Shown in pieces: positions 1 through 64,000 of a DNA stretch of 64,000 bases (its first letter is position 1; each line of letters begins with the position of its first letter). Below the pieces are notes generated by a model, which was given only the letters and a program-made list of their open reading frames with translations, made no database searches and was not told the DNA's origin. A program made the translations under genes and the position numbers. Origin of the DNA: Bacteroidota bacterium (GTDB lineage Bacteria > Bacteroidota > Bacteroidia > B-17B0 > Aurantibacillaceae). Location: contig JAUXTT010000004.1 in NCBI GenBank assembly GCA_030684395.1, positions 62,001-126,000 on the forward strand, written 5' to 3'.

Positions 1-417
1 AACAATTGTGCCAAAACTGCTAATTTGATATACAGCGACTCCATTTTTCGTTTCGCCCCATTGCCCCGATTTTTCGGTTACTGTAGTATCAATTATCCAG
101 GGCTGCCCATATTCTTTGTCTAAATTCTTTTTCACTTCATCCCAGGCTTCCATTGGCAAAGTGATCTTAACTTCATATAAACGTTTATTCCAGAAAGCAA
201 GTTCAGCTTTATTTGCCTCAATCCCAAACAGCGTAACAGGTTTTCCATATTCAAAACGTGTTTCTTCCCAGCTTTGCGGATTGGAAATATCTTTAAGACC
301 ATCTGCCTCCCATTGTTTAGTTGGTTTTCCCATTTCAAAACCATGCGGAGGTGTGCCTGAAAACAAATCACCTACTGTAAGCGATAGAACCAAGACTAGA
401 AAAAACATTTTTTTCAT
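1..417 (-). CDS. Secreted hypothetical protein, 3' end outside window (partial)
   Basis: Open frame from ATG at 417 to the window edge: MKKMFFLVLVLSLTVGDLFSGTPPHGFEMGKPTKQWEADGLKDISNPQSWEETRFEYGKPVTLFG...; N-terminal signal-like hydrophobic stretch. Missing from the ORF track because there is no stop inside the window. Confidence 0.75.
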   Translation of the reverse strand, partial: MKKMFFLVLVLSLTVGDLFSGTPPHGFEMGKPTKQWEADGLKDISNPQSWEETRFEYGKPVTLFGIEANKAELAFWNKRLYEVKITLPMEAWDEVKKNLDKEYGQPWIIDTTVTEKSGQWGETKNGVAVYQISSFGTIV

Positions 418-529
418 ATGAATAATATTATTGAATAAATATATAGAATAAATAGATTCAAAATGTAGTGAATTGAAGCATTAAAATGTATTTATCTTTA
501 CGCAAAGCCATGTTATAGAAACTAATTGA

Positions 530-655
530 TTGAAAAAATTGAATGTAGCAATTATAATACCTTGTTATAATGAAGAAGATTCGATAGAAAGAGTTTTCTC
601 TGATTTAAGAACTTTCCCTTTAAATCCATTATTTAAAATAACACCAATCTATTAG
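530..655 (+). pseudogene. Truncated N-terminal fragment of a family 2 glycosyltransferase
   Basis: TTG-initiated reading frame LKKLNVAIIIPCYNEEDSIERVFSDLRTFPLNPLFKITPIY*; VAIIIPCYNEE is the typical GT2 N-terminal motif, and the frame stops after 41 codons. Confidence 0.7.
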
Positions 656-665
656 TGAGCCAATA

Positions 666-695
666 AAAAACGAGTGCCGATTGACACTCGTTTTT
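666..695 (-). terminator. Rho-independent terminator downstream of tonB-like gene
   Basis: AAAAACGAGTG-ccgattga-CACTCGTTTTT, 11-bp perfect stem; symmetric A/T tracts, so possibly bidirectional. Confidence 0.8.
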
Positions 696-716
696 GGTTT
701 TAGCAGCGAATTTATT

Positions 717-1520
717 TTATTGTAATCTGAACCGGATTGGTAAATTAAACATCACTTTTACTTCTTTTCCAGCATTCATTCCCGGTTTCCATTTCGGCAT
801 TTTTGCAACAACTCTCATGGCTTCTTCATTACAATCGCCGCCAATACCCTTTAGTATTTTAATATTGTCTACTTTTCCTTCTTTGTTAATCACAAAGTTC
901 ACATAAACGGTTCCTTCTACACCTAAAGCAACCGCTTTGTCAGGATAAACAATATTGTTTGATAAAAAGTGCATTAACGCTTCTGTTCCGCCCGGAAATT
1001 CAGGCATAACATCAGCAACAATTTCGATCTTATCCTCTACAATTGGTTTTACTTCAGGAAGTACACCACCTTTGGGGTCGCCAATTACAGTTATTAGGTC
1101 TGTTGTATCGCCTTTGACCTCAGGACTTGTTGAGGCACCTAATTTTGCATTGGGATCAGGTTGCCTTTCCGGATTATCCGTAAAGGTAGTTGCAATAGCC
1201 TGCGTTGCCGGTTTGTAATGGGTTTTAGGCGGCTCAACCTTTTTTTGTTGGGTATGATCTGTAAGATCTACTTCTGTAACAACATCCGGGAAATAAATCT
1301 CTTTTTCCAAGGCTAAAGGTTTTTCTGCAAAAAAATTATTGTACGCAAGAGTTGATCCTACAATAAGGAGTAAAATTGCTCCAAGAATTAATAAGGATTT
1401 TATTAGCGAATCATTGTAAGTAGTTCTGATTGCATAAGCCCCATATTCCTTGTTGCGTTTTTCAAACAACATCTCTGTCATGTTGTTTGTGCTTTTGATG
1501 GTGGTATTCATGATTGACAT
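717..1520 (-). CDS. Energy transducer TonB family protein
   Basis: N-terminal TM helix, proline-containing linker, C-terminal TonB-like domain (FPGGTEALMHFLSNNIVYPDKAVALGVEGTVYVNFVINKEGKV). Confidence 0.85.
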   Translation of the reverse strand: MSIMNTTIKSTNNMTEMLFEKRNKEYGAYAIRTTYNDSLIKSLLILGAILLLIVGSTLAYNNFFAEKPLALEKEIYFPDVVTEVDLTDHTQQKKVEPPKTHYKPATQAIATTFTDNPERQPDPNAKLGASTSPEVKGDTTDLITVIGDPKGGVLPEVKPIVEDKIEIVADVMPEFPGGTEALMHFLSNNIVYPDKAVALGVEGTVYVNFVINKEGKVDNIKILKGIGGDCNEEAMRVVAKMPKWKPGMNAGKEVKVMFNLPIRFRLQ

Positions 1521-1703
1521 TTTTAAGGGTTAATAATAAAGTAAAGCGCTCTACTATCAACTGACCTTTAGCATTGCGCAATACTTCGAACCAATTGACA
1601 ATTCAAAAGTATACACACAGAAGCATTACATCAACATGAAACCAAGATGTGGCAGTAAGATTTTTTTAAGTGGCGGGAAATAACGATTATGTGGTAAAAG
1701 ATA

Positions 1704-1809
1704 TTTGCGAATTTGTACGGATATACTAATTGATAATACCAATCTGCACGAATATACAAATCGTTACTTTGCATAATTACTGATTAGTATATTCCTATAG
1801 AATTCTTAA
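1704..1809. repeat. Diverged relative of the GAATTTGTACGAATATACCAAT palindromic repeat
   Basis: GCGAATTTGTACGGATATACTAATTGAT ... CCAATCTGCACGAATATACAAATCG ... TGATTAGTATATTCCTATAGAATTC; resembles the perfect copy at 42988-43061. Confidence 0.5.
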
Positions 1810-2793
1810 TTAGTAGGACCATTTAATATAAATAGCACCCCATGTGAAACCTGCACCAAATGTAGTTAGTATAAGGTTGTCACCCTTTTTTAACTGACTT
1901 TCCCATTCATATAAACATAAAGGGAGAGTTGCAGACGTTGTATTTCCATAACGCTGAATGTTTAGCATTACTTTATCCGTGCTGATTCCCATACGATGCG
2001 CGGTGGCATCAATAATACGTTTGTTGGCCTGATGTGGAACTAACCAGGCAACATCTTCAGAAGATAGTTTATTTCTTTGCATCATTTCCTCGGCAACATC
2101 AGCCATTTTAATAACTGCAATTTTAAATACCGATTGCCCATCCATAGTAACAAAATGCTCTCTGTTTGCAACAGTTTCTGCAGTAGAAGGGTGTAAACTT
2201 CCACCTGCTTTTTGGAATAAACTTTTTCTTCCCGAACCATCACTATACATTTTGCAATCTATAATTCCAGTTTCATCCGTACTTGGTTCAAGTAATACAG
2301 CACCCGCGCCATCTCCAAATAATACACAAGTGTTTCTATCGGTATAATCTATAATGCTGCTCATTTTATCGGCACCTATTACCATTACTTTTTTATACCG
2401 ACCAGATTCTATATAACGGGCACCGGTTTCTAATGCATAAATAAAACTGGAACATGCTGCCTGCACATCAAATCCCCAAACATCCCCTGCTCCTATAGCG
2501 TCCCCAACAATATTGGCAGTGGCCGGATATTGATAATCCGGAGTAACAGTTGCTACTATAATAAGATCTAATTCGGTTGCGGCTATATTTCTTTTCTTAA
2601 GCAAAGATTTAGCAGCTTCAGTTGCCATAAATGCTGTCGCTTTATCCTTGTCTCTTAAAATCCTGCGTTCTTTAATGCCACTTCTACTGGTGATCCACTC
2701 ATCAGTTGTATCAACCATTGTTTCCAATTCCTTATTGGTTAAAACATATTCCGGTAAATAGGCAGACACGGCAGTAATAGCAGCTTTGATCAT
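1810..2793 (-). CDS. fabH: 3-oxoacyl-ACP synthase III (FabH), copy 1
   Basis: 327 aa; Cys in QAACSSF, His in VPHQANKRIIDA, Asn in RYGNTTS; collinear paralogue of 20811-21794. Confidence 0.92.
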   Translation of the reverse strand: MIKAAITAVSAYLPEYVLTNKELETMVDTTDEWITSRSGIKERRILRDKDKATAFMATEAAKSLLKKRNIAATELDLIIVATVTPDYQYPATANIVGDAIGAGDVWGFDVQAACSSFIYALETGARYIESGRYKKVMVIGADKMSSIIDYTDRNTCVLFGDGAGAVLLEPSTDETGIIDCKMYSDGSGRKSLFQKAGGSLHPSTAETVANREHFVTMDGQSVFKIAVIKMADVAEEMMQRNKLSSEDVAWLVPHQANKRIIDATAHRMGISTDKVMLNIQRYGNTTSATLPLCLYEWESQLKKGDNLILTTFGAGFTWGAIYIKWSY

Positions 2794-2950
2794 GTTAAAA
2801 ATTTTAGGTAAAGTTAGGGTATTAGTGCTTATAAGTGAGTTTTTATTAAATTTACAATACTATATTCTTTTTGTATATTTGGAGTACATTATTTTTGTTA
2901 TCTATTGATTTTATTGAATTATGTGGTTGTTTTATAAATAATCAAATACA

Positions 2951-4507
2951 ATGTCCAAAGTAAAAAATGACAGTATTTTTAGCCTGATCAACTCACTCAG
3001 TAAGAGTGAAAAATGGCAATTTAAGGTATATGCAAATCGGTTGAATAAAACAGGGAATAAGATCTTTGTTGAAGCATTCGATATCATATCCGGACAAAAG
3101 GAATATAATGAGCAGGAATTACTTTCAATAGAAAAATTGAAGCCAAGTCAGGTTCCCAACATCAAACAAAATCTCTATAAACAAATTCTGGCCAGCTTGA
3201 GTAATAGTTCAGTGATGTCGCAGGAGAATCAGGTTACCCGATATGTGGAACATGCCAAATTTTTGTACAACAAATGTTTGTATAATGATTGTTTGATTAT
3301 TATTGAAAAGGCTAAAAGAGCGGCAAGAGAAAATTATCAGTTAATCATGATGCTTGAGTTGCTCGAGTTGGAAAAGGCAGCTATTATTCAAACCGCAAAC
3401 GATAATATAAGTGAGCGAATTGATAAATCTGTGCAGGAAATAACAGAGGTATCGAGGCAATTGCAAAATATTAACAGGTTTTCCAACTTATCGGTTCGTT
3501 TAACTGCCTTTTACCAGCATGTTGGATTTATTCGTGACAACAAGGATTTGAAAAGCGTTAGGGATTATTATAATAAAAACTTTCCGGAATTCAATATACG
3601 TGATTTGTCGGAGTTGGAACAATTGTATCTGTATTCAACTATTACTTCATTTTATTTTTTTGTTCAGGATTTTAATAAAGGATACAAATATGCTAAAAAG
3701 TGGTTGCAGGTTTTTGAGCACAACCCTAAATTGATCAAAGCGAAAACAGAGCTGTACATCAAAGCACTGAATAATGTACTGGTTGCACAAAACAAGCTAT
3801 TTCTATATGCCGAATTTAAAGAAATTCATCAGCGACTTGTTTCTTTAAAAAGACAGAAGCAGATCATACTTACCGAAAACCTACAATTAAATCTCTTCAA
3901 AGCAATTTATATACATGAAATAAACCGACATTTTATGTTGGGTGAATTTAAGTCCGGAACACGAATAGTAAATGCTTTGGAAAAGGATCTGATGAATTTT
4001 ATCCCTAAACTAAACAGAAACACGGTGATGATCTTTGATTATAAAATTGCCTGCTTATATTTTGGAAACTATCAATTTAAAGTATCAATTAAGTGGTTGA
4101 ATAAGATCATTAATGAAAAAACATCCGATCTTCGTGAGGACTTACAGTCGTTTGCCCGGATTCTTCGCCTTATCTGTTATTTCGAGCTGGAAGATGCTGA
4201 AATGATTAACTATAACGTAAAGGCTACTTATCGCTTTTTACAGAAGAAGCATAGTTTTGTAAAGTATCAGCAGTTGATTATGGACTTTTTGCGGAACAGT
4301 AAAAAAACAGATACACGCTCCAATACCATTGCCCGATTTGGTCAACTGAAAAAAAACATGCAAAAATTGGAGAATAACCGCTTTGAAAAAAGAGCTTTCA
4401 TTTATTTTGATATTGTATCCTGGCTTGAAAGTAAAATTGAGAATAAATCTATGCAGGAAATCGTTCAGCAAAAAGCATCCCGTTACATTTCAAAGACTTC
4501 TGTTTAA
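2951..4507 (+). CDS. Hypothetical protein, probably all-alpha/TPR-like
   Basis: 518-aa ORF MSKVKNDSIFSLINSLSKSEKWQFKVYANRLN...; helix-rich composition, no recognised catalytic motif. Confidence 0.75.
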   Translation: MSKVKNDSIFSLINSLSKSEKWQFKVYANRLNKTGNKIFVEAFDIISGQKEYNEQELLSIEKLKPSQVPNIKQNLYKQILASLSNSSVMSQENQVTRYVEHAKFLYNKCLYNDCLIIIEKAKRAARENYQLIMMLELLELEKAAIIQTANDNISERIDKSVQEITEVSRQLQNINRFSNLSVRLTAFYQHVGFIRDNKDLKSVRDYYNKNFPEFNIRDLSELEQLYLYSTITSFYFFVQDFNKGYKYAKKWLQVFEHNPKLIKAKTELYIKALNNVLVAQNKLFLYAEFKEIHQRLVSLKRQKQIILTENLQLNLFKAIYIHEINRHFMLGEFKSGTRIVNALEKDLMNFIPKLNRNTVMIFDYKIACLYFGNYQFKVSIKWLNKIINEKTSDLREDLQSFARILRLICYFELEDAEMINYNVKATYRFLQKKHSFVKYQQLIMDFLRNSKKTDTRSNTIARFGQLKKNMQKLENNRFEKRAFIYFDIVSWLESKIENKSMQEIVQQKASRYISKTSV

Positions 4508-4557
4508 ATCAATTTTGGCAGGTTCTTACACCATAAAATTTCTTATATTCGCACTGT

Positions 4558-6060
4558 ATGGCAATGAAACAATCCCAACAAATGCGACTTCAGCAAAAGT
4601 TGTCGCCGCAGCAAATTCAGCTTATGAAATTGTTGCAGTTGCCTGCTATGGCTTTGGAACAACGAATTAAAGAGGAGTTGGAGGCTAATCCTGCATTGGA
4701 AGAAGGCGAAGAGGAAATGGAAGAGGAGATGCAGGAAGAAGAATTTGATGATGATGATTTGGATAATGATGTTGAAGAGTCGGATAATAGTATAGATGAT
4801 GACAGACCCGTTGAACTGGAGCGTGTAGATGATGAAGTTACGTTTGAAGATTACATGGATGAAGTTGAAGTTGCGGAATATAAATATGAGATCAATAACA
4901 ACGGTAAGGACGATGATCGGAAAGAAAGCCCCATCTCTGTTGGACCCGGATTTCATGATGTTTTAGAAGAACAATTGGGATTACGTGACCTCAGTGACCA
5001 CGAATACAGAATAGGTTTATATCTCATTGGCTGTATTGATGAAGATGGGTACTTAAGAAGAGACCTTAGTTCAGTAGTTGATGATATTGCCTTTTCGCAA
5101 AACATTACAACCGATACAAGCGAGTTGGAAAAAGTGTTGAAGGTTATTCAAACATTTGACCCGGCCGGTGTAGGAGCACGTAACTTGCAGGAGTGTTTGT
5201 TATTGCAATTAGACAGAAAAAACCCACGTACACGTGAAATACATTTTGCCATTGATGTTGTAAAACATTATATGGATGAATTCTCCAAAAAGCATTATGA
5301 GAAGATCGCAAAGAATATTGAGATCAACGATGAAGAAGAGTTTAAAGATATTATTAATGAAATAACACACCTAAATCCAAAGCCGGGTGGAGCTTCTGCT
5401 AATACAAGTGTTGCGGGTGATATTGTCCCCGATTTTGTAATAAATAATTCGGAAGGAAAATTGGAGCTTTCTTTAAATCAGCGTAATATGCCTGAGCTAA
5501 AGTTAAGTAAGGATTATTTGGAAATGCTTACTGAGTATTCCAAAAATAAAGACCGCTCCAGTAAAGAAGCAACTACTTTTGTTAAAAGCAAGATCGAATC
5601 AGCTCAATGGTTTATTGATGCATTGTTTCAGCGCCAACAAACTCTGCTGGTTACTATGAATTCGATAATGAAATATCAAGCAGAATATTTCTTAACAGGT
5701 GATGAAACCAAACTCAGACCAATGATCCTGAAAGACATCGCAGAATCAATAGGCTTGGATATTTCTACTGTTTCCCGCGTGGCAAATAGTAAATATGTTA
5801 CAACACCATTCGGAAATTTTCTTCTCAAATCATTTTTCTCCGAATCACTAAGCACCGATAGTGGAGAAGAAGTTTCTACTCGTGAAGTGAAAAAAATCCT
5901 TAGAGATTGTATCGATGCTGAAAATAAGAAGAAACCGCTTACAGATGATGCGTTAATGGTGATCCTAAAAGAAAAAGGATACAATATTGCTCGAAGAACC
6001 ATTGCGAAATACCGCGAACAACTTGATATTCCGGTTGCACGGATGAGAAAAGAGATATAG
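4558..6060 (+). CDS. rpoN: RNA polymerase sigma-54 factor
   Basis: Gln-rich region I (QQMRLQQKLSPQQIQLMKLLQLP), acidic region II, C-terminal RpoN box ARRTIAKYREQLDIP. Confidence 0.97.
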   Translation: MAMKQSQQMRLQQKLSPQQIQLMKLLQLPAMALEQRIKEELEANPALEEGEEEMEEEMQEEEFDDDDLDNDVEESDNSIDDDRPVELERVDDEVTFEDYMDEVEVAEYKYEINNNGKDDDRKESPISVGPGFHDVLEEQLGLRDLSDHEYRIGLYLIGCIDEDGYLRRDLSSVVDDIAFSQNITTDTSELEKVLKVIQTFDPAGVGARNLQECLLLQLDRKNPRTREIHFAIDVVKHYMDEFSKKHYEKIAKNIEINDEEEFKDIINEITHLNPKPGGASANTSVAGDIVPDFVINNSEGKLELSLNQRNMPELKLSKDYLEMLTEYSKNKDRSSKEATTFVKSKIESAQWFIDALFQRQQTLLVTMNSIMKYQAEYFLTGDETKLRPMILKDIAESIGLDISTVSRVANSKYVTTPFGNFLLKSFFSESLSTDSGEEVSTREVKKILRDCIDAENKKKPLTDDALMVILKEKGYNIARRTIAKYREQLDIPVARMRKEI

Positions 6061-6176
6061 AATACAGTTTATCTTACTGAAAATCAGCTAATTAATGCAT
6101 TTAATTTTACTTATTTTTGAGTGATTTCACTTTTTTTGTGGAATTCAGAAGACCTGCACATCTCAATACCAAAAGC

Positions 6177-6194
6177 TCCCGATAGCTATCGGGA
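6177..6194. repeat. TCCCGATAGCTATCGGGA palindrome, copy 1
   Basis: Perfect 18-bp palindrome; recurs across the window. Confidence 0.9.
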
Positions 6195-6212
6195 TAATCA
6201 ACACATCATATT

Positions 6213-9200
6213 ATGGAAACAAGTACAATTAAAAAGGGGTTAAAAGTAGGTGCCACAGCAATTTTGGCGTTTTCTTTATTGGCTTGGGTTACACCTTCGC
6301 GTTATTACCAACAAGCTTTAGAAAATGAATTTATAAAAGATCTAAAGAAAAAACTGACTTCTTATAACGAAGAATTTCCGGAAGACAGAGTATATATTCA
6401 GTTTGATAAACCAATGTATGAACCGGGAGAAACGATTTGGTTTTCTGCAAATTTGTTGAACGCAAAAAACATGCAGGCTTCGGATAAGAGTGATATTTTG
6501 CATGTTGATTTTGTCAACCCAAAAGGAAGTGTAGAGAGAAGCATAAAACTTATTGCAAAGAATGGTAGAGTTGCCGGAGATTTTGATCTGGATAAAGAAG
6601 CATTAGGTGGTATGTATAAAATCCGTGCATACACCAATTGGATGAAGAATAGTGGTGAAGATAATGTATTCGAAAAAGAAATTCAGGTTCAGGATGTGGT
6701 TCTTCCAAACCTGAAAATGAAACTGGACTTTGAAAAGAAAGCTTTTGGTGCAGGTGATGAAGTGATCGCGAAATTGGTTTTGAATACAAACGAAAACAAG
6801 CCACTTGCTGATTATAAAATAAAACTTGTTGCTAATTTAAACGGACAAAAATTTATTGAGAAAGCAGAAGTGACCGATGAAGAAGGAATTAAATTTATCA
6901 AATTCACTTTACCAAAAGATTTGAAAACCAATGATGGTTTATTAAATGTAATGATCGATTACAATGGAAGCACAGAAAGTGTTTCACGTTCTATCCCTAT
7001 AGTTCTTAATAAAATTGACCTTGCTTTGTTACCTGAAGGTGGAGATTTAGTAGAAGGCTTACAAAGTAACGTTGCGATCAAAGCTTTAAACGAATTTGGG
7101 AAACCTGCTGATATTGAAGGTGTGGTTTTAAATTCAAAAGGAACAAAGGTGAGTACGTTCAGCAGTTTTTATAACGGTATGGGTGCGTTTAATTTTACTC
7201 CTGCTGCTAACGAAACATATACAGTAAAGATAACAAAGCCGGAAGGAATTACTGAAGTATATAAAATGCCGGAAGTTTTAAAAAGAGGTTATGTATTAAA
7301 TGTGAATAATACAAAAGACGGCGAACTTACTGCAACTATTCGTACTACTGAAACAGAGCAATTATCATTGGTTGCTCAGGTGAGAGGAACAATCTATTAT
7401 TCTACTGCTATAGACGCAAAAAAGGGCGACAACGCTATTATTATTCCAACTGAAAAATTTCCTGTAGGTGTTGCTCAGGTAACATTGTTTGATGCTAAAG
7501 GGATTGAACGCGCAGAACGTTTAAGTTTTGTAAACAGTAACAATCAACTTCAAATTTCTATTGAAACAGATAAAGAAAAATACTTGCCACGTGAAAAGGT
7601 AAAATTAACTGTACGTGTAAAAGATGAAAAAGGGATGCCTGCACCGGCTAATGTGGCACTGAGTGTTGTGAACGATCAGTTTCTTTCTTTTGCAGATGAT
7701 AAAACGGGAAATATTTTATCGGAATTATTATTACAACAAGATCTTAAAGGGAAAGTAGAAGAGCCTGCATTTTATTTCGATAAAAAAGAAGAGAAAGCGG
7801 AAAAAGCACTGGATTATTTATTGATGACCTCAGGCTGGAGAAGATTTACCTGGGAGCAAATCATGAAACAGGAAAAGCCTTTGATCACTTATGCAAATGA
7901 AAAAGCAATTGTAACAGGTACTGTTGTGGATGCAAATACATCAAAACCTCTCTCAAAAGTAAAAGTTAAGGTAGGTTCAATAGGAGAAGTTGTGGAAACG
8001 GATGAAAATGGGAAATTCACTTTCAAAAAAATGGACCTTACTTCTTATGTAACTCTTAATTTTACTTCTACCGGATATTCATATCAGTCTCTCCCAGTTT
8101 ACGAATACAATCAAAATTTAATGGTGTATTTGTATAAGCCAGTTTCTTATCCTTCATACACATATGCTACAGGAACTGGTAATGCTGCTGGTGTACCAAA
8201 ACAACCTTCAGGAAAAGGTGGGGTTAGGAATAAAAATAATGTCCCAAAAAAGGCGGAAAGAAATGATGTACCCGCTAATAATGTGATGGTTGATAACGTT
8301 CAAATGGTTCCTCAGGAAAATGTTGCAAATAATGTTGCTATTGCGGAACCGGGAGTTGTTGTAAAAGAAGACGAAGGAAAAGTGAAGGATGTAAAAAAAG
8401 GAAAGGATAAAGAAAAGAAAAATGTGTTGAGCGCAAAAGCGGATTTGAATGAGATCGCACTTGGAGACTTGGATGATGATGGCGTTTTTGTAAATGATAA
8501 CAGAAACAATTTTTTCAAAAATGGCGAAATGGCAAAGGTTGTTGCCGGAAAACCAATGCAGGCTATTACATATTATCGTGCGAAACAATTTTACGCACCA
8601 CAGTATGAAGCACAAGAGAATGTTGAAACCCGTACCGATTTTAGGAATACTGTTTACTGGAACCCGAATATTGAAGTAGATCATACCGGAAAAAAAACAG
8701 TGGAGTTTTATATGTCAGATGATGTTTCTTCTTTCCGCACAACTGTTGAAGGAATTAGTAATGAAGGAACAATTGGCAGAGGTGAGAAAACATTCTTTAC
8801 TCAATTACCTTTCGGAATGAGTACAAAAATTCCGGTAGAGGTTGCAACAGAAGATGTTGTTTCCATTCCTTTAACTTTAACCAATAACACTGATAAGCCG
8901 TTAGGTGGAAAATTAAGTGTATTGGCACCTGAAGCTTTGCTGGCTGTTCAAGCAACTCCTGAAATTCAAACCATTATGCCAGGCAAAGCAAAAACAATTT
9001 ATTTAGATTATAAAGTGTCTGATAAAATTGGAGTAGGAGATTTTACAGTAACGTTTAAAGCTTGTGGTTTAGGCGATGCTTTCACACAAAAGATCCGTAT
9101 CGCTCCAAAAGGATTTCCTGCTGGCGTTTCTTTCTCAGGGCAAGAGGTAGAAAAGGAATATACTTTCTCAAACAGAAATGTGGTTCGTGGTTCTTTAAAA

Positions 9201-10703
9201 GCAGTTGTAACAGCATTTCCAAACGTAGTTTCTGATTTGATGAAAGGTGTTGAAGGAATTTTGAGAGAGCCATCAGGTTGTTTCGAACAAACTTCCATGA
9301 GCTCTTACCCAAATGCTATGGTGTTGGATTATTTGAAAACATCCAACAGCGATGATGAAAAAACAATTTCCCGTGCAACAGAGTTGTTAGGTAAAGGTTA
9401 TAATCGTTTGATCACTTTTGAAACAAAAGAAAAAGGATACGAGTGGTTTGGTTCAAATCCGGGACATGAAGCTTTAAGTGCATACGGACTAATGCAATTC
9501 AACGATATGAAAAATGTGGGCGCTAATGTGGATCAAAAAATGGTGGGCAGAACGGCTGAATGGTTGATGAGCAGAAAAGATGGTAAAGGTGGTTTCCAAC
9601 AAAATTCAAAAGCACTGGATAATTTCGGTAGAGCAAGCAAAGAGATCACAGATGCTTATATTGTTTATTCATTATCAGAAGCAGGTTATACAGATATTAA
9701 AAAAGAATTTAACGCAGCTTATGATGATGCAGTGAAATCAAAAGATCCTTACACCTTAGCTTTGGTTACAAATGCAGCTTTTAATTTAAAAGAAACGAAA
9801 AAAGCAAGTGATGCGTTAAGTGCTTTGTTGAAATTGCAAGCAAACAACGGAAGCTGGACAGGAACTAAACATTCAATTACCTATTCAACCGGGCAATCAC
9901 TTATTGTTGAAACTACTTCATTGGCAACAATGGCAATGTTGAAAGAAACCAACAAGAATGGCGCCGCAGTGAATAAATCAGTAGAGTGGTTAATTGCAGC
10001 AAGAAACGGAAGTGGAACTTTCGGAAATACGCAGGGAACTGTGTTAGCATTAAAAGCATTAACTGATTTTGCGAAAGCAAGTAAAAAAACAACCGAAGAC
10101 GGAACTATTGTTGTTTATGTAGACGGAAAGAAAGCAGCTGAGAAAAGCTACAAAGCAGGCGATAAAGGAGCGATTGTTTTTGAAGGGATGGAAGAGTTTA
10201 TGAAAGAAGAAGGAAAGCACACTGTTAAGGTAAAATACCTGGGTGTAAAAACTCCACTTCCATACACAGTAGCTGTAAACTGGAATACTTATTTGCCGGT
10301 GAGTAATTCAGAATGCGTTGTTGATCTTAAAACAATAATGGCGGCTAAAACTGCAAACGTTGGAGAGACAGTTCGTTTAACAACAACTATTACAAACAAA
10401 AAGAATGAAGGTATTCCTACTACTATGGTGATAGTTGGAATCCCAGCTGGATTTACGGTTCAGCCATGGCAGTTAAAAGAATTGCAGGAGAAAAAAGCTT
10501 TTGACTATTACGAGATCAAAGGAAACAATGTAGCAATCTACTACCGTTGTATGGCTCCTTCAGCAGTGAAAGAAATTGGTCTGGATTTGAAGGCAGAAAT
10601 GCCGGGAGAATATGACGCTCCTGCCTCTTCAGCATACTTGTATTACACAAATGAATTTAAAACATGGAGCGGGGCAGATAAAGTAACTATTAAAAAATCA
10701 TAA
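6213..10703 (+). CDS. Alpha-2-macroglobulin family protein with thioester-type CxEQ motif
   Basis: 1496 aa; MG2-like start (YIQFDKPMYEPGETIWFSANLL), carboxypeptidase-regulatory-like segment (VTGTVVDANTSKPLSKVKVKVG), thioester motif SGCFEQTS at 9273-9293, followed by TED-like helices. Confidence 0.9.
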   Translation: METSTIKKGLKVGATAILAFSLLAWVTPSRYYQQALENEFIKDLKKKLTSYNEEFPEDRVYIQFDKPMYEPGETIWFSANLLNAKNMQASDKSDILHVDFVNPKGSVERSIKLIAKNGRVAGDFDLDKEALGGMYKIRAYTNWMKNSGEDNVFEKEIQVQDVVLPNLKMKLDFEKKAFGAGDEVIAKLVLNTNENKPLADYKIKLVANLNGQKFIEKAEVTDEEGIKFIKFTLPKDLKTNDGLLNVMIDYNGSTESVSRSIPIVLNKIDLALLPEGGDLVEGLQSNVAIKALNEFGKPADIEGVVLNSKGTKVSTFSSFYNGMGAFNFTPAANETYTVKITKPEGITEVYKMPEVLKRGYVLNVNNTKDGELTATIRTTETEQLSLVAQVRGTIYYSTAIDAKKGDNAIIIPTEKFPVGVAQVTLFDAKGIERAERLSFVNSNNQLQISIETDKEKYLPREKVKLTVRVKDEKGMPAPANVALSVVNDQFLSFADDKTGNILSELLLQQDLKGKVEEPAFYFDKKEEKAEKALDYLLMTSGWRRFTWEQIMKQEKPLITYANEKAIVTGTVVDANTSKPLSKVKVKVGSIGEVVETDENGKFTFKKMDLTSYVTLNFTSTGYSYQSLPVYEYNQNLMVYLYKPVSYPSYTYATGTGNAAGVPKQPSGKGGVRNKNNVPKKAERNDVPANNVMVDNVQMVPQENVANNVAIAEPGVVVKEDEGKVKDVKKGKDKEKKNVLSAKADLNEIALGDLDDDGVFVNDNRNNFFKNGEMAKVVAGKPMQAITYYRAKQFYAPQYEAQENVETRTDFRNTVYWNPNIEVDHTGKKTVEFYMSDDVSSFRTTVEGISNEGTIGRGEKTFFTQLPFGMSTKIPVEVATEDVVSIPLTLTNNTDKPLGGKLSVLAPEALLAVQATPEIQTIMPGKAKTIYLDYKVSDKIGVGDFTVTFKACGLGDAFTQKIRIAPKGFPAGVSFSGQEVEKEYTFSNRNVVRGSLKAVVTAFPNVVSDLMKGVEGILREPSGCFEQTSMSSYPNAMVLDYLKTSNSDDEKTISRATELLGKGYNRLITFETKEKGYEWFGSNPGHEALSAYGLMQFNDMKNVGANVDQKMVGRTAEWLMSRKDGKGGFQQNSKALDNFGRASKEITDAYIVYSLSEAGYTDIKKEFNAAYDDAVKSKDPYTLALVTNAAFNLKETKKASDALSALLKLQANNGSWTGTKHSITYSTGQSLIVETTSLATMAMLKETNKNGAAVNKSVEWLIAARNGSGTFGNTQGTVLALKALTDFAKASKKTTEDGTIVVYVDGKKAAEKSYKAGDKGAIVFEGMEEFMKEEGKHTVKVKYLGVKTPLPYTVAVNWNTYLPVSNSECVVDLKTIMAAKTANVGETVRLTTTITNKKNEGIPTTMVIVGIPAGFTVQPWQLKELQEKKAFDYYEIKGNNVAIYYRCMAPSAVKEIGLDLKAEMPGEYDAPASSAYLYYTNEFKTWSGADKVTIKKS

Positions 10704-10710
10704 TAACAAT

Positions 10711-10803
10711 TTAACCACAAAGAACACAGAGCTTTACACGAAGCACACTAAGAAAAGAAAGTCTTTGTGAACTTTGCGCCTTCTTTGCGCTCTTTGTGGT
10801 TAA
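10711..10803. repeat. Inverted-repeat member of the TTAACCACAAAG...CTTTGTGGTTAA family
   Basis: Perfect 12-bp outer arms 10711-10722 and 10792-10803; related sequence at 36213, 43740 and 47108. Confidence 0.85.
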
Positions 10804-10818
10804 AAAAACGATCAACAT

Positions 10819-11250
10819 ATGAAAACGTTTGTTTATATATTAGCACTTAGTTGCATTAGTCTCTTCTCTTATGCAAGCGGAGAAGATAGTACTAAAACGA
10901 AGTACGACATCAATGATCCACGTAATCCAAATTGTCCTTGTCATAAGTATCAGAAGATAGCTGATGAAGAGTATCAAAAACAAATTGCCAATGAGGATGT
11001 ACAAATGGCAGCAGAGAATGTGAATAAAAGAGTAGTTGTGCTTAGAGAAAACCCTATCGATTTAAACCTGATCTCAGGTTCTGAACTTTATGTAAAAATG
11101 GAAAACAGTTCTGGTAATGAATTGAAAAAGGTAGGAGTAAAGCGTTCTGTTTTTGCAAAGCGTTCAACTATACAACACAAAAGACATTCACCTAAAAAGA
11201 GGAAAGTACGTTTTGGAAAAAAAGATAATTCGAGGTGTACAAAGTGGTGA
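10819..11250 (+). CDS. Hypothetical exported protein
   Basis: 143-aa ORF with signal-peptide-like N-terminus MKTFVYILALSCISLFSYASG and basic C-terminus. Confidence 0.65.
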   Translation: MKTFVYILALSCISLFSYASGEDSTKTKYDINDPRNPNCPCHKYQKIADEEYQKQIANEDVQMAAENVNKRVVVLRENPIDLNLISGSELYVKMENSSGNELKKVGVKRSVFAKRSTIQHKRHSPKKRKVRFGKKDNSRCTKW

Positions 11251-11386
11251 AATGGAACGCTGATGACACACCTGCCCGTCCGTTCAGGTGGGGATTATTA
11301 AGATTGAACTGATTTGTATTAAGTAATGACAGATGTAAATCCTATATCATCAATAATCATATCTGTCAGCGTCATCTGCGTTCTAT
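11251..11386. repeat. Inverted repeat element with embedded CCTGCCCGTCCGTTCAGG palindrome
   Basis: Outer GAACGCTGATGACA / TGTCAGCGTCATCTGCGTTC; inner hairpin TGACAGAT...ATCTGTCA; imperfect palindrome ACCTGCCCGTCCGTTCAGGT at 11270-11289. Confidence 0.7.
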
Positions 11387-12606
11387 TATTCCTCCGCATC
11401 TTCAAGAGATCTCACCCATAATGCATCAGGGCATTGTCCATTTGTCCAAACGCCGGCATAAATGTTCTTTTTGCTTAATGCGAAATAAGTTATGTAGCCG
11501 CAATTATAATCCACTTTGGTATTATGCCTGAAGCCATTATTAAATTCTTTCCAGTTTTCACCATTGTCATTGGAAACAAAAACTCCCATATAATCTCCGG
11601 GAGAAACAAAAAGAGTTTTGCCTGAAACAGCTAAAGCAGAAATACGTTTTGTATTGGGCAACCCATTATTTATTGCCTTCCAGTGATCTCCTTCGTCAAT
11701 TGAAACGAATACTCCGTTATTAGTACCTGCATAAATTGTTTTTCCGTTTATTACAATAGTTTCTATTGTTTTATCTCCATATTGAACAATACCACCTTCG
11801 CCAACATATGCAGTATCTGGAGGAATTTCTATGTGGAGTTTTTTCCAGGTTTTCCCATTGTCTTTTGATCGTTGTAGTTCACTTCCACAATAAGCAAAAA
11901 TGTTTTCTTTTCCGCCAGCAAGCGCAACAGGGTTTCCTGATTTTAATAATCTTTCACCAACGGAAACTTTTGTCCAGTTCTTTCCATTATCAGTACTGGA
12001 AAAAATGGCATAAGGAAGATAAGCGTATAAATTTTTGCCGCTAATAGCAATACTTGAAACCTGCAGGGTATTTGTAATGTACTTTTTAAAATCAGGGTTC
12101 CTGAATTCACTCATGGTTTGATTGTAGAGCTTTGCACTATCTGAATAACCTGCATAAGACTTTTTCCAATAACCTTCTTTGTTTTCTTTTTCCACTGACT
12201 GCGCACAATATAGTTTGTAAGCAGTGGTGTCGAATAAGCCATTGTTGGCAGGCTTCCAGTTTTTGCCATTGTCTTCGGAAATAAATACTCCCGCCCCTCT
12301 TGTTCCGGCAACCATTTTATTGCCACTTACAACAATATCGTTGATTTTGATTGTATCTGGAATTCCGTTTAGCTTGGTTTTTGTCCAGGTAGCTCCTTCA
12401 TCAATTGAAATATACATTCCTGCTTCCTGAGTAAGTGCATAAATATTTTCACCGCTTACAACAACAAATACGATCCCATCCGAAAAATAATTATCGAACA
12501 TATGATGTTCTTTTGATTGAATGGAAGTTGGTTTCCATTTTCCACCGGAATTAAATCCGCAAGAAGATAGAACAACAGCCAATAGTAGAACAGTAAAAAC
12601 CTTCAT
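11386..12606 (-). CDS. Lipoprotein with BNR/sialidase-like beta-propeller repeats
   Basis: Lipobox-like LLLAVVLSSCGF; repeated ISxDxGxxWxxxxxGL motifs (SIDEGATWTKT, SEDNGKNWKPANNGL, SKDNGKTWKKL, SIDEGDHWKAINNGL). Confidence 0.85.
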   Translation of the reverse strand: MKVFTVLLLAVVLSSCGFNSGGKWKPTSIQSKEHHMFDNYFSDGIVFVVVSGENIYALTQEAGMYISIDEGATWTKTKLNGIPDTIKINDIVVSGNKMVAGTRGAGVFISEDNGKNWKPANNGLFDTTAYKLYCAQSVEKENKEGYWKKSYAGYSDSAKLYNQTMSEFRNPDFKKYITNTLQVSSIAISGKNLYAYLPYAIFSSTDNGKNWTKVSVGERLLKSGNPVALAGGKENIFAYCGSELQRSKDNGKTWKKLHIEIPPDTAYVGEGGIVQYGDKTIETIVINGKTIYAGTNNGVFVSIDEGDHWKAINNGLPNTKRISALAVSGKTLFVSPGDYMGVFVSNDNGENWKEFNNGFRHNTKVDYNCGYITYFALSKKNIYAGVWTNGQCPDALWVRSLEDAEE

Positions 12607-12699
12607 TGATCCCTCTTAAAATGATAATGCTAAGTTAATCTTTTGTATTGTTAAAGCAATTGATGAGGTTTTTGTATTTTTGCGATACATTATTCAATT

Positions 12700-13632
12700 A
12701 TGCAAAAGATACTTATTACAGGAGCCAATGGATTGTTGGGGCAGAAATTAGTTTATAAACTAAGAGAAGAGGAGGGTGTGCAGTTAATTGCAACTGCAAG
12801 AGGAGAAAATCGCTTGTTGAATCAGGAAGGATATGAATATTGTTCTCTTGATATTTCGGATGAAAATAATGTAAAAGAAGTATTGGCAAAATATTTACCT
12901 GATGCAATTATCCATACTGCAGCAATGACCAATGTAGATGCCTGCGAGTTGCAACAGGACGAATGTAAAAAAATGAATGTAGATGCGGTGCAATATATTG
13001 TGTCTGCTTTAGAAGGTTTACAAGAAAAAAACGTAAACTATAAACCACATTTATTACACCTCTCAACCGATTTTATTTTCGATGGAACAAAAGGACCTTT
13101 GACAGAAGAAGAAAAACCAAATCCGTTAAGTTATTACGCATGGTCGAAACTGGAAGCGGAGAATATTGTTACTAAAAGTAAATTGAACTGGGCAATTGCA
13201 AGAACAGTACTGGTATATGGCGTAGTTGATAATGCAAGCAGAAGTAATATTGTGCTTTGGGCAAAAAGTAGCTTGGAGCAAAATAAAAACATCAACGTAG
13301 TAAACGACCAATTCCGTACGCCAACCTTAGCAGAAGATCTTGCGGATGGTTGCATTTTAATTTCAAAACAAAAAGCAAAGGGTGTTTACAATATTTCAGG
13401 CCCGGATTTTATGCATATTCTCGAATTAGTAACCCGTGTAGCTGATTTCTGGAAGTTAGACAAATCGTTAATAACACCAAGTACCAGCGAAGGAATTAAA
13501 CAACCTGCAAAACGACCGCCTGTTACGGGTTTCATAATTGATAAAGCCAAAAAGGATTTGGGATACAAGCCTCATAGCTTTGAAGAAGGCCTGGCTTTGG
13601 TGGCTCAACAGTTGAAGGCAGCAGGGAAATAG
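12700..13632 (+). CDS. dTDP-4-dehydrorhamnose reductase-like SDR (RmlD family)
   Basis: Rossmann motif ITGANGLLGQKL, STDFIFDG, YYAWSKLEAE (YxxxK). Confidence 0.88.
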   Translation: MQKILITGANGLLGQKLVYKLREEEGVQLIATARGENRLLNQEGYEYCSLDISDENNVKEVLAKYLPDAIIHTAAMTNVDACELQQDECKKMNVDAVQYIVSALEGLQEKNVNYKPHLLHLSTDFIFDGTKGPLTEEEKPNPLSYYAWSKLEAENIVTKSKLNWAIARTVLVYGVVDNASRSNIVLWAKSSLEQNKNINVVNDQFRTPTLAEDLADGCILISKQKAKGVYNISGPDFMHILELVTRVADFWKLDKSLITPSTSEGIKQPAKRPPVTGFIIDKAKKDLGYKPHSFEEGLALVAQQLKAAGK

Positions 13633-13649
13633 TTTAAAACTATCAAAAT

Positions 13650-15284
13650 TTGAAGAACGCTAAAGAGAAGTGTCAGTTTGCATTAAAAATAGTATTGATC
13701 TATTTGATGAGCCCTGTTTGCATTGCACAGAGTAGCTGTGATTCAATTTCGTTTTATAAAAACGGTAAAATTTCGTATTTAAAGACCAAGGACCACTCTG
13801 CTTATTCAATTTACAAGTGGTATAACAACGGACATATTCAATCCCGAATTAGCAGTAAGAACTATCAGTATTATAGAACCGAGAATTATGAGGATGGGAG
13901 CGTGAAATTTGATACCGCATCAAATAATGCAATGAACTTTTGCGAACACTTTTATGGAAACGGAATATTGCAAAAAAGGATAATTGAATATAAAAGCAAT
14001 TCGTCCTATTTTAAAACTGATCCAACCTATTCGCTTTATCAATTTGACAGTCTTGGTGAAGTTAGTTTAATTATAAAGAAAGATATGGCAGGGAAAGTTG
14101 TCGTAAATGAAAAGTATCCTTTTGAAAAGTTTAAGAAAATAAAAAACCTTGCCGTTTATTATCCTGATAAAAACCTTCGGCAATATGGATATTACAGTAT
14201 AAATAAAACGGGGGATACGTTAAAATCAGGAAGTTGGTTTAGTTTTTACCCAAATGGACAAATTGCAGATGCAGGTTTATATATTAATAATATCCCCTGG
14301 GGCTTGCATTTGCATTACGATTCTTTAGGCAGTATTGTTAACAGGGAATATTTTATTAATGGAAGTGTAACAGAGGCATTCGACTCAAAATTCGTCAAAG
14401 ATCAATCTTTTATTGTAAATCAATATAATGACCGGGACGGAATTGGCAGCTCAATAAATAGTTATGGCAAACCTGTAAGTTATTACTATTACAAAGGGCT
14501 TCAGATTTGTGAAGTTCCCGACTCAAAAAAACAAGAAGACTCGACTTCATCAAAAAAGCTTGTTTTTCCTTTATTTGAATACTACAGTGGATGTGATTAT
14601 TTTATGTCAAATTATTATAAGCCACTTGACTTTCGTGGAGAAACAGAAATGATCTATGGTCAGGTAGCGAATAAATGGGAATATAATGGAAAGGCAAAAA
14701 CCAATTCACATTATGTTGCTAATAATAGATTAACTGGTATTTCAGCCATTAAACAGCTTAAACTTCAATGGCGTGAATACAATGATTCGACTGGTCATTT
14801 GTTTGTGACACTACCTTGTGGTAATCGTATAGAATTAATTGACCGGGAAGTTAAAATAAACGGATATTGGGAGTTTGTCACATCGGATGGGATAAAAATA
14901 TTTGAAGGAAAATATAATGATGGACAAGAAGGGGTATGGATTGAGTATTATTCCCAAAATGGTAATCCACGAATTGTACAAAATGTGGATTATGATGCTC
15001 ACGCAAAAGGAGTTTATAAAGAGTATCATCGAAATGGAAAAAAGAAGATTTCCGGTAAATATAATCGTAACAGAAAGAAAAAGGGTGTTTGGAAAGAATT
15101 CACAGAGGCAGGACAAAAAGTCGGACGTGCCAGATTCATTAACGATTACGAATATGGAATTGTTATTTCAGGAAACGGCGAAATAAAGGAAAACGGGAAG
15201 TCAAAAAGGAGTATTTACCTATATTGGAAAGGAAAAAAATTATTCTCCCCAAAAAGAAAAAACCGACCAATTGAAAAATTTTAA
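13650..15284 (+). CDS. MORN-repeat-containing exported protein (YwqK-like)
   Basis: TTG start; repeated WYNNGHIQSR, FYGNGILQKR, FYPNGQIADAGLY, EYHRNGKKKISGKY units. Confidence 0.75.
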   Translation: MKNAKEKCQFALKIVLIYLMSPVCIAQSSCDSISFYKNGKISYLKTKDHSAYSIYKWYNNGHIQSRISSKNYQYYRTENYEDGSVKFDTASNNAMNFCEHFYGNGILQKRIIEYKSNSSYFKTDPTYSLYQFDSLGEVSLIIKKDMAGKVVVNEKYPFEKFKKIKNLAVYYPDKNLRQYGYYSINKTGDTLKSGSWFSFYPNGQIADAGLYINNIPWGLHLHYDSLGSIVNREYFINGSVTEAFDSKFVKDQSFIVNQYNDRDGIGSSINSYGKPVSYYYYKGLQICEVPDSKKQEDSTSSKKLVFPLFEYYSGCDYFMSNYYKPLDFRGETEMIYGQVANKWEYNGKAKTNSHYVANNRLTGISAIKQLKLQWREYNDSTGHLFVTLPCGNRIELIDREVKINGYWEFVTSDGIKIFEGKYNDGQEGVWIEYYSQNGNPRIVQNVDYDAHAKGVYKEYHRNGKKKISGKYNRNRKKKGVWKEFTEAGQKVGRARFINDYEYGIVISGNGEIKENGKSKRSIYLYWKGKKLFSPKRKNRPIEKF

Positions 15285-16185
15285 AGCAATGAAAACAGTA
15301 TTAGTAATATTATTTGTTTGCCATGCGTTTTTATGTATCGCCCAACCTGGCGACCTCTATAGCAAAAGCAATTCCTTTATTGATTTTAAAGATGCTAAAA
15401 CAAAATTGTTTGGGTTTAAAAATGCAAAAGGGAAAATTGTTGTGCCTGCAATTTATTCTGAAGTAAGTTTTGAAACAACATGGGCTAAGTGGACGGTGAA
15501 AAAAGATTCAATGATTGGACTATATGCATTAGATGGAACTCTGATTTTACAGCCTTTATATAGATGGATAGAACCACACTATGACATGGATAAAGAATAT
15601 ATTGTTGTTTCAAAAGATTTTAGAAATTACGGTCTTACAGATTTGAAAGGGAAGAAGTTGCTCGATTTAAAATACCCTCGCATATTAGATATTTACAAAA
15701 ATTTATTGCTTGTTGGTGAGTCAAATCGGGATAGTATCTATAACAAAATGATAATTGATACTTTGCAGAATGTAATATTAGATGAAAAAATTATTCATGC
15801 AGAGATTTACGGCTTTGTAGAAGATCATTTCTATGACAGCACTGGTAATTTCTACCTTCAGGCAATAAAAAATGAAAAATTTGCTTTGTTTGCAAACACC
15901 GGCAGGCAAATTTCGGACTTTATATATGCGGGATTGTCGCGATCAAGAAGAAGTTTAATAATGGGAAGATTATCTCGTAATGGTGGTAACTGTGGTATAA
16001 TTGATCAGAACAATAAAACAATTATTCCTTTTAAATATAGCTTTGCAGGAGTCTTTGATAACGGTTCTATAAGAGCAGATACAGAAGAGGGCCAATCGTT
16101 CTATTTTAATTCAGAGGGTAAAACTATTTCAGAAGAAGAATTTAAAGTGATAAACGTAAATCATCCTTATTGGAAAACCAATTAA
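15271..16185 (+). CDS. WG-repeat-containing exported protein
   Basis: KLFGFKNAKGKIVVPAIYSEV, MIGLYALDGTLILQPLYRWI, CGIIDQNNKTIIPFKYSFAG; signal peptide MKTVLVILFVCHAFLCIAQ; overlaps the previous ORF by 14 bp. Confidence 0.8.
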   Translation: MKNFKAMKTVLVILFVCHAFLCIAQPGDLYSKSNSFIDFKDAKTKLFGFKNAKGKIVVPAIYSEVSFETTWAKWTVKKDSMIGLYALDGTLILQPLYRWIEPHYDMDKEYIVVSKDFRNYGLTDLKGKKLLDLKYPRILDIYKNLLLVGESNRDSIYNKMIIDTLQNVILDEKIIHAEIYGFVEDHFYDSTGNFYLQAIKNEKFALFANTGRQISDFIYAGLSRSRRSLIMGRLSRNGGNCGIIDQNNKTIIPFKYSFAGVFDNGSIRADTEEGQSFYFNSEGKTISEEEFKVINVNHPYWKTN

Positions 16186-16204
16186 ATAATAGTGTTGATT
16201 GTTA

Positions 16205-17812
16205 TCAAATTACTTCTCCCGCACCATTCATGTCGATAATCTTCTTCATATACTTCACCAATTCTTCTTCCCACTTCCTCTTCTCCCCAATAGCAAAATA
16301 ACTCATGCCCGTTCTTCTGATGAAAAAATCTTCAGGTGTCAAACACATTTCATATTCAATGCAATATTGAATTTGCGCCCTGATTAAAACAGGCAAATCA
16401 CTTTCTTCATTTTTTAGCTGCTCTATGAATTTAAATATTTTTAAAGTGTTTGGTCCATATCTATAAACAAGTGTTTCTGCTTCATTGTTTGATAAACCTA
16501 ATACGTTCCCTTGCTCAATCAATGTTTTCTTTAAGGTCGAAAAACTTTGGTTACTATTTAATTTCCCACCTGCGATGGAAATGTTTGAAGTACTGCATTC
16601 AGAGAGAGTTTTGTTTTCTGTAGAAAGAGTTTTTTTACCAATCAAATCAACAACACGCTCTGCCATTTTTCTATAACCTGTTAATTTACCACCGGCAATA
16701 ATGATCATTCCAGATGCGGATTCAAACATCTCATCTTTACGCGAAATTTCCGACGGACCTTTACCCGGCTTTTTGATCAAAGGTCTCAAACCAGCCCAAC
16801 TTGATTCAATGTCTGTTTCAAGAATTTGATTGTTCGGAAAATAAGCATTACAGCATTTCAATAAATATACTGTGTCTTCCTGGGTAACTTTTGGATCAAC
16901 GAGATCACCATTATAAAATGTATCCGTTGTTCCTATATATGTTTTTCCTTCACGCGGAATAATAAAGATCATTCGCTTATCATGAGTGTCAAAATACAAG
17001 GATTGTTTTACGGGAAGTTTTTTCTGATCAACTACAATGTGAACTCCTTTTGTCAGTTGTAATTTATGTGTTTCCTTTTTTGTTTCCAGATCATCCAATT
17101 CATCTACCCAGGGACCACTTGCGTTTACAACATATTTTGCTTTTATGCTGTACTCTTTCTTTGTGATTTGATCCTGAACGATTGCACCACATATTTTTTC
17201 CTTCTCGTAATTAAAAGAAATTGCTTTCATGTAATTTAAAGCAGTTGCACCTCTATTAACAGCTTCTTTAATCACTTCTATTGTAAGTCGTGCATCATCT
17301 GTTCTGTATTCATAAAATAAAACTCCACCGAGTAAATTATTTTTTTCGAGCAATGGCTCTGCTTTAATGGTTTCTTCTTTGCTTAGTATCTTATGCCATT
17401 CTTCTTTTTTTACTCCGGCAAGCCATTCATAAATCCACATGGCAATGCGAGTAGAAAATTTCCCAAGCGAGCCTCCTTTTACAATTGGCAGGAGCATAGG
17501 TTCGGGCTTAGTTAAGTGCGGAGCATTTCTATGAATGATCTCACGTTCTTTACCGACTTCAGCAACTAATTTAAATTCAAATTGTTTTAAGTAACGTAAC
17601 CCTCCGTGAATGAGTTTGGTTGATCGGCTTGAAGTTCCTGCGGCAAAATCCTGCATATCTATTAATGCAACTTTTAATCCTCTTGCACTTGCATCCAATG
17701 CAATGCCTGCGCCTGTAATTCCACCACCGATAATCAAAATATCAAAAATAGAAGCATTCATCTTCTCAATGATGACTGATCTGTTCTTTGATGAAAAATT
17801 TCCTGAATTCAT
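16205..17812 (-). CDS. glpD: Glycerol-3-phosphate dehydrogenase/oxidase
   Basis: FAD motif DILIIGGGITGAGIALDASARGLKVALIDMQDFAAGTSSRSTKLIHGGLRYL. Confidence 0.95.
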   Translation of the reverse strand: MNSGNFSSKNRSVIIEKMNASIFDILIIGGGITGAGIALDASARGLKVALIDMQDFAAGTSSRSTKLIHGGLRYLKQFEFKLVAEVGKEREIIHRNAPHLTKPEPMLLPIVKGGSLGKFSTRIAMWIYEWLAGVKKEEWHKILSKEETIKAEPLLEKNNLLGGVLFYEYRTDDARLTIEVIKEAVNRGATALNYMKAISFNYEKEKICGAIVQDQITKKEYSIKAKYVVNASGPWVDELDDLETKKETHKLQLTKGVHIVVDQKKLPVKQSLYFDTHDKRMIFIIPREGKTYIGTTDTFYNGDLVDPKVTQEDTVYLLKCCNAYFPNNQILETDIESSWAGLRPLIKKPGKGPSEISRKDEMFESASGMIIIAGGKLTGYRKMAERVVDLIGKKTLSTENKTLSECSTSNISIAGGKLNSNQSFSTLKKTLIEQGNVLGLSNNEAETLVYRYGPNTLKIFKFIEQLKNEESDLPVLIRAQIQYCIEYEMCLTPEDFFIRRTGMSYFAIGEKRKWEEELVKYMKKIIDMNGAGEVI

Positions 17813-17848
17813 ATAGGTTTGCGGAAGCGATTACTTGTGTACGAAAGT

Positions 17849-18706
17849 TTAGCTGAAGAGTTCACTTACTACTTTTATTGCCCGATTGGGGTAATCAGTT
17901 ATGATGCCATCAACACCCAAGTTTATTAGATGAATCATGTCTGCAGATTCGTTTACTGTCCATGGAATGAGTTTCACATTGAGTTTTTTTAATTCATTGA
18001 TTAACTCTTCATTAATTAGAATAAATTCCGGACTATAAATGGGTGGAACAAAGCCAAGCCGTTTTAAATTAATCTCTAAATTATCATTATTCTCAACAAG
18101 TAAGGCTAAAGTAATCTCAGGGTGTTTTTTGTTTAATTCCTGTAAGATTCGCACATCAAATGATTGTAATACACACCGATCCAACACATCATGCTTTATA
18201 AGTTCATTATATACCAATTCAACAAAGGTTTTTGGATTGGGATTAAAAATGCCGTCCTCCGGTTCTTCACTTTTGATCTCGATAGTATAATTTATAGGAG
18301 GAAGTTCGTTCGTTAAAGTGAAGGCTTCTATAGTGGAGATCACTTCGCCCAACAAAGGTTTGTATTCAGGAATGGCTTTTTGAGTTGGGAAGTTTAGATT
18401 CCCACGTTTACCACAATCATATTTACGGATCTCTTCATAATCCATTTTGTAGAGATTATACTTTTCCTTAGAATTGGGTTCAACGGTTATTCCATCCGGT
18501 CTTGTACAAAACTCCTCATTCATCCAGGCTTCGTGCGAAACAACTACCTGATTATCTTTAGAAATTACCACATCCAGTTCCAAAGCATCTACGCCTAATC
18601 TGACAGCTTCAACAAAAGAACTCAGCGTATTCTCAGGAAATAGCCCACGTGCTCCCCGGTGGCCGATAATGTTTATTTCTTTAGTTTTTGGAGCTGAGAG
18701 TCCCAT
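17849..18706 (-). CDS. Glycerophosphodiester phosphodiesterase
   Basis: NIIGHRGARGLFPENTLSSFVEAVRLGVDALELDVVISKDNQVVVSHE, GDPD signature. Confidence 0.95.
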   Translation of the reverse strand: MGLSAPKTKEINIIGHRGARGLFPENTLSSFVEAVRLGVDALELDVVISKDNQVVVSHEAWMNEEFCTRPDGITVEPNSKEKYNLYKMDYEEIRKYDCGKRGNLNFPTQKAIPEYKPLLGEVISTIEAFTLTNELPPINYTIEIKSEEPEDGIFNPNPKTFVELVYNELIKHDVLDRCVLQSFDVRILQELNKKHPEITLALLVENNDNLEINLKRLGFVPPIYSPEFILINEELINELKKLNVKLIPWTVNESADMIHLINLGVDGIITDYPNRAIKVVSELFS

Positions 18707-18785
18707 TGCAGACCGGATTTCTTTCCCGAATTTAGCTCTAAATTTGATTGAAGCGTTAAAAATCAGCTATTTTCCTCTGAAATTC

Positions 18786-18815
18786 TTTGTTAAATTCATT
18801 TTTTATGTATCTTTG
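18786..18815 (+). promoter_or_regulatory. Bacteroidota-type promoter for yceD-rpmF-plsX-fabH-acc cluster
   Basis: TTTG (18786-18789), 18-nt spacer, TATCTTTG (18808-18815), 17 nt upstream of the yceD start. Confidence 0.6.
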
Positions 18816-18832
18816 CATCCCTTTTTGGAGAA

Positions 18833-19372
18833 ATGATGAAACCAAACAAAGCAGTCATACAGTTTGGAGGTTTGGGTTTTGGAACCCATCATTTTGAGTT
18901 CGAGATTACAGATAAGTTCTTTGAATCGCTCGAATACTCAGAGATCCATAAAGCAAATGTGCTGATCAATGTTGATTTTGTTAAACAAAACAATGTTATG
19001 ACGCTCAACTTTCGCCTTTCCGGAACAGTAGGTATTACCTGCGACCGTTGTGTGGGTGAATATGATTTGCCGATAGAGAATACAGATTCCATGTATATAA
19101 AAAATGGAGATGTATCGGAAAGTAATGATTCTATCATTGTTTTACCGCATGGCGAAACATCAGTTGATCTGATAGAGCATTTTTATCAGCTAATAGCAGT
19201 AGCCCTTCCAATAAGAAGAGTTCCTTGCGAAATAGATGCTGAACTATATAAATGTGACGAAGAAGTATTAAAAAAATTGAAAGACCTCTCGGTTGAGGAA
19301 GAGCCCGGAGAAAAAAACCAAGACACTAATGTTTGGGAAGAATTAAAAAAAATAAAGTTTAATAACAATTAA
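18833..19372 (+). CDS. DUF177 / YceD family protein
   Basis: Position immediately upstream of rpmF; motif GTVGITCDRCVGEYDLPIE. Confidence 0.88.
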   Translation: MMKPNKAVIQFGGLGFGTHHFEFEITDKFFESLEYSEIHKANVLINVDFVKQNNVMTLNFRLSGTVGITCDRCVGEYDLPIENTDSMYIKNGDVSESNDSIIVLPHGETSVDLIEHFYQLIAVALPIRRVPCEIDAELYKCDEEVLKKLKDLSVEEEPGEKNQDTNVWEELKKIKFNNN

Positions 19373-19384
19373 AAATAAATAATC

Positions 19385-19573
19385 ATGCCTAATCCTAAAA
19401 GACGCCATTCGAAGCAACGTACTGCAACAAGAAGAGCTAATTACAAAGCTACTGCAGCTACTATCTCTGTTGATTCTACAACAGGTGAAGCGCACTTAAT
19501 GCACCGCGCTCATTGGTTGGAAGGAAAACTTTACTACAAAGGAAAAGTAGTAATGGAAAAAGCTGCAAAATAA
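19385..19573 (+). CDS. rpmF: 50S ribosomal protein L32 (Cys-free form)
   Basis: MPNPKRRHSKQRTATRRANYKATA... . Confidence 0.97.
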   Translation: MPNPKRRHSKQRTATRRANYKATAATISVDSTTGEAHLMHRAHWLEGKLYYKGKVVMEKAAK

Positions 19574-19714
19574 TATAGAAAATTACTAGAAATTAGATTT
19601 TTTTAGGCACACAAGTTTTTAAAAACGGAGTTTACTTTTGTAAGTGAGTATTTTAAAAATGCAGTGGAACGACAAAAAAGCAATTTATAGAAATTTTGTA
19701 TCATCGTATTTTTA

Positions 19715-19745
19715 GCGAAAACAGGTTGAAAAACCTGTTTTTTGC
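19715..19745 (+). terminator. Hairpin between rpmF and plsX (terminator/attenuator-like)
   Basis: gcg-AAAACAGGTT-gaaa-AACCTGTTTT-ttgcg, 10-bp perfect stem plus T-run. Confidence 0.65.
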
Positions 19746-19867
19746 GTTAAAAAGGGTTCTTTTTTGGAGTTTTTAGCTGAAAAATGATGAAAAACTCACG
19801 ATTTATTAATAGGATTATTCCGAAAAAATTAGTTTTTTAGCCGTCTCAAAAAGAGGCAAAACTGCTT

Positions 19868-20806
19868 ATGAAGATTGGGTTCGATATAATGGGTGGAGAT
19901 CATGCTCCGGCCAATGAAATAGAAGGAGCTATTTTAGCTTCTGAAGTGTTTCCGCCCACCGTTAAATTGGTGTTGATTGGAGATAGTGATGCGGCAAAAA
20001 CTTATCTTACTTCAAAAAACGTAGATCCAAACAGGTTCGAGCTTGTTCATACTACAGAAGTAATAGATATGGGCGAACATCCTACTAAAGCCCTTTCTCA
20101 AAAACCAAATTCAAGTATTTCCATAGGATTTAAATTATTAAAGGAAAACAAGCTAAATGCCTTTTGCAGTGCTGGCAATACCGGTGCTATGTTGGTAGGA
20201 AGTATGTTTTCTGTTAAATCGGTGCCAGGCGTTATCCGTCCATGCATTGCAACTGTGCTTCCTAAAGTGAATGGAGGATACGGCTTGCTTTTGGACGTAG
20301 GAACCAATGCTGACTGTAAACCGGATGTATTGTATCAATTTGCAATCCTTGGATCACTTTATTCAGAATTCGTTGAAAAAATTGAAAGCCCAAAAGTGGG
20401 ATTATTGAACCTTGGAGAAGAACCCGAAAAAGGGAATCTTGTAGCTCAGGCAGCTTATGGTTTAATGAAGGATACCAAGGACTTCAATTTTATAGGAAAT
20501 GTTGAAGGAAGAGATTTTTTTAATGACAAAGCCGATGTAATCGTTTGCGAAGGATTTGTTGGTAACGTAGTCTTAAAAATGGCGGAATCATTTTACAGAA
20601 TGATAAAAAAACGTGACCGCTCAGATGAATATTTTGATCGTTTTAATTACGAGATATATGGTGGTACTCCAATTTTAGGGATCAACTCAACAGTAATGAT
20701 AGCTCACGGAATTTCAAGTCCAACAGCATTTAAAAATATGTTGTTGCAAACCAAAGAGATTGTGGATGCAAATCTTCCGGAAAAAATAAAACAAGTATTC
20801 AACTAA
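19868..20806 (+). CDS. plsX: Phosphate acyltransferase PlsX
   Basis: MKIGFDIMGGDHAPANEIEGA..., SAGNTGAML, position before fabH. Confidence 0.97.
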   Translation: MKIGFDIMGGDHAPANEIEGAILASEVFPPTVKLVLIGDSDAAKTYLTSKNVDPNRFELVHTTEVIDMGEHPTKALSQKPNSSISIGFKLLKENKLNAFCSAGNTGAMLVGSMFSVKSVPGVIRPCIATVLPKVNGGYGLLLDVGTNADCKPDVLYQFAILGSLYSEFVEKIESPKVGLLNLGEEPEKGNLVAQAAYGLMKDTKDFNFIGNVEGRDFFNDKADVIVCEGFVGNVVLKMAESFYRMIKKRDRSDEYFDRFNYEIYGGTPILGINSTVMIAHGISSPTAFKNMLLQTKEIVDANLPEKIKQVFN

Positions 20807-20810
20807 GATA

Positions 20811-21794
20811 ATGATAAAAGCTGCTATAACTGCTGTTGGAGGTTACGTTCCCGATTATATCCTTACAAATGAGGAACTCTCTACCATGGTTGATACCAAC
20901 GATGAGTGGATTACTTCCCGCACAGGTATAAAGGAACGCCGAATTTTAAAAGAAGAAGGAAAAGCTTTGTCGGATATGTGCGTGGAAGCAGTTAATCAGA
21001 TTCTTAAAAAGAAAAATATTTCAGCTGAAGAGATTGATATGATTATTGTTGGTACTATCACCGGTGATTATGCATTTCCTTCTACAGCCAATGTTATTTG
21101 TGATAAAATTGGAGCAAAAAATGCCTGGGGCTACGACCTTTCAGCAGCTTGTTCGGGTTTCCTGTATGGGCTTTCAACCGGGGCGCAATTTATAGAAACA
21201 GGAAAATATAAAAAGGTAATAGTTATAGGTGGAGATAAAATGTCGAGTATCATTGATTATACCCGTCGTGAAACTTGTATTATTTTTGGAGATGGAGCAG
21301 GAGCAGTGTTGTTGGAACCTACAATGGAAGATGTTGGAATCAAAGATTTTTTATTAAAGTCGGACGGAGCAGGAAGAAATTATTTATATACTCCGGCTGG
21401 AGGTTCATTACTTCCAACTTCGCATGAAACAGTGGATGCAAGGCAACATTTTGTTCATCAGGACGGGCAAATGGTTTACAAATTTGCAGTGAAAGGAATG
21501 GCTGATGTAAGTGCGGAAATTTTAGAACGTAACAAACTAACCGGTGATGATATTACCTGGTTGGTTCCGCATCAGGCTAACAAACGTATTATTGATGCAA
21601 CAGCTCAACGTGTTGGTATTCCTGAACAAAAGGTAATGATGAATATTGAGCGTTACGGTAATACCACCGGAGGTACTATTCCTCTTTTGTTGTGGGATTA
21701 CGAAAGTAAATTAAAAAAAGGCGATAACCTGATCATTTCAGCTTTCGGTGGTGGATTTACCTGGGGAAGTATTTATCTGAAATGGGCTTACTGA
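20811..21794 (+). CDS. fabH: 3-oxoacyl-ACP synthase III (FabH), copy 2
   Basis: 327 aa; SAACSGFLYGL, VPHQANKRIIDA, RYGNTTGGT; plsX-fabH-accBC context. Confidence 0.96.
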   Translation: MIKAAITAVGGYVPDYILTNEELSTMVDTNDEWITSRTGIKERRILKEEGKALSDMCVEAVNQILKKKNISAEEIDMIIVGTITGDYAFPSTANVICDKIGAKNAWGYDLSAACSGFLYGLSTGAQFIETGKYKKVIVIGGDKMSSIIDYTRRETCIIFGDGAGAVLLEPTMEDVGIKDFLLKSDGAGRNYLYTPAGGSLLPTSHETVDARQHFVHQDGQMVYKFAVKGMADVSAEILERNKLTGDDITWLVPHQANKRIIDATAQRVGIPEQKVMMNIERYGNTTGGTIPLLLWDYESKLKKGDNLIISAFGGGFTWGSIYLKWAY

Positions 21795-21943
21795 TAGTAA
21801 ATTTTAATTTGAGATTTCTAATGTAAAACCAAACATATAGTATACTAAAGGACTAACGACTAAAAACCGGTAAACCAGCGACTAAAAAAAGACACACAAA
21901 CAACAACAATAAAAATAAGTATCAACTAACAAACACAAATACA

Positions 21944-22438
21944 ATGAAGTTAAATGAGATCCAAGACCTGATTAAATTTGTTTCAAAATCAGGCGTTAGC
22001 GAAGTTGAATTGGAGACAAAGGAAGTTAAGATTGTCATCAAAACAGCCAGCAAAAACGCTGCTCAGGTAATTTATCAACAAGCACCTATGGCTGCTCCAC
22101 AAGCCATTCCTCAGCAAGTAGTAAGTGTACCGCAACCTCAGGTTGTTGCTTCTTCAAACGATACAAAGGCTCCTGCTGTTTCCGAAGACAGTAAGTATGT
22201 CACTATCAAATCCCCAATGATCGGTACTTTCTATCGTTCACCGGGACCTGATAAACCTTTGTTTGTTAATGTGGGCGATGAGATCGCTCCGGGAAAAACA
22301 GTTTGTATCATTGAAGCAATGAAATTGTTCAACGAGATCGAAAGTGAGATCAAAGGAAAAATTGTAAAAGTATTGGTGAACGACGCTACTCCGGTAGAGT
22401 ATGATCAACCTTTATTTTTAGTAGATCCAACAGCTTAA
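21944..22438 (+). CDS. accB: Biotin carboxyl carrier protein of acetyl-CoA carboxylase
   Basis: Biotinylation motif IIEAMKLFNEIE near the C-terminus; upstream of accC. Confidence 0.97.
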   Translation: MKLNEIQDLIKFVSKSGVSEVELETKEVKIVIKTASKNAAQVIYQQAPMAAPQAIPQQVVSVPQPQVVASSNDTKAPAVSEDSKYVTIKSPMIGTFYRSPGPDKPLFVNVGDEIAPGKTVCIIEAMKLFNEIESEIKGKIVKVLVNDATPVEYDQPLFLVDPTA

Positions 22439-22490
22439 TTTGAAAATGGGTAGGTTCGGAAATGAATTAACGCACTTCAAATAATTTTCA

Positions 22491-22508
22491 TCCCGATAAC
22501 TATCGGGA
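22491..22508. repeat. TCCCGATAACTATCGGGA palindrome, copy 2
   Basis: One-base variant of the 18-bp palindrome. Confidence 0.88.
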
Positions 22509-22541
22509 TTTCAAATTAACTAATTTTCAAATTGATCAGGA

Positions 22542-23882
22542 ATGTTTAAAAAAATATTAATAGCCAATCGTGGCGAAATTGCTTTACGTGTAATTCGTAC
22601 ATGTAAAGAAATGGGAATTAAAACTGTGGCCGTTTATTCCACTGCCGATAAAGAATCATTGCATGTAAAGTTTGCCGATGAGGCGGTTTGTATCGGGCCT
22701 CCACCAAGTAAGGATTCATACTTGAACATGGCAAGCATTATTGCCGCAGCTGAGATCACAAATGCAGATGCAATTCATCCGGGTTATGGATTTTTGTCTG
22801 AGAATGCAAAGTTTTCTCAGATCTGTAAAGACCATAAAATAAAATTTATTGGCGCTGCTCCCGAAATGATCAACCAAATGGGAGACAAAAGTAACGCAAA
22901 GGCAACGATGATCAAAGCCGGTGTTCCTTGTGTTCCGGGTTCAGAAGGTTTGTTGGAGAATGTTGAGCAAGCAATTAAAGAAGCAAAAGAAGTTGGATAT
23001 CCCGTGATCATTAAAGCTACTGCAGGTGGCGGCGGACGTGGTATGCGTATTATCTGGAAAGAAGAAGAATTAGCGCCTAACTTTGAATCAGCAAGTAAAG
23101 AAGCAGAAGCAGCTTTTGGTAACGGAGCAATGTACATGGAAAAATACATTGAAGAACCACGCCATATCGAAATTCAAATTGTAGGTGATCAATACGGAAA
23201 AGCTTGTCACCTGAGTGAGCGCGATTGTTCCATTCAGCGCCGTCATCAAAAACTGGTAGAAGAAACCCCTTCTCCGTTTATGACACCTGAATTACGTGAA
23301 GCAATGGGTGATGCTGCTGTGAAAGCTGCTTTATCAATTGGTTACGAAGGTGTAGGTACCGTTGAGTTTTTGGTTGATAAACACCGTAACTTCTACTTCA
23401 TGGAAATGAATACCCGTATTCAGGTAGAGCACCCGATTACTGAGGAAGTAATTGATTATGATTTAATTCGTGAGCAAATATTAGTTGCAGCAGGTGTTCC
23501 TATCTCCGGAAAAAACTATTACCCTCAGTTACATGCGATCGAGTGTCGTATCAATGCGGAAAACCCTTTTATGAATTTCATCCCGTCACCGGGTAAAATT
23601 ACAACTTTACACACACCTGGCGGACATGGAGTGCGGGTAGATAGCCACGTGTATAGTGGTTATACTATTCCTCCAAACTACGATAGCATGATAGGTAAAT
23701 TAATTACTGTTGCACAAACACGTGAAGAAGCAATTGCAAAAATGCAACGTGCTTTAAGTGAGTACGTGATCGAAGGCATTAAAACAACTATTCCTTTCCA
23801 CTTACGTTTGATGCAAAATGAAGATTTCAGAAAAGGAAATTATACTACCAAATTTTTGGAAAGCTTTGATTTGAAAGAATAA
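22542..23882 (+). CDS. accC: Acetyl-CoA carboxylase biotin carboxylase subunit
   Basis: [40 protein letters not shown]-grasp GGGGRGMR. Confidence 0.98.
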
Positions 23883-23902
23883 AACCGTGAAAAGACACAG
23901 TT

Positions 23903-23932
23903 AAAGACAGACCTTAGGCCTGTCTTTTTTTT
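23903..23932 (+). terminator. Rho-independent terminator after accC
   Basis: AAAGACAG-accttaggc-CTGTCTTT followed by a T-run. Confidence 0.85.
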
Positions 23933-24054
23933 GTTATAAAAATTCCGGGTAACACACAACTTAATAGTTTTCTCAAGGGTACATAGTCGTCCCTCAAAAA
24001 GCATCCATATTAAATTATCGATATAAAAGACCTATCTTTTCCCGCATAATTGTT

Positions 24055-24153
24055 TGGCCACGCTGTGGCCAGCATTCATCTATTAATATTAAATTACTAC
24101 TATTTGGCTCCGCTGGAGCCGTGCTTTGTAAGAATTTGCTCCAGAGGAGCAAA
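24055..24153. repeat. Hairpin array A (three short perfect hairpins in AT-rich DNA)
   Basis: TGGCCA-cgctg-TGGCCA (24055-24071); GGCTCC-gct-GGAGCC (24106-24120); TTTGCTCC-aga-GGAGCAAA (24135-24153). Confidence 0.8.
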
Positions 24154-24191
24154 ACAATAATTACAAGCAATCAAAGTTTTTTATGTTTGTT

Positions 24192-24419
24192 TTAGTGTGT
24201 ATCGGCAAGACAACCACCCAAGCGATCACCATGCCTCAAATGCAATTCTAAAGAGTTAGGGCTCACCTTAAGGTTTCTCCCGCCATGGCAAACAGTAATA
24301 AACCCCGAAGCAGGTACTTGTTTAGTAAGTTTTGTTGTAAAGGATTTTGACGAAGAGGTTGATAACATAAAGCAGGCTAGCAACGTGAGGAGGAAAATGG
24401 TTCCTTTTGTGGTTTTCAT
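24192..24419 (-). CDS. Small exported protein with VCH...HLxHGDxLG motif
   Basis: 75 aa: MKTTKGTIFLLTLLACFMLSTSSSKS...ITVCHGGRNLKVSPNSLELHLRHGDRLGGC. Confidence 0.7.
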   Translation of the reverse strand: MKTTKGTIFLLTLLACFMLSTSSSKSFTTKLTKQVPASGFITVCHGGRNLKVSPNSLELHLRHGDRLGGCLADTH

Positions 24420-24807
24420 GATCTTAGTTTTTTATATATTACTGTGTAGCCTGTAAATAGACCAATATTTACAAATTACAAAGTGAAAATTTCGGTGATA
24501 AAAATACTTTAGCGGATAAGGTTCGGGCGAACACTTTTGTTTTTCCGGATAGTATAAAATGAATTTGAATTTCACTGTAAAGATATACCAAAGGAAGTAT
24601 GATTGTATCTAAACTATGTTAAGTGGGGTAAAACTATATTGTACCGAAATTTTTCCTGATAAACGGTAATCCTCTTTACTGAGGATTAATTTCTGGTAAA
24701 AAGAATGGTTAGAAACCTCGGAAGTGTGGAAATTATGCCCCATCTTTTTTGTAAATTGCTACATATTAGAGCAAAAGCTGACTTAGCTTTTCGTATTTTT
24801 ACTCCCA

Positions 24808-25839
24808 ATGAATGAACATCTCGATCCAAGTGAAGACAAATTAGGTTCTGCTGAAAAGGAATATGAAAGAGCATTGCGCCCTTCTCTGTTTGATGATTTC
24901 AGTGGACAACCAAATGTAGTAGACAACCTCCGCGTTTTTGTAGAGGCTGCAAAGCAGCGTGAAGAAGCTTTGGATCATGTATTATTACACGGTCCTCCGG
25001 GTTTGGGCAAAACAACTCTTGCTCATATTATTTCAAATGACCTTGGGGTAAACATTAAAATAACTTCAGGTCCTGTATTGGATAAGCCGGGCGATCTCGC
25101 AGGGCTACTTACTAATCTGGAACCGTTTGATGTATTATTCATTGATGAAATCCATCGGTTGAGTCCTTTGGTAGAAGAATATTTGTACTCTGCCATGGAA
25201 GATTACAAGATCGATATTATGATCGACAGTGGGCCAAATGCAAGAACGGTTCAAATAAAATTAAATCCATTCACTTTAGTTGGAGCAACAACCCGAAGTG
25301 GTTTGCTTACGGCTCCATTACGTGCTCGTTTCGGGATCAATTCACGTTTGAGTTATTACGATGCAAAAACATTAACCGGTATAGTTCAGCGTAGTGCAGG
25401 AATAATGAATGTGGAGATCAGTGACGAAGCCTCTTTTGAAATTGCGAGAAGAAGCAGAGGAACACCTCGAATTGCAAATGCTTTGTTAAGAAGGATCCGT
25501 GATTTTGCACAAATAAAAGGAAGCGGTAAAATTGATATTGAAATTTCTCACTATGGATTAAGCGCATTAAATGTAGATAAGAACGGATTAGATGAAATGG
25601 ATCATCGTATTCTTGCTGCTATCATTGATAAATTCAAAGGTGGGCCTGTTGGTATAAATACTATAAGTACTGCTGTTGGAGAGGATTCCGGAACCATTGA
25701 AGAAGTATACGAACCTTTCCTTATTCAGGAAGGTTATTTGATGCGTACTCCACGCGGAAGAGAAGCTACGGAACTTGCTTATAAACATCTTGGAAAATCA
25801 ATTTGGAATAATAAGGGGACATTGTTTAATGAGGATTAA
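24808..25839 (+). CDS. ruvB: Holliday junction branch migration helicase RuvB
   Basis: [46 protein letters not shown]. Confidence 0.98.
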
Positions 25840-26021
25840 TGAGTCTCCTCTTTACCCAATTTAACTAAGTAAGCCACATAGTCGGATAAAGGAGCATAAA
25901 ACGTTAAAAAACAGTAAACCCTGATTTTACTGAGGAAAAGTGGCGGTTTTTAAGACCGGAAATCTGCAATAAATTCGCCCTAATTTCTTACATTTGTAGC
26001 CTCATTTTAAATCCTTATTTC

Positions 26022-27572
26022 ATGGAAACGTTAGAAAAACAAATAACCGATATTAAACCGGTTTTGGCTGCTCTTGGCTTAAAAGAATTAAACGATGGTT
26101 GCTCTACCGGAAACAACGATTTCGCTTCCGGAGACATCATAGAATCATATAGTCCGGTTGACGGAAAATTAATTGCAAAAGTAAAAACTGCTACCAAAGC
26201 TGATTACGAAAAGGCAATGACTGCTGCATCTGCTGCGTTTTTAGAGTGGAGACATATTCCTGCGCCTAAGCGTGGTGAGTATGTTCGCCAGTTTGGAAAT
26301 AAGTTACGTGAGAAAAAGCAAGAACTTGGAATGTTGGTTTCATACGAAATGGGAAAATCATTACAAGAAGGTTTAGGAGAAGTTCAGGAGATGATCGATA
26401 TCTGTGATTTCGCAGTTGGTTTATCCCGTCAATTATACGGTTTAACAATGCACAGTGAACGCGCTGATCATAGAATGTATGAGCAATACCATCCATTAGG
26501 AATTGTAGGTATTATTTCTTCATTCAACTTCCCGGTTGCCGTATGGAGCTGGAATACTGCTTTAGCATGGGTGTGTGGAGATGTTTGTATCTGGAAATCT
26601 TCTCCAAAAACTCCATTATGTTCAATCGCATCACAAAAAATATGGGCTGAAGTAGCAAAAGAAAATAATTTACCTGAAGGTATTTCTTGTTTGATCAACG
26701 GAAAAGGAATTGGAGAATACATCTCTATGGACAAACGTATTCCTCTTGTATCTGCAACAGGTTCTACTCGTATGGGTAAAGAAGTTGGAATTAAATTAGC
26801 TGAACGTTTTGGCCGTGGTTTATTGGAGTTAGGTGGTAACAATGCCATCATCGTTACTCCTGAAGCTGACATTACCAATGCAATTCCAGCTATCGTTTTC
26901 GGTGCAGTTGGAACAGCTGGACAGCGTTGTACAACTACACGTCGTTTAATTATTCACGAAAGTATTTACGATAGCTTGAAAGAGAAATTAGTAAATGCAT
27001 TCAAACAATTACGTATTGGAAATCCATTGGATCAAAATAATCATGTTGGACCATTGATTGATAAAGATGCAGTGAAAGATTATTTAGCTGCTATCGAAAA
27101 ATTAAAACAACAAGGTGGAAACATGTTGGCTGAAGGTGGAGTGTTAACAGGAGAAGGATACGAAAGCGGATGCTACGTAAAACCCGCAATTGCTGAAGCG
27201 CATTCACAATACGAGATCGTGAAACACGAAACATTTGCTCCGATTTTATATTTAATGAAATACAAAACAATTGAAGAAGCTATCGCACTTCAAAATGATG
27301 TTCCTCAGGGATTATCAAGTTCTATCATGACATTGAACATGCGTGAGGCTGAGAAGTTCTTGTCAACAGCAGGTTCTGATTGTGGTATTGCAAACGTGAA
27401 CATTGGTACTTCAGGTGCTGAGATTGGTGGAGCATTTGGTGGGGATAAAGAAACAGGCGGTGGGCGTGAATCTGGATCTGATGCATGGAAAGTTTACATG
27501 CGCCGTCAAACTAACACTATCAACTACGGTACAAAATTGCCGTTGGCGCAAGGAATTAAATTTGAAATATAA
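26022..27572 (+). CDS. Aldehyde dehydrogenase, ALDH7/antiquitin-like (aminoadipate semialdehyde dehydrogenase type)
   Basis: LLELGGNNAIIV and GTAGQRCTTTRRLIIHESIYDS catalytic regions; full-length 516 aa. Confidence 0.92.
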   Translation: METLEKQITDIKPVLAALGLKELNDGCSTGNNDFASGDIIESYSPVDGKLIAKVKTATKADYEKAMTAASAAFLEWRHIPAPKRGEYVRQFGNKLREKKQELGMLVSYEMGKSLQEGLGEVQEMIDICDFAVGLSRQLYGLTMHSERADHRMYEQYHPLGIVGIISSFNFPVAVWSWNTALAWVCGDVCIWKSSPKTPLCSIASQKIWAEVAKENNLPEGISCLINGKGIGEYISMDKRIPLVSATGSTRMGKEVGIKLAERFGRGLLELGGNNAIIVTPEADITNAIPAIVFGAVGTAGQRCTTTRRLIIHESIYDSLKEKLVNAFKQLRIGNPLDQNNHVGPLIDKDAVKDYLAAIEKLKQQGGNMLAEGGVLTGEGYESGCYVKPAIAEAHSQYEIVKHETFAPILYLMKYKTIEEAIALQNDVPQGLSSSIMTLNMREAEKFLSTAGSDCGIANVNIGTSGAEIGGAFGGDKETGGGRESGSDAWKVYMRRQTNTINYGTKLPLAQGIKFEI

Positions 27573-27582
27573 TTAATCATTA

Positions 27583-27651
27583 CCGGCTACAGGGTAGCCA
27601 AACATTAATAAACAATAACCATTAACCGGCTACAGAGTAGCCAAACATTAT
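27583..27651 (+). repeat. Two direct repeats ACCGGCTACAGRGTAGCCAAACATTA, each a GGCTAC-AGR-GTAGCC hairpin
   Basis: Copies 27583-27608 and 27626-27651 (43-nt period), differing at the last loop base (AGG/AGA). Confidence 0.85.
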
Positions 27652-27655
27652 TAAG

Positions 27656-28168
27656 ATGACAATTGCAAAAAACACCGTAGTTTCAGTTAACTACCACCTA
27701 AGTTCTAAATTCGAAAACGAAGCAGAAGAACTAGTAGAACAAACAAGTACCGATCGCCCATTCGTATTTCTATACGGATCAGGAGGTATTATCCCAAAAT
27801 TCGAACAAGAATTAGCAGGAAAAAAAGTTGGAGATAAATTCGACTTTAAAGTTGATGCAGAAAACGGTTATGGAATGTACAACGAAGAGTACGTTGCTGA
27901 AATTCCTAAAGAAGCATTTTTCATTGAAGGGCAATTTGATGAAACTCAAATCTCAGTTGGTAAAGAAGTTCCGATGATGGATGCTGAAGGAAATCAAATG
28001 TACGGTTTGGTATTAGAAGTTGCAGACAAACACGTTGCAATGGATTTTAACCATCCATTAGCAGGACACGATCTTCATTTTGTTGGAGAAGTATTGGACG
28101 TAAGAGCGGCTACTGCTGAAGAGCTTGATCATGGACACGTTCATGGTGAGCACGGACATCATCATTAA
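27656..28168 (+). CDS. FKBP-type peptidyl-prolyl isomerase, SlyD-like with His-rich tail
   Basis: FLYGSGGIIPKFEQELAGKKVGDKF; C-terminus DHGHVHGEHGHHH. Confidence 0.92.
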   Translation: MTIAKNTVVSVNYHLSSKFENEAEELVEQTSTDRPFVFLYGSGGIIPKFEQELAGKKVGDKFDFKVDAENGYGMYNEEYVAEIPKEAFFIEGQFDETQISVGKEVPMMDAEGNQMYGLVLEVADKHVAMDFNHPLAGHDLHFVGEVLDVRAATAEELDHGHVHGEHGHHH

Positions 28169-28239
28169 AATTTTTGATATCTGATGGTTGATTTATTGTA
28201 CCATTAATATCAGAAATCTAAAATCTTATATCAAAAATT

Positions 28240-28272
28240 AAAGCGCATTCCTTTAGGTTTGCGCTTTTTTTT
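28240..28272 (+). terminator. Rho-independent terminator after slyD-like gene
   Basis: AAGCGCA...TGCGCTTTTTTTT. Confidence 0.75.
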
Positions 28273-28358
28273 GACCACTTGTGAAGTAAGAGTGACCACT
28301 TACAAAAAGGCAACATGGAAATGATGACACTCACTGTATATTTGGAAAAACTAAAATC

Positions 28359-31031
28359 ATGAAACGAATTTTACTACTAACCATTTTACTTGTTGTTTAT
28401 CGAGGGTATGCTCAAATAGATACTTTACCTGTTACTGGACCAACCTGGGGAGGTTCATCGAAACTTCAAGATATGCTAATCGATAATACTGGGAACTATT
28501 GGCTTACGTATTCAAATACAAATGCCACCCTTAGTGGTGTAAAAAGATACGATGGTGCAAATTGGATTTTATATCAAACAAGTAATTCAGGACTGCCAAG
28601 TAATCGTGTTAACACGGTAATTCAGGATGTAAACAATAACTATTGGCTTGGAACGAATGCAGGTTTGGCGAAATTTGATGGAACAAATTGGACCGTATAC
28701 AATAAAGCTAATTCAGGAATCTGTTCTGATACTATTTATGTGATTAAGGAAAGTGGCAGTAATCTCTGGTTAGGTACAAATAATGGATTGAGTAAATTTG
28801 ATGGTTCAAACTGGACGACATTCAATAACCAAAATTCGGGCTTGAATAACAATATTATAAATAGTCTGGAAAGTGATGGGACTAATTTGTATATAGGAAC
28901 AACCAATGGTTTGTCTATTTTAAACAATTCTGTTGTACAAAATTATCCTCATAATTTTCAGGTAGGAAATATAACAAGTTCTATAAAACTTACTTCTGAC
29001 TATGGTATTGTGATTGCGACCAGCAAAGGTGTGTTTATGTTTAATAATGGAACATACACAATTTTAGAAGATTATTTTGATTTTTGTTCAGTACAAAATT
29101 TTATTTTTTCTACTACGGAAAAGAGAAAATATATTGAAACAAATTCATTTAATGGGATTGTTGTGAATTATGGTGGATACATTCGTGAATTTAATGGAAG
29201 TGCAAGCGCGGATCTTATTTTAGGCTCTGTTAAAGGGCTATTGAAACGGAAAAACGGAAAGTATTTTGTTTTAGCATATAGCGGAAGTCAGTTGTGTATT
29301 TTAAGTATTGATGAAATAAATAACCCTAATGCATTTGTTCCATTGGCTCAGTCCATAACAAATTGTTACACAGAAAAGTTAAATATTAATCAGGTTAGTG
29401 CGCCCATGTTGGATAGAGGAGATATGTTTGGGGATCTCAACAACAATGATGGTTATGAAGTTCCCAAAGGGTCGGGTTCTTATGTGGCATTTGCAGGAAG
29501 TATTTGGATAGGCGGAAGAGTTGGTACTAATCTTAGAACTGCTTGTCAAACATATAGACAAAGCGGAACGGATTTTTGGCCGGGACCATTGGATACTGTT
29601 ACTGCTCAGAATCCAAACGATACTGGTTCATTAGGGAATATTATGAAGGTTAATAGATTTGATGTGCAGAATTTCATTTTCAACTATAACAACGGAAATG
29701 TACAATCAGGAAATTTTATGCCTTCACGTGGCATTTTAAACTGGCCCGCTCATGGAACAGGAAATTTTTCAAGAAACACAGCTCCATTTATTGATGTAAA
29801 TTTAAATGGGTTGTATGATCCATTAACAGGAGGAGATTATCCGGATATCAAAGGAGATCAAATGTTGTATCATATTTATAACGATGCCAGTGGCAATCAC
29901 CTTGAATCAGGAAGCCTTAATCCCTTGAGGTTGGAGATTAGACAAAAGTCTTATGCTTACACATGCGAAGGAATTGCTGATAGCTTGAAGGCATTGAACT
30001 ACACAACCTTTTACGAATTTGAAATCATTAATAGAAGTGATGATATTATTGATAGCATGTATATCGCTTATTGGAATGATTCGGATCTTGGCTTTTATAA
30101 TGATGATTATGTAGGATGTAATGTGAAAGAGAATTATGGCTACATATATAATGGAGATAATTACGATGAAGATGGAAGTGGTATTGGTTATAAAAATTAT
30201 TTACCATGTTTTGCCACTGCTATTGTGGAAGGGCCGGTAGCAGACATTGGTGATGGTACAGACAATGATCATGATGGAATAGTAGATGAGCCTGGAGAGC
30301 AGCTAGGAATGTCTTCCTTTTTGAATTATTACAATGATTTTTCCAACATGGGAAATCCTTCACAACAAATACATTATTATAATTATATGAGAGGTAATTG
30401 GAAAGATGGTAGCGCAATAAAATATGGAGGAAATGGGACAAGTGGCACTATTGCAACCAAATACCAATATCCCGGAAACACGGATCCTATTGGATATGGA
30501 GTAGGAGGAAGTCCGTCAAACCCAATGCCGCAACCAACGTGGACAGAAGCCACAGCGGGGAATTTACCGGGCGATAGAAGACTTATCGTGGGCTCCGGTC
30601 CTTTCACCTTGCAAGCAAAAGACACTACTAAAATTGTTTATGCTATGGTATTCACACAAGATAGTGCGAATCCATTTGCAAGTATTGTAAAGAATGAACA
30701 GGATGTAAAAAGAATTAAAGCATGGTACAACAATAAAAATTTCCCATCATGTTTGGATCTTAGCACAATAAGTATAAAAGAGAATAAAACCGGTAAGCTG
30801 AATTACTCTTTATATCCAAACCCTGCAACCAATGCTTTTACTTTAGTAACGGATCAATTGAATGGCGACAATACTATTGAAATTTTTGATATTGTTGGAA
30901 AAAGAGTAATGACTGAAAATATAACATCTAACAAACAAGTGTTTTCAATAGCAGATCTTGCAAGCGGAATCTACATTGTTAAAATAAATGATAAGTACAC
31001 GCCTGTTTCCTGTAAGTTAATAAAACAATAA
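28359..31031 (+). CDS. Secreted protein: propeller repeats + shared GSGSY/DFWPGPLD module + T9SS type A sorting domain
   Basis: NYWLGTNAGLAKFDGTNWTVYN repeats; YEVPKGSGSYVAFAGSIWIGG...TYRQSGTDFWPGPLD; C-terminal YPNPATNAFTLVT...GIYIVKI. Confidence 0.85.
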   Translation: MKRILLLTILLVVYRGYAQIDTLPVTGPTWGGSSKLQDMLIDNTGNYWLTYSNTNATLSGVKRYDGANWILYQTSNSGLPSNRVNTVIQDVNNNYWLGTNAGLAKFDGTNWTVYNKANSGICSDTIYVIKESGSNLWLGTNNGLSKFDGSNWTTFNNQNSGLNNNIINSLESDGTNLYIGTTNGLSILNNSVVQNYPHNFQVGNITSSIKLTSDYGIVIATSKGVFMFNNGTYTILEDYFDFCSVQNFIFSTTEKRKYIETNSFNGIVVNYGGYIREFNGSASADLILGSVKGLLKRKNGKYFVLAYSGSQLCILSIDEINNPNAFVPLAQSITNCYTEKLNINQVSAPMLDRGDMFGDLNNNDGYEVPKGSGSYVAFAGSIWIGGRVGTNLRTACQTYRQSGTDFWPGPLDTVTAQNPNDTGSLGNIMKVNRFDVQNFIFNYNNGNVQSGNFMPSRGILNWPAHGTGNFSRNTAPFIDVNLNGLYDPLTGGDYPDIKGDQMLYHIYNDASGNHLESGSLNPLRLEIRQKSYAYTCEGIADSLKALNYTTFYEFEIINRSDDIIDSMYIAYWNDSDLGFYNDDYVGCNVKENYGYIYNGDNYDEDGSGIGYKNYLPCFATAIVEGPVADIGDGTDNDHDGIVDEPGEQLGMSSFLNYYNDFSNMGNPSQQIHYYNYMRGNWKDGSAIKYGGNGTSGTIATKYQYPGNTDPIGYGVGGSPSNPMPQPTWTEATAGNLPGDRRLIVGSGPFTLQAKDTTKIVYAMVFTQDSANPFASIVKNEQDVKRIKAWYNNKNFPSCLDLSTISIKENKTGKLNYSLYPNPATNAFTLVTDQLNGDNTIEIFDIVGKRVMTENITSNKQVFSIADLASGIYIVKINDKYTPVSCKLIKQ

Positions 31032-31126
31032 AACGTTATTTCACCAACTATTTTGTACATCTCACCAACAAAGCATTAGGCATGTTGAGCTTTTTTCTAA
31101 ATTCGTTTTGATTAAAATTTAAATGA

Positions 31127-32572
31127 ATGAGAAAAACTTTACTACCTATTCTGTCCATCTTTATGGGCGCTTTGTTATTTTCTTCTTGCGAAAAAGCAGA
31201 AACCACTCCTGAAGAAGATCCCACACCTGCAGGTCCAACCTACACCGCAGCCGACTTTACCCTCAACTGGAAAAAATCATGGGGAACAATTTATGCCGAT
31301 GATTTTGGAGGCGGTGTAATGGATGTATCAGGAAATATGTATTTCACAGGAGCAACACAACCTGATGGTTCTTATGCAGATATTTTTGTGACTAAAATAA
31401 ATCTTGCAACACAAACATTGGTTTGGTCAAAATCATTTGATGCCGGTAATCAAGATTTTCAGGCAAGTCCGGGAGAGAATGGTCATACGCAAGGCGGGGC
31501 AGGTTCAAGAAACATCGCTATCGATAATAATGGTGATATTTATATTTGCGGAAATACCAAACAAGGTTTTTATGAAGTAGTGGTAATGAAGATCAATTCA
31601 TCGGGAACCGTGCTATGGCAAAAATACTGGGAGGGAAATGCAAGTGGATTGGCAAACGGTGAAGCAAAGGCATATTCTTTAGATGTTGCAGGAGGGAAAG
31701 TTTTTGTTACCGGACAATTAGCTTCTTCATCAGCGTTCCTATTAGCACTTGATGCAAGCAACGGTTCAATCTCCGCAGCTACCGAGCTGGATATTTCAGC
31801 AGGTTATAACGATAGGGGTTACACTGTGAAATCACCTGATGGAAATACCGTTTACATTGCAGGATGGGAAGGTGCAAACAATTCAGGTATGGTCGCTAAA
31901 TTTAAAAATGGTGGAGCAAATCTTGTGTGGGCAAAACGTATTGATATTGGGTATGCAGCTCGCTTTTCAGATATAGATGTTGATGCTTCCGAAAATCTTT
32001 ATTTAGGTGCGGATCATCGTGGGGTTTCTTCTTATGTTGGAGTTGTGAAAACAGACAGTAGCGGAACAGTTCTTTGGTCTAAAAAATTCCAGGGACTGGC
32101 TAACGACAGAAACAATATTTCTTGTTTGCGTTTGATCAATAATAATTTATACGTTGGTGGCAAAGGAAGCTTTGATGGCTACGATAATTCTGCCTGGGGT
32201 GACGGCTTACTTTTGAAGTTTGACCTTAATGGAAATTTATTGAAACAGTATAATTTCTTTACGGCGGAATTGTCAAGCGACAGATGCGGCGAGCGGATAG
32301 AAGGAATTTTCTCATACAACGGAGCATTGATCGTTGCAGGGGAAACCTGGTCCGAAGGCACGCAGATTGATGGTAAATGGTATATCCCTGCGGGAACAGT
32401 TACGGGTGCTGCACTTAATTCAACCAATGCGGTTTCGCCTTATGTAGCAACCAACAACGGTGTTTTCTCAACAACTGCGCCAGCTGCCAACACTTTATCC
32501 AATGCAGTAAATAATATGTCGGCAGGAACTCAGGGTTCTTGTGATATAATGATCAATAGTATCACCGAATAA
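31127..32572 (+). CDS. Lipoprotein with beta-propeller (SBBP/PQQ-like) repeats
   Basis: Lipobox-like GALLFSSCEK; repeated IDNNGDIYICGNT, SSGTVLWQKYW, DASENLYLGAD, SSGTVLWSKKF units. Confidence 0.8.
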   Translation: MRKTLLPILSIFMGALLFSSCEKAETTPEEDPTPAGPTYTAADFTLNWKKSWGTIYADDFGGGVMDVSGNMYFTGATQPDGSYADIFVTKINLATQTLVWSKSFDAGNQDFQASPGENGHTQGGAGSRNIAIDNNGDIYICGNTKQGFYEVVVMKINSSGTVLWQKYWEGNASGLANGEAKAYSLDVAGGKVFVTGQLASSSAFLLALDASNGSISAATELDISAGYNDRGYTVKSPDGNTVYIAGWEGANNSGMVAKFKNGGANLVWAKRIDIGYAARFSDIDVDASENLYLGADHRGVSSYVGVVKTDSSGTVLWSKKFQGLANDRNNISCLRLINNNLYVGGKGSFDGYDNSAWGDGLLLKFDLNGNLLKQYNFFTAELSSDRCGERIEGIFSYNGALIVAGETWSEGTQIDGKWYIPAGTVTGAALNSTNAVSPYVATNNGVFSTTAPAANTLSNAVNNMSAGTQGSCDIMINSITE

Positions 32573-32620
32573 AGGGAAATTCGAAAAATGGCTTTTTTGT
32601 CGTTAATCTTCAATTTTAAT

Positions 32621-32636
32621 CCCGATAGCTATCGGG
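32621..32636. repeat. CCCGATAGCTATCGGG palindrome, copy 3
   Basis: Perfect 16-bp palindrome. Confidence 0.9.
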
Positions 32637-32730
32637 GCCTCACAGACCTACGTCTGCTGTGGTTTTAAAATATTGATCGCCTAAAAAAATCTAATTTTTG
32701 GAATTTCCCTAAAAATAATTTCCTACTTTT

Positions 32731-32764
32731 AAAGCGTCATGCAATTTTGTGTGACGCTTTTTTA
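32731..32764. terminator. Rho-independent terminator
   Basis: AAAGCGTCA-tgcaattttgtg-TGACGCTTTtttt, 9-bp stem. Confidence 0.8.
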
Positions 32765-32903
32765 TTTTAAGATGAAATAGCCATGTACCAAAATCTATCA
32801 ATATAAAATAGATACATGGTGAAACGAAGTTCAACGACACAAAAACAACAATACAAAAGTGGAGTTAATACCACATGGTAATAAAAACAATAAATAACTA
32901 CAT

Positions 32904-33356
32904 GTGAAAGCAGTTATACAAAGAGTCTCAGAAGCTTCAGTTACTATTGAAGGTGTTAGGAAATCCTCTATTCAAAAAGGATACATGATCCTCGTTGGAA
33001 TGGAAGAAACCGATGCGAAAGAAGATATTGAATGGCTTTCCAAAAAAATAATTGGTCTGCGTATATTTGGAGATGCAGAAGGAAAAATGAATCTCGATAT
33101 TAAAGAGGTGAATGGAGATGTTTTATTAATCTCTCAATTTACACTACATGCCCAAACAAAAAAGGGAAATCGACCATCTTACATAAAAGCCGCTCGACCT
33201 GAACAAGCCATTCCATTGTACGAACAATTTATTCAGCAGATGCAAATAGATCTGGGAAAAGATATATCAACTGGAGAGTTTGGTGCTGATATGAAAGTTG
33301 CCTTGGTAAATGACGGGCCTGTTACAATAATAATTGACACTAAAAATAAAGAATAA
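32904..33356 (+). CDS. dtd: D-aminoacyl-tRNA deacylase
   Basis: GTG start; MKAVIQRVSEASVTIEG..., LLISQFTLHAQTKKGNRPSY, NDGPVTI. Confidence 0.96.
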   Translation: MKAVIQRVSEASVTIEGVRKSSIQKGYMILVGMEETDAKEDIEWLSKKIIGLRIFGDAEGKMNLDIKEVNGDVLLISQFTLHAQTKKGNRPSYIKAARPEQAIPLYEQFIQQMQIDLGKDISTGEFGADMKVALVNDGPVTIIIDTKNKE

Positions 33357-33682
33357 TGACTCTTCAAAATGCACAACAACAGGTTGATGAATGGATAAAA
33401 ACCCATGGCGTTCGTTATTTTAATGAACTTACCAATACCGCGATTTTGATGGAAGAAGTAGGGGAGTTGGCAAGAATAATGGCTCGCAAATATGGTGAGC
33501 AATCATTTAAAGAAAGCGACAAAAAAAATGACCTTGCTGATGAGATGGCAGACGTACTTTGGGTATTGATGTGTCTGGCAAATCAAACCGGAGTGAATCT
33601 TACGGAGGCTTTTGAAAAAAACATGGAGAAAAAAACAAATCGTGATAAAGATCGCCACAAAGACAACGAAAAGTTAAAGTAG
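33356..33682 (+). CDS. MazG-like nucleotide pyrophosphohydrolase
   Basis: LMEEVGELARIMARKYGEQ...DLADEMADVLWVLMCLANQTG; start overlaps the dtd stop. Confidence 0.92.
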   Translation: MTLQNAQQQVDEWIKTHGVRYFNELTNTAILMEEVGELARIMARKYGEQSFKESDKKNDLADEMADVLWVLMCLANQTGVNLTEAFEKNMEKKTNRDKDRHKDNEKLK

Positions 33683-33737
33683 GTCTGTACTCTGACCGTT
33701 TCCTCAATTCACAAATTAAGTGTAATTTTGCCCTGCA

Positions 33738-34088
33738 ATGCAAATACAAGTATTAAAATCAAAAATCCATTGTGCTTCTGTAACGCAGGCTGAATTGGAT
33801 TACATCGGCAGCATTACCATTGATGAAGATTTAATGGATGCCGCAAACATGATCGAGAACGAACAGGTTCATGTATTAAACAAAAGAAACGGCGAGCGTA
33901 TCATTACTTATGTAATACGTGGTGAAAGAGGATCCGGTACTATTTGTTTAAACGGGCCTGCAGCTCTTAAGTTTGAGTTGAGAGATGTGGTGATTATTAT
34001 TTCTTATGCAGGAATGGATTTTGAAGCAGCAAAGAAATACAGACCTATCGTTGTGTTCCCCGATACTGAAACAAACAAATTAAAATAA
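33738..34088 (+). CDS. panD: Aspartate 1-decarboxylase
   Basis: [29 protein letters not shown]..., [19 protein letters not shown]. Confidence 0.95.
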
Positions 34089-34092
34089 TTTC

Positions 34093-35103
34093 GTGAGCCC
34101 CAAAAATAAAAAAATTCTCCAGTTTGTAATTCTGTTAGCGCTGGGCGGGCTCATCATTTGGCTTATCCTTAAACAAGTTTCCGGTAAGAAAGACGAAATA
34201 ATAGATGCGTTTGAAAACGCCGATTATTTTTGGCTGGCAATGAGTGGCTTGATTTCTATTGTCGGTCATGTTCTGAGAGCATATCGATGGAATTATTTGT
34301 TGGAACCAATGGGATATCGCTCTAAATTTTGGAATGCTAATGGAGCTGTTTTTATAGGATACCTTGCTAATTACGGTTTGCCAAGAATGGGCGAATTAAC
34401 CCGCTGTACGGTTGTTGCAAAATACGACGGTATACCTTTCGAGAAAGCATTAGGCACCGTTATTACAGAAAGGATCATTGATTTCTTTTTATTACTGCTT
34501 GTATTCGGACTTACTTTACTTTTTCAATTTTCTGAGTTGATAGGCCTTGCCGATAAATATATATTTTCAAAATTGAAGGAAAAGCTTCATGTATTTATAG
34601 ATAAGCCAATTTTAGGAATTGCCTTGGCTATTGTGGGCTTAATTTGTGTTGCAGCTCTTTTTTATTTTCGAAAAAAAATCAAAAGTAAACTAACAGGTAA
34701 ATTTGGTAATGCGATTAAGGGATTTGGTGGAGGCATAGCTTCTGTTAAACAAACCAGAAACAAAGGAATGTTTGTTCTGATTAGCATCTCAATTTGGTTT
34801 ACCTATTTGTTAGGTTTGTACTTTGGCTTTTTCGCTTTCAAAGAAACGTCACATCTTGGATTTTCGGAAGGTTTGGTATTGTTGTTGTTCGCCACTTTCG
34901 GTGTGATTTTTACTCCGGGTGGAATAGGAGCCTATCAATGGATCGTTATGAATGTATTGATGTATTATGCTGTTAGCGATGTTGCCGGATTTGCTTATGG
35001 ATGGGCAGTTTGGACCACTCAACTGGCAGTTATTGTGGTTTTGGGTCTTACGAGCTTGATCGTGTTGCCATTGTATAACAAAGAAAAAAATGTCGCTAAA
35101 TAA
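34093..35103 (+). CDS. Lysylphosphatidylglycerol synthase TM-region family protein
   Basis: GTG start; multi-TM; LRAYRWNYLLEPMGYRSKFWNANGAVFIGYLANYGLPRMGELTRCTVV, TPGGIGAYQW. Confidence 0.88.
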   Translation: MSPKNKKILQFVILLALGGLIIWLILKQVSGKKDEIIDAFENADYFWLAMSGLISIVGHVLRAYRWNYLLEPMGYRSKFWNANGAVFIGYLANYGLPRMGELTRCTVVAKYDGIPFEKALGTVITERIIDFFLLLLVFGLTLLFQFSELIGLADKYIFSKLKEKLHVFIDKPILGIALAIVGLICVAALFYFRKKIKSKLTGKFGNAIKGFGGGIASVKQTRNKGMFVLISISIWFTYLLGLYFGFFAFKETSHLGFSEGLVLLLFATFGVIFTPGGIGAYQWIVMNVLMYYAVSDVAGFAYGWAVWTTQLAVIVVLGLTSLIVLPLYNKEKNVAK

Positions 35104-35587
35104 AAAGCTATACGCTAAATTAACAACAGTTGAAGGAATAAAACATCAACTGGCAGTAGCAGGTTTTCTGAATAAGAAAATAGTTTTTACCAATGGCGTT
35201 TTCGATATACTTCATACAGGTCACGTTGATTACTTAAGTAAAGCAAGAGACCTCGGTGATATATTGGTGCTGGGATTAAATACCGATGCATCTGTAAAAA
35301 GATTAAATAAAGGACCTGAACGTCCAATAAACAATGAAGTTTCAAGAGCTACTGTTTTAGGTGCTTTAGAGTGTGTTGATTACATTATACTCTTTGAACA
35401 GGATACTCCCTATGAATTAATAAAAGCAATTCAACCTGATATTTTAGTAAAAGGAAGTGATTACAAAGCCGAAGCAATTGTTGGTTACGATATAGTAAAA
35501 GCCAAAGGCGGTGAAGTAATTACAATAGATCTGTCTCAAGGATTTTCTACCACCAACATCATCAAGAAAATTTCGGAAGGAAAGTAG
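35090..35587 (+). CDS. D-glycero-beta-D-manno-heptose 1-phosphate adenylyltransferase (RfaE2-like)
   Basis: IVFTNGVFDILHTGHVDYLSKARDLGDILVLGLNTDASVKRLNKGPERPIN. Confidence 0.92.
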   Translation: MSLNKKLYAKLTTVEGIKHQLAVAGFLNKKIVFTNGVFDILHTGHVDYLSKARDLGDILVLGLNTDASVKRLNKGPERPINNEVSRATVLGALECVDYIILFEQDTPYELIKAIQPDILVKGSDYKAEAIVGYDIVKAKGGEVITIDLSQGFSTTNIIKKISEGK

Positions 35588-35595
35588 TTTGCGTG

Positions 35596-36168
35596 CTATT
35601 TTTCGAGAAACTCCCCGACGATCTTCTCCGCATCTTCAAAAGCAACTTCTAATGTTTCGTTCAATATAAAACGATCAAACAAACTTGCTGTTTTTAATTC
35701 TTTCTCCGCTTTTTCTAAACGGCGGCCAATACTTTCCTGGTTGTCGGTGCTTCTACTTCTTAAACGCTCTTCTAATATTTTGATCGATGGGGGCATTACA
35801 AAAATAGCGAGTGCATTGTCTTTAAATTGATTTTTGAGATTTAATCCACCTTCCACATCAATATCAAATATCACATGCTTTCCTTTTGCCCAGATACGCT
35901 CTACTTCTTGACGCAGTGTTCCATAGCAGGTTCCGGCATATACTTCTTCCCACTCTAAAAATTCTCCCTTATCAACTTGTGATTTGAATTCTTCCGGCGT
36001 TAGGTAATAATAATCTTTTCCGTTTTGCTCCACACCCCTTTTGGGGCGACTGGTAGCGGAAATAGAAAACTCTATTTTATCAGGAAAGGTTTTTAAAAGA
36101 TGCCTTACAATAGTTGTTTTCCCTGACCCTGAAGGTGCCGAAAAGATAATAAGTTTGCCGTTACTCAT
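35596..36168 (-). CDS. gmk: Guanylate kinase
   Basis: MSNGKLIIFSAPSGSGKTTIVRHLL; start set at ATG 36168, not 36234, because the extension runs toward repeat DNA. Confidence 0.96.
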   Translation of the reverse strand: MSNGKLIIFSAPSGSGKTTIVRHLLKTFPDKIEFSISATSRPKRGVEQNGKDYYYLTPEEFKSQVDKGEFLEWEEVYAGTCYGTLRQEVERIWAKGKHVIFDIDVEGGLNLKNQFKDNALAIFVMPPSIKILEERLRSRSTDNQESIGRRLEKAEKELKTASLFDRFILNETLEVAFEDAEKIVGEFLEK

Positions 36169-36212
36169 GCGCAAAGATAGAAAGTTAAAATGAAAGAAAA
36201 AATTGTCTCGAA

Positions 36213-36459
36213 AACCTTTAACCACAAAGGTCACAAAGCTTTACACAAAGGGCGCAAAGAATTAATAAAAAATCTGCGTTGATCAGCGCTCCCGATAGCT
36301 ATCGGGACTGCGGGAAACCTTTAACCACAAAGTTCACAAAGCTTTACACAAAGAACACAAAGTGACAATAAAAACCTGTGTTGATCTGCGCTCCCGATAG
36401 CTTCGGGACTGCGGGAAACCTTTAATACAAAGTTCATAAAGAAAAAATCTTTAAAAATC
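36213..36459. repeat. Tandem composite repeat, two ~102-bp units plus a truncated third
   Basis: AACCTTTAACCACAAAG... units starting 36213, 36316 and 36417; the first two each contain a CCCGATAGCT(A)TCGGG palindrome (36291-36306, 36392-36408). Confidence 0.88.
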
Positions 36460-36479
36460 TATTTAATCCGCGGCAAAAA

Positions 36480-36524
36480 AACTCTGTGCAACTCTGTATC
36501 CTCTGTGAACTCTGTGTTAAAACC
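36480..36524. repeat. CTCTGTG-type dispersed repeat
   Basis: CTCTGTGCAACTCTGTATCCTCTGTGAACTCTGTGTTAAAA; relative at 49069-49122. Confidence 0.75.
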
Positions 36525-37617
36525 TTAATTCTTATGAGCCGTGCTCATCAAATAAGCCTTGATCAACTCATCCAAATCTCCATTCAAAACGCCTTCCGCA
36601 TCCGTGATCTTTAACTCGGTACGCACATCGTTCACCATTTTATATGGATGTAATACATAGCTCCGAATTTGAGAACCCCACTCAATCTTCATCTTGCCGT
36701 CTTCAATAACATCTTTGGCGGCAGTACGTTTACGCATCTCCAGTTCATACAACTGAGATTTCAACATGTTCATGGCACGTTCTCGGTTACCTAATTGTGA
36801 GCGTTCTATCTGGCAAACAACAATAATTCCTGTTGGTTTATGTGTTAACTGAACTTTGGTCTCAACTTTATTTACGTTCTGCCCGCCTGCACCACCCGAG
36901 CGGGATGTATGCATTTCTATATCGCCCGGATTAATATTGATCTCAATGGTTTCATCAATGATCGGGTAAACATAAACGGAGGCAAAAGATGTATGACGTT
37001 TGGCATTGGAATCAAAAGGACTTATACGTACCAAACGATGTACGCCGTTCTCCGCTTTTAAATATCCGTATGCAAACTCACCTTCTATTTGTAATGAACA
37101 GGATTTGATCCCTGCAACATCACCATCATTCACATCAAGCTGTGTAACTTTGTAGCCTTTTTTCTCACCCCACATGGTGTACATACGCATAAGCATACTT
37201 GCCCAGTCGCAGCTTTCTGTTCCGCCTGCACCGGCATTTATTTCCAATACACAATTCAGTGTATCTTCTTTGCTTCGGAGCATGTTCTTAAACTCAAGGT
37301 CTTCCATTTGTTTGAAAGCCTCGTTAAATGCATGGTCAACTTCCTCTTCTGTTGCTTCTCCTTCTTTAAAGAATTCGTAAAGTGTGTTGAGGTCGTCAGC
37401 AGTACTTTGAAGCGCAGCAAAAGACTGCGTCCATGATTTTTTTGATTGAATTTTTTTTAGGATCTCTTCGGCCTTTTTGGCGTCGTTCCAAAAGTTGGGA
37501 TCGTGGGTCTTCTCCTCTTCTTCTTCGATTTCTCTTAGCTTTCTATCGTAGTCAAAGATGCCCCCTCAACGCACTCGTGCGTTCCAACACATCTTTTAGT
37601 TGGTCTGTTGTAAACAT
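36525..37617 (-). CDS. prfB: Peptide chain release factor 2, expressed by +1 programmed frameshift
   Basis: Frame 0 from ATG 37617: [21 protein letters not shown] then TGA at 37554-37552 in CTT TGA C; +1 frame continues [24 protein letters not shown]... into the RF2 ORF with [14 protein letters not shown] (GGQ). SD-like AGGGGG just upstream of the slip site. Confidence 0.96.
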
Positions 37618-37643
37618 AATGGCAAAGATAACAAAAATTTGTG

Positions 37644-37661
37644 TCCCAATAGCTATCGGGA
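37644..37661. repeat. TCCCAATAGCTATCGGGA palindrome, variant copy
   Basis: One-base variant immediately upstream of the prfB start. Confidence 0.8.
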
Positions 37662-37837
37662 TGGAAATGGGCTTGATTTGGTAATTTGCCCCAATTGTTA
37701 CCGAAGTAATTTATATGTTTATCAATAATTGGCAATTGTTTCCATTACTAATGAATTATATTTTCCATTGCTAATGAATAAAGTTTTGCATTTGCGACGA
37801 AATATATGTATGTTTGTATCAGTAAATAATAACGAGC

Positions 37838-39043
37838 ATGCTTAGAATAGAACAAATACAGAATGTGATTGATGCTCAGGAGTTGAGTTTTGCACATAAG
37901 GATGTAAAGTTGTCTCGTGAATTTTTGATAAAAGTTCCTGTTGTTAAAAATTTTGTAACAATTATTACAGGTCTGCGCCGTTGTGGAAAAAGCACTTTGC
38001 TGTTACAGGTTTTAAAGAAAGATTATAAAGATGCTCTGTATCTTAATTTTGAAGACATAAGGCTTACCGGTTTTGAGCCAAAGGATTTTGTTCGATTGCA
38101 TCAGGAAATTGTTAGGCGAAAACACAAGGTGTTGTTTTTTGACGAAATACAACTTGTTGAAAAGTGGGAAATTTTTATACACCAATTGCTTAACGAAAAT
38201 TACACTGTGTTTGTAACAGGCTCTAACGCATCCTTGTTAAGCAGAGAAATGGGTACTCATCTCACAGGAAGGCATCTATCAATGGAGTTATTTCCTTTTT
38301 CGTACACCGAATTTTTAGCGTTTAAAAAAGCAAAGCCTAAAAAGGGAACATTAATGGAGTACCTGCAAACAGGTGGTATGCCTGAGTTTGTAAAGACAAA
38401 GCAAACGTTAATATTAACAAGTTTGGCAGAAGATATTATTGTGAGAGATATTGCAGTGAGGCATTCTGTGCGGGATGTAAGTGCTTTAAAACAATTGGCA
38501 GTGTACCTTATATCTAACGTAGGGAAACCTGTATCTGCCAATAAATTAGCGGGAATGTTTGGGATAAAATCGGTAACTACTATACTCGAATATTTTTCGT
38601 ACTACGCTGATGTATATTTACTGGAGTTTTTGCCGCAATTTAATTATTCGCTTAAAGCACAAGTGAGAAATCCCAAAAAAGTATATGCTATAGATACGGG
38701 TTTTATTAACGCAGCCTCATTGTCTTTTAGCGAAGATTTCGGACATAAACTTGAAAATTTAGTTTACTTGCATTTACGCAGAAAACACAAAGAGTTGTAT
38801 TTTTTCAAAGATAAAGGAGAGTGTGATTTTGTTGTTTTTGAAAAAAATGAAGTTCAACAACTGATACAAGTTTGTTTGGAAGTAAATGACGAAAATTTTG
38901 AAAGAGAAAAAAATGGTTTAATAGAAGCTCTCAGGTTTTTTAAGAAAAAAGAAGGAGTTATTGTAACTATGAATCAGAGTGATGAATTTAATATTGAAGG
39001 GTGTAAAATTAAACTTGTACCTGCTTACGAGTTTATGTCATAA
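37838..39043 (+). CDS. AAA ATPase with DUF4143-like C-terminus
   Basis: Walker A TGLRRCGKSTLLLQ, Walker B VLFFDEIQ, C-terminal LENLVYLHLRRKHKELYFFKDKGECDFVV. Confidence 0.92.
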   Translation: MLRIEQIQNVIDAQELSFAHKDVKLSREFLIKVPVVKNFVTIITGLRRCGKSTLLLQVLKKDYKDALYLNFEDIRLTGFEPKDFVRLHQEIVRRKHKVLFFDEIQLVEKWEIFIHQLLNENYTVFVTGSNASLLSREMGTHLTGRHLSMELFPFSYTEFLAFKKAKPKKGTLMEYLQTGGMPEFVKTKQTLILTSLAEDIIVRDIAVRHSVRDVSALKQLAVYLISNVGKPVSANKLAGMFGIKSVTTILEYFSYYADVYLLEFLPQFNYSLKAQVRNPKKVYAIDTGFINAASLSFSEDFGHKLENLVYLHLRRKHKELYFFKDKGECDFVVFEKNEVQQLIQVCLEVNDENFEREKNGLIEALRFFKKKEGVIVTMNQSDEFNIEGCKIKLVPAYEFMS

Positions 39044-39080
39044 AAATCTGCAAAAAAGCCTTTGCGCTGTATGGAGTTTG

Positions 39081-39419
39081 TTAAATATCAAGAACAATTC
39101 TAAGATTTGTTTTTAATGTTTGAATTTGCTCTTTAGTGAGCTTGCCCAGTTTTTTAATTAAGCGTTTGTTATCAATTGCCCGGATTTGATCTACAAGTAC
39201 GTCGCTTGGTTTATCAATTTGCCCTTTTTTTAAATGGACTCTTAGCAAAACTATTTCGTTATTTACTTTTGAAGTAATGGGGCAAATAATTGTTGAAGGA
39301 TGCGTTTCATTCAGAAGATCTGTTTGAATTACTACTACCGGTCTTGTTTTCCCAGGTTCTGTTCCTCTGCTTGGATTAAGATCAGCTAACCAAATCTCAA
39401 ATTGTTTAATCTCCATCAA
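39081..39419 (-). CDS. MazF/PemK-family toxin
   Basis: MEIKQFEIWLADLNPSRGTEPGKTRPVVVIQTDLLN...TIICPITSKV. Confidence 0.93.
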   Translation of the reverse strand: MMEIKQFEIWLADLNPSRGTEPGKTRPVVVIQTDLLNETHPSTIICPITSKVNNEIVLLRVHLKKGQIDKPSDVLVDQIRAIDNKRLIKKLGKLTKEQIQTLKTNLRIVLDI

Positions 39420-39636
39420 TTAATTTCTCAAATTCATGTAATATGTCCATTGAATCCTTGCTGGTCAACTTCGATTCCTTCGTAAGCTGTTTTTTTAATA
39501 AACGTCTTTTATTAAAAAGATTGTAAATACTTACAGCTTCATTAATATAACGATTTCTAGCTAGTTTTAGCTGAGAGGTAATTTCCTCCGCCTCATCAAA
39601 TATCTTATCGTCGAGTTTTAAAGATAGAGTTTTCAT
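39406..39636 (-). CDS. Antitoxin, ribbon-helix-helix-like, partner of the MazF-type toxin
   Basis: MKTLSLKLDDKIFDEAEEITSQLKLARNRYINEAV...; overlaps the toxin by 14 bp; start set at ATG 39636. Confidence 0.82.
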   Translation of the reverse strand: MKTLSLKLDDKIFDEAEEITSQLKLARNRYINEAVSIYNLFNKRRLLKKQLTKESKLTSKDSMDILHEFEKLIDGD

Positions 39637-39650
39637 TTGCTTTCTTTTTA

Positions 39651-39682
39651 CAAAGGTATATATTAAAAGTATATACTGCAAA
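39651..39682 (-). promoter_or_regulatory. Promoter with GTATATA-N7-TATATAC inverted repeat (candidate TA operator)
   Basis: Minus strand: TTTG-N20-TACCTTTG; inverted repeat at 39656-39676 between the two boxes and reaching into the -7 box. Confidence 0.7.
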
Positions 39683-39853
39683 TTTATTTTGACGATACCT
39701 GTAGGTATTATTCCTAACGATTAGAAGCTCAAGCGAAGTGGTAAGGAATCGGAGCAAAGTTCTTTCGGCGACGTAAGATGAAATTAGAGAAAAGATCTTC
39801 CAGTTAAACGCTGCTCGCCATTTTGTTTAGCTACTGTTGTGCATGCGTGTCAA

Positions 39854-40471
39854 TTATTTCGAAATTAAAATTGGCTCTAAAAATGTGAAAATTTTATTTT
39901 CAATTAAAGTTTTTCCGTTACTAAAATATCTCCAATTAAAATTTATTGGTGAAATAGGTTTTATATGTTCTCGAAATTTGGCGTTTTCTGGAAAATGATT
40001 TTCTAAGCAATAGGTTTTTCCGTGATGAGTAACAAACTCAGGTGCCTTCAAATAAGTTTTAGATTTAGTATAAGCTAATTCGTTGGTCAAGCAAAGAAAG
40101 TAGCCAAGGTCAATTCGATTATTTTCAACTAACCATGTAAGACGCTTTAAATCGTTAATGATTTTTTGGCGAGTATTAGTTCGATCGGAATTGTGTTTTA
40201 CCTTTTTTGGGAATTTAAATTCAAATCCAATTTTTGTGTCGATCCCAGAACTATTTTTAGTTGTTATCAAAAGATCTAGATATGAGCCATCCGAAAATGC
40301 ACCAAAAAGTGGTGTTTCGAAATCAATTTTTCCATCTGGAAATATTTTTGAAAATTTCAATGCGAAGTTAAACACAATAGATTTTTCTGAAGAAAATGTT
40401 TGTTGACCTGTATTAAGTAATTCATCGATTTCTTGCCAAATATTTTCTATTTCATTTGTTAGGTGTTTCAT
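39854..40471 (-). CDS. Hypothetical protein with PD-(D/E)XK-like motif
   Basis: FETPLFGAFSDGSYLDLLITT...KIGFEFKFPKK (D...ExK spacing) in a 205-aa ORF. Confidence 0.6.
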   Translation of the reverse strand: MKHLTNEIENIWQEIDELLNTGQQTFSSEKSIVFNFALKFSKIFPDGKIDFETPLFGAFSDGSYLDLLITTKNSSGIDTKIGFEFKFPKKVKHNSDRTNTRQKIINDLKRLTWLVENNRIDLGYFLCLTNELAYTKSKTYLKAPEFVTHHGKTYCLENHFPENAKFREHIKPISPINFNWRYFSNGKTLIENKIFTFLEPILISK

Positions 40472-40601
40472 CGGTTAGTTTTTAAGGCATGTCGCGCAAC
40501 TTATTTATACCTGCCACAAATCTTCAGTTATGCAACTATATTATCGACGAGGTTGCGTAAACCATTTTCAAATCTTCAAATTAACTAATCACCAAATTAG
40601 C

Positions 40602-42875
40602 CTACTTCTTCCTCTTCGCCTTCCCCGATCTCCATTTTTGTTGCTCAGGTTTTTTGCCCGATGATTGCTGAGCTTTGCCGCCTCCTGATCTTCCATTCTT
40701 TTCATCACCTTTAGAAGAATCTGTTTTCACATCACTATCGGGTCCGCTCACAAATGCATAGTCCAATTGTTTACGCGCTACGTCTGCTTTTTTTACTTCT
40801 ATCCAAACAGTATCACCTAATGCGTAAATGGTATTTTTATTTCTTCCTATGTAACGATAGTTCTCTTCATCAAAAATGTAGTGATCATCTTTCATGTCGC
40901 GCATACGGATCATACCTTCGCATTTGTTCTCGGTGATCTCTACATAAATTCCCCACTCGGTAACACCTGAAATAGTTCCTTTAAATGGTGTGCCCAATTT
41001 ATCCGACATGAACTCAACTTGTTTGAATTTAATGGAAGCTCTCTCAGCTTCTGCAGCCATACGTTCCATATCGGAAGAATGCTTGCATAACATTTCAAGT
41101 TCGTTTGCATCCGAATAGGTTTCTCCCATCAAATGCGCCTGCAATAAACGGTGAATCATTACATCCGGGTAACGACGAATAGGTGAAGTGAAATGTGTAT
41201 AGAACTCAAATCCTAAACCATAGTGACCTGTGTTGCTTATAGTATAAACAGCTTTAGGCATGGAGCGCAGAGTAAGCAACTCTATCATACTGCCTTCTTT
41301 TTTTCCTTTTACATCTAACAATAATTTATTGATAGATTGTGCGGTCGATTGTTTGTCTTTTAAACTAACAGTGTAACCAAACTTACCTACAAACTCACTT
41401 AAACTGGTTAGCTTTTCAGAAGTAGGCACATCGTGAATACGATACACGGTTGGTTTTCCTTCAATTTTTTTGTTGCCCGCGTTCTTAGGTTTGCCAAGTA
41501 GTTCAGCTACTCTGCGGTTTGCTAACAACATAAAATCTTCAATCAATTTATGCGCGTCCTGTTGCGTTTTAAAAAATACACCAACCGGATTTCCTTCTTC
41601 ATCTAAATGGAATTTCACTTCTTCTTTATCAAAGAAAATAGATCCTTTGCGCATACGATCAGCACGTAATTTTTTTGCTAATCCGTCCAATATAAAGATC
41701 TCATCCTTGTATTCACCTTCTCCGGTTTCAATTACTTTTTGAACATCTTCGTAAGCAAATCGTTTGTTAGAATGGATGATTGTTTTTCCATACCACTCAG
41801 TAATTACTTTTGCATTTTCATCCATTTCAAATACTGCACTGAAACAATATTTGTCTTCGTTTGGTCTTAATGAACAAACAAAATTACTCAGTATTTCGGG
41901 AAGCATCGGAATAACACGGTCTACCAAATACACTGATGTCGCACGGTTCACGGCTTCTTTGTCTAAAATACTATCGGGTTTTAAATAATGAGTCACATCA
42001 GCAATGTGAACGCCGATCTCATAATTTCCATTCTCTAATTTTTTCAAAGATAAAGCATCATCAAAATCTTTTGCATCAACAGGGTCAATGGTAAAAGTGG
42101 TGATGTCTCTGAAATCTCTTCGGCGTGCTATTTCTGTTGCTGTAATTTCTGTATTGATGTGTTTAGCCGCTTTTTCTACTTCAGCCGGAAACTCAGGTGG
42201 TAAGCCAAACTCAGCCATAATAGCATTCATTTCCGTTTGATGCTCGCCTGGGAAACCGAACACTTCAACTACTTCTCCGTAAGGATTTGGTTTGCCATCT
42301 TTCCAATCGGTAAGTTTCACCATTACCTTTTGACCATTCTGCGCACCCTTTGCTTTTTCTATGGGAATGTAAAAGTCAACGTGAATTTTATTGTTGTTCG
42401 GAATGAAGAAACAGGTTTTCTCTGTAAGCTGAATGCTTCCAACAAATTGAGTTTTGTTACGTTTGGTAACTTCAACTACTTCTCCTTCTTTCTTTTTCTT
42501 TCCACCTGCATAGATGTATACCTTTACTAAGTCACCCTGCAATGCATCTTTGGTTTTTTTCTCAGCGATGAAAATATCGTCCTGCATATCATTCACCACA
42601 ACGTATGCTGAGCCGGTTGATGTAAAATCAATAACTCCGGTAACGTATGCTTTGGTTTCTTTGTAGGTATATTTTCCTTTATCGGTTTCAGTTACAAATC
42701 CTTGTGCTACCAGTTTCTCAAGTACTTCGATCACCAGGAATCGTTCTGACTCTGTGTTGATTTCCAGGCCTGCAGCCACTTGTTTATAGTTCAGGGATTT
42801 TCCTGCATTGTGTTTCATCAGATCCACAACTTCTTCGAACAGGTATCGTTGTTTTGGTTTATTTGCTCTTGACAT
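40602..42875 (-). CDS. rnr: Ribonuclease R
   Basis: RNB motif TIDPVDAKDFDDALSLK, ASVYLVDRVIPMLPE-type region, C-terminal S1 domain and basic tail. Confidence 0.96.
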   Translation of the reverse strand: MSRANKPKQRYLFEEVVDLMKHNAGKSLNYKQVAAGLEINTESERFLVIEVLEKLVAQGFVTETDKGKYTYKETKAYVTGVIDFTSTGSAYVVVNDMQDDIFIAEKKTKDALQGDLVKVYIYAGGKKKKEGEVVEVTKRNKTQFVGSIQLTEKTCFFIPNNNKIHVDFYIPIEKAKGAQNGQKVMVKLTDWKDGKPNPYGEVVEVFGFPGEHQTEMNAIMAEFGLPPEFPAEVEKAAKHINTEITATEIARRRDFRDITTFTIDPVDAKDFDDALSLKKLENGNYEIGVHIADVTHYLKPDSILDKEAVNRATSVYLVDRVIPMLPEILSNFVCSLRPNEDKYCFSAVFEMDENAKVITEWYGKTIIHSNKRFAYEDVQKVIETGEGEYKDEIFILDGLAKKLRADRMRKGSIFFDKEEVKFHLDEEGNPVGVFFKTQQDAHKLIEDFMLLANRRVAELLGKPKNAGNKKIEGKPTVYRIHDVPTSEKLTSLSEFVGKFGYTVSLKDKQSTAQSINKLLLDVKGKKEGSMIELLTLRSMPKAVYTISNTGHYGLGFEFYTHFTSPIRRYPDVMIHRLLQAHLMGETYSDANELEMLCKHSSDMERMAAEAERASIKFKQVEFMSDKLGTPFKGTISGVTEWGIYVEITENKCEGMIRMRDMKDDHYIFDEENYRYIGRNKNTIYALGDTVWIEVKKADVARKQLDYAFVSGPDSDVKTDSSKGDEKNGRSGGGKAQQSSGKKPEQQKWRSGKAKRKK

Positions 42876-42987
42876 ATGTAGTAAAGCTAAGCAATCAAAC
42901 GGTTTTTTGAAAGCCGGGGTAAAGATTTAATTAAGGGAGTTATAAACAAGCAAATTGGGTGTCCCAACTGCAACGTTCCTTATGCTG

Positions 42988-43061
42988 AATACGAATTTGT
43001 ACGAATATACCAATCGCAATAACATTGCACATCAATTGGTATATTCGTACAAATTCGTATT
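42988..43061. repeat. Perfect 27-bp inverted repeat
   Basis: AATACGAATTTGTACGAATATACCAAT (42988-43014), 20-nt loop, ATTGGTATATTCGTACAAATTCGTATT (43035-43061). Confidence 0.97.
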
Positions 43062-43639
43062 TATTGTTCTATTGTGTCGATCACTTTTTGCACCGCCTTT
43101 GGAAAATACTCATACTCCAGTTCGTGTATTTTTTTTGCAACAGTTTCGGGAGTATCATTTTCATTTACTTCACATTTTGCCTGTAAAATAATTTCTCCTT
43201 TATCGTATTCTTCATTCACAAAATGAACGGTGATGCCTGTATGTTTTTCTTTAGCTTCGATCACAGCTTTGTGAACATTCATTCCATACATTCCATGCCC
43301 GCCAAACTTTGGTAATAAAGCAGGATGAATGTTGATGATCTTATTTGGAAATGCTTTTACTAATCCTTCAGGAATTTTTAAAAGAAATCCAGCAAGCACA
43401 ATCAGATCAACTTTTTCAGTTTGCAAAAAATCGATCAGCTGTGCGGTGTAATTGTTTAAACTTGTTTTGGAAATAATCTGCAAGTTCTTTCTGTATTTCT
43501 CGGCTTTGGCAACTATTCCCGCATTTTCATTATTGGTAACAACCACTTTTATTTTAACCTTAGAGGAAGTAGAGAAATAGTTGAAAAGGTTTTCTGCATT
43601 GGTGCCTTCACCCGAAGCAAATACTGCAATATTGATCAT
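43061..43639 (-). CDS. purN: Phosphoribosylglycinamide formyltransferase
   Basis: MINIAVFASGEGTNAENLFNYF..., INIHPALLPKFGGHGMYG; start at ATG 43639 (the longer ORF reads through repeat DNA). Confidence 0.95.
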   Translation of the reverse strand: MINIAVFASGEGTNAENLFNYFSTSSKVKIKVVVTNNENAGIVAKAEKYRKNLQIISKTSLNNYTAQLIDFLQTEKVDLIVLAGFLLKIPEGLVKAFPNKIINIHPALLPKFGGHGMYGMNVHKAVIEAKEKHTGITVHFVNEEYDKGEIILQAKCEVNENDTPETVAKKIHELEYEYFPKAVQKVIDTIEQ

Positions 43640-43894
43640 GGGCAAAGATAAACAATGGCACGCAGATGACGCAGATTTGAGCGGATTAATTATGATGAAA
43701 CTGTTGGAATGAATTAAAATTTTCCCGCAGATAGCACAGATTAACGCGGATTTTTTATTAATACTTTGTGCCCTTTGTGTAAAACCTTTGCGTCCTTTGT
43801 GGTTAAACATCAGCAAAATCATAAACAATCCGCGTCATCTGCGTGCCGTAATGCGCCTTTAGGCTCTGTAAATCATCTGTTTAGCTAAAAAGAC

Positions 43895-43925
43895 TTGACT
43901 TCGCCTCCCGAATGATGTATATTTG
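43895..43925 (+). promoter_or_regulatory. Promoter of queA
   Basis: TTGAC (from 43895), TTG-N20-TATATTTG (43918-43925). Confidence 0.6.
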
Positions 43926-43930
43926 CGCCC

Positions 43931-44036
43931 TAATAATCCTGTAAGATTATGCAATAAGTCTAAAGGTTACGAATTCTTCGTTTCCTTGCCCGCTTCGGGA
44001 GCCTGATTCCATTAGATTACAGCCTAAAACACATAG
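43931..44036 (+). promoter_or_regulatory. queA 5' leader with hairpin and possible pseudoknot
   Basis: ATAATC-CTGTAA-GATTAT hairpin (43933-43950); loop CTGTAA (43939-43944) complementary to TTACAG (44017-44022) near the start codon. Confidence 0.35.
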
Positions 44037-45086
44037 ATGAAATTATCAGCATTCAAATTTAATTTGCCGAAAGAATTATTGGCAGAACACCCTGCGAAAA
44101 ACCGTGACGAAAGCCGTTTAATGGTTGTAGATCGCAAAACCGGAAAAATTCAACATAAAGTTTTTAAAGACATCATCAACTATTTTGACGATGGGGATGT
44201 AATGTTATTCAATGATACAAAAGTATTTCCTGCTCGTATGTATGGAAACAAAGAAAAGACCGGGGCTAAGATCGAAGTGTTTTTGTTGCGTGAGTTAAAT
44301 GCAGAGAGCCGTTTGTGGGATGTATTGGTTGATCCTGCTAGAAAAATCCGTATCGGTAACAAATTATATTTTGGTGACAATGATGTGTTGGTAGCTGAAG
44401 TTATCGATAACACTACATCTCGTGGAAGAACATTACGTTTCTTATTCGACGGTACTTATGAAGAGTTCCGTAAGTGTTTATACGAAATGGGAGAAACTCC
44501 ACTTCCTAAATACATCAAACGTAAAGTAGAAGATACAGATGCTGATCGTTACCAAACTGTATTCGCTAACCACGAAGGAGCTGTTGCAGCGCCAACTGCA
44601 GGTTTACACTTTAGCCGTGAGTTATTAAAACGTTTGGAAATTAAAGGTGTTGATTTGGAATACTTAACTCTTCACGTTGGATTGGGAACTTTCCGTATGG
44701 TAGAAGTTGAAGATCTTACTAAACATAAAATGGAGTCAGAAGAAGTTATCATTCCTGCAAAAACAGCGGACATGATCAACAAAGCTAAAGACAATAAAAA
44801 ACGTGTTTGTGCTGTTGGAACAACTGTTATGCGTGCAATGGAAACTTCGGTTTCTGTTTCCGGGCATTTAAATCCATATCAGGGTTGGACCAACAAGTTC
44901 ATTTTCCCTCCTTACGATTTTAGCGTTGCAAATTGTATGATCACCAATTTCCACATGCCTGAGTCTACTTTATTGATGATGGTTTCAGCATTTGGTGGTT
45001 ACGATCTTATCATGAAAGCTTACAAAGAAGCGATCAAAGAAAAATACCAATTCTACTCTTATGGAGATGCGATGTTGATCCTTTAA
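44037..45086 (+). CDS. queA: S-adenosylmethionine:tRNA ribosyltransferase-isomerase
   Basis: [33 protein letters not shown]..., [30 protein letters not shown]. Confidence 0.98.
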
Positions 45087-45107
45087 GAAGAAGTATTAAT
45101 TATTATG

Positions 45108-45150
45108 AAAAGCCCCGGTCACTGAGCGTAGTCGAAGTGTGGGGCTTTTT
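45108..45150 (+). terminator. queA terminator with a CACTGAGCGTAGTCGAAGTG repeat in its loop
   Basis: AAAAGCCCC (45108-45116) / GGGGCTTTT (45141-45149), loop GGTCACTGAGCGTAGTCGAAGTGT. Confidence 0.8.
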
Positions 45151-45180
45151 GTTTCCAACCTATGGCTTGTGAAATATGTC

Positions 45181-45333
45181 GTCCCTACGGGACTTTGTAG
45201 TTTGCTTGGCTGGTTTATTTACTAATATACCATCCCTAAAGGGATTGTCAATAGTGCAAATGGATTGTCCCAGAGGGACAAAATATTAGTAACAAAGCAA
45301 GTCTTAATTAATAAAGAAGAGCCCCGTAGGGGC
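45181..45333. repeat. Hairpin array B (four short perfect hairpins)
   Basis: GTCCC-tac-GGGAC (45181-45193); ATCCCT-aa-AGGGAT (45232-45245); TTGTCCC-aga-GGGACAA (45265-45281); GCCCC-gta-GGGGC (45321-45333). Confidence 0.85.
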
Positions 45334-45381
45334 GATATATGATTTGGAAAACAAATTAAATGAAGTGTAAGATGTAGTATT

Positions 45382-46290
45382 CTACAATGCAAAAGGCATT
45401 AAATAAAACAGTGGTTGAATGAGCATCAAACCATCGATCACCAGATAATAATAGAAGGCGTGTTTTCCATTATACGCCAACAGAGAAAGCACAGCACACA
45501 AACTTAAAAACACAGCAGCAAATATGATTGGTGTGGTTTCTTTAATGAACAAGCCATACATAATGCCACTTCCGGCTAAGAGAACAATACAGAAGATCTT
45601 AGTGAATATAAGTCCCAGTTTATTTGCATAAGTAAAAACACCATCACGAAAATCTTTGTCGGAATCATTAATGTCAAATACAACGCAAAGTTCTGCAATG
45701 AATAAAAATTTAGCGATCAAAAAGTAAATAGACTCATCACTTACTTTCGAAAACTCCAGTAAAGGAACCAACACACAGCTGATGGCCCAAATGGCAGAGA
45801 TCAAAAAGGGTTTGATGTATCCAAATCTTCTTAAGTTAAATGGCTGCATGTAATAAAGTGTAGAAACAACTTCTGCCCCTATCATAATGTAGATAGAGGT
45901 CCAGCTAAGCCAGTTGCACAAAAAGAGAAGTAATAGTAGCGAGATTAAATTACTTGCAAGAAAAGCATTTCGGTTTTTATCGAGCCACTGTAACCTTTCG
46001 TTTTCATTTGTTGCAGGAAGTGTTTCGTGTTTTACCCAAACCTTATGTTTCATGAAGATTGCAACACGTTGAAAAAATTGCGCGAACAACATGTGCCCTC
46101 TCTGCATATTGTATTGTAGAAAAGTAGAGAGTGTTACAAAAGCTAAATAAGAGATCGTGTTAAAATTAAAAGGCAAATGAAAAAGAAAATAAGTCATTAA
46201 AACCTGTGCAAAGGCACAAATGGCAATGAAGACATTGGCATATACCAAAACCCTATTGAACGAATTATTTATGTAAGCCTTAGTTGCCAA
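45382..46290 (-). CDS. UbiA-like integral membrane protein
   Basis: Multi-TM; acidic motif FDINDSDKDFRDGVFTYANKLG typical of UbiA prenyltransferases. Confidence 0.6.
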   Translation of the reverse strand: MATKAYINNSFNRVLVYANVFIAICAFAQVLMTYFLFHLPFNFNTISYLAFVTLSTFLQYNMQRGHMLFAQFFQRVAIFMKHKVWVKHETLPATNENERLQWLDKNRNAFLASNLISLLLLLFLCNWLSWTSIYIMIGAEVVSTLYYMQPFNLRRFGYIKPFLISAIWAISCVLVPLLEFSKVSDESIYFLIAKFLFIAELCVVFDINDSDKDFRDGVFTYANKLGLIFTKIFCIVLLAGSGIMYGLFIKETTPIIFAAVFLSLCAVLSLLAYNGKHAFYYYLVIDGLMLIQPLFYLMPFAL

Positions 46291-47047
46291 AAATCTCTAT
46301 CGCGTTTTTTGTAGTGATCTCGGCAACTTCTTCCAGAGAAATATTTTTGATGAGTGAAAGTTTTTCAGCTACCAGTTTCACGTAAGAACTTTCGTTACGC
46401 TTTCCTCTGTGTGGAATAGGAGCAAGGTAGGGCGAATCAGTTTCCAAAACGAAATGCTTCATATCTAATTGCTCCACAACTTTATCTAAACCTGAATTTT
46501 TGAAAGTAAGCACTCCGCCAATTCCCAATTTAAATCCACCTAATGCAATTACTTTATCTGCTTGTTCCTTGTTGCCGCTAAAACAATGGAAAATTCCGGC
46601 TGGTAGTTTTTTAAATGAAGAAAGTGCTTCATAGATTTCATCAAACGCTTCCCTGCAATGAATTACAATTGGTAAGTTAAATTCCAGTGCCCAGTTTATT
46701 TGTGTTACTAATGCCTCTTGTTGTTCTTTCAAAAAAGTTTTGTCCCAGTACAGGTCAATTCCAATTTCACCAACTGCAGCAAACTTTCTTTTGTCTAACC
46801 AACTTTTTGCGATAGCCAATTCTTCCTTGTAGTTTTCTTTCACCGAACAAGGATGTAATCCCATCATGGCAAAACAATTTTCAGGGAATTGTTGTTCCAG
46901 TTCCAGCATTCCCGGAATACTTTCGCTATCCACATTGGGCAAATACAATTTGCTGATGTGGTTTGCCAAACATCTTTCTACGGCTTCTTTTCTATCTCCA
47001 TCAAATTCCTCCGAATAAAGATGTGTATGTGTATCAATTAAAATCAT
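46280..47047 (-). CDS. TatD family hydrolase
   Basis: MILIDTHTHLYSEEFDGDR..., IVIHCREAFDE, LETDSPYLAPIPHRGKRNESSYV. Confidence 0.95.
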   Translation of the reverse strand: MILIDTHTHLYSEEFDGDRKEAVERCLANHISKLYLPNVDSESIPGMLELEQQFPENCFAMMGLHPCSVKENYKEELAIAKSWLDKRKFAAVGEIGIDLYWDKTFLKEQQEALVTQINWALEFNLPIVIHCREAFDEIYEALSSFKKLPAGIFHCFSGNKEQADKVIALGGFKLGIGGVLTFKNSGLDKVVEQLDMKHFVLETDSPYLAPIPHRGKRNESSYVKLVAEKLSLIKNISLEEVAEITTKNAIEIFGN

Positions 47048-47107
47048 ATTCAAATAAAATCCCCACAAAGTTACTCAATTTACTTCCCCCCTCATAATTG
47101 CTAACAC

Positions 47108-47176
47108 AAGAAAAATCTTTGTGGACCTTTGTGTAATCCCGATAGCTATCGGGATTTGCGTCCTTTGTGGTTAAAA
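47108..47176. repeat. Dispersed CTTTGTGG repeat with embedded TCCCGATAGCTATCGGGA palindrome (47137-47154)
   Basis: ATCTTTGTGGACCTTTGTGTAA[TCCCGATAGCTATCGGGA]TTTGCGTCCTTTGTGGTTAAAA. Confidence 0.85.
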
Positions 47177-47215
47177 GCTGATGTCCGCATATTCTAAATT
47201 ACTACATTTGTTTCC

Positions 47216-47719
47216 ATGTCTGACACACTGAGTTTTCAATTCGCAAATTTTTCCGACCTCGAAAAAATTGTGAGTACATACAATGCAAGTATTCCTGCGA
47301 AGCTTGCAACTGCTGATCTTGTGCCTGTTTCGATAGAGAGTAAAGTTGCCTGGTTCAATGAACATAACGAAACTACACGCCCTTTATGGTTGGTTCATTC
47401 AGGCGATCAATACATGGGTTGGATCAGTTTCACCAGCTTTTATGGCAGACCGGCATACAACAAAACAGTGGAAGTAAGTATCTATTTGGAGGAAGATGCA
47501 AAAGGAAAAGGCCTGGGTAAATTGTGTTTACAATTTGCAATGGAGGAAGCAAAAAAACGTGAGATCAAAACATTGTTGGGTTTTATCTTCGGGCATAACG
47601 AACCAAGTTTGCGTTTGTTCTATTCTTTAGGCTTCGAAAAATGGGCGAAATTACCTGAAGTAGCCGACATGGAAGGTGTTTGGCGCGACCTCATAATTCT
47701 TGGAAAGAAAGTTGAATAG
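47216..47719 (+). CDS. GNAT family N-acetyltransferase (phosphinothricin acetyltransferase-like)
   Basis: VEVSIYLEEDAKGKGLGKLCLQFAMEEAKKREIKTLLGFIFGHNEPSLRLFYSLGFEKWAKLPEVADMEG. Confidence 0.9.
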   Translation: MSDTLSFQFANFSDLEKIVSTYNASIPAKLATADLVPVSIESKVAWFNEHNETTRPLWLVHSGDQYMGWISFTSFYGRPAYNKTVEVSIYLEEDAKGKGLGKLCLQFAMEEAKKREIKTLLGFIFGHNEPSLRLFYSLGFEKWAKLPEVADMEGVWRDLIILGKKVE

Positions 47720-47809
47720 TTCATTGAGTCGAATAGTTTATTAGTTAAATTTGGGAGACAAATTCGTGATTGTAAAAAATCACAATTGGAAATAAATCAG
47801 AAATTAAAG

Positions 47810-49027
47810 ATGTCAGCATCCAGTATAAAATGTCCTAATTGTGGAACTCAGTTTGAAGCAACCGATGCATTCAGGGATGAAGTGCAACGTGAGTTGAATT
47901 TAAAAGCGAAAGACTGGCAGGCAAAAAAGGAAGAGGAATACCGCAAAAAGGAAGAAGCCTTTCAGAATGAATTGAAAGTTTCATTAGATAAACAAAAGGC
48001 AGATATAGAAGCCGCTATCCGTAAAAACGTTTCCGGTGATTTTGAGAATCAATTGAAAATGCTCAAAGAAGCCGATGAAGAGAATAAAGAAAAACTAAAA
48101 GCTTCCCGTGAAAAAGAATTGGAATTCATGAGGAAAGAAAAGGCTTTCAAGGATAAAGAAGCAGAGTTGGAAATTATTTTACAAAAGAAATTACAGGAAG
48201 AAAGAACTTCTCTTCAGGAGCAAATCCGTAAACAAGAACAAGAGAAAAACGCGATAAAAGAAAACGATTTTCAGTTAAAACAAAAAGAATTCGAGAAGCA
48301 GATAGAAGATCAGAAAAAACTGATCGATGAAATGAAACGCCGCGCAGAGCAGGGCAGTATGCAGTTGCAGGGAGAGGTGCAGGAACTGGCTTTGGAAGAA
48401 TTATTAAGAGGTACATTCCCATTCGATACTATTTCTGAAGTTGGAAAGGGAGTTCGAGGTGCAGATGCAATTCAAACTGTCAGAAATAAACAGGGACAAG
48501 AGTGCGGAAAAATAATTTACGAAAGTAAACGCACTAAAGCGTTCAGTAACGACTGGATAGAAAAATTAAAAGCTGATATGCGTTCGCAGCAAGCTGATGT
48601 AGCTGTGTTGGTTACCGAAGTATTGCCAAAAGATATGGAAGTATTCGGAGAAAAAGACGGAGTTTGGATCTGTCGTTTCTCTGAAGTAAAAGCTTTATCT
48701 TATTTACTACGCGATGGAATTCTGAAAATTTTTGCTGCAACATTATCACAGGAAAACAAAGGTGATAAAATGCATATGTTGTATAATTACCTTACCAGTA
48801 ATGAGTTTTCAGAACAATGGAAAGCTATTCGTGAGGGATTTATGAGCATGAAAATTTCTATACAAAAAGAACGTGATGCCATGGAAAAATTGTGGAAGGC
48901 ACGCGAAAAGCAACTGGAAAAAGTAATGCTGAATGCGGCACACATAAAAGGTTCTGTAGAAGGTATAGCAGGGCAGGATTCAGTAAATTTAAGTTTAACC
49001 GATGATGAAAATTTATTATTAGAATAG
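47810..49027 (+). CDS. DUF2130-type protein
   Basis: N-terminal IKCPNCGTQFE, central coiled coil, C-terminal FPFDTISEVGKGVRGADAIQTVRN...CGKIIYESKRTKAFSNDWIEKLKADM. Confidence 0.85.
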   Translation: MSASSIKCPNCGTQFEATDAFRDEVQRELNLKAKDWQAKKEEEYRKKEEAFQNELKVSLDKQKADIEAAIRKNVSGDFENQLKMLKEADEENKEKLKASREKELEFMRKEKAFKDKEAELEIILQKKLQEERTSLQEQIRKQEQEKNAIKENDFQLKQKEFEKQIEDQKKLIDEMKRRAEQGSMQLQGEVQELALEELLRGTFPFDTISEVGKGVRGADAIQTVRNKQGQECGKIIYESKRTKAFSNDWIEKLKADMRSQQADVAVLVTEVLPKDMEVFGEKDGVWICRFSEVKALSYLLRDGILKIFAATLSQENKGDKMHMLYNYLTSNEFSEQWKAIREGFMSMKISIQKERDAMEKLWKAREKQLEKVMLNAAHIKGSVEGIAGQDSVNLSLTDDENLLLE

Positions 49028-49083
49028 TGACTCTTAAAATAATTTTATAAATAATTAATTTTACTTTTCTCTCTGTGTAACTC

Positions 49084-49097
49084 TCCGCCGCAGCGGA
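49084..49097. repeat. TCCGC-CGCA-GCGGA hairpin embedded in a CTCTGTG-type repeat
   Basis: CTCTGTGTAACTC[TCCGCCGCAGCGGA]TTCCTCAGTGAGCTCTGTGTTAAAA versus 36480-36524. Confidence 0.75.
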
Positions 49098-49132
49098 TTC
49101 CTCAGTGAGCTCTGTGTTAAAAGTGTTAGAAA

Positions 49133-49837
49133 ATGTCGAAACTTGTTATAGTCCCCACACCTATTGGAAACCTTGAAGACATTACTCTTCGGGCTATTCG
49201 TATTTTAAAAGAATGTGATCTTATCCTTGCTGAAGATACAAGAACAAGCAGTCATTTGCTAAAGCACTTAGAGATTCACAAACCGCTTAAATCATATCAT
49301 CAGCACAACGAACATAAAATTCTGGAAGAACTGATTACTGATTTGCAACAAGGAAAAAAAATTGTTTTAATCTCCGATGCAGGAACTCCTGCAATTTCGG
49401 ATCCCGGATTTTTATTGGTTCGCGAGTGTTTACGAAACGGAATTGAAGTGGAGACATTGCCCGGAGCAACAGCATTTGTACCCGCTTTGGTTAATTCGGG
49501 CTTTCCATGTAATGAGTTTGTTTTTATGGGATTTCTTCCACAAAAAAAAGGAAGATTCACCAAATGGCAACAACTTAAAGATGAAGAACGTACTTTTATT
49601 TTGTATGAATCCCCTTACCGTTTAATAAAATTACTGGAAGAGATAAAAGATAATTTAGGTGAGCAGCGCAGAGTTTCTGTTTCTCGCGAACTCTCAAAAA
49701 TGTTTGAAGAAAATAAACGCGGAACAGTAGTTGAAGTATTGGAGCATTTTAAAAAGAAAACCATTAAAGGGGAGATCGTAGTTGTAGTAGAAGGTAAATC
49801 TGAAAACAAACATGAAGATGTCGAAGAAGAAGCTTAG
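49133..49837 (+). CDS. rsmI: 16S rRNA (cytidine(1402)-2'-O)-methyltransferase
   Basis: LVIVPTPIGNLEDITLRAIRILKECDLILAEDTRTS, SDAGTPAISDPG. Confidence 0.97.
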   Translation: MSKLVIVPTPIGNLEDITLRAIRILKECDLILAEDTRTSSHLLKHLEIHKPLKSYHQHNEHKILEELITDLQQGKKIVLISDAGTPAISDPGFLLVRECLRNGIEVETLPGATAFVPALVNSGFPCNEFVFMGFLPQKKGRFTKWQQLKDEERTFILYESPYRLIKLLEEIKDNLGEQRRVSVSRELSKMFEENKRGTVVEVLEHFKKKTIKGEIVVVVEGKSENKHEDVEEEA

Positions 49838-50882
49838 AAACCACAAGAAACACAACGTGGGAGCACCTCCCGGTGAGCTGTATTACTCAGGTGATGTTAC
49901 TGAGAACAAGGTAAAACTTACACTTATTCAATACAACGAATCGGAGTATTTTGAGGCAGAATATTTTGATGTACAAACCATGTATAAAGCCGTTAAACCG
50001 GATTTGATAAAATGGATTAATGTGGATGGTATACATCGAATCGAGATCATTGAAGAAATTGGAAAATTGTATAGCATACATCCACTTACACAGGAAGACA
50101 TTGTTCATGTGGAGTCGCGGCCAAAGTTTGAAGAATACTCAAGATACGTTGTTTCCATTCTTCAGATGTTATATTACGATTCAGGGGTTAGACATGAGCA
50201 TTTGGGAATAGTTTTATTTGAAGATACGGTAATTTCTTTTCAGGAGCCAAGCGGAGGTGATGCTTTCGATCTGATAAGAGCAAGACTTCGTGAGTGTAAG
50301 GGAAGAGTGAGAAAAATGGGACCGGATTACCTTGCTTATGCTTTGGTGGATGCCGTTGTGGATCATTACTTTTTTGTGATCGAAAAACTGGGAGAAAAGA
50401 TAGAAGCTTTGGATGAAACCATCATCAATAATACAAACGGAGATGCTCTTCAAAATATACACGAATTAAAACGGGAAGTATTGTTGGTGCGTAAACTGAT
50501 TTGGCCGGTAAGAGAGATGATATTGAATATGATGCGTAGTGATACCGGCTTAATTGCGGAAACAAATACTATTTACTTGCGTGACGTGCATGACCACATC
50601 AACAGGGTTAACGATACCATTGAACAATACCGGGAGACATTAAACAGTATCATGGAAGTTCACCTTTCCAATAACGCAAATAAGATGAATGAGGTGATGA
50701 AAGCACTTACCATTATTTCAGCAATCTTCATTCCGGTTACCTTTATTGCAGGTGTTTATGGGATGAATTTCGATTACATGCCCGAATTAAGATCTCCTTA
50801 TGGGTATTGGATTACCATTGGAATTATGTTTGTTTTAATGATAAGTATGGGCATCTATTTTAAGAGCAAAAAGTGGTGGTAA
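49812..50882 (+). CDS. corA: Magnesium/cobalt transporter CorA
   Basis: C-terminal two TM helices with FIAGVYGMNFDYMPE (GMN motif); overlaps rsmI by 26 bp. Confidence 0.96.
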   Translation: MKMSKKKLRNHKKHNVGAPPGELYYSGDVTENKVKLTLIQYNESEYFEAEYFDVQTMYKAVKPDLIKWINVDGIHRIEIIEEIGKLYSIHPLTQEDIVHVESRPKFEEYSRYVVSILQMLYYDSGVRHEHLGIVLFEDTVISFQEPSGGDAFDLIRARLRECKGRVRKMGPDYLAYALVDAVVDHYFFVIEKLGEKIEALDETIINNTNGDALQNIHELKREVLLVRKLIWPVREMILNMMRSDTGLIAETNTIYLRDVHDHINRVNDTIEQYRETLNSIMEVHLSNNANKMNEVMKALTIISAIFIPVTFIAGVYGMNFDYMPELRSPYGYWITIGIMFVLMISMGIYFKSKKWW

Positions 50883-50899
50883 AACCCAAATCTTTTCCA

Positions 50900-51003
50900 A
50901 CCATATAAGGCATGTAAGGACATTGAAGGCAAAACCAAATGTCAACATAATTTACTTTTCACCTTCACTAAGCTTATATGAACTTAAATGCCTCATATGG
51001 TTC
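50900..51003. repeat. Long imperfect hairpin element AACCATATAAGGCATGTAAGG...CTTAAATGCCTCATATGGTT
   Basis: Inverted arms; inverted, shortened relative at 63547-63612. Confidence 0.8.
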
Positions 51004-51344
51004 TATTTACTCCACCATTTCACACACATCATTCGGTCTGAGAAAAGCCTCGACTTTTTTTAAACTTAAAATCTGTTAAAACCGGAATTAACCACTTATC
51101 TGAAAAAAGCTACCACTTATCAAATTTATCACCACCACTCATCAACCGGTTCTATCAAAAACACGCTTATTGTCGTAAAATTGTTAAAATATTTAAAAGT
51201 TACAGGTGCTGAGGAAAAAATTAAAATTGGTTATCAGGCAATTAGGAATAATTTGATAATTCATTTGGCTTATTTTAACACGATAAGTATTTTTAGCCCC
51301 TCATATTGGGTACATAGTATAAAAACGATATAAATAGGTAAAGC

Positions 51345-54300
51345 ATGTTAAGAAAAATTTACTTCAGTATTATAGCCACAATTGCCTTAGGTGTTGCAGG
51401 TTTTGCGCAAAATAAAGGAGCTATTAAAGCAACTTTGATTGATGAAAAAACCAAAGAACCATTGGCGTTTGCTAACGTAATTGTAACAAGTAATGGTCAA
51501 CAGGTTGGTACTGGTACCACTGATTTTGATGGGGTTGTTATTATTAAACCACTAGACCCGGGTAAATATAATGTTAAGGCGGTTTACGTTGGTTACAATA
51601 AAAAAGAGATGAGCGGTGTGCAGGTTTTTGCCGATAAAACTGCTTATGTAAATATTGGATTGATAAATGATGGCGGTGTTCAATTGGATGAGGTGCAAAT
51701 CATTTCTTATACTGAGCCTTTAATCGATCCGGATACTAAATCGGGTGGTACAGTTACTCGTGAGGAGTACCAAAATATGGCAACGAAAAACATTAACTCG
51801 GTTGCATCTACAACAGCAGGTGTTTATCAGGAAGATGAAGGAGATGCGGTAAATGTACGCGGAGCCCGTTCTGGTAACACTCAGATTTTTATTGACGGAG
51901 AAAGAGCTATTGGAACATCTGGAATTCCTCAGCAAGGTGTTGAACAAGTGAGCGTAATTTTAGGTGGTTTACCTGCACAGTATGGTGATGCTACCGGTGG
52001 TGTTATCAGTGTTACAACACGCGGCCCTCAGCCAAAATTCTTTGGTGGTGTTGAAGCAATTTCTTCTCAAATCACCGATAAATACGGATATAACTTTATT
52101 GGATTTAGTGTAGGCGGACCAATCTGGTCTAAAAAGGACTCAACAGGTGCAAAAAAGCCAAAAATTGGTTTCTTCTTAGCCGGTGAGGCTTTCCGCGAAA
52201 AGGATCCTGATCCTTCTGCGGTTGGAGTTTATACTGTAAACGACGAAAAATTAGCTGAGATTACAGCTAAGCCACTAATTAAGCAAGAAGATGGTAGTTT
52301 TTTACCTGCTGCTACATTTATTACAAAAGATGATATGGTATTGTTGAAAGCAAGACCAAACGTTGCTAAAACATCTTTCCGTGTGAACCCTAAAATTGAT
52401 TTCAAAATTACAGATAACTTAAACATAACTTTAGGTGGTTCATGGGATTATAACAAGCAGCATGCTTATAGCAGAAACAACTCTATGTTCAATGCTGAAA
52501 ACAATGCTTTTGTAACAAGAAATGTATGGAGAACCTATGTTAGACTTCAACAAAAATTCGGTAAGTCAAATGTCTCTGAAGAAGAAAAATCTCAGTCAGT
52601 TGTAAAAAATGCATATTTGAGTTTTCAGGTAGGTTATCAGAAAAATAAAGAAATTAGTGAGGATGATACGCATAAAGATAAATTTTTCAGATATGGTTAT
52701 GTGGGTAAATTTAACACTTATGCAAGCACTGCATTAGAAGTTGATACCATCCGCACAGTTTATTACGATCAAAACGGAGATGGAATTACTGATACTGTAA
52801 ACCTTGATCCAAATACTGCTCAAAATGGTGAACTTGTTTATTATAACGTTTCACCAAGTGATTCATTGGTAACCTTTACCCCACAGTCAAGTCCTTACAA
52901 TCAATCAATGACCAACTACACCACTCAATTCTTTGATGAGTTTGGTTATCCTGTAAATAGTGTTTATCAGGTTTATGGTTTAGGTGGTAATATTAACGGA
53001 TTACCGGGGCAAACAATCCATTCATTGTATACGCCTTCCGGAAATCAGTATGTAGGATACGTTAAAAACGACGAGTCGATTTTCAGGATTACAAGTAGTT
53101 TCTCTGCTGATATTAAAAATCATGCTTTAATGGTTGGTTTTGAGTTCGATCAAAGAGATTACAGAAACTTTACAGTAAACAATGCAGTAGGTTTGTGGCA
53201 GTATGCACGCCAATTAACTAACCAGCAATTTGCAACACTTTCATCATCATCATTTACAATTGATACAACAACTGCAGGGGATATAGTTGTGAACTATGCC
53301 CCTGATTATACACAAATTTCTAATTTCCACTACAGTTTGATGGACAAGTTCGGATATTCAAAAGACGACAGAATAAATGTAGATGGTTTGGATCCCGATC
53401 AAATGTCGCTTGATATGTTTAGCCCTGATGAATTAGTAGCTGCAGGTTATAACCTTGTTGCAGCTTATGGTTACGATTATTACGGAAACAGATTAAAGAA
53501 AAATGTAACTTTTGATGATTTCGCTACGCAAACCAAGAAAAATGCCAGAGGGGAAGATGAATTTACCAGAGCAGTTGGCGCATTTAAACCCGTTTACATG
53601 TCAGGTTATATTCAGGATAAATTCGACTTCAAGGATATGAAATTTAACATTGGAGTTAGGATTGATAGATACGATGCGAATCAAAATGTATTAGCTGACA
53701 GGTATTTATTAAAACCTGCTTATACAAGAGGAGAAATGACTGCTCAGCAGGATTATAAAAATGTAACTGGTCTTTCTTTGGCTCAGGGAGTTCCTGATGA
53801 TGCAGTTGTATATTTTGGAGAAGGTGCCAATGCACAAGGTGCAAACGTTATAGGATACAGATTTGAAAGCACTTGGTACGATGTTAATGGTAACGTTGTT
53901 CAGGATCCAAAAATTATTTTGGCTGCTTCAAACGGTGGCGCTAATCCTGCGTTGAAATTACAGGATCCATTCTACGCTTCTGATTATTCCTATTCTAATA
54001 ACGCCTTTAAGGATTACAAACCACAAATCAATGTAATGCCCCGTGTGGCTTTCTCTTTCCCAATTTCTGACGTGGCAAATTTCTTTGCTCATTACGATGT
54101 ACTTACTCAGCGCCCTTCAGACGCACAAAATCGTTTGGATCCCAATGCTTATTATTATTTTCAACAATGGATTACACAAGGTAACACCTTTAATAATCCT
54201 GATTTAAAAGCTGAAAAAACAATTGATTATGAATTAGGTTTTAACCAGATCTTAAATGAAAAGAAAAGTGCAGCCCTTAAGCTGTCTGCTTTCTACAGAG

Positions 54301-55160
54301 AGTTAAGAAACCAGGTTGCAACTCAGCGTTTAACAGGAGCTTATCCTGCTGATTATATCAGTTACTCAAATCTTGATTTTGGAACTGTAAAAGGTTTCTC
54401 AGTAGAGTTTGATATGAGAAGAAGCGGCGGTTTTACTTTAAACGCTAACTACACTTTGCAATTTGCTGAAGGATCAGGTTCAAGTGCTGACGGAGGATTT
54501 AATCTAGCTAACACTAATCAGCCAAATCTTCGTGTAACCTTACCTTTAGATTTCGATCAGCGTCATACTTTAACAACTACATTAGATTATCGTTTTGGCG
54601 AAGGAAAAGATTACAATGGACCTAAGTACACTAAGAAAAAAGGTGATACTGAGAAAACAGTACAAATCCTTCAAAACGTTGGTGCAAACATGGTATTCCG
54701 TTTAGGTTCAGGTACACCATATACAAGAACTGCTGTTCCATTGTCTGATGTAATGGTTGGTGTTCAGCAAAACACAGTTATTGTAGGTGCATTAAATGGT
54801 TCTTACCTGCCTTGGCAATTCCGTGCTGATATGCGTGTTGACAAGAATTTTGAATTGGAGTTTGGAAAAAGCAAACCGGAAGAAGACAGAAAATCGGTTA
54901 ACCTTAACATATACCTTCAGGTGTTAAACGTTTTCAATAACAAAAACATTGTTAATGTGCATCAGCATACCGGGTCACCTACTGATGACGGATACTTAAA
55001 TTCAGCACAAACCGGGCAACAGTTTATTAATTCAACAGTTGCAATTAATGGAAATGCTTATTTAAATGGTTTTGTTGATCAATACCGTGCTAAATTAAAT
55101 GATGGCACTTATTATAACAGACCAAGAGTAATTCGTGTGGGTGTTTTGTTTGAATTCTAA
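51345..55160 (+). CDS. TonB-dependent receptor with N-terminal carboxypeptidase-regulatory-like domain
   Basis: 1271 aa; KATLIDEKTKEPLAFANVIVTSNGQQVGTGTTDFDGVVIIKPLDPGKY; plug motif DAVNVRGARSGNTQIFIDGERAIG; C-terminal RVIRVGVLFEF. Confidence 0.93.
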   Translation: MLRKIYFSIIATIALGVAGFAQNKGAIKATLIDEKTKEPLAFANVIVTSNGQQVGTGTTDFDGVVIIKPLDPGKYNVKAVYVGYNKKEMSGVQVFADKTAYVNIGLINDGGVQLDEVQIISYTEPLIDPDTKSGGTVTREEYQNMATKNINSVASTTAGVYQEDEGDAVNVRGARSGNTQIFIDGERAIGTSGIPQQGVEQVSVILGGLPAQYGDATGGVISVTTRGPQPKFFGGVEAISSQITDKYGYNFIGFSVGGPIWSKKDSTGAKKPKIGFFLAGEAFREKDPDPSAVGVYTVNDEKLAEITAKPLIKQEDGSFLPAATFITKDDMVLLKARPNVAKTSFRVNPKIDFKITDNLNITLGGSWDYNKQHAYSRNNSMFNAENNAFVTRNVWRTYVRLQQKFGKSNVSEEEKSQSVVKNAYLSFQVGYQKNKEISEDDTHKDKFFRYGYVGKFNTYASTALEVDTIRTVYYDQNGDGITDTVNLDPNTAQNGELVYYNVSPSDSLVTFTPQSSPYNQSMTNYTTQFFDEFGYPVNSVYQVYGLGGNINGLPGQTIHSLYTPSGNQYVGYVKNDESIFRITSSFSADIKNHALMVGFEFDQRDYRNFTVNNAVGLWQYARQLTNQQFATLSSSSFTIDTTTAGDIVVNYAPDYTQISNFHYSLMDKFGYSKDDRINVDGLDPDQMSLDMFSPDELVAAGYNLVAAYGYDYYGNRLKKNVTFDDFATQTKKNARGEDEFTRAVGAFKPVYMSGYIQDKFDFKDMKFNIGVRIDRYDANQNVLADRYLLKPAYTRGEMTAQQDYKNVTGLSLAQGVPDDAVVYFGEGANAQGANVIGYRFESTWYDVNGNVVQDPKIILAASNGGANPALKLQDPFYASDYSYSNNAFKDYKPQINVMPRVAFSFPISDVANFFAHYDVLTQRPSDAQNRLDPNAYYYFQQWITQGNTFNNPDLKAEKTIDYELGFNQILNEKKSAALKLSAFYRELRNQVATQRLTGAYPADYISYSNLDFGTVKGFSVEFDMRRSGGFTLNANYTLQFAEGSGSSADGGFNLANTNQPNLRVTLPLDFDQRHTLTTTLDYRFGEGKDYNGPKYTKKKGDTEKTVQILQNVGANMVFRLGSGTPYTRTAVPLSDVMVGVQQNTVIVGALNGSYLPWQFRADMRVDKNFELEFGKSKPEEDRKSVNLNIYLQVLNVFNNKNIVNVHQHTGSPTDDGYLNSAQTGQQFINSTVAINGNAYLNGFVDQYRAKLNDGTYYNRPRVIRVGVLFEF

Positions 55161-55179
55161 TTGAATAAAAATTATTGAT

Positions 55180-58100
55180 ATGAAAAAGTATAACGGTAAA
55201 TATAAAAAGCAGATTAGTGCCAGCATGATGGCGGTACTGATGTTGGTTTGTTCATCTGTGTTTTCAAGAGAAAATATTGGAGGGGCTCAGAAATTATCAA
55301 ACATTGATAAGGTATTAAGCGGTTGTAGTGCAGGTTCTGCTTATACAGAATTAAAGCTTAACAATGTTAGAACAAGGATATTAACTTGTGGTGATATGTG
55401 GTGGGATTTGAACAGCAACCCAAAGTATGAAGTACCAAAGGGATCCGGTTCTTATGCCAGTTTCGCCGGATCATTGTGGTTTGGTGGGTATGTGGGAACT
55501 GATTTACGTGTTTCTGCAATGACTTACCGTCAGAGTGGTGTGGATTTTTGGCCGGGGCCATTGGATCCGGCAACAAGAGATGTTGATCCTGCTACCTGTG
55601 TTGCTTATGATAAGCACTGGAGATTTAACCGTGCAGAGGCAGACGAGTTTTACACTAAATACGCTCTTCCTACTAAAAATGGGGACGCTGTTGATGCTAC
55701 TTATTCAGTTCCGGCTTGGATAAAAGATTACCCCGGATCCGCTCCTTCTCAATTGGATCGTAATGCTGGAAGTTTATATGCTTATTTAGCACCTTTTGAA
55801 GATGTGGATGGTGATAACGTTTATAGTTGGGAGGTTGGAGATTATCCTCGTTATAACGTAAGTAACACTCAAATTGAGCAAGGACAATGTAAGAGATTGT
55901 TGTTTGGTGATGAAACGCTTTTCTGGGTATTTAACGATAAAGGTAATACCCACTTGGAATCCGGAAGCCCTAACAAAATTGGTGTAGAGATCAGAGCACA
56001 GGCATTTGAATTTGCTACAGGTGATGCCTTGAACGATATGACTTTTTACAATTTCGAGATCATTAACCGTTCTACAGACATCTTAGATTCTACTTACTTT
56101 GCTGTTTGGGTGGATGCTGATTTGGGATATTATAATGATGATTATATTGGTTGTGATGTTGGTCGTGGTTTAGGTTATATATACAATGGAGATAACTATG
56201 ATCAGGATGGTCAGGGTGTTATAGGTTACAAAAACAAACTTCCTGCATTAGGATGTGATTTCTTTCAGGGACCAATTGCAGATAAAGCGGATGGCTTGGA
56301 TAACGATAAGGATGGTTGCACTGATTGTACCTGGCCCATTGATAACGAAACAGGATTAAAAGATACTTTGGCTTCACCGATTAGCGAAGATTCCATTCCT
56401 GAAACTATTAGTATGTCCAAATTTATGTACTATAACAATGACTTCAGTAATATTGGTAACCCTTCGGCTTTGAAGCATTATTATAATTACATGACCGGTT
56501 CATGGAAAAATGATACCCGTGTTCGTTACGATAACGCAGTTGGAACATCTACAGTAACAACCAAGCCAATTTGTGATTATGTATTTCCTGGTAAATCAGA
56601 TTTGACTATTGGTTATGGTGTTGGAGGAACTCCTTCAAATCCAAATACCACTACAACAGAATGGACTGAAAAAACAGCGAATAACTCAGTTGGTGACAGA
56701 AGATTTTTACAATCAGCAGGTAAGTTTACTTTACAACCTGGGGCTATCAACACCATTACTTTTGGTATGCCATTCGTTAGAACCAATTCGGATGATAATT
56801 TCTCTGCGATTCCACTGTTAACTATTGCAGATGATAAAGCCCAGTCTTTGTTTGATAATTGTTTCAAAGTATTGGATGGGCCTGATGCACCTGATTTAAC
56901 TATTCAGGAAATGGAAAATCAGTTCATTGTGTATTTGTCTAACAAAGAAACGTCTAATAACTATGAGTTAAAGAGATATGCTGATATTGACCCAACTATC
57001 ACTCCGATATTTGGTGCAGCTACAGATAGATCTTACCGTTTTGAAGGATATATGGTTTATCAGTTAAAAGATGAAACAGTTTCTGCTTCTGATTTATATG
57101 ATCAAAATAAAGCCCGTTTAGTATTCCAGTCAGATAAGAAAAATGGAGCAGGATTATTGGTTAATTACACCTTAGATCCAACTTTAGGTTTAGTCCCTAA
57201 ATTAATGAATGAGAAAGCAGAAAATGCAGGAATTAAAAACTCATTCGTTCTTACAGAAGATTTATTTGCTGAAGGTGTTAAGAAACTGGTAAACCATAAG
57301 ACTTATTATTTCATGGCGGTTTCGTATGCTTACAATAATTATCTTACTTATAAGGAAGATGTTGCTCCGGGTATTGACTCTACAGGTGCCGATGCTCACC
57401 CTTCAAGTGGTGATTATGCGGGACAGAAAAAGCCATTCCTTCAGGGAAGAAGAAATATAAAAATTTATTCTGCTGTCCCTCACAATATTTCGCCTGAAGC
57501 AGGTGGTACGGTTGTTAACTCTTATTATGGCTACAGTCCAATGGTAAAACGTATTGAAGGACAGGGAAATGGCGGGAATGCATTGGATTTAACCGCTGCA
57601 ACAGTTAATAGTATTTTAAACAGCTCTGATAGCAGAGCCACTGTATTAGAATACGAAAGCGGAAGAGCACCAATTACTGTTAAAGTAGTTGACCCATTAA
57701 AAGTTGTGGAAGGTAACTTTGTGGTAAAAGTAAAAAAAGCAATTGCGAATTTTGATAATACAGGTGATACATTGGTAATGGGTGAAACAACTGATTTGGA
57801 TTCAGGAAAAGTTAAACCTTCTTATAAATTTCAGGTTTCAGGAACTTATACTGATTTTGATGGTTCTTCTGTAACAAAAACATGGGATGCTGATGAAGTT
57901 GTGGAGTTTGGCCAAGAGTTTTTATTGATTGGTAATAATAATACCCCAATTGGTATATCAGTAGCTGTGGCCCAAACAAAGGATCCTAATTGTAATATTT
58001 ATACCGATAAAACTACAACTAATACTCAACTAAATATTGGTTCTGCCGAAGAAGGAGAATTGTTAGAGTCTTCATTGACTTTCGCTAACTCCAGTTTGAA

Positions 58101-59628
58101 ATGGTTGAGTGCGGTTGCTGATGTTGATGGAGAAACAGAAACCAACTGGATTCGTTCAGGTACTGTAACAAGTGGTCCGAATAACCCATACAATGATGCA
58201 AACGTACCGGGCTCTGATGGAAAAAGCGTTTTTGATGACCCCAATCAGATCTATGAGAGTGTTGTAGGCGGTACATGGGCTCCGTTCAGGTTAACTGCAG
58301 CAGCTAATCTTGGTGCGGCTTTCGGTTCTAGTCCTGCTCCATTGACGTATGCTCCATCAATTGGTTTCGTTTCAGGTGCTCAATTGCAGTGGAAAAGATT
58401 GAATAATTACGAATTAGATGCCAGATCACTGTCAAGTGTTGATATTGTGTTTACCTCTGATAAAAGCAAATGGACAAGAGCGGTTGTTTTAGAAATGGGC
58501 TACTACAATGCAGACAATGTTGGTACCCAGCGTAAATTCCTGCCACGCAAGCAAAAATCTGTAGATAAGAATGGTGCTGCTGGCGATAGTAGTTTACTTT
58601 CAACAGATCCGAATGATGCAGATTATATCTCTCCTTATGGTATGGGCTGGTTCCCAGGTTATGCTATTAATGTTGAAACAGGTGAGCGACTTAACATAGC
58701 ATTTGGTGAAAATTCGTCCGATGGAACAAATAATGGAAAGGATATGATTTGGAACCCAACAAATAATGAAGCAGCTTTTGGTGGTATGCATTACATCTAT
58801 GTTTTCGGTCATAACTCTGATGGAGTTTCGGGAACGGATCCTATTGATGTGCCAAGATATGATGCAGGTGCAGCGTTAATTCAAATGTTGGGCAAACCCG
58901 TTACTACAAATAATACTCATTATCTTACCGGTTATGGGCAAGCTACCATTGTGGAAGCTTATAAAGATGCTATGTGGGTGAACATTCCTCTTACAGCAGA
59001 TGGTTATACACCGCCAGCGGGTTACCAGGTATCTATTCCTTGCGACGCTAAGGTTAAAATAAGAGTAAGAAAACCTTTACGTTTTGGATTAACCGGAACC
59101 TGGAACCCTTCTTATTCTGTAAAAGAAACCCAAACTACAACTAACCCGTCAACTTTTATACCCGGTACAACTTTCCTAAACTCAATAAACCCGGCGAATT
59201 TAACAAGTGATACGGTGTCTGGCTCTCAAAACAATAACTTCCCGATGTATTCATTTAATACTGTTGGGTTAGGTGCTACCCTTAACGAAACTGATGTTGC
59301 AAAGAGTGCACTGGATCTTATCAATGTTGTTCCAAACCCTTATTACGGACACTCTCAATACGAGAAACAAAGGGTTGATAATTACATGAAAATTGTAAAC
59401 TTACCTGTGAAATGTACTATTAAGATCTATACTGTAAATGGTACGTTATTAAGAACCTTGAATAAAGATACGGATGCAACAACAGATGTTTCATGGGATC
59501 TTAAAAACGATAAAAACATCTTAATATCAAGTGGCTTATATATTATCCATGTTGATGCAGGTGAATTAGGTGAGAAAATAGTTAAGTGGTTCTGTGTAAT
59601 GCGTCCAATAGATTTACAATCGTATTAA
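55180..59628 (+). CDS. Large exported protein sharing the GSGSY/DFWPGPLD module; T9SS-like C-terminus with unusual tail
   Basis: GDMWWDLNSNPKYEVPKGSGSYASFAGSLWFGGYVGTDLRVSAMTYRQSGVDFWPGPLD; C-terminal VVPNPYYGHSQYEKQRVDNYMKIVNLP...GLYIIHVDAGELGEKIVKWFCVMRPIDLQSY. Confidence 0.85.
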   Translation: MKKYNGKYKKQISASMMAVLMLVCSSVFSRENIGGAQKLSNIDKVLSGCSAGSAYTELKLNNVRTRILTCGDMWWDLNSNPKYEVPKGSGSYASFAGSLWFGGYVGTDLRVSAMTYRQSGVDFWPGPLDPATRDVDPATCVAYDKHWRFNRAEADEFYTKYALPTKNGDAVDATYSVPAWIKDYPGSAPSQLDRNAGSLYAYLAPFEDVDGDNVYSWEVGDYPRYNVSNTQIEQGQCKRLLFGDETLFWVFNDKGNTHLESGSPNKIGVEIRAQAFEFATGDALNDMTFYNFEIINRSTDILDSTYFAVWVDADLGYYNDDYIGCDVGRGLGYIYNGDNYDQDGQGVIGYKNKLPALGCDFFQGPIADKADGLDNDKDGCTDCTWPIDNETGLKDTLASPISEDSIPETISMSKFMYYNNDFSNIGNPSALKHYYNYMTGSWKNDTRVRYDNAVGTSTVTTKPICDYVFPGKSDLTIGYGVGGTPSNPNTTTTEWTEKTANNSVGDRRFLQSAGKFTLQPGAINTITFGMPFVRTNSDDNFSAIPLLTIADDKAQSLFDNCFKVLDGPDAPDLTIQEMENQFIVYLSNKETSNNYELKRYADIDPTITPIFGAATDRSYRFEGYMVYQLKDETVSASDLYDQNKARLVFQSDKKNGAGLLVNYTLDPTLGLVPKLMNEKAENAGIKNSFVLTEDLFAEGVKKLVNHKTYYFMAVSYAYNNYLTYKEDVAPGIDSTGADAHPSSGDYAGQKKPFLQGRRNIKIYSAVPHNISPEAGGTVVNSYYGYSPMVKRIEGQGNGGNALDLTAATVNSILNSSDSRATVLEYESGRAPITVKVVDPLKVVEGNFVVKVKKAIANFDNTGDTLVMGETTDLDSGKVKPSYKFQVSGTYTDFDGSSVTKTWDADEVVEFGQEFLLIGNNNTPIGISVAVAQTKDPNCNIYTDKTTTNTQLNIGSAEEGELLESSLTFANSSLKWLSAVADVDGETETNWIRSGTVTSGPNNPYNDANVPGSDGKSVFDDPNQIYESVVGGTWAPFRLTAAANLGAAFGSSPAPLTYAPSIGFVSGAQLQWKRLNNYELDARSLSSVDIVFTSDKSKWTRAVVLEMGYYNADNVGTQRKFLPRKQKSVDKNGAAGDSSLLSTDPNDADYISPYGMGWFPGYAINVETGERLNIAFGENSSDGTNNGKDMIWNPTNNEAAFGGMHYIYVFGHNSDGVSGTDPIDVPRYDAGAALIQMLGKPVTTNNTHYLTGYGQATIVEAYKDAMWVNIPLTADGYTPPAGYQVSIPCDAKVKIRVRKPLRFGLTGTWNPSYSVKETQTTTNPSTFIPGTTFLNSINPANLTSDTVSGSQNNNFPMYSFNTVGLGATLNETDVAKSALDLINVVPNPYYGHSQYEKQRVDNYMKIVNLPVKCTIKIYTVNGTLLRTLNKDTDATTDVSWDLKNDKNILISSGLYIIHVDAGELGEKIVKWFCVMRPIDLQSY

Positions 59629-59648
59629 TTAATTGTTTAAAAGAAGTT

Positions 59649-60758
59649 ATGATGAATAAGATATCTAAAATAGTTTTAAATTCTGCGATTGGAATTTCTC
59701 TTTTGTCTGCAGGTGTAGCAACAGCAGGTAACCCTGATCGTGCGGGTTCAGCCGGGAGCGGTCAGCTTTTAATAAACCCTTGGGCTCGCTCTACGGGTTG
59801 GGCTGGTTCTAATCAGGCTAACGCACATGGCTTAGAAGCAATGTTCCTAAACGTAGCCGGTATGGCTTTTACTAAGAAAACGGAAGTTGTTTTCTCTCGT
59901 TCAAGTTGGTTAGGCGGATCCGGTATTAATATGAATGCTTTTGGTTTTTCTCAACATGTGGGTGAAACCGGAGTGTTAGGACTAGGAATTGTTTCCTTAG
60001 ACGGAGGCGATATTGATATCACAACTGTTGATCAACCTGAAGGTGGAATAGGTCAATACTCTCCATTGTTTTTAAATATTGGTTTGTCTTATGCAAAAGC
60101 ATTTTCAGATAATATTTATGGTGGAGCAACTTTAAAAATTGTATCTGAGCAAATCTCTAACATTTCGGGAAGAGGAGTTTGTTTGGATGCGGGTATTCAA
60201 TACCACACAGGTAAATACGATCAGTTTCATATTGGAATTTCATTGAAAAATGTGGGACCTAAAATGACTTACCGCGGAGATGGTATGTCGTTTGAAGCAA
60301 ACATTACCAATGGCACTCAATCTAATGGTTCTGTTTCCGGTTACAACGCAACTTTTGAGCAACGTTCTGCTTCTTATGAATTACCTTCTTGTTTAAATAT
60401 GGGATTATCTTATGACTTCCTTTTGGGTGTTAGTGATAGCGTAAAAGCAAGCGAAGTTGACCACAGAATTTCTGTTGCCGCTAACTATACATCAAATTCT
60501 TTCACCTACGATCAATACTCTTTAGGTGTTGAATACGGTTTCAAAAAATACCTGATGGTAAGGGGAGGTTATACTTACGAAAAAGGAATTTTGAAGTCAG
60601 ATACACGTAGAACTGTTTTTACCGGACCAACTGCAGGTGTAACATTACAGTTACCTTTTGGTGCTGAAAAAAATAAGAGCTTTGCTTTAGATTATTCATA
60701 CAGATTCACAAACCCGTTCAGCGGAGTGCATTCAATTGGTGCAAGAATCAACTTGTAA
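59649..60758 (+). CDS. PorV/PorQ-like outer-membrane beta-barrel protein
   Basis: GNPDRAGSAGSGQLLINPWARSTGWAGSNQANAHGLEAMFLNVAGMAFTKKTEVVFSRSSWL; start at ATG 59649. Confidence 0.8.
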   Translation: MMNKISKIVLNSAIGISLLSAGVATAGNPDRAGSAGSGQLLINPWARSTGWAGSNQANAHGLEAMFLNVAGMAFTKKTEVVFSRSSWLGGSGINMNAFGFSQHVGETGVLGLGIVSLDGGDIDITTVDQPEGGIGQYSPLFLNIGLSYAKAFSDNIYGGATLKIVSEQISNISGRGVCLDAGIQYHTGKYDQFHIGISLKNVGPKMTYRGDGMSFEANITNGTQSNGSVSGYNATFEQRSASYELPSCLNMGLSYDFLLGVSDSVKASEVDHRISVAANYTSNSFTYDQYSLGVEYGFKKYLMVRGGYTYEKGILKSDTRRTVFTGPTAGVTLQLPFGAEKNKSFALDYSYRFTNPFSGVHSIGARINL

Positions 60759-60788
60759 TCTTAGAAAAATTCATTATATTTGTTTAGT

Positions 60789-60812
60789 AATCCGCCTTTA
60801 GGGGCGGATTTC
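60789..60812 (+). terminator. Hairpin between PorV-like gene and greA
   Basis: AATCCGCC-tttagg-GGCGGATTtc. Confidence 0.6.
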
Positions 60813-60837
60813 TTAATTTAATAAATACCCATCACAT

Positions 60838-61311
60838 ATGTCACAAATTGCTTATTACACGGAAGAAGGCTTGCTTAAATTAAAGAATGAATTGCACAAT
60901 CTGGAAAAGGTTGAAAGACCAGGTATTATAAAAGCAATTGCAGAAGCAAGAGATAAAGGTGATCTTTCTGAGAATGCGGAGTATGATGCAGCCAGAGAGG
61001 CTCAGGGTTTACTTGAGTTTAAGATCAATAAATTAAAAGATATATTAGCTAACGCTCGTCTTATTGATGAGACACAATTGGATCTCAGTAAAGTTTCTAT
61101 ACTGACCAAAGTAAAGATCAAGAACCTGAAGAATGGTGCAAATATGCAATATACAATTGTTGCAGAAAACGAAGCTAATTTAAAAGAACTGAAAATATCG
61201 ATAGACTCACCTATCGGAAAAGGTCTTTTAGGTAAAAAAGTTGGCGACAAAGTGGATATTGCAGTCCCAAGCGGAGTTATACCTTTTGAAATCATTGAGA
61301 TCAGTTTGTAA
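60838..61311 (+). CDS. greA: Transcription elongation factor GreA
   Basis: YYTEEGLLKLKNELHNLEKVERPGIIKAIAEARDKGDLSENAEYDAAREAQG. Confidence 0.98.
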   Translation: MSQIAYYTEEGLLKLKNELHNLEKVERPGIIKAIAEARDKGDLSENAEYDAAREAQGLLEFKINKLKDILANARLIDETQLDLSKVSILTKVKIKNLKNGANMQYTIVAENEANLKELKISIDSPIGKGLLGKKVGDKVDIAVPSGVIPFEIIEISL

Positions 61312-61314
61312 AAA

Positions 61315-61710
61315 ATGGCTAGCATCTTCTCTAAAATAATGCAAGGGCAGATTCCATGTTATAAAATAGCAGAGAATGAACATTGTTTCGCTTTTCTGGA
61401 CATTCGCCCTTTAAAGCAAGGTCATACATTAGTTGTTCCCAAAAAGGAAACAGATTATTTGTTTGATCTGGAAGATTCCGAATACCTTGCTTTACAGAAA
61501 TTTTCAAAAGAAGTTGCAAGAGCCATAAAAAAAGAGGTAGCATGTAAAAGAATTGGGGTAGTGGTTTTAGGATTCGAAGTACCTCATGCCCACATTCATC
61601 TTATTCCCATTAATAACGAATCGGAAGTTAACTTTCACAACCCACGTGTTCAGCTATCCAATGAAGAGATGATTGAATTAGCAGAAAAAATTGCTTCACA
61701 TTTAAAATGA
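61315..61710 (+). CDS. HIT family protein
   Basis: ENEHCFAFLDIRPLKQGHTLVVPKKE; histidine triad PHAHIHLIPI. Confidence 0.95.
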   Translation: MASIFSKIMQGQIPCYKIAENEHCFAFLDIRPLKQGHTLVVPKKETDYLFDLEDSEYLALQKFSKEVARAIKKEVACKRIGVVVLGFEVPHAHIHLIPINNESEVNFHNPRVQLSNEEMIELAEKIASHLK

Positions 61711-61723
61711 CCTATAAACTATA

Positions 61724-62671
61724 ATGGCGTTAGTAAAGAAAATTGTTTTTTATACTTTATTAATTGTCATTTTATCGTGGTTACTGGAGTATGCGGTTCT
61801 TAATGGAATTCGGAAAAACAAGATCGGTCTCTACAATAAATTCAACCGGATATTTCATCAGCAAAATAATTATGATTTACTCATAATCGGATCTTCAAGA
61901 GCAGAAGGGCATTTTAATACAAAGATCATCGATTCCATCGTAGGCTGCAACTCATTCAATATTGGAATTTCAGGCTCTAATAATGCATTTACATACGGAA
62001 TTTATAAAACCTATTTGAGTAAGAGTAAAGCTCCGAAAATTGTAGTAATGAATATTGATTTTCACTTTTCTCATCACAGTAGTGATACTATTTATGAATT
62101 CCCGCGTTATTTCCCATATTTAGATAATGAGATATTGTATAACGAACTTAAGCAAAGGGATCCCAGATTTTATTTGTTCAAATATATGCCATTGTACAAA
62201 TTAGCCTTTATGGGAGATAAGTACCTGAACATAGCTGCAAGAGGATACACCGGTAAGCCGGGTATTTATGACTGGGATTGCTACAAGGGGTTTCAGGCGA
62301 TCAATCCAATTCAGTTTAAAGATATTTCAAAAGAAGATACAAGCACCTATAAAGGAATTATTTTAAAGGAAAACATAGATTACCTGGATTCAATAATAAG
62401 CATCAGCAAAAAAAATAGCACAAAGGTGTATATTGTTGTTTCGCCAACTTATATTAAAGGAAGTAAAAGGATAGTGAATTTAGAAGAACACATGAAAGGT
62501 TTTGAGAAAGTAGCAAAGGAGAGGGAAATTCCTTTTATGGATTACACCAAGGATTCAATATGTTATAAGGGCAATCTCTTTGCCGATTTTTATCACATGA
62601 AAAAAGAAGGTGCTGTAAGGTTTAGCTCAAAATTTGCCAATGATTTTAAAAAACTACTCAGTAAAGAGTAG
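61724..62671 (+). CDS. Membrane-anchored SGNH-hydrolase-like protein
   Basis: N-terminal TM; LLIIGSSRAEGHFNTKIID; C-terminal DFYHMKKEGA (DxxH). Confidence 0.6.
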   Translation: MALVKKIVFYTLLIVILSWLLEYAVLNGIRKNKIGLYNKFNRIFHQQNNYDLLIIGSSRAEGHFNTKIIDSIVGCNSFNIGISGSNNAFTYGIYKTYLSKSKAPKIVVMNIDFHFSHHSSDTIYEFPRYFPYLDNEILYNELKQRDPRFYLFKYMPLYKLAFMGDKYLNIAARGYTGKPGIYDWDCYKGFQAINPIQFKDISKEDTSTYKGIILKENIDYLDSIISISKKNSTKVYIVVSPTYIKGSKRIVNLEEHMKGFEKVAKEREIPFMDYTKDSICYKGNLFADFYHMKKEGAVRFSSKFANDFKKLLSKE

Positions 62672-62713
62672 GTTTAACTGCAATAATCTGCCGACCTGAG
62701 CGTTTAAGAAAGT

Positions 62714-63505
62714 ATGAAATCAGGGTTTTATATATGTATTATTTTCTTTGCGGTATTCAGCAACAAAATAGTGTCGCAAAGCAAACCTATGATAGTATTG
62801 CCACAGGTTAGGGGAGCCGATATTATGTGGTCTAAAGAAATCTGGCGCACAATTGATCTTTCGGATCGTTTCAATTTCTCGTTTTATTTTCCCACCCAAA
62901 AACGAAAAGATCAACTCTGTTTGTTTGACGTTATTTCGAAAGGGTTGATCAATAATGAATTTAATGCATACAAAACGGATGAGATAACGGAAGGAGATAC
63001 TTTGTCTCCCGATCAGGTTAAAAGTAAAATAGTATTCAGAGATTCGATGTTGTTTTATTATGCCGATGAGTTTGGAAATGATAGCACTGAGAAAAAATTA
63101 GTAACCGACACGATGAGTGGGGAATACATTGTACAATACTATGTAAGGGAAGTTTGGTTTTTCGACAAACAAAGATCCGTTATGGATGTCAGGATCAAAG
63201 CAATTTGTCCAGTGAAATATGACATGGAAAAGGGATTATTAATTCCTTTATTCTGGATCAATTATGAAGAAGCGAGGCCATGGCTAAGTTCATTTTCCGC
63301 GTTAAATTCAAAGAACGATTCGGAGAAAAGAAGCTTTGATGAACTTTTTGTAAAAAGAAAATTCAATAGTACTATAAAAAAGGAAAGCAATCTATACGAT
63401 AGGGAAATAGCCGATTATGTTCAGAACGAAAAAGAAGCAGTACAAGAATCAGAAAGAATAAAAGATTTTCTTAGGAATTTTGAATGCGATATGTGGGAGT
63501 GGTGA
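62714..63505 (+). CDS. gldN: Gliding motility/T9SS protein GldN (PorN)-like
   Basis: IMWSKEIWRTIDLSDRFNFSFYFP, VREVWFFDKQRSVMDVRIKAICPV, LFWINYEEARPWLS, FDELFVKRKFNSTIKKESNLYDREIADYV. Confidence 0.82.
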   Translation: MKSGFYICIIFFAVFSNKIVSQSKPMIVLPQVRGADIMWSKEIWRTIDLSDRFNFSFYFPTQKRKDQLCLFDVISKGLINNEFNAYKTDEITEGDTLSPDQVKSKIVFRDSMLFYYADEFGNDSTEKKLVTDTMSGEYIVQYYVREVWFFDKQRSVMDVRIKAICPVKYDMEKGLLIPLFWINYEEARPWLSSFSALNSKNDSEKRSFDELFVKRKFNSTIKKESNLYDREIADYVQNEKEAVQESERIKDFLRNFECDMWEW

Positions 63506-63546
63506 ACGGGAATGCTTTTAACACAGAGAGCACTGATCTTTTATAA

Positions 63547-63612
63547 AACCATTAAGCATAGAAGTTCATATAAGAATAGTAACTTAAATGCCCTTACATG
63601 CCTTATATGGTT
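63547..63612. repeat. Second, shortened copy of the 50900-51003 hairpin element (opposite orientation)
   Basis: AACCATTAAGCATAGAAGTTCATATAAG...AACTTAAATGCCCTTACATGCCTTATATGGTT. Confidence 0.78.
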
Positions 63613-63711
63613 GCTGAGCTTACCGATGTATGGTTCAAATCTGCTTGTTATTGTTTTCTCTACAATTCTATAAAACTCTGTGTAACTCAAAATACTCTGA
63701 GTTGAGAGAAT

Positions 63712-64000
63712 TTACCTCAATATCAATAACCGATTCGCATCCAGCTTAATAAAGATAAAAAGCAAAATAGTAAAACTCCACAGAGATGATCCTCCGTAAC
63801 TAAAGAAGGGCAAAGGAATTCCGATAACCGGCATCAGTCCTATCGTCATGCCAATATTTACTGCAAGGTGAAAAAATAAAATGCTGGCAACACCGTATCC
63901 ATAAATTCTACTAAAAGGAGATCGTTGCCGTTCTGAAATATTAAGTACCCGAAGCATCAATGCTATTTGAAGTATAATGACAAATGCGCTCCCTACAAAC
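63712..64000 (-). CDS. rodA: Rod shape-determining protein RodA, C-terminal part (5' end outside window)
   Basis: Frame open to the edge: FVGSAFVIILQIALMLRVLNISERQRSPFSRIYGYGVASILFFHLAVNIGMTIGLMPVIGIPLPFFSYGGSSLWSF. Confidence 0.93.
   Translation of the reverse strand, partial: FVGSAFVIILQIALMLRVLNISERQRSPFSRIYGYGVASILFFHLAVNIGMTIGLMPVIGIPLPFFSYGGSSLWSFTILLFIFIKLDANRLLILR

Follow-up and report, generated by a model that had tools for sequence, protein, structure and literature searches.

A conserved gene triad of the Bacteroidota encoding a TonB-dependent receptor, a large exported protein and a private PorV-family barrel

In the attachment complex of the type IX secretion system (T9SS), PorU and PorZ keep their C-terminal domains (CTDs) and are held by PorV and PorQ, respectively (PMC5562754; PMC11285876). 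Private pairing of a cargo protein with a barrel has a precedent in type B cargo, where the cargo gene is followed by the gene for its own shuttle or anchor barrel of the PorP/SprF type, as in SprB-SprF and Fjoh_3952-Fjoh_3951 (PMC12618676; PMC9143113). SusCD/RagAB systems co-encode a CarboxypepD_reg-extended TonB receptor and a large surface binding protein, and are expanded in some genomes. The Bacteroidota BAM with an extracellular canopy (BamG/BamH/BamM) joins a FadL-like barrel to a large extracellular partner; the canopy subunits known so far comprise lipoproteins and a FadL homologue, and a TonB receptor is absent (PMC12611786; PMC12578637).

The locus described here resembles each of these systems in part. 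It encodes a CTD-type surface protein and a PorV/PorQ-family barrel, as PorU-PorV and PorZ-PorQ do. The two genes adjoin in the same way as porU and porV of the same genome, and the nearest folds to the CTD are those of PorZ and PorU. However, the surface protein has neither a sortase domain nor the PorZ propeller domains, the barrel falls outside both the PorV and the PorQ equivalogs, the unit includes a TonB receptor, and some classes carry many copies per genome. The order of cargo gene and barrel gene is that of the type B pairs, but here the CTD has the type A fold, the barrel belongs to the PorV family, and a receptor gene precedes. In contrast to SusCD/RagAB there is no SusD-family lipoprotein, the receptor falls below the SusC/RagA cut-off, and the surface protein has a T9SS-type CTD end and its own PorV barrel. 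The BAM canopy differs in that its partners are surface lipoproteins bound to BamA, with no TonB receptor and no T9SS CTD, and an identity with BamG, BamH or BamM was rejected on composition. None of the nearest precedents (PorU-PorV, PorZ-PorQ and type B cargo-SprF) contains a TonB receptor. No description of the unit was found in the open full-text literature; subscription papers and preprints lay outside that search.

Layout of the locus and its three products

The window (the whole stretch of 64,000 nucleotides that was analysed) contains three co-directional open reading frames on the + strand at 51345-60758. We refer to their products as TBDR, BIG and PORV. The features of the locus are as follows.

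50883 to 51344, + strand: upstream intergenic region of 462 nt, before the TBDR gene
51345 to 55160, + strand: TBDR, TonB-dependent receptor of 1271 aa, with signal peptide, CarboxypepD_reg domain, TonB-box-like motif, plug and barrel
55180 to 59628, + strand: BIG, exported surface protein of 1482 aa, with signal peptide and T9SS CTD-like end
55330 to 56838, + strand: module of about 500 aa (BIG residues about 51-553), common to two T9SS propeller proteins of the same genome
57895 to 59625, + strand: C-terminal part of BIG (residues 906-1482), structure model with mean pLDDT 80.9
59221 to 59625, + strand: diverged T9SS C-terminal domain, VPNPYY...SGxYxxHVD...KILK
59587 to 59625, + strand: conserved 13-aa C-terminal extension WFCVMRPIDLQSY, past the end of canonical type A CTDs
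59649 to 60758, + strand: PORV, private PorV/PorQ-family outer-membrane barrel of 369 aa, above the NF033709 cut-off
60789 to 60810, + strand: intrinsic-terminator-like hairpin at the 3′ end of the unit, before greA
60838 to 61311, + strand: greA, a neighbour of the unit that is conserved in Bacteroidia

An earlier note, made from the window alone, had described three co-directional genes with short gaps behind a long intergenic region. The reading frames bear this out, with gaps of 19 nt between TBDR and BIG and 20 nt between BIG and PORV, and 462 nt upstream. No match was found in the upstream region (50883-51344) when it was searched against Rfam or, for a Bacteroidota promoter, with TTTG-N-TAnnTTTG as the only pattern. 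The predicted terminator sets the three genes apart from greA, which is probably transcribed separately. The start of PORV was taken as the ATG at 59649, consistent with its orthologues; the listed GTG at 59586 would overlap BIG. Searches of PDB sequences with TBDR, BIG and PORV each as query gave no matches. Elsewhere in the window, a GldN-family gene (PF19841) lies close to the 3′ side of the unit at 62714-63505; such a gene is also found near the unit in the nearest relative (L033), and none was detected in more distant relatives. An alpha-2-macroglobulin-like protein of 1496 aa with an inserted CarboxypepD_reg-like domain is encoded at 6213-10703.

TBDR contains PF13620 (CarboxypepD_reg), PF07715 (plug) and PF00593 (barrel), all above the Pfam cut-offs. 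Its TonB-box-like motif, LDEVQIISY, is followed by a conserved segment, PLIDPDTKSGGTVTRE; the general form is LDEVxVxxY with a conserved PLIDPDTKSG segment behind it, and orthologues conserve this TonB-box region. Plug, barrel and TonB-box-like motif together identify TBDR as a TonB-dependent receptor, and because of the motif and the conserved segment it is probably energised. It gave no match at E<=1 to the SusC/RagA profile TIGR04056, and distant receptors scored 58-94 bits against a cut-off of 368, below the SusC/RagA threshold. No SusD domain was found among the window genes scanned downstream or among 20 proteins flanking expanded triads. As SusD was lacking and the SusC match was sub-threshold, a SusCD identity was rejected.

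PORV scored 133 bits against NF033709 (PorV/PorQ family; cut-off 90), a profile matched by 14 of 14 PORV orthologues. Against the PorV, PorQ and PorV2 equivalogs it scored 51, 66 and 39 bits, far below the cut-offs of 250, 220 and 325. The composition proposed in the earlier note, a TonB-dependent receptor with a large exported protein and a PorV/PorQ-like barrel, is thus confirmed by the Pfam domains of TBDR, the signal peptide and CTD-like end of BIG, and the NF033709 score. The same genome has a canonical PorV (503 bits) adjoining PorU, and also PorQ and PorV2, elsewhere. PORV is therefore an additional, separate member of the family, and the earlier suggestion of a private PorV paralogue holds. 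In a tree of 75 PorV-family members, in which two PorQ rows (L198, L204) are probably wrong frames, canonical PorV formed one clade, and the window's PORV fell in a clade (support 99/100) that brings together 32 triad proteins of Bacteroidia and of other classes. The tree gave no firm deep order for the remaining paralogous triad proteins. The genome contains at least 150 type A CTD matches. Its PorV2 (G000 contig 31, L185 7342-8478; NF052325, 470 bits) is a putative further PorV-type sorting system besides PorU-PorV and PorQ.

A Pfam scan of BIG gave no domain match. Its module of about 500 aa, which in many members includes a DxDxDG-type acidic motif, is 48-50% identical to the C16 and C26 paralogues of the same genome. 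One protein with a BIG-like module is encoded in the window at 28359-31031 (890 aa; a regulator-type propeller, the module and a canonical T9SS type A tail), and a second propeller protein, a 939-aa paralogue, lies on another contig (contig 16; L002). Since both propeller paralogues end in a canonical type A CTD, the module occurs with two C-terminal sorting signals in one genome: the same module comes with an ordinary secretion tail and with a special CTD and private PorV. The N-terminal part of BIG was modelled with a pLDDT of 83. A fold search with this model showed weak, partial likeness to beta-sandwiches of sugar enzymes and no convincing functional match, and the likeness was not counted as functional evidence.

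The C terminus of BIG is a diverged T9SS CTD. The window protein falls short of the curated type A cut-offs: TIGR04183 matched residues 1406-1462 with E=0.011 and 15.7 bits, below the cut-off of 23, and PF18962 gave no match. PF18962 was matched at E<0.01 by 18 of 69 relatives. The model of residues 906-1482 has an Ig-like CTD fold, and its best PDB fold matches were PorZ (E=2.4e-6) and then PorU (1e-3), with further matches to the PorV-bound CTDs of RemZ, NucA and RemA. The PorZ C-terminal profile was matched by distant BIG members (E=2e-10) and not by the window protein, so that similarity to PorU/PorZ-type CTDs extends to sequence in the distant members only. BIG is not a type B cargo with a PorP/SprF partner: it matched neither TIGR04131 (CHU_C) nor PF13585, and its partner barrel is of the PorV family. 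The sub-threshold TIGR04183 match, the fold and the distant members together agree with the earlier description of a large cargo-like protein beside a PorV. Bacteroidia orthologues end in GEKI(L)KWFGVMRPxDLxSY/F, of which KWFGVMRPxDLxSY/F is the conserved extension. The monomer model leaves the final residues poorly ordered, which would suit a tail that binds a partner.

Because its CTD is most like the retained CTDs of PorU and PorZ, BIG is more likely to be anchored than released. This bears on the earlier proposal of a client-specific export module. The private PorV, the CTD-like domain and the co-conservation of the genes support it in part, but as worded it misses that the likeness to retained CTDs makes anchoring likelier than release, and that a TonB receptor belongs to the unit. 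PORV could instead be a shuttle only, with BIG exported in the ordinary way and released or attached to LPS, and the receptor a mere conserved neighbour with a related ligand, outside any complex. PorV is known as a shuttle (PMC5562754), and the pairing parallels that of type B cargo with SprF shuttles (PMC12618676). However, the CTDs nearest to that of BIG belong to PorZ and PorU, which retain them, and the C-terminal extension of the BIG orthologues runs past the point where type A CTDs usually stop; we consider this explanation unlikely, also in view of the receptor data given below.

Linkage across the phylum and co-occurrence with type IX secretion

BIG was matched in 75 of 80 related genomes, mostly over its full length within the family, with 45-66% identity. 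The neighbourhoods of 20 of these loci showed the order TBDR-BIG-PORV over the length that the contigs cover, in most cases with greA and a HIT-family gene behind. The sole real exception (L045) was a second, solitary BIG copy whose genome carries the complete unit as well (L047). A second genome collection yielded 80 named loci, 76 of them with room on both sides. Both partners were adjacent and in the same order in 70 of these 76, with median gaps of 27 and 31 nt, the exceptions being five solitary BIG copies and one locus without PORV; greA was present in 65 of the 80. Lone BIG genes, with neither receptor nor PORV, were seen at L045, L055, L062, L076, L096 and L121. The BIG proteins of the phylum's other classes are diverged and about 1100 aa long, and the same three genes were found in the same order at all 20 loci examined.

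As the same order recurs throughout the phylum, it is conserved far beyond chance, and by this measure the triad is a co-conserved unit. The neighbourhood check proposed in the earlier note found the genes linked both in the named loci and in other classes. The two outcomes it had listed as counting against it, homologues that are usually unlinked and a cargo family already characterised otherwise, were not encountered.

Co-occurrence with the T9SS was examined in 297 genomes of the phylum. SprA (SprA_N) was present in 113 of 113 BIG-positive genomes, compared with 227 of 297 overall (raw counts that ignore kinship); the 113 exclude the window's own genome, which is also SprA-positive. Within this sample BIG was thus confined to SprA genomes, consistent with T9SS dependence. 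Many SprA-positive genomes of the same class (Bacteroidia) are without BIG. The secretion machine therefore does not generally include BIG, and the ligand or role of BIG is not universal.

These distributions also bear on another possible role of the unit, as an accessory to protein secretion or to outer-membrane assembly (comparable with PorU/PorV/PorQ/PorZ or the BAM canopy) that acts on other proteins and not on nutrients. The unit is single-copy and highly conserved in Bacteroidia (PORV orthologues across the class are 49-86% identical to the window's), it has a fixed position beside greA, and gldN is nearby in the window and in one relative. We nevertheless regard such a role as improbable: many T9SS-positive genomes lack the unit, the BAM canopy has no TonB receptor among its lipoproteins and FadL homologue (PMC12611786; PMC12578637), and the up to a dozen divergent copies per genome fit ligand diversification better.

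Expanded copies and their co-divergence

In addition to these loci, 26 further complete triads were obtained from three other-class genomes, with BIG proteins of 637 to 1263 aa; about a dozen of these triads come from one genome. TonB receptors with a PORV gene close downstream made up 6 of 26, 10 of 19 and 13 of 35 plug hits in the three expanded genomes. When within-genome distances were compared among paralogous triads, those of PORV correlated with those of the CTD (r=0.70), the rest of BIG (r=0.78) and TBDR (r=0.83), and none of 5000 within-genome shuffles reached the observed correlations. It follows from these correlations that the units duplicate and diverge together. Co-divergence is a sign of shared history, and joint duplication of linked genes gives the same pattern without contact. 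The receptor is linked to the unit and co-diverges with it as tightly as PORV does, which again speaks against PORV serving only as a shuttle beside an unconnected receptor.

Among the flanking genes of expanded triads were those for two CBM9 proteins with T9SS tails, a protein with a LacI-type sugar-binding domain, an RpiR-type SIS regulator and several other T9SS cargos. The sugar-related flanks are confined to a few expanded copies, with none at the window's own locus; they hint at polymer or sugar use for some expanded copies and have no direct bearing on the window copy.

Variant arrangements were also seen. At L163, L173 and L178, in three expanded genomes, a CTD protein lies upstream of a protein of about 700 aa (with a T9SS tail in both of the two scanned), a ~500-aa unknown, a TonB receptor and PORV, the last two remaining adjacent. 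L180 has three tandem CTD proteins of about 900 aa each with strong BIG-type CTD scores, and no PORV or receptor was found in the stretch examined.

The earlier note had favoured a secretion or attachment purpose. Since the receptor belongs to the unit, and is present in nearly every copy, and several expanded loci have carbohydrate-related neighbours, uptake or binding is favoured instead. A further possibility is that BIG serves as a surface layer protein, for structure or adhesion, and that receptor and PORV are needed only for its display. Its very large, beta-rich ectodomain has no enzyme signature, and conserved aromatic and glycine positions are abundant. Display alone, however, needs no receptor with a plug and a TonB-box-like motif, and one is found in nearly every unit; we think this explanation very unlikely.

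Proposed role of the unit

The reading that we favour, with some confidence, is that the T9SS exports BIG, which then stays bound to its own PORV and acts as a SusD-like extracellular binder for the adjacent TBDR. From homology, linkage and co-occurrence we infer its export route, CTD retention, PORV anchoring, receptor contact, uptake and ligand class. Sec would carry BIG into the periplasm, and BIG would then pass the outer membrane through the SprA translocon by means of its diverged C-terminal domain. After translocation the dedicated barrel PORV would collect it. BIG, unlike ordinary cargo, would retain its CTD and be anchored non-covalently on PORV, after the model of PorU on PorV, PorZ on PorQ and type B cargo on PorP/SprF. 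The large beta-rich ectodomain would capture a ligand and hand it over to the adjacent TonB-dependent receptor, so that BIG would fill a SusD-like role as a T9SS protein and not as a lipoprotein. The single-copy version beside greA in Bacteroidia would be an old core copy, and in other classes of the phylum the unit has multiplied, presumably for different ligands.

The conservation and multiplication of the triad suggest a surface machine for uptake or binding, so far undescribed, that the T9SS serves. More tentatively, it could represent an unnamed class of TonB-dependent uptake systems, in which a T9SS-delivered binder sits on a dedicated PorV barrel, a shuttle turned anchor; such systems would be ancestral in Bacteroidota sensu lato and, in some classes, would include a large fraction of all TonB receptors. 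Because the unit is widespread in the Bacteroidota and no description of it was found, much of the phylum may possess a core envelope function that has yet to be studied, though the unit was not found in many sampled T9SS-positive genomes of its class. If the proposed role is correct, the unit would explain many uncharacterised PorV-family genes of these genomes and make it possible to test directly whether PorV-family barrels are specific to single clients. It would also join TonB-driven uptake and type IX secretion, which are normally treated apart.
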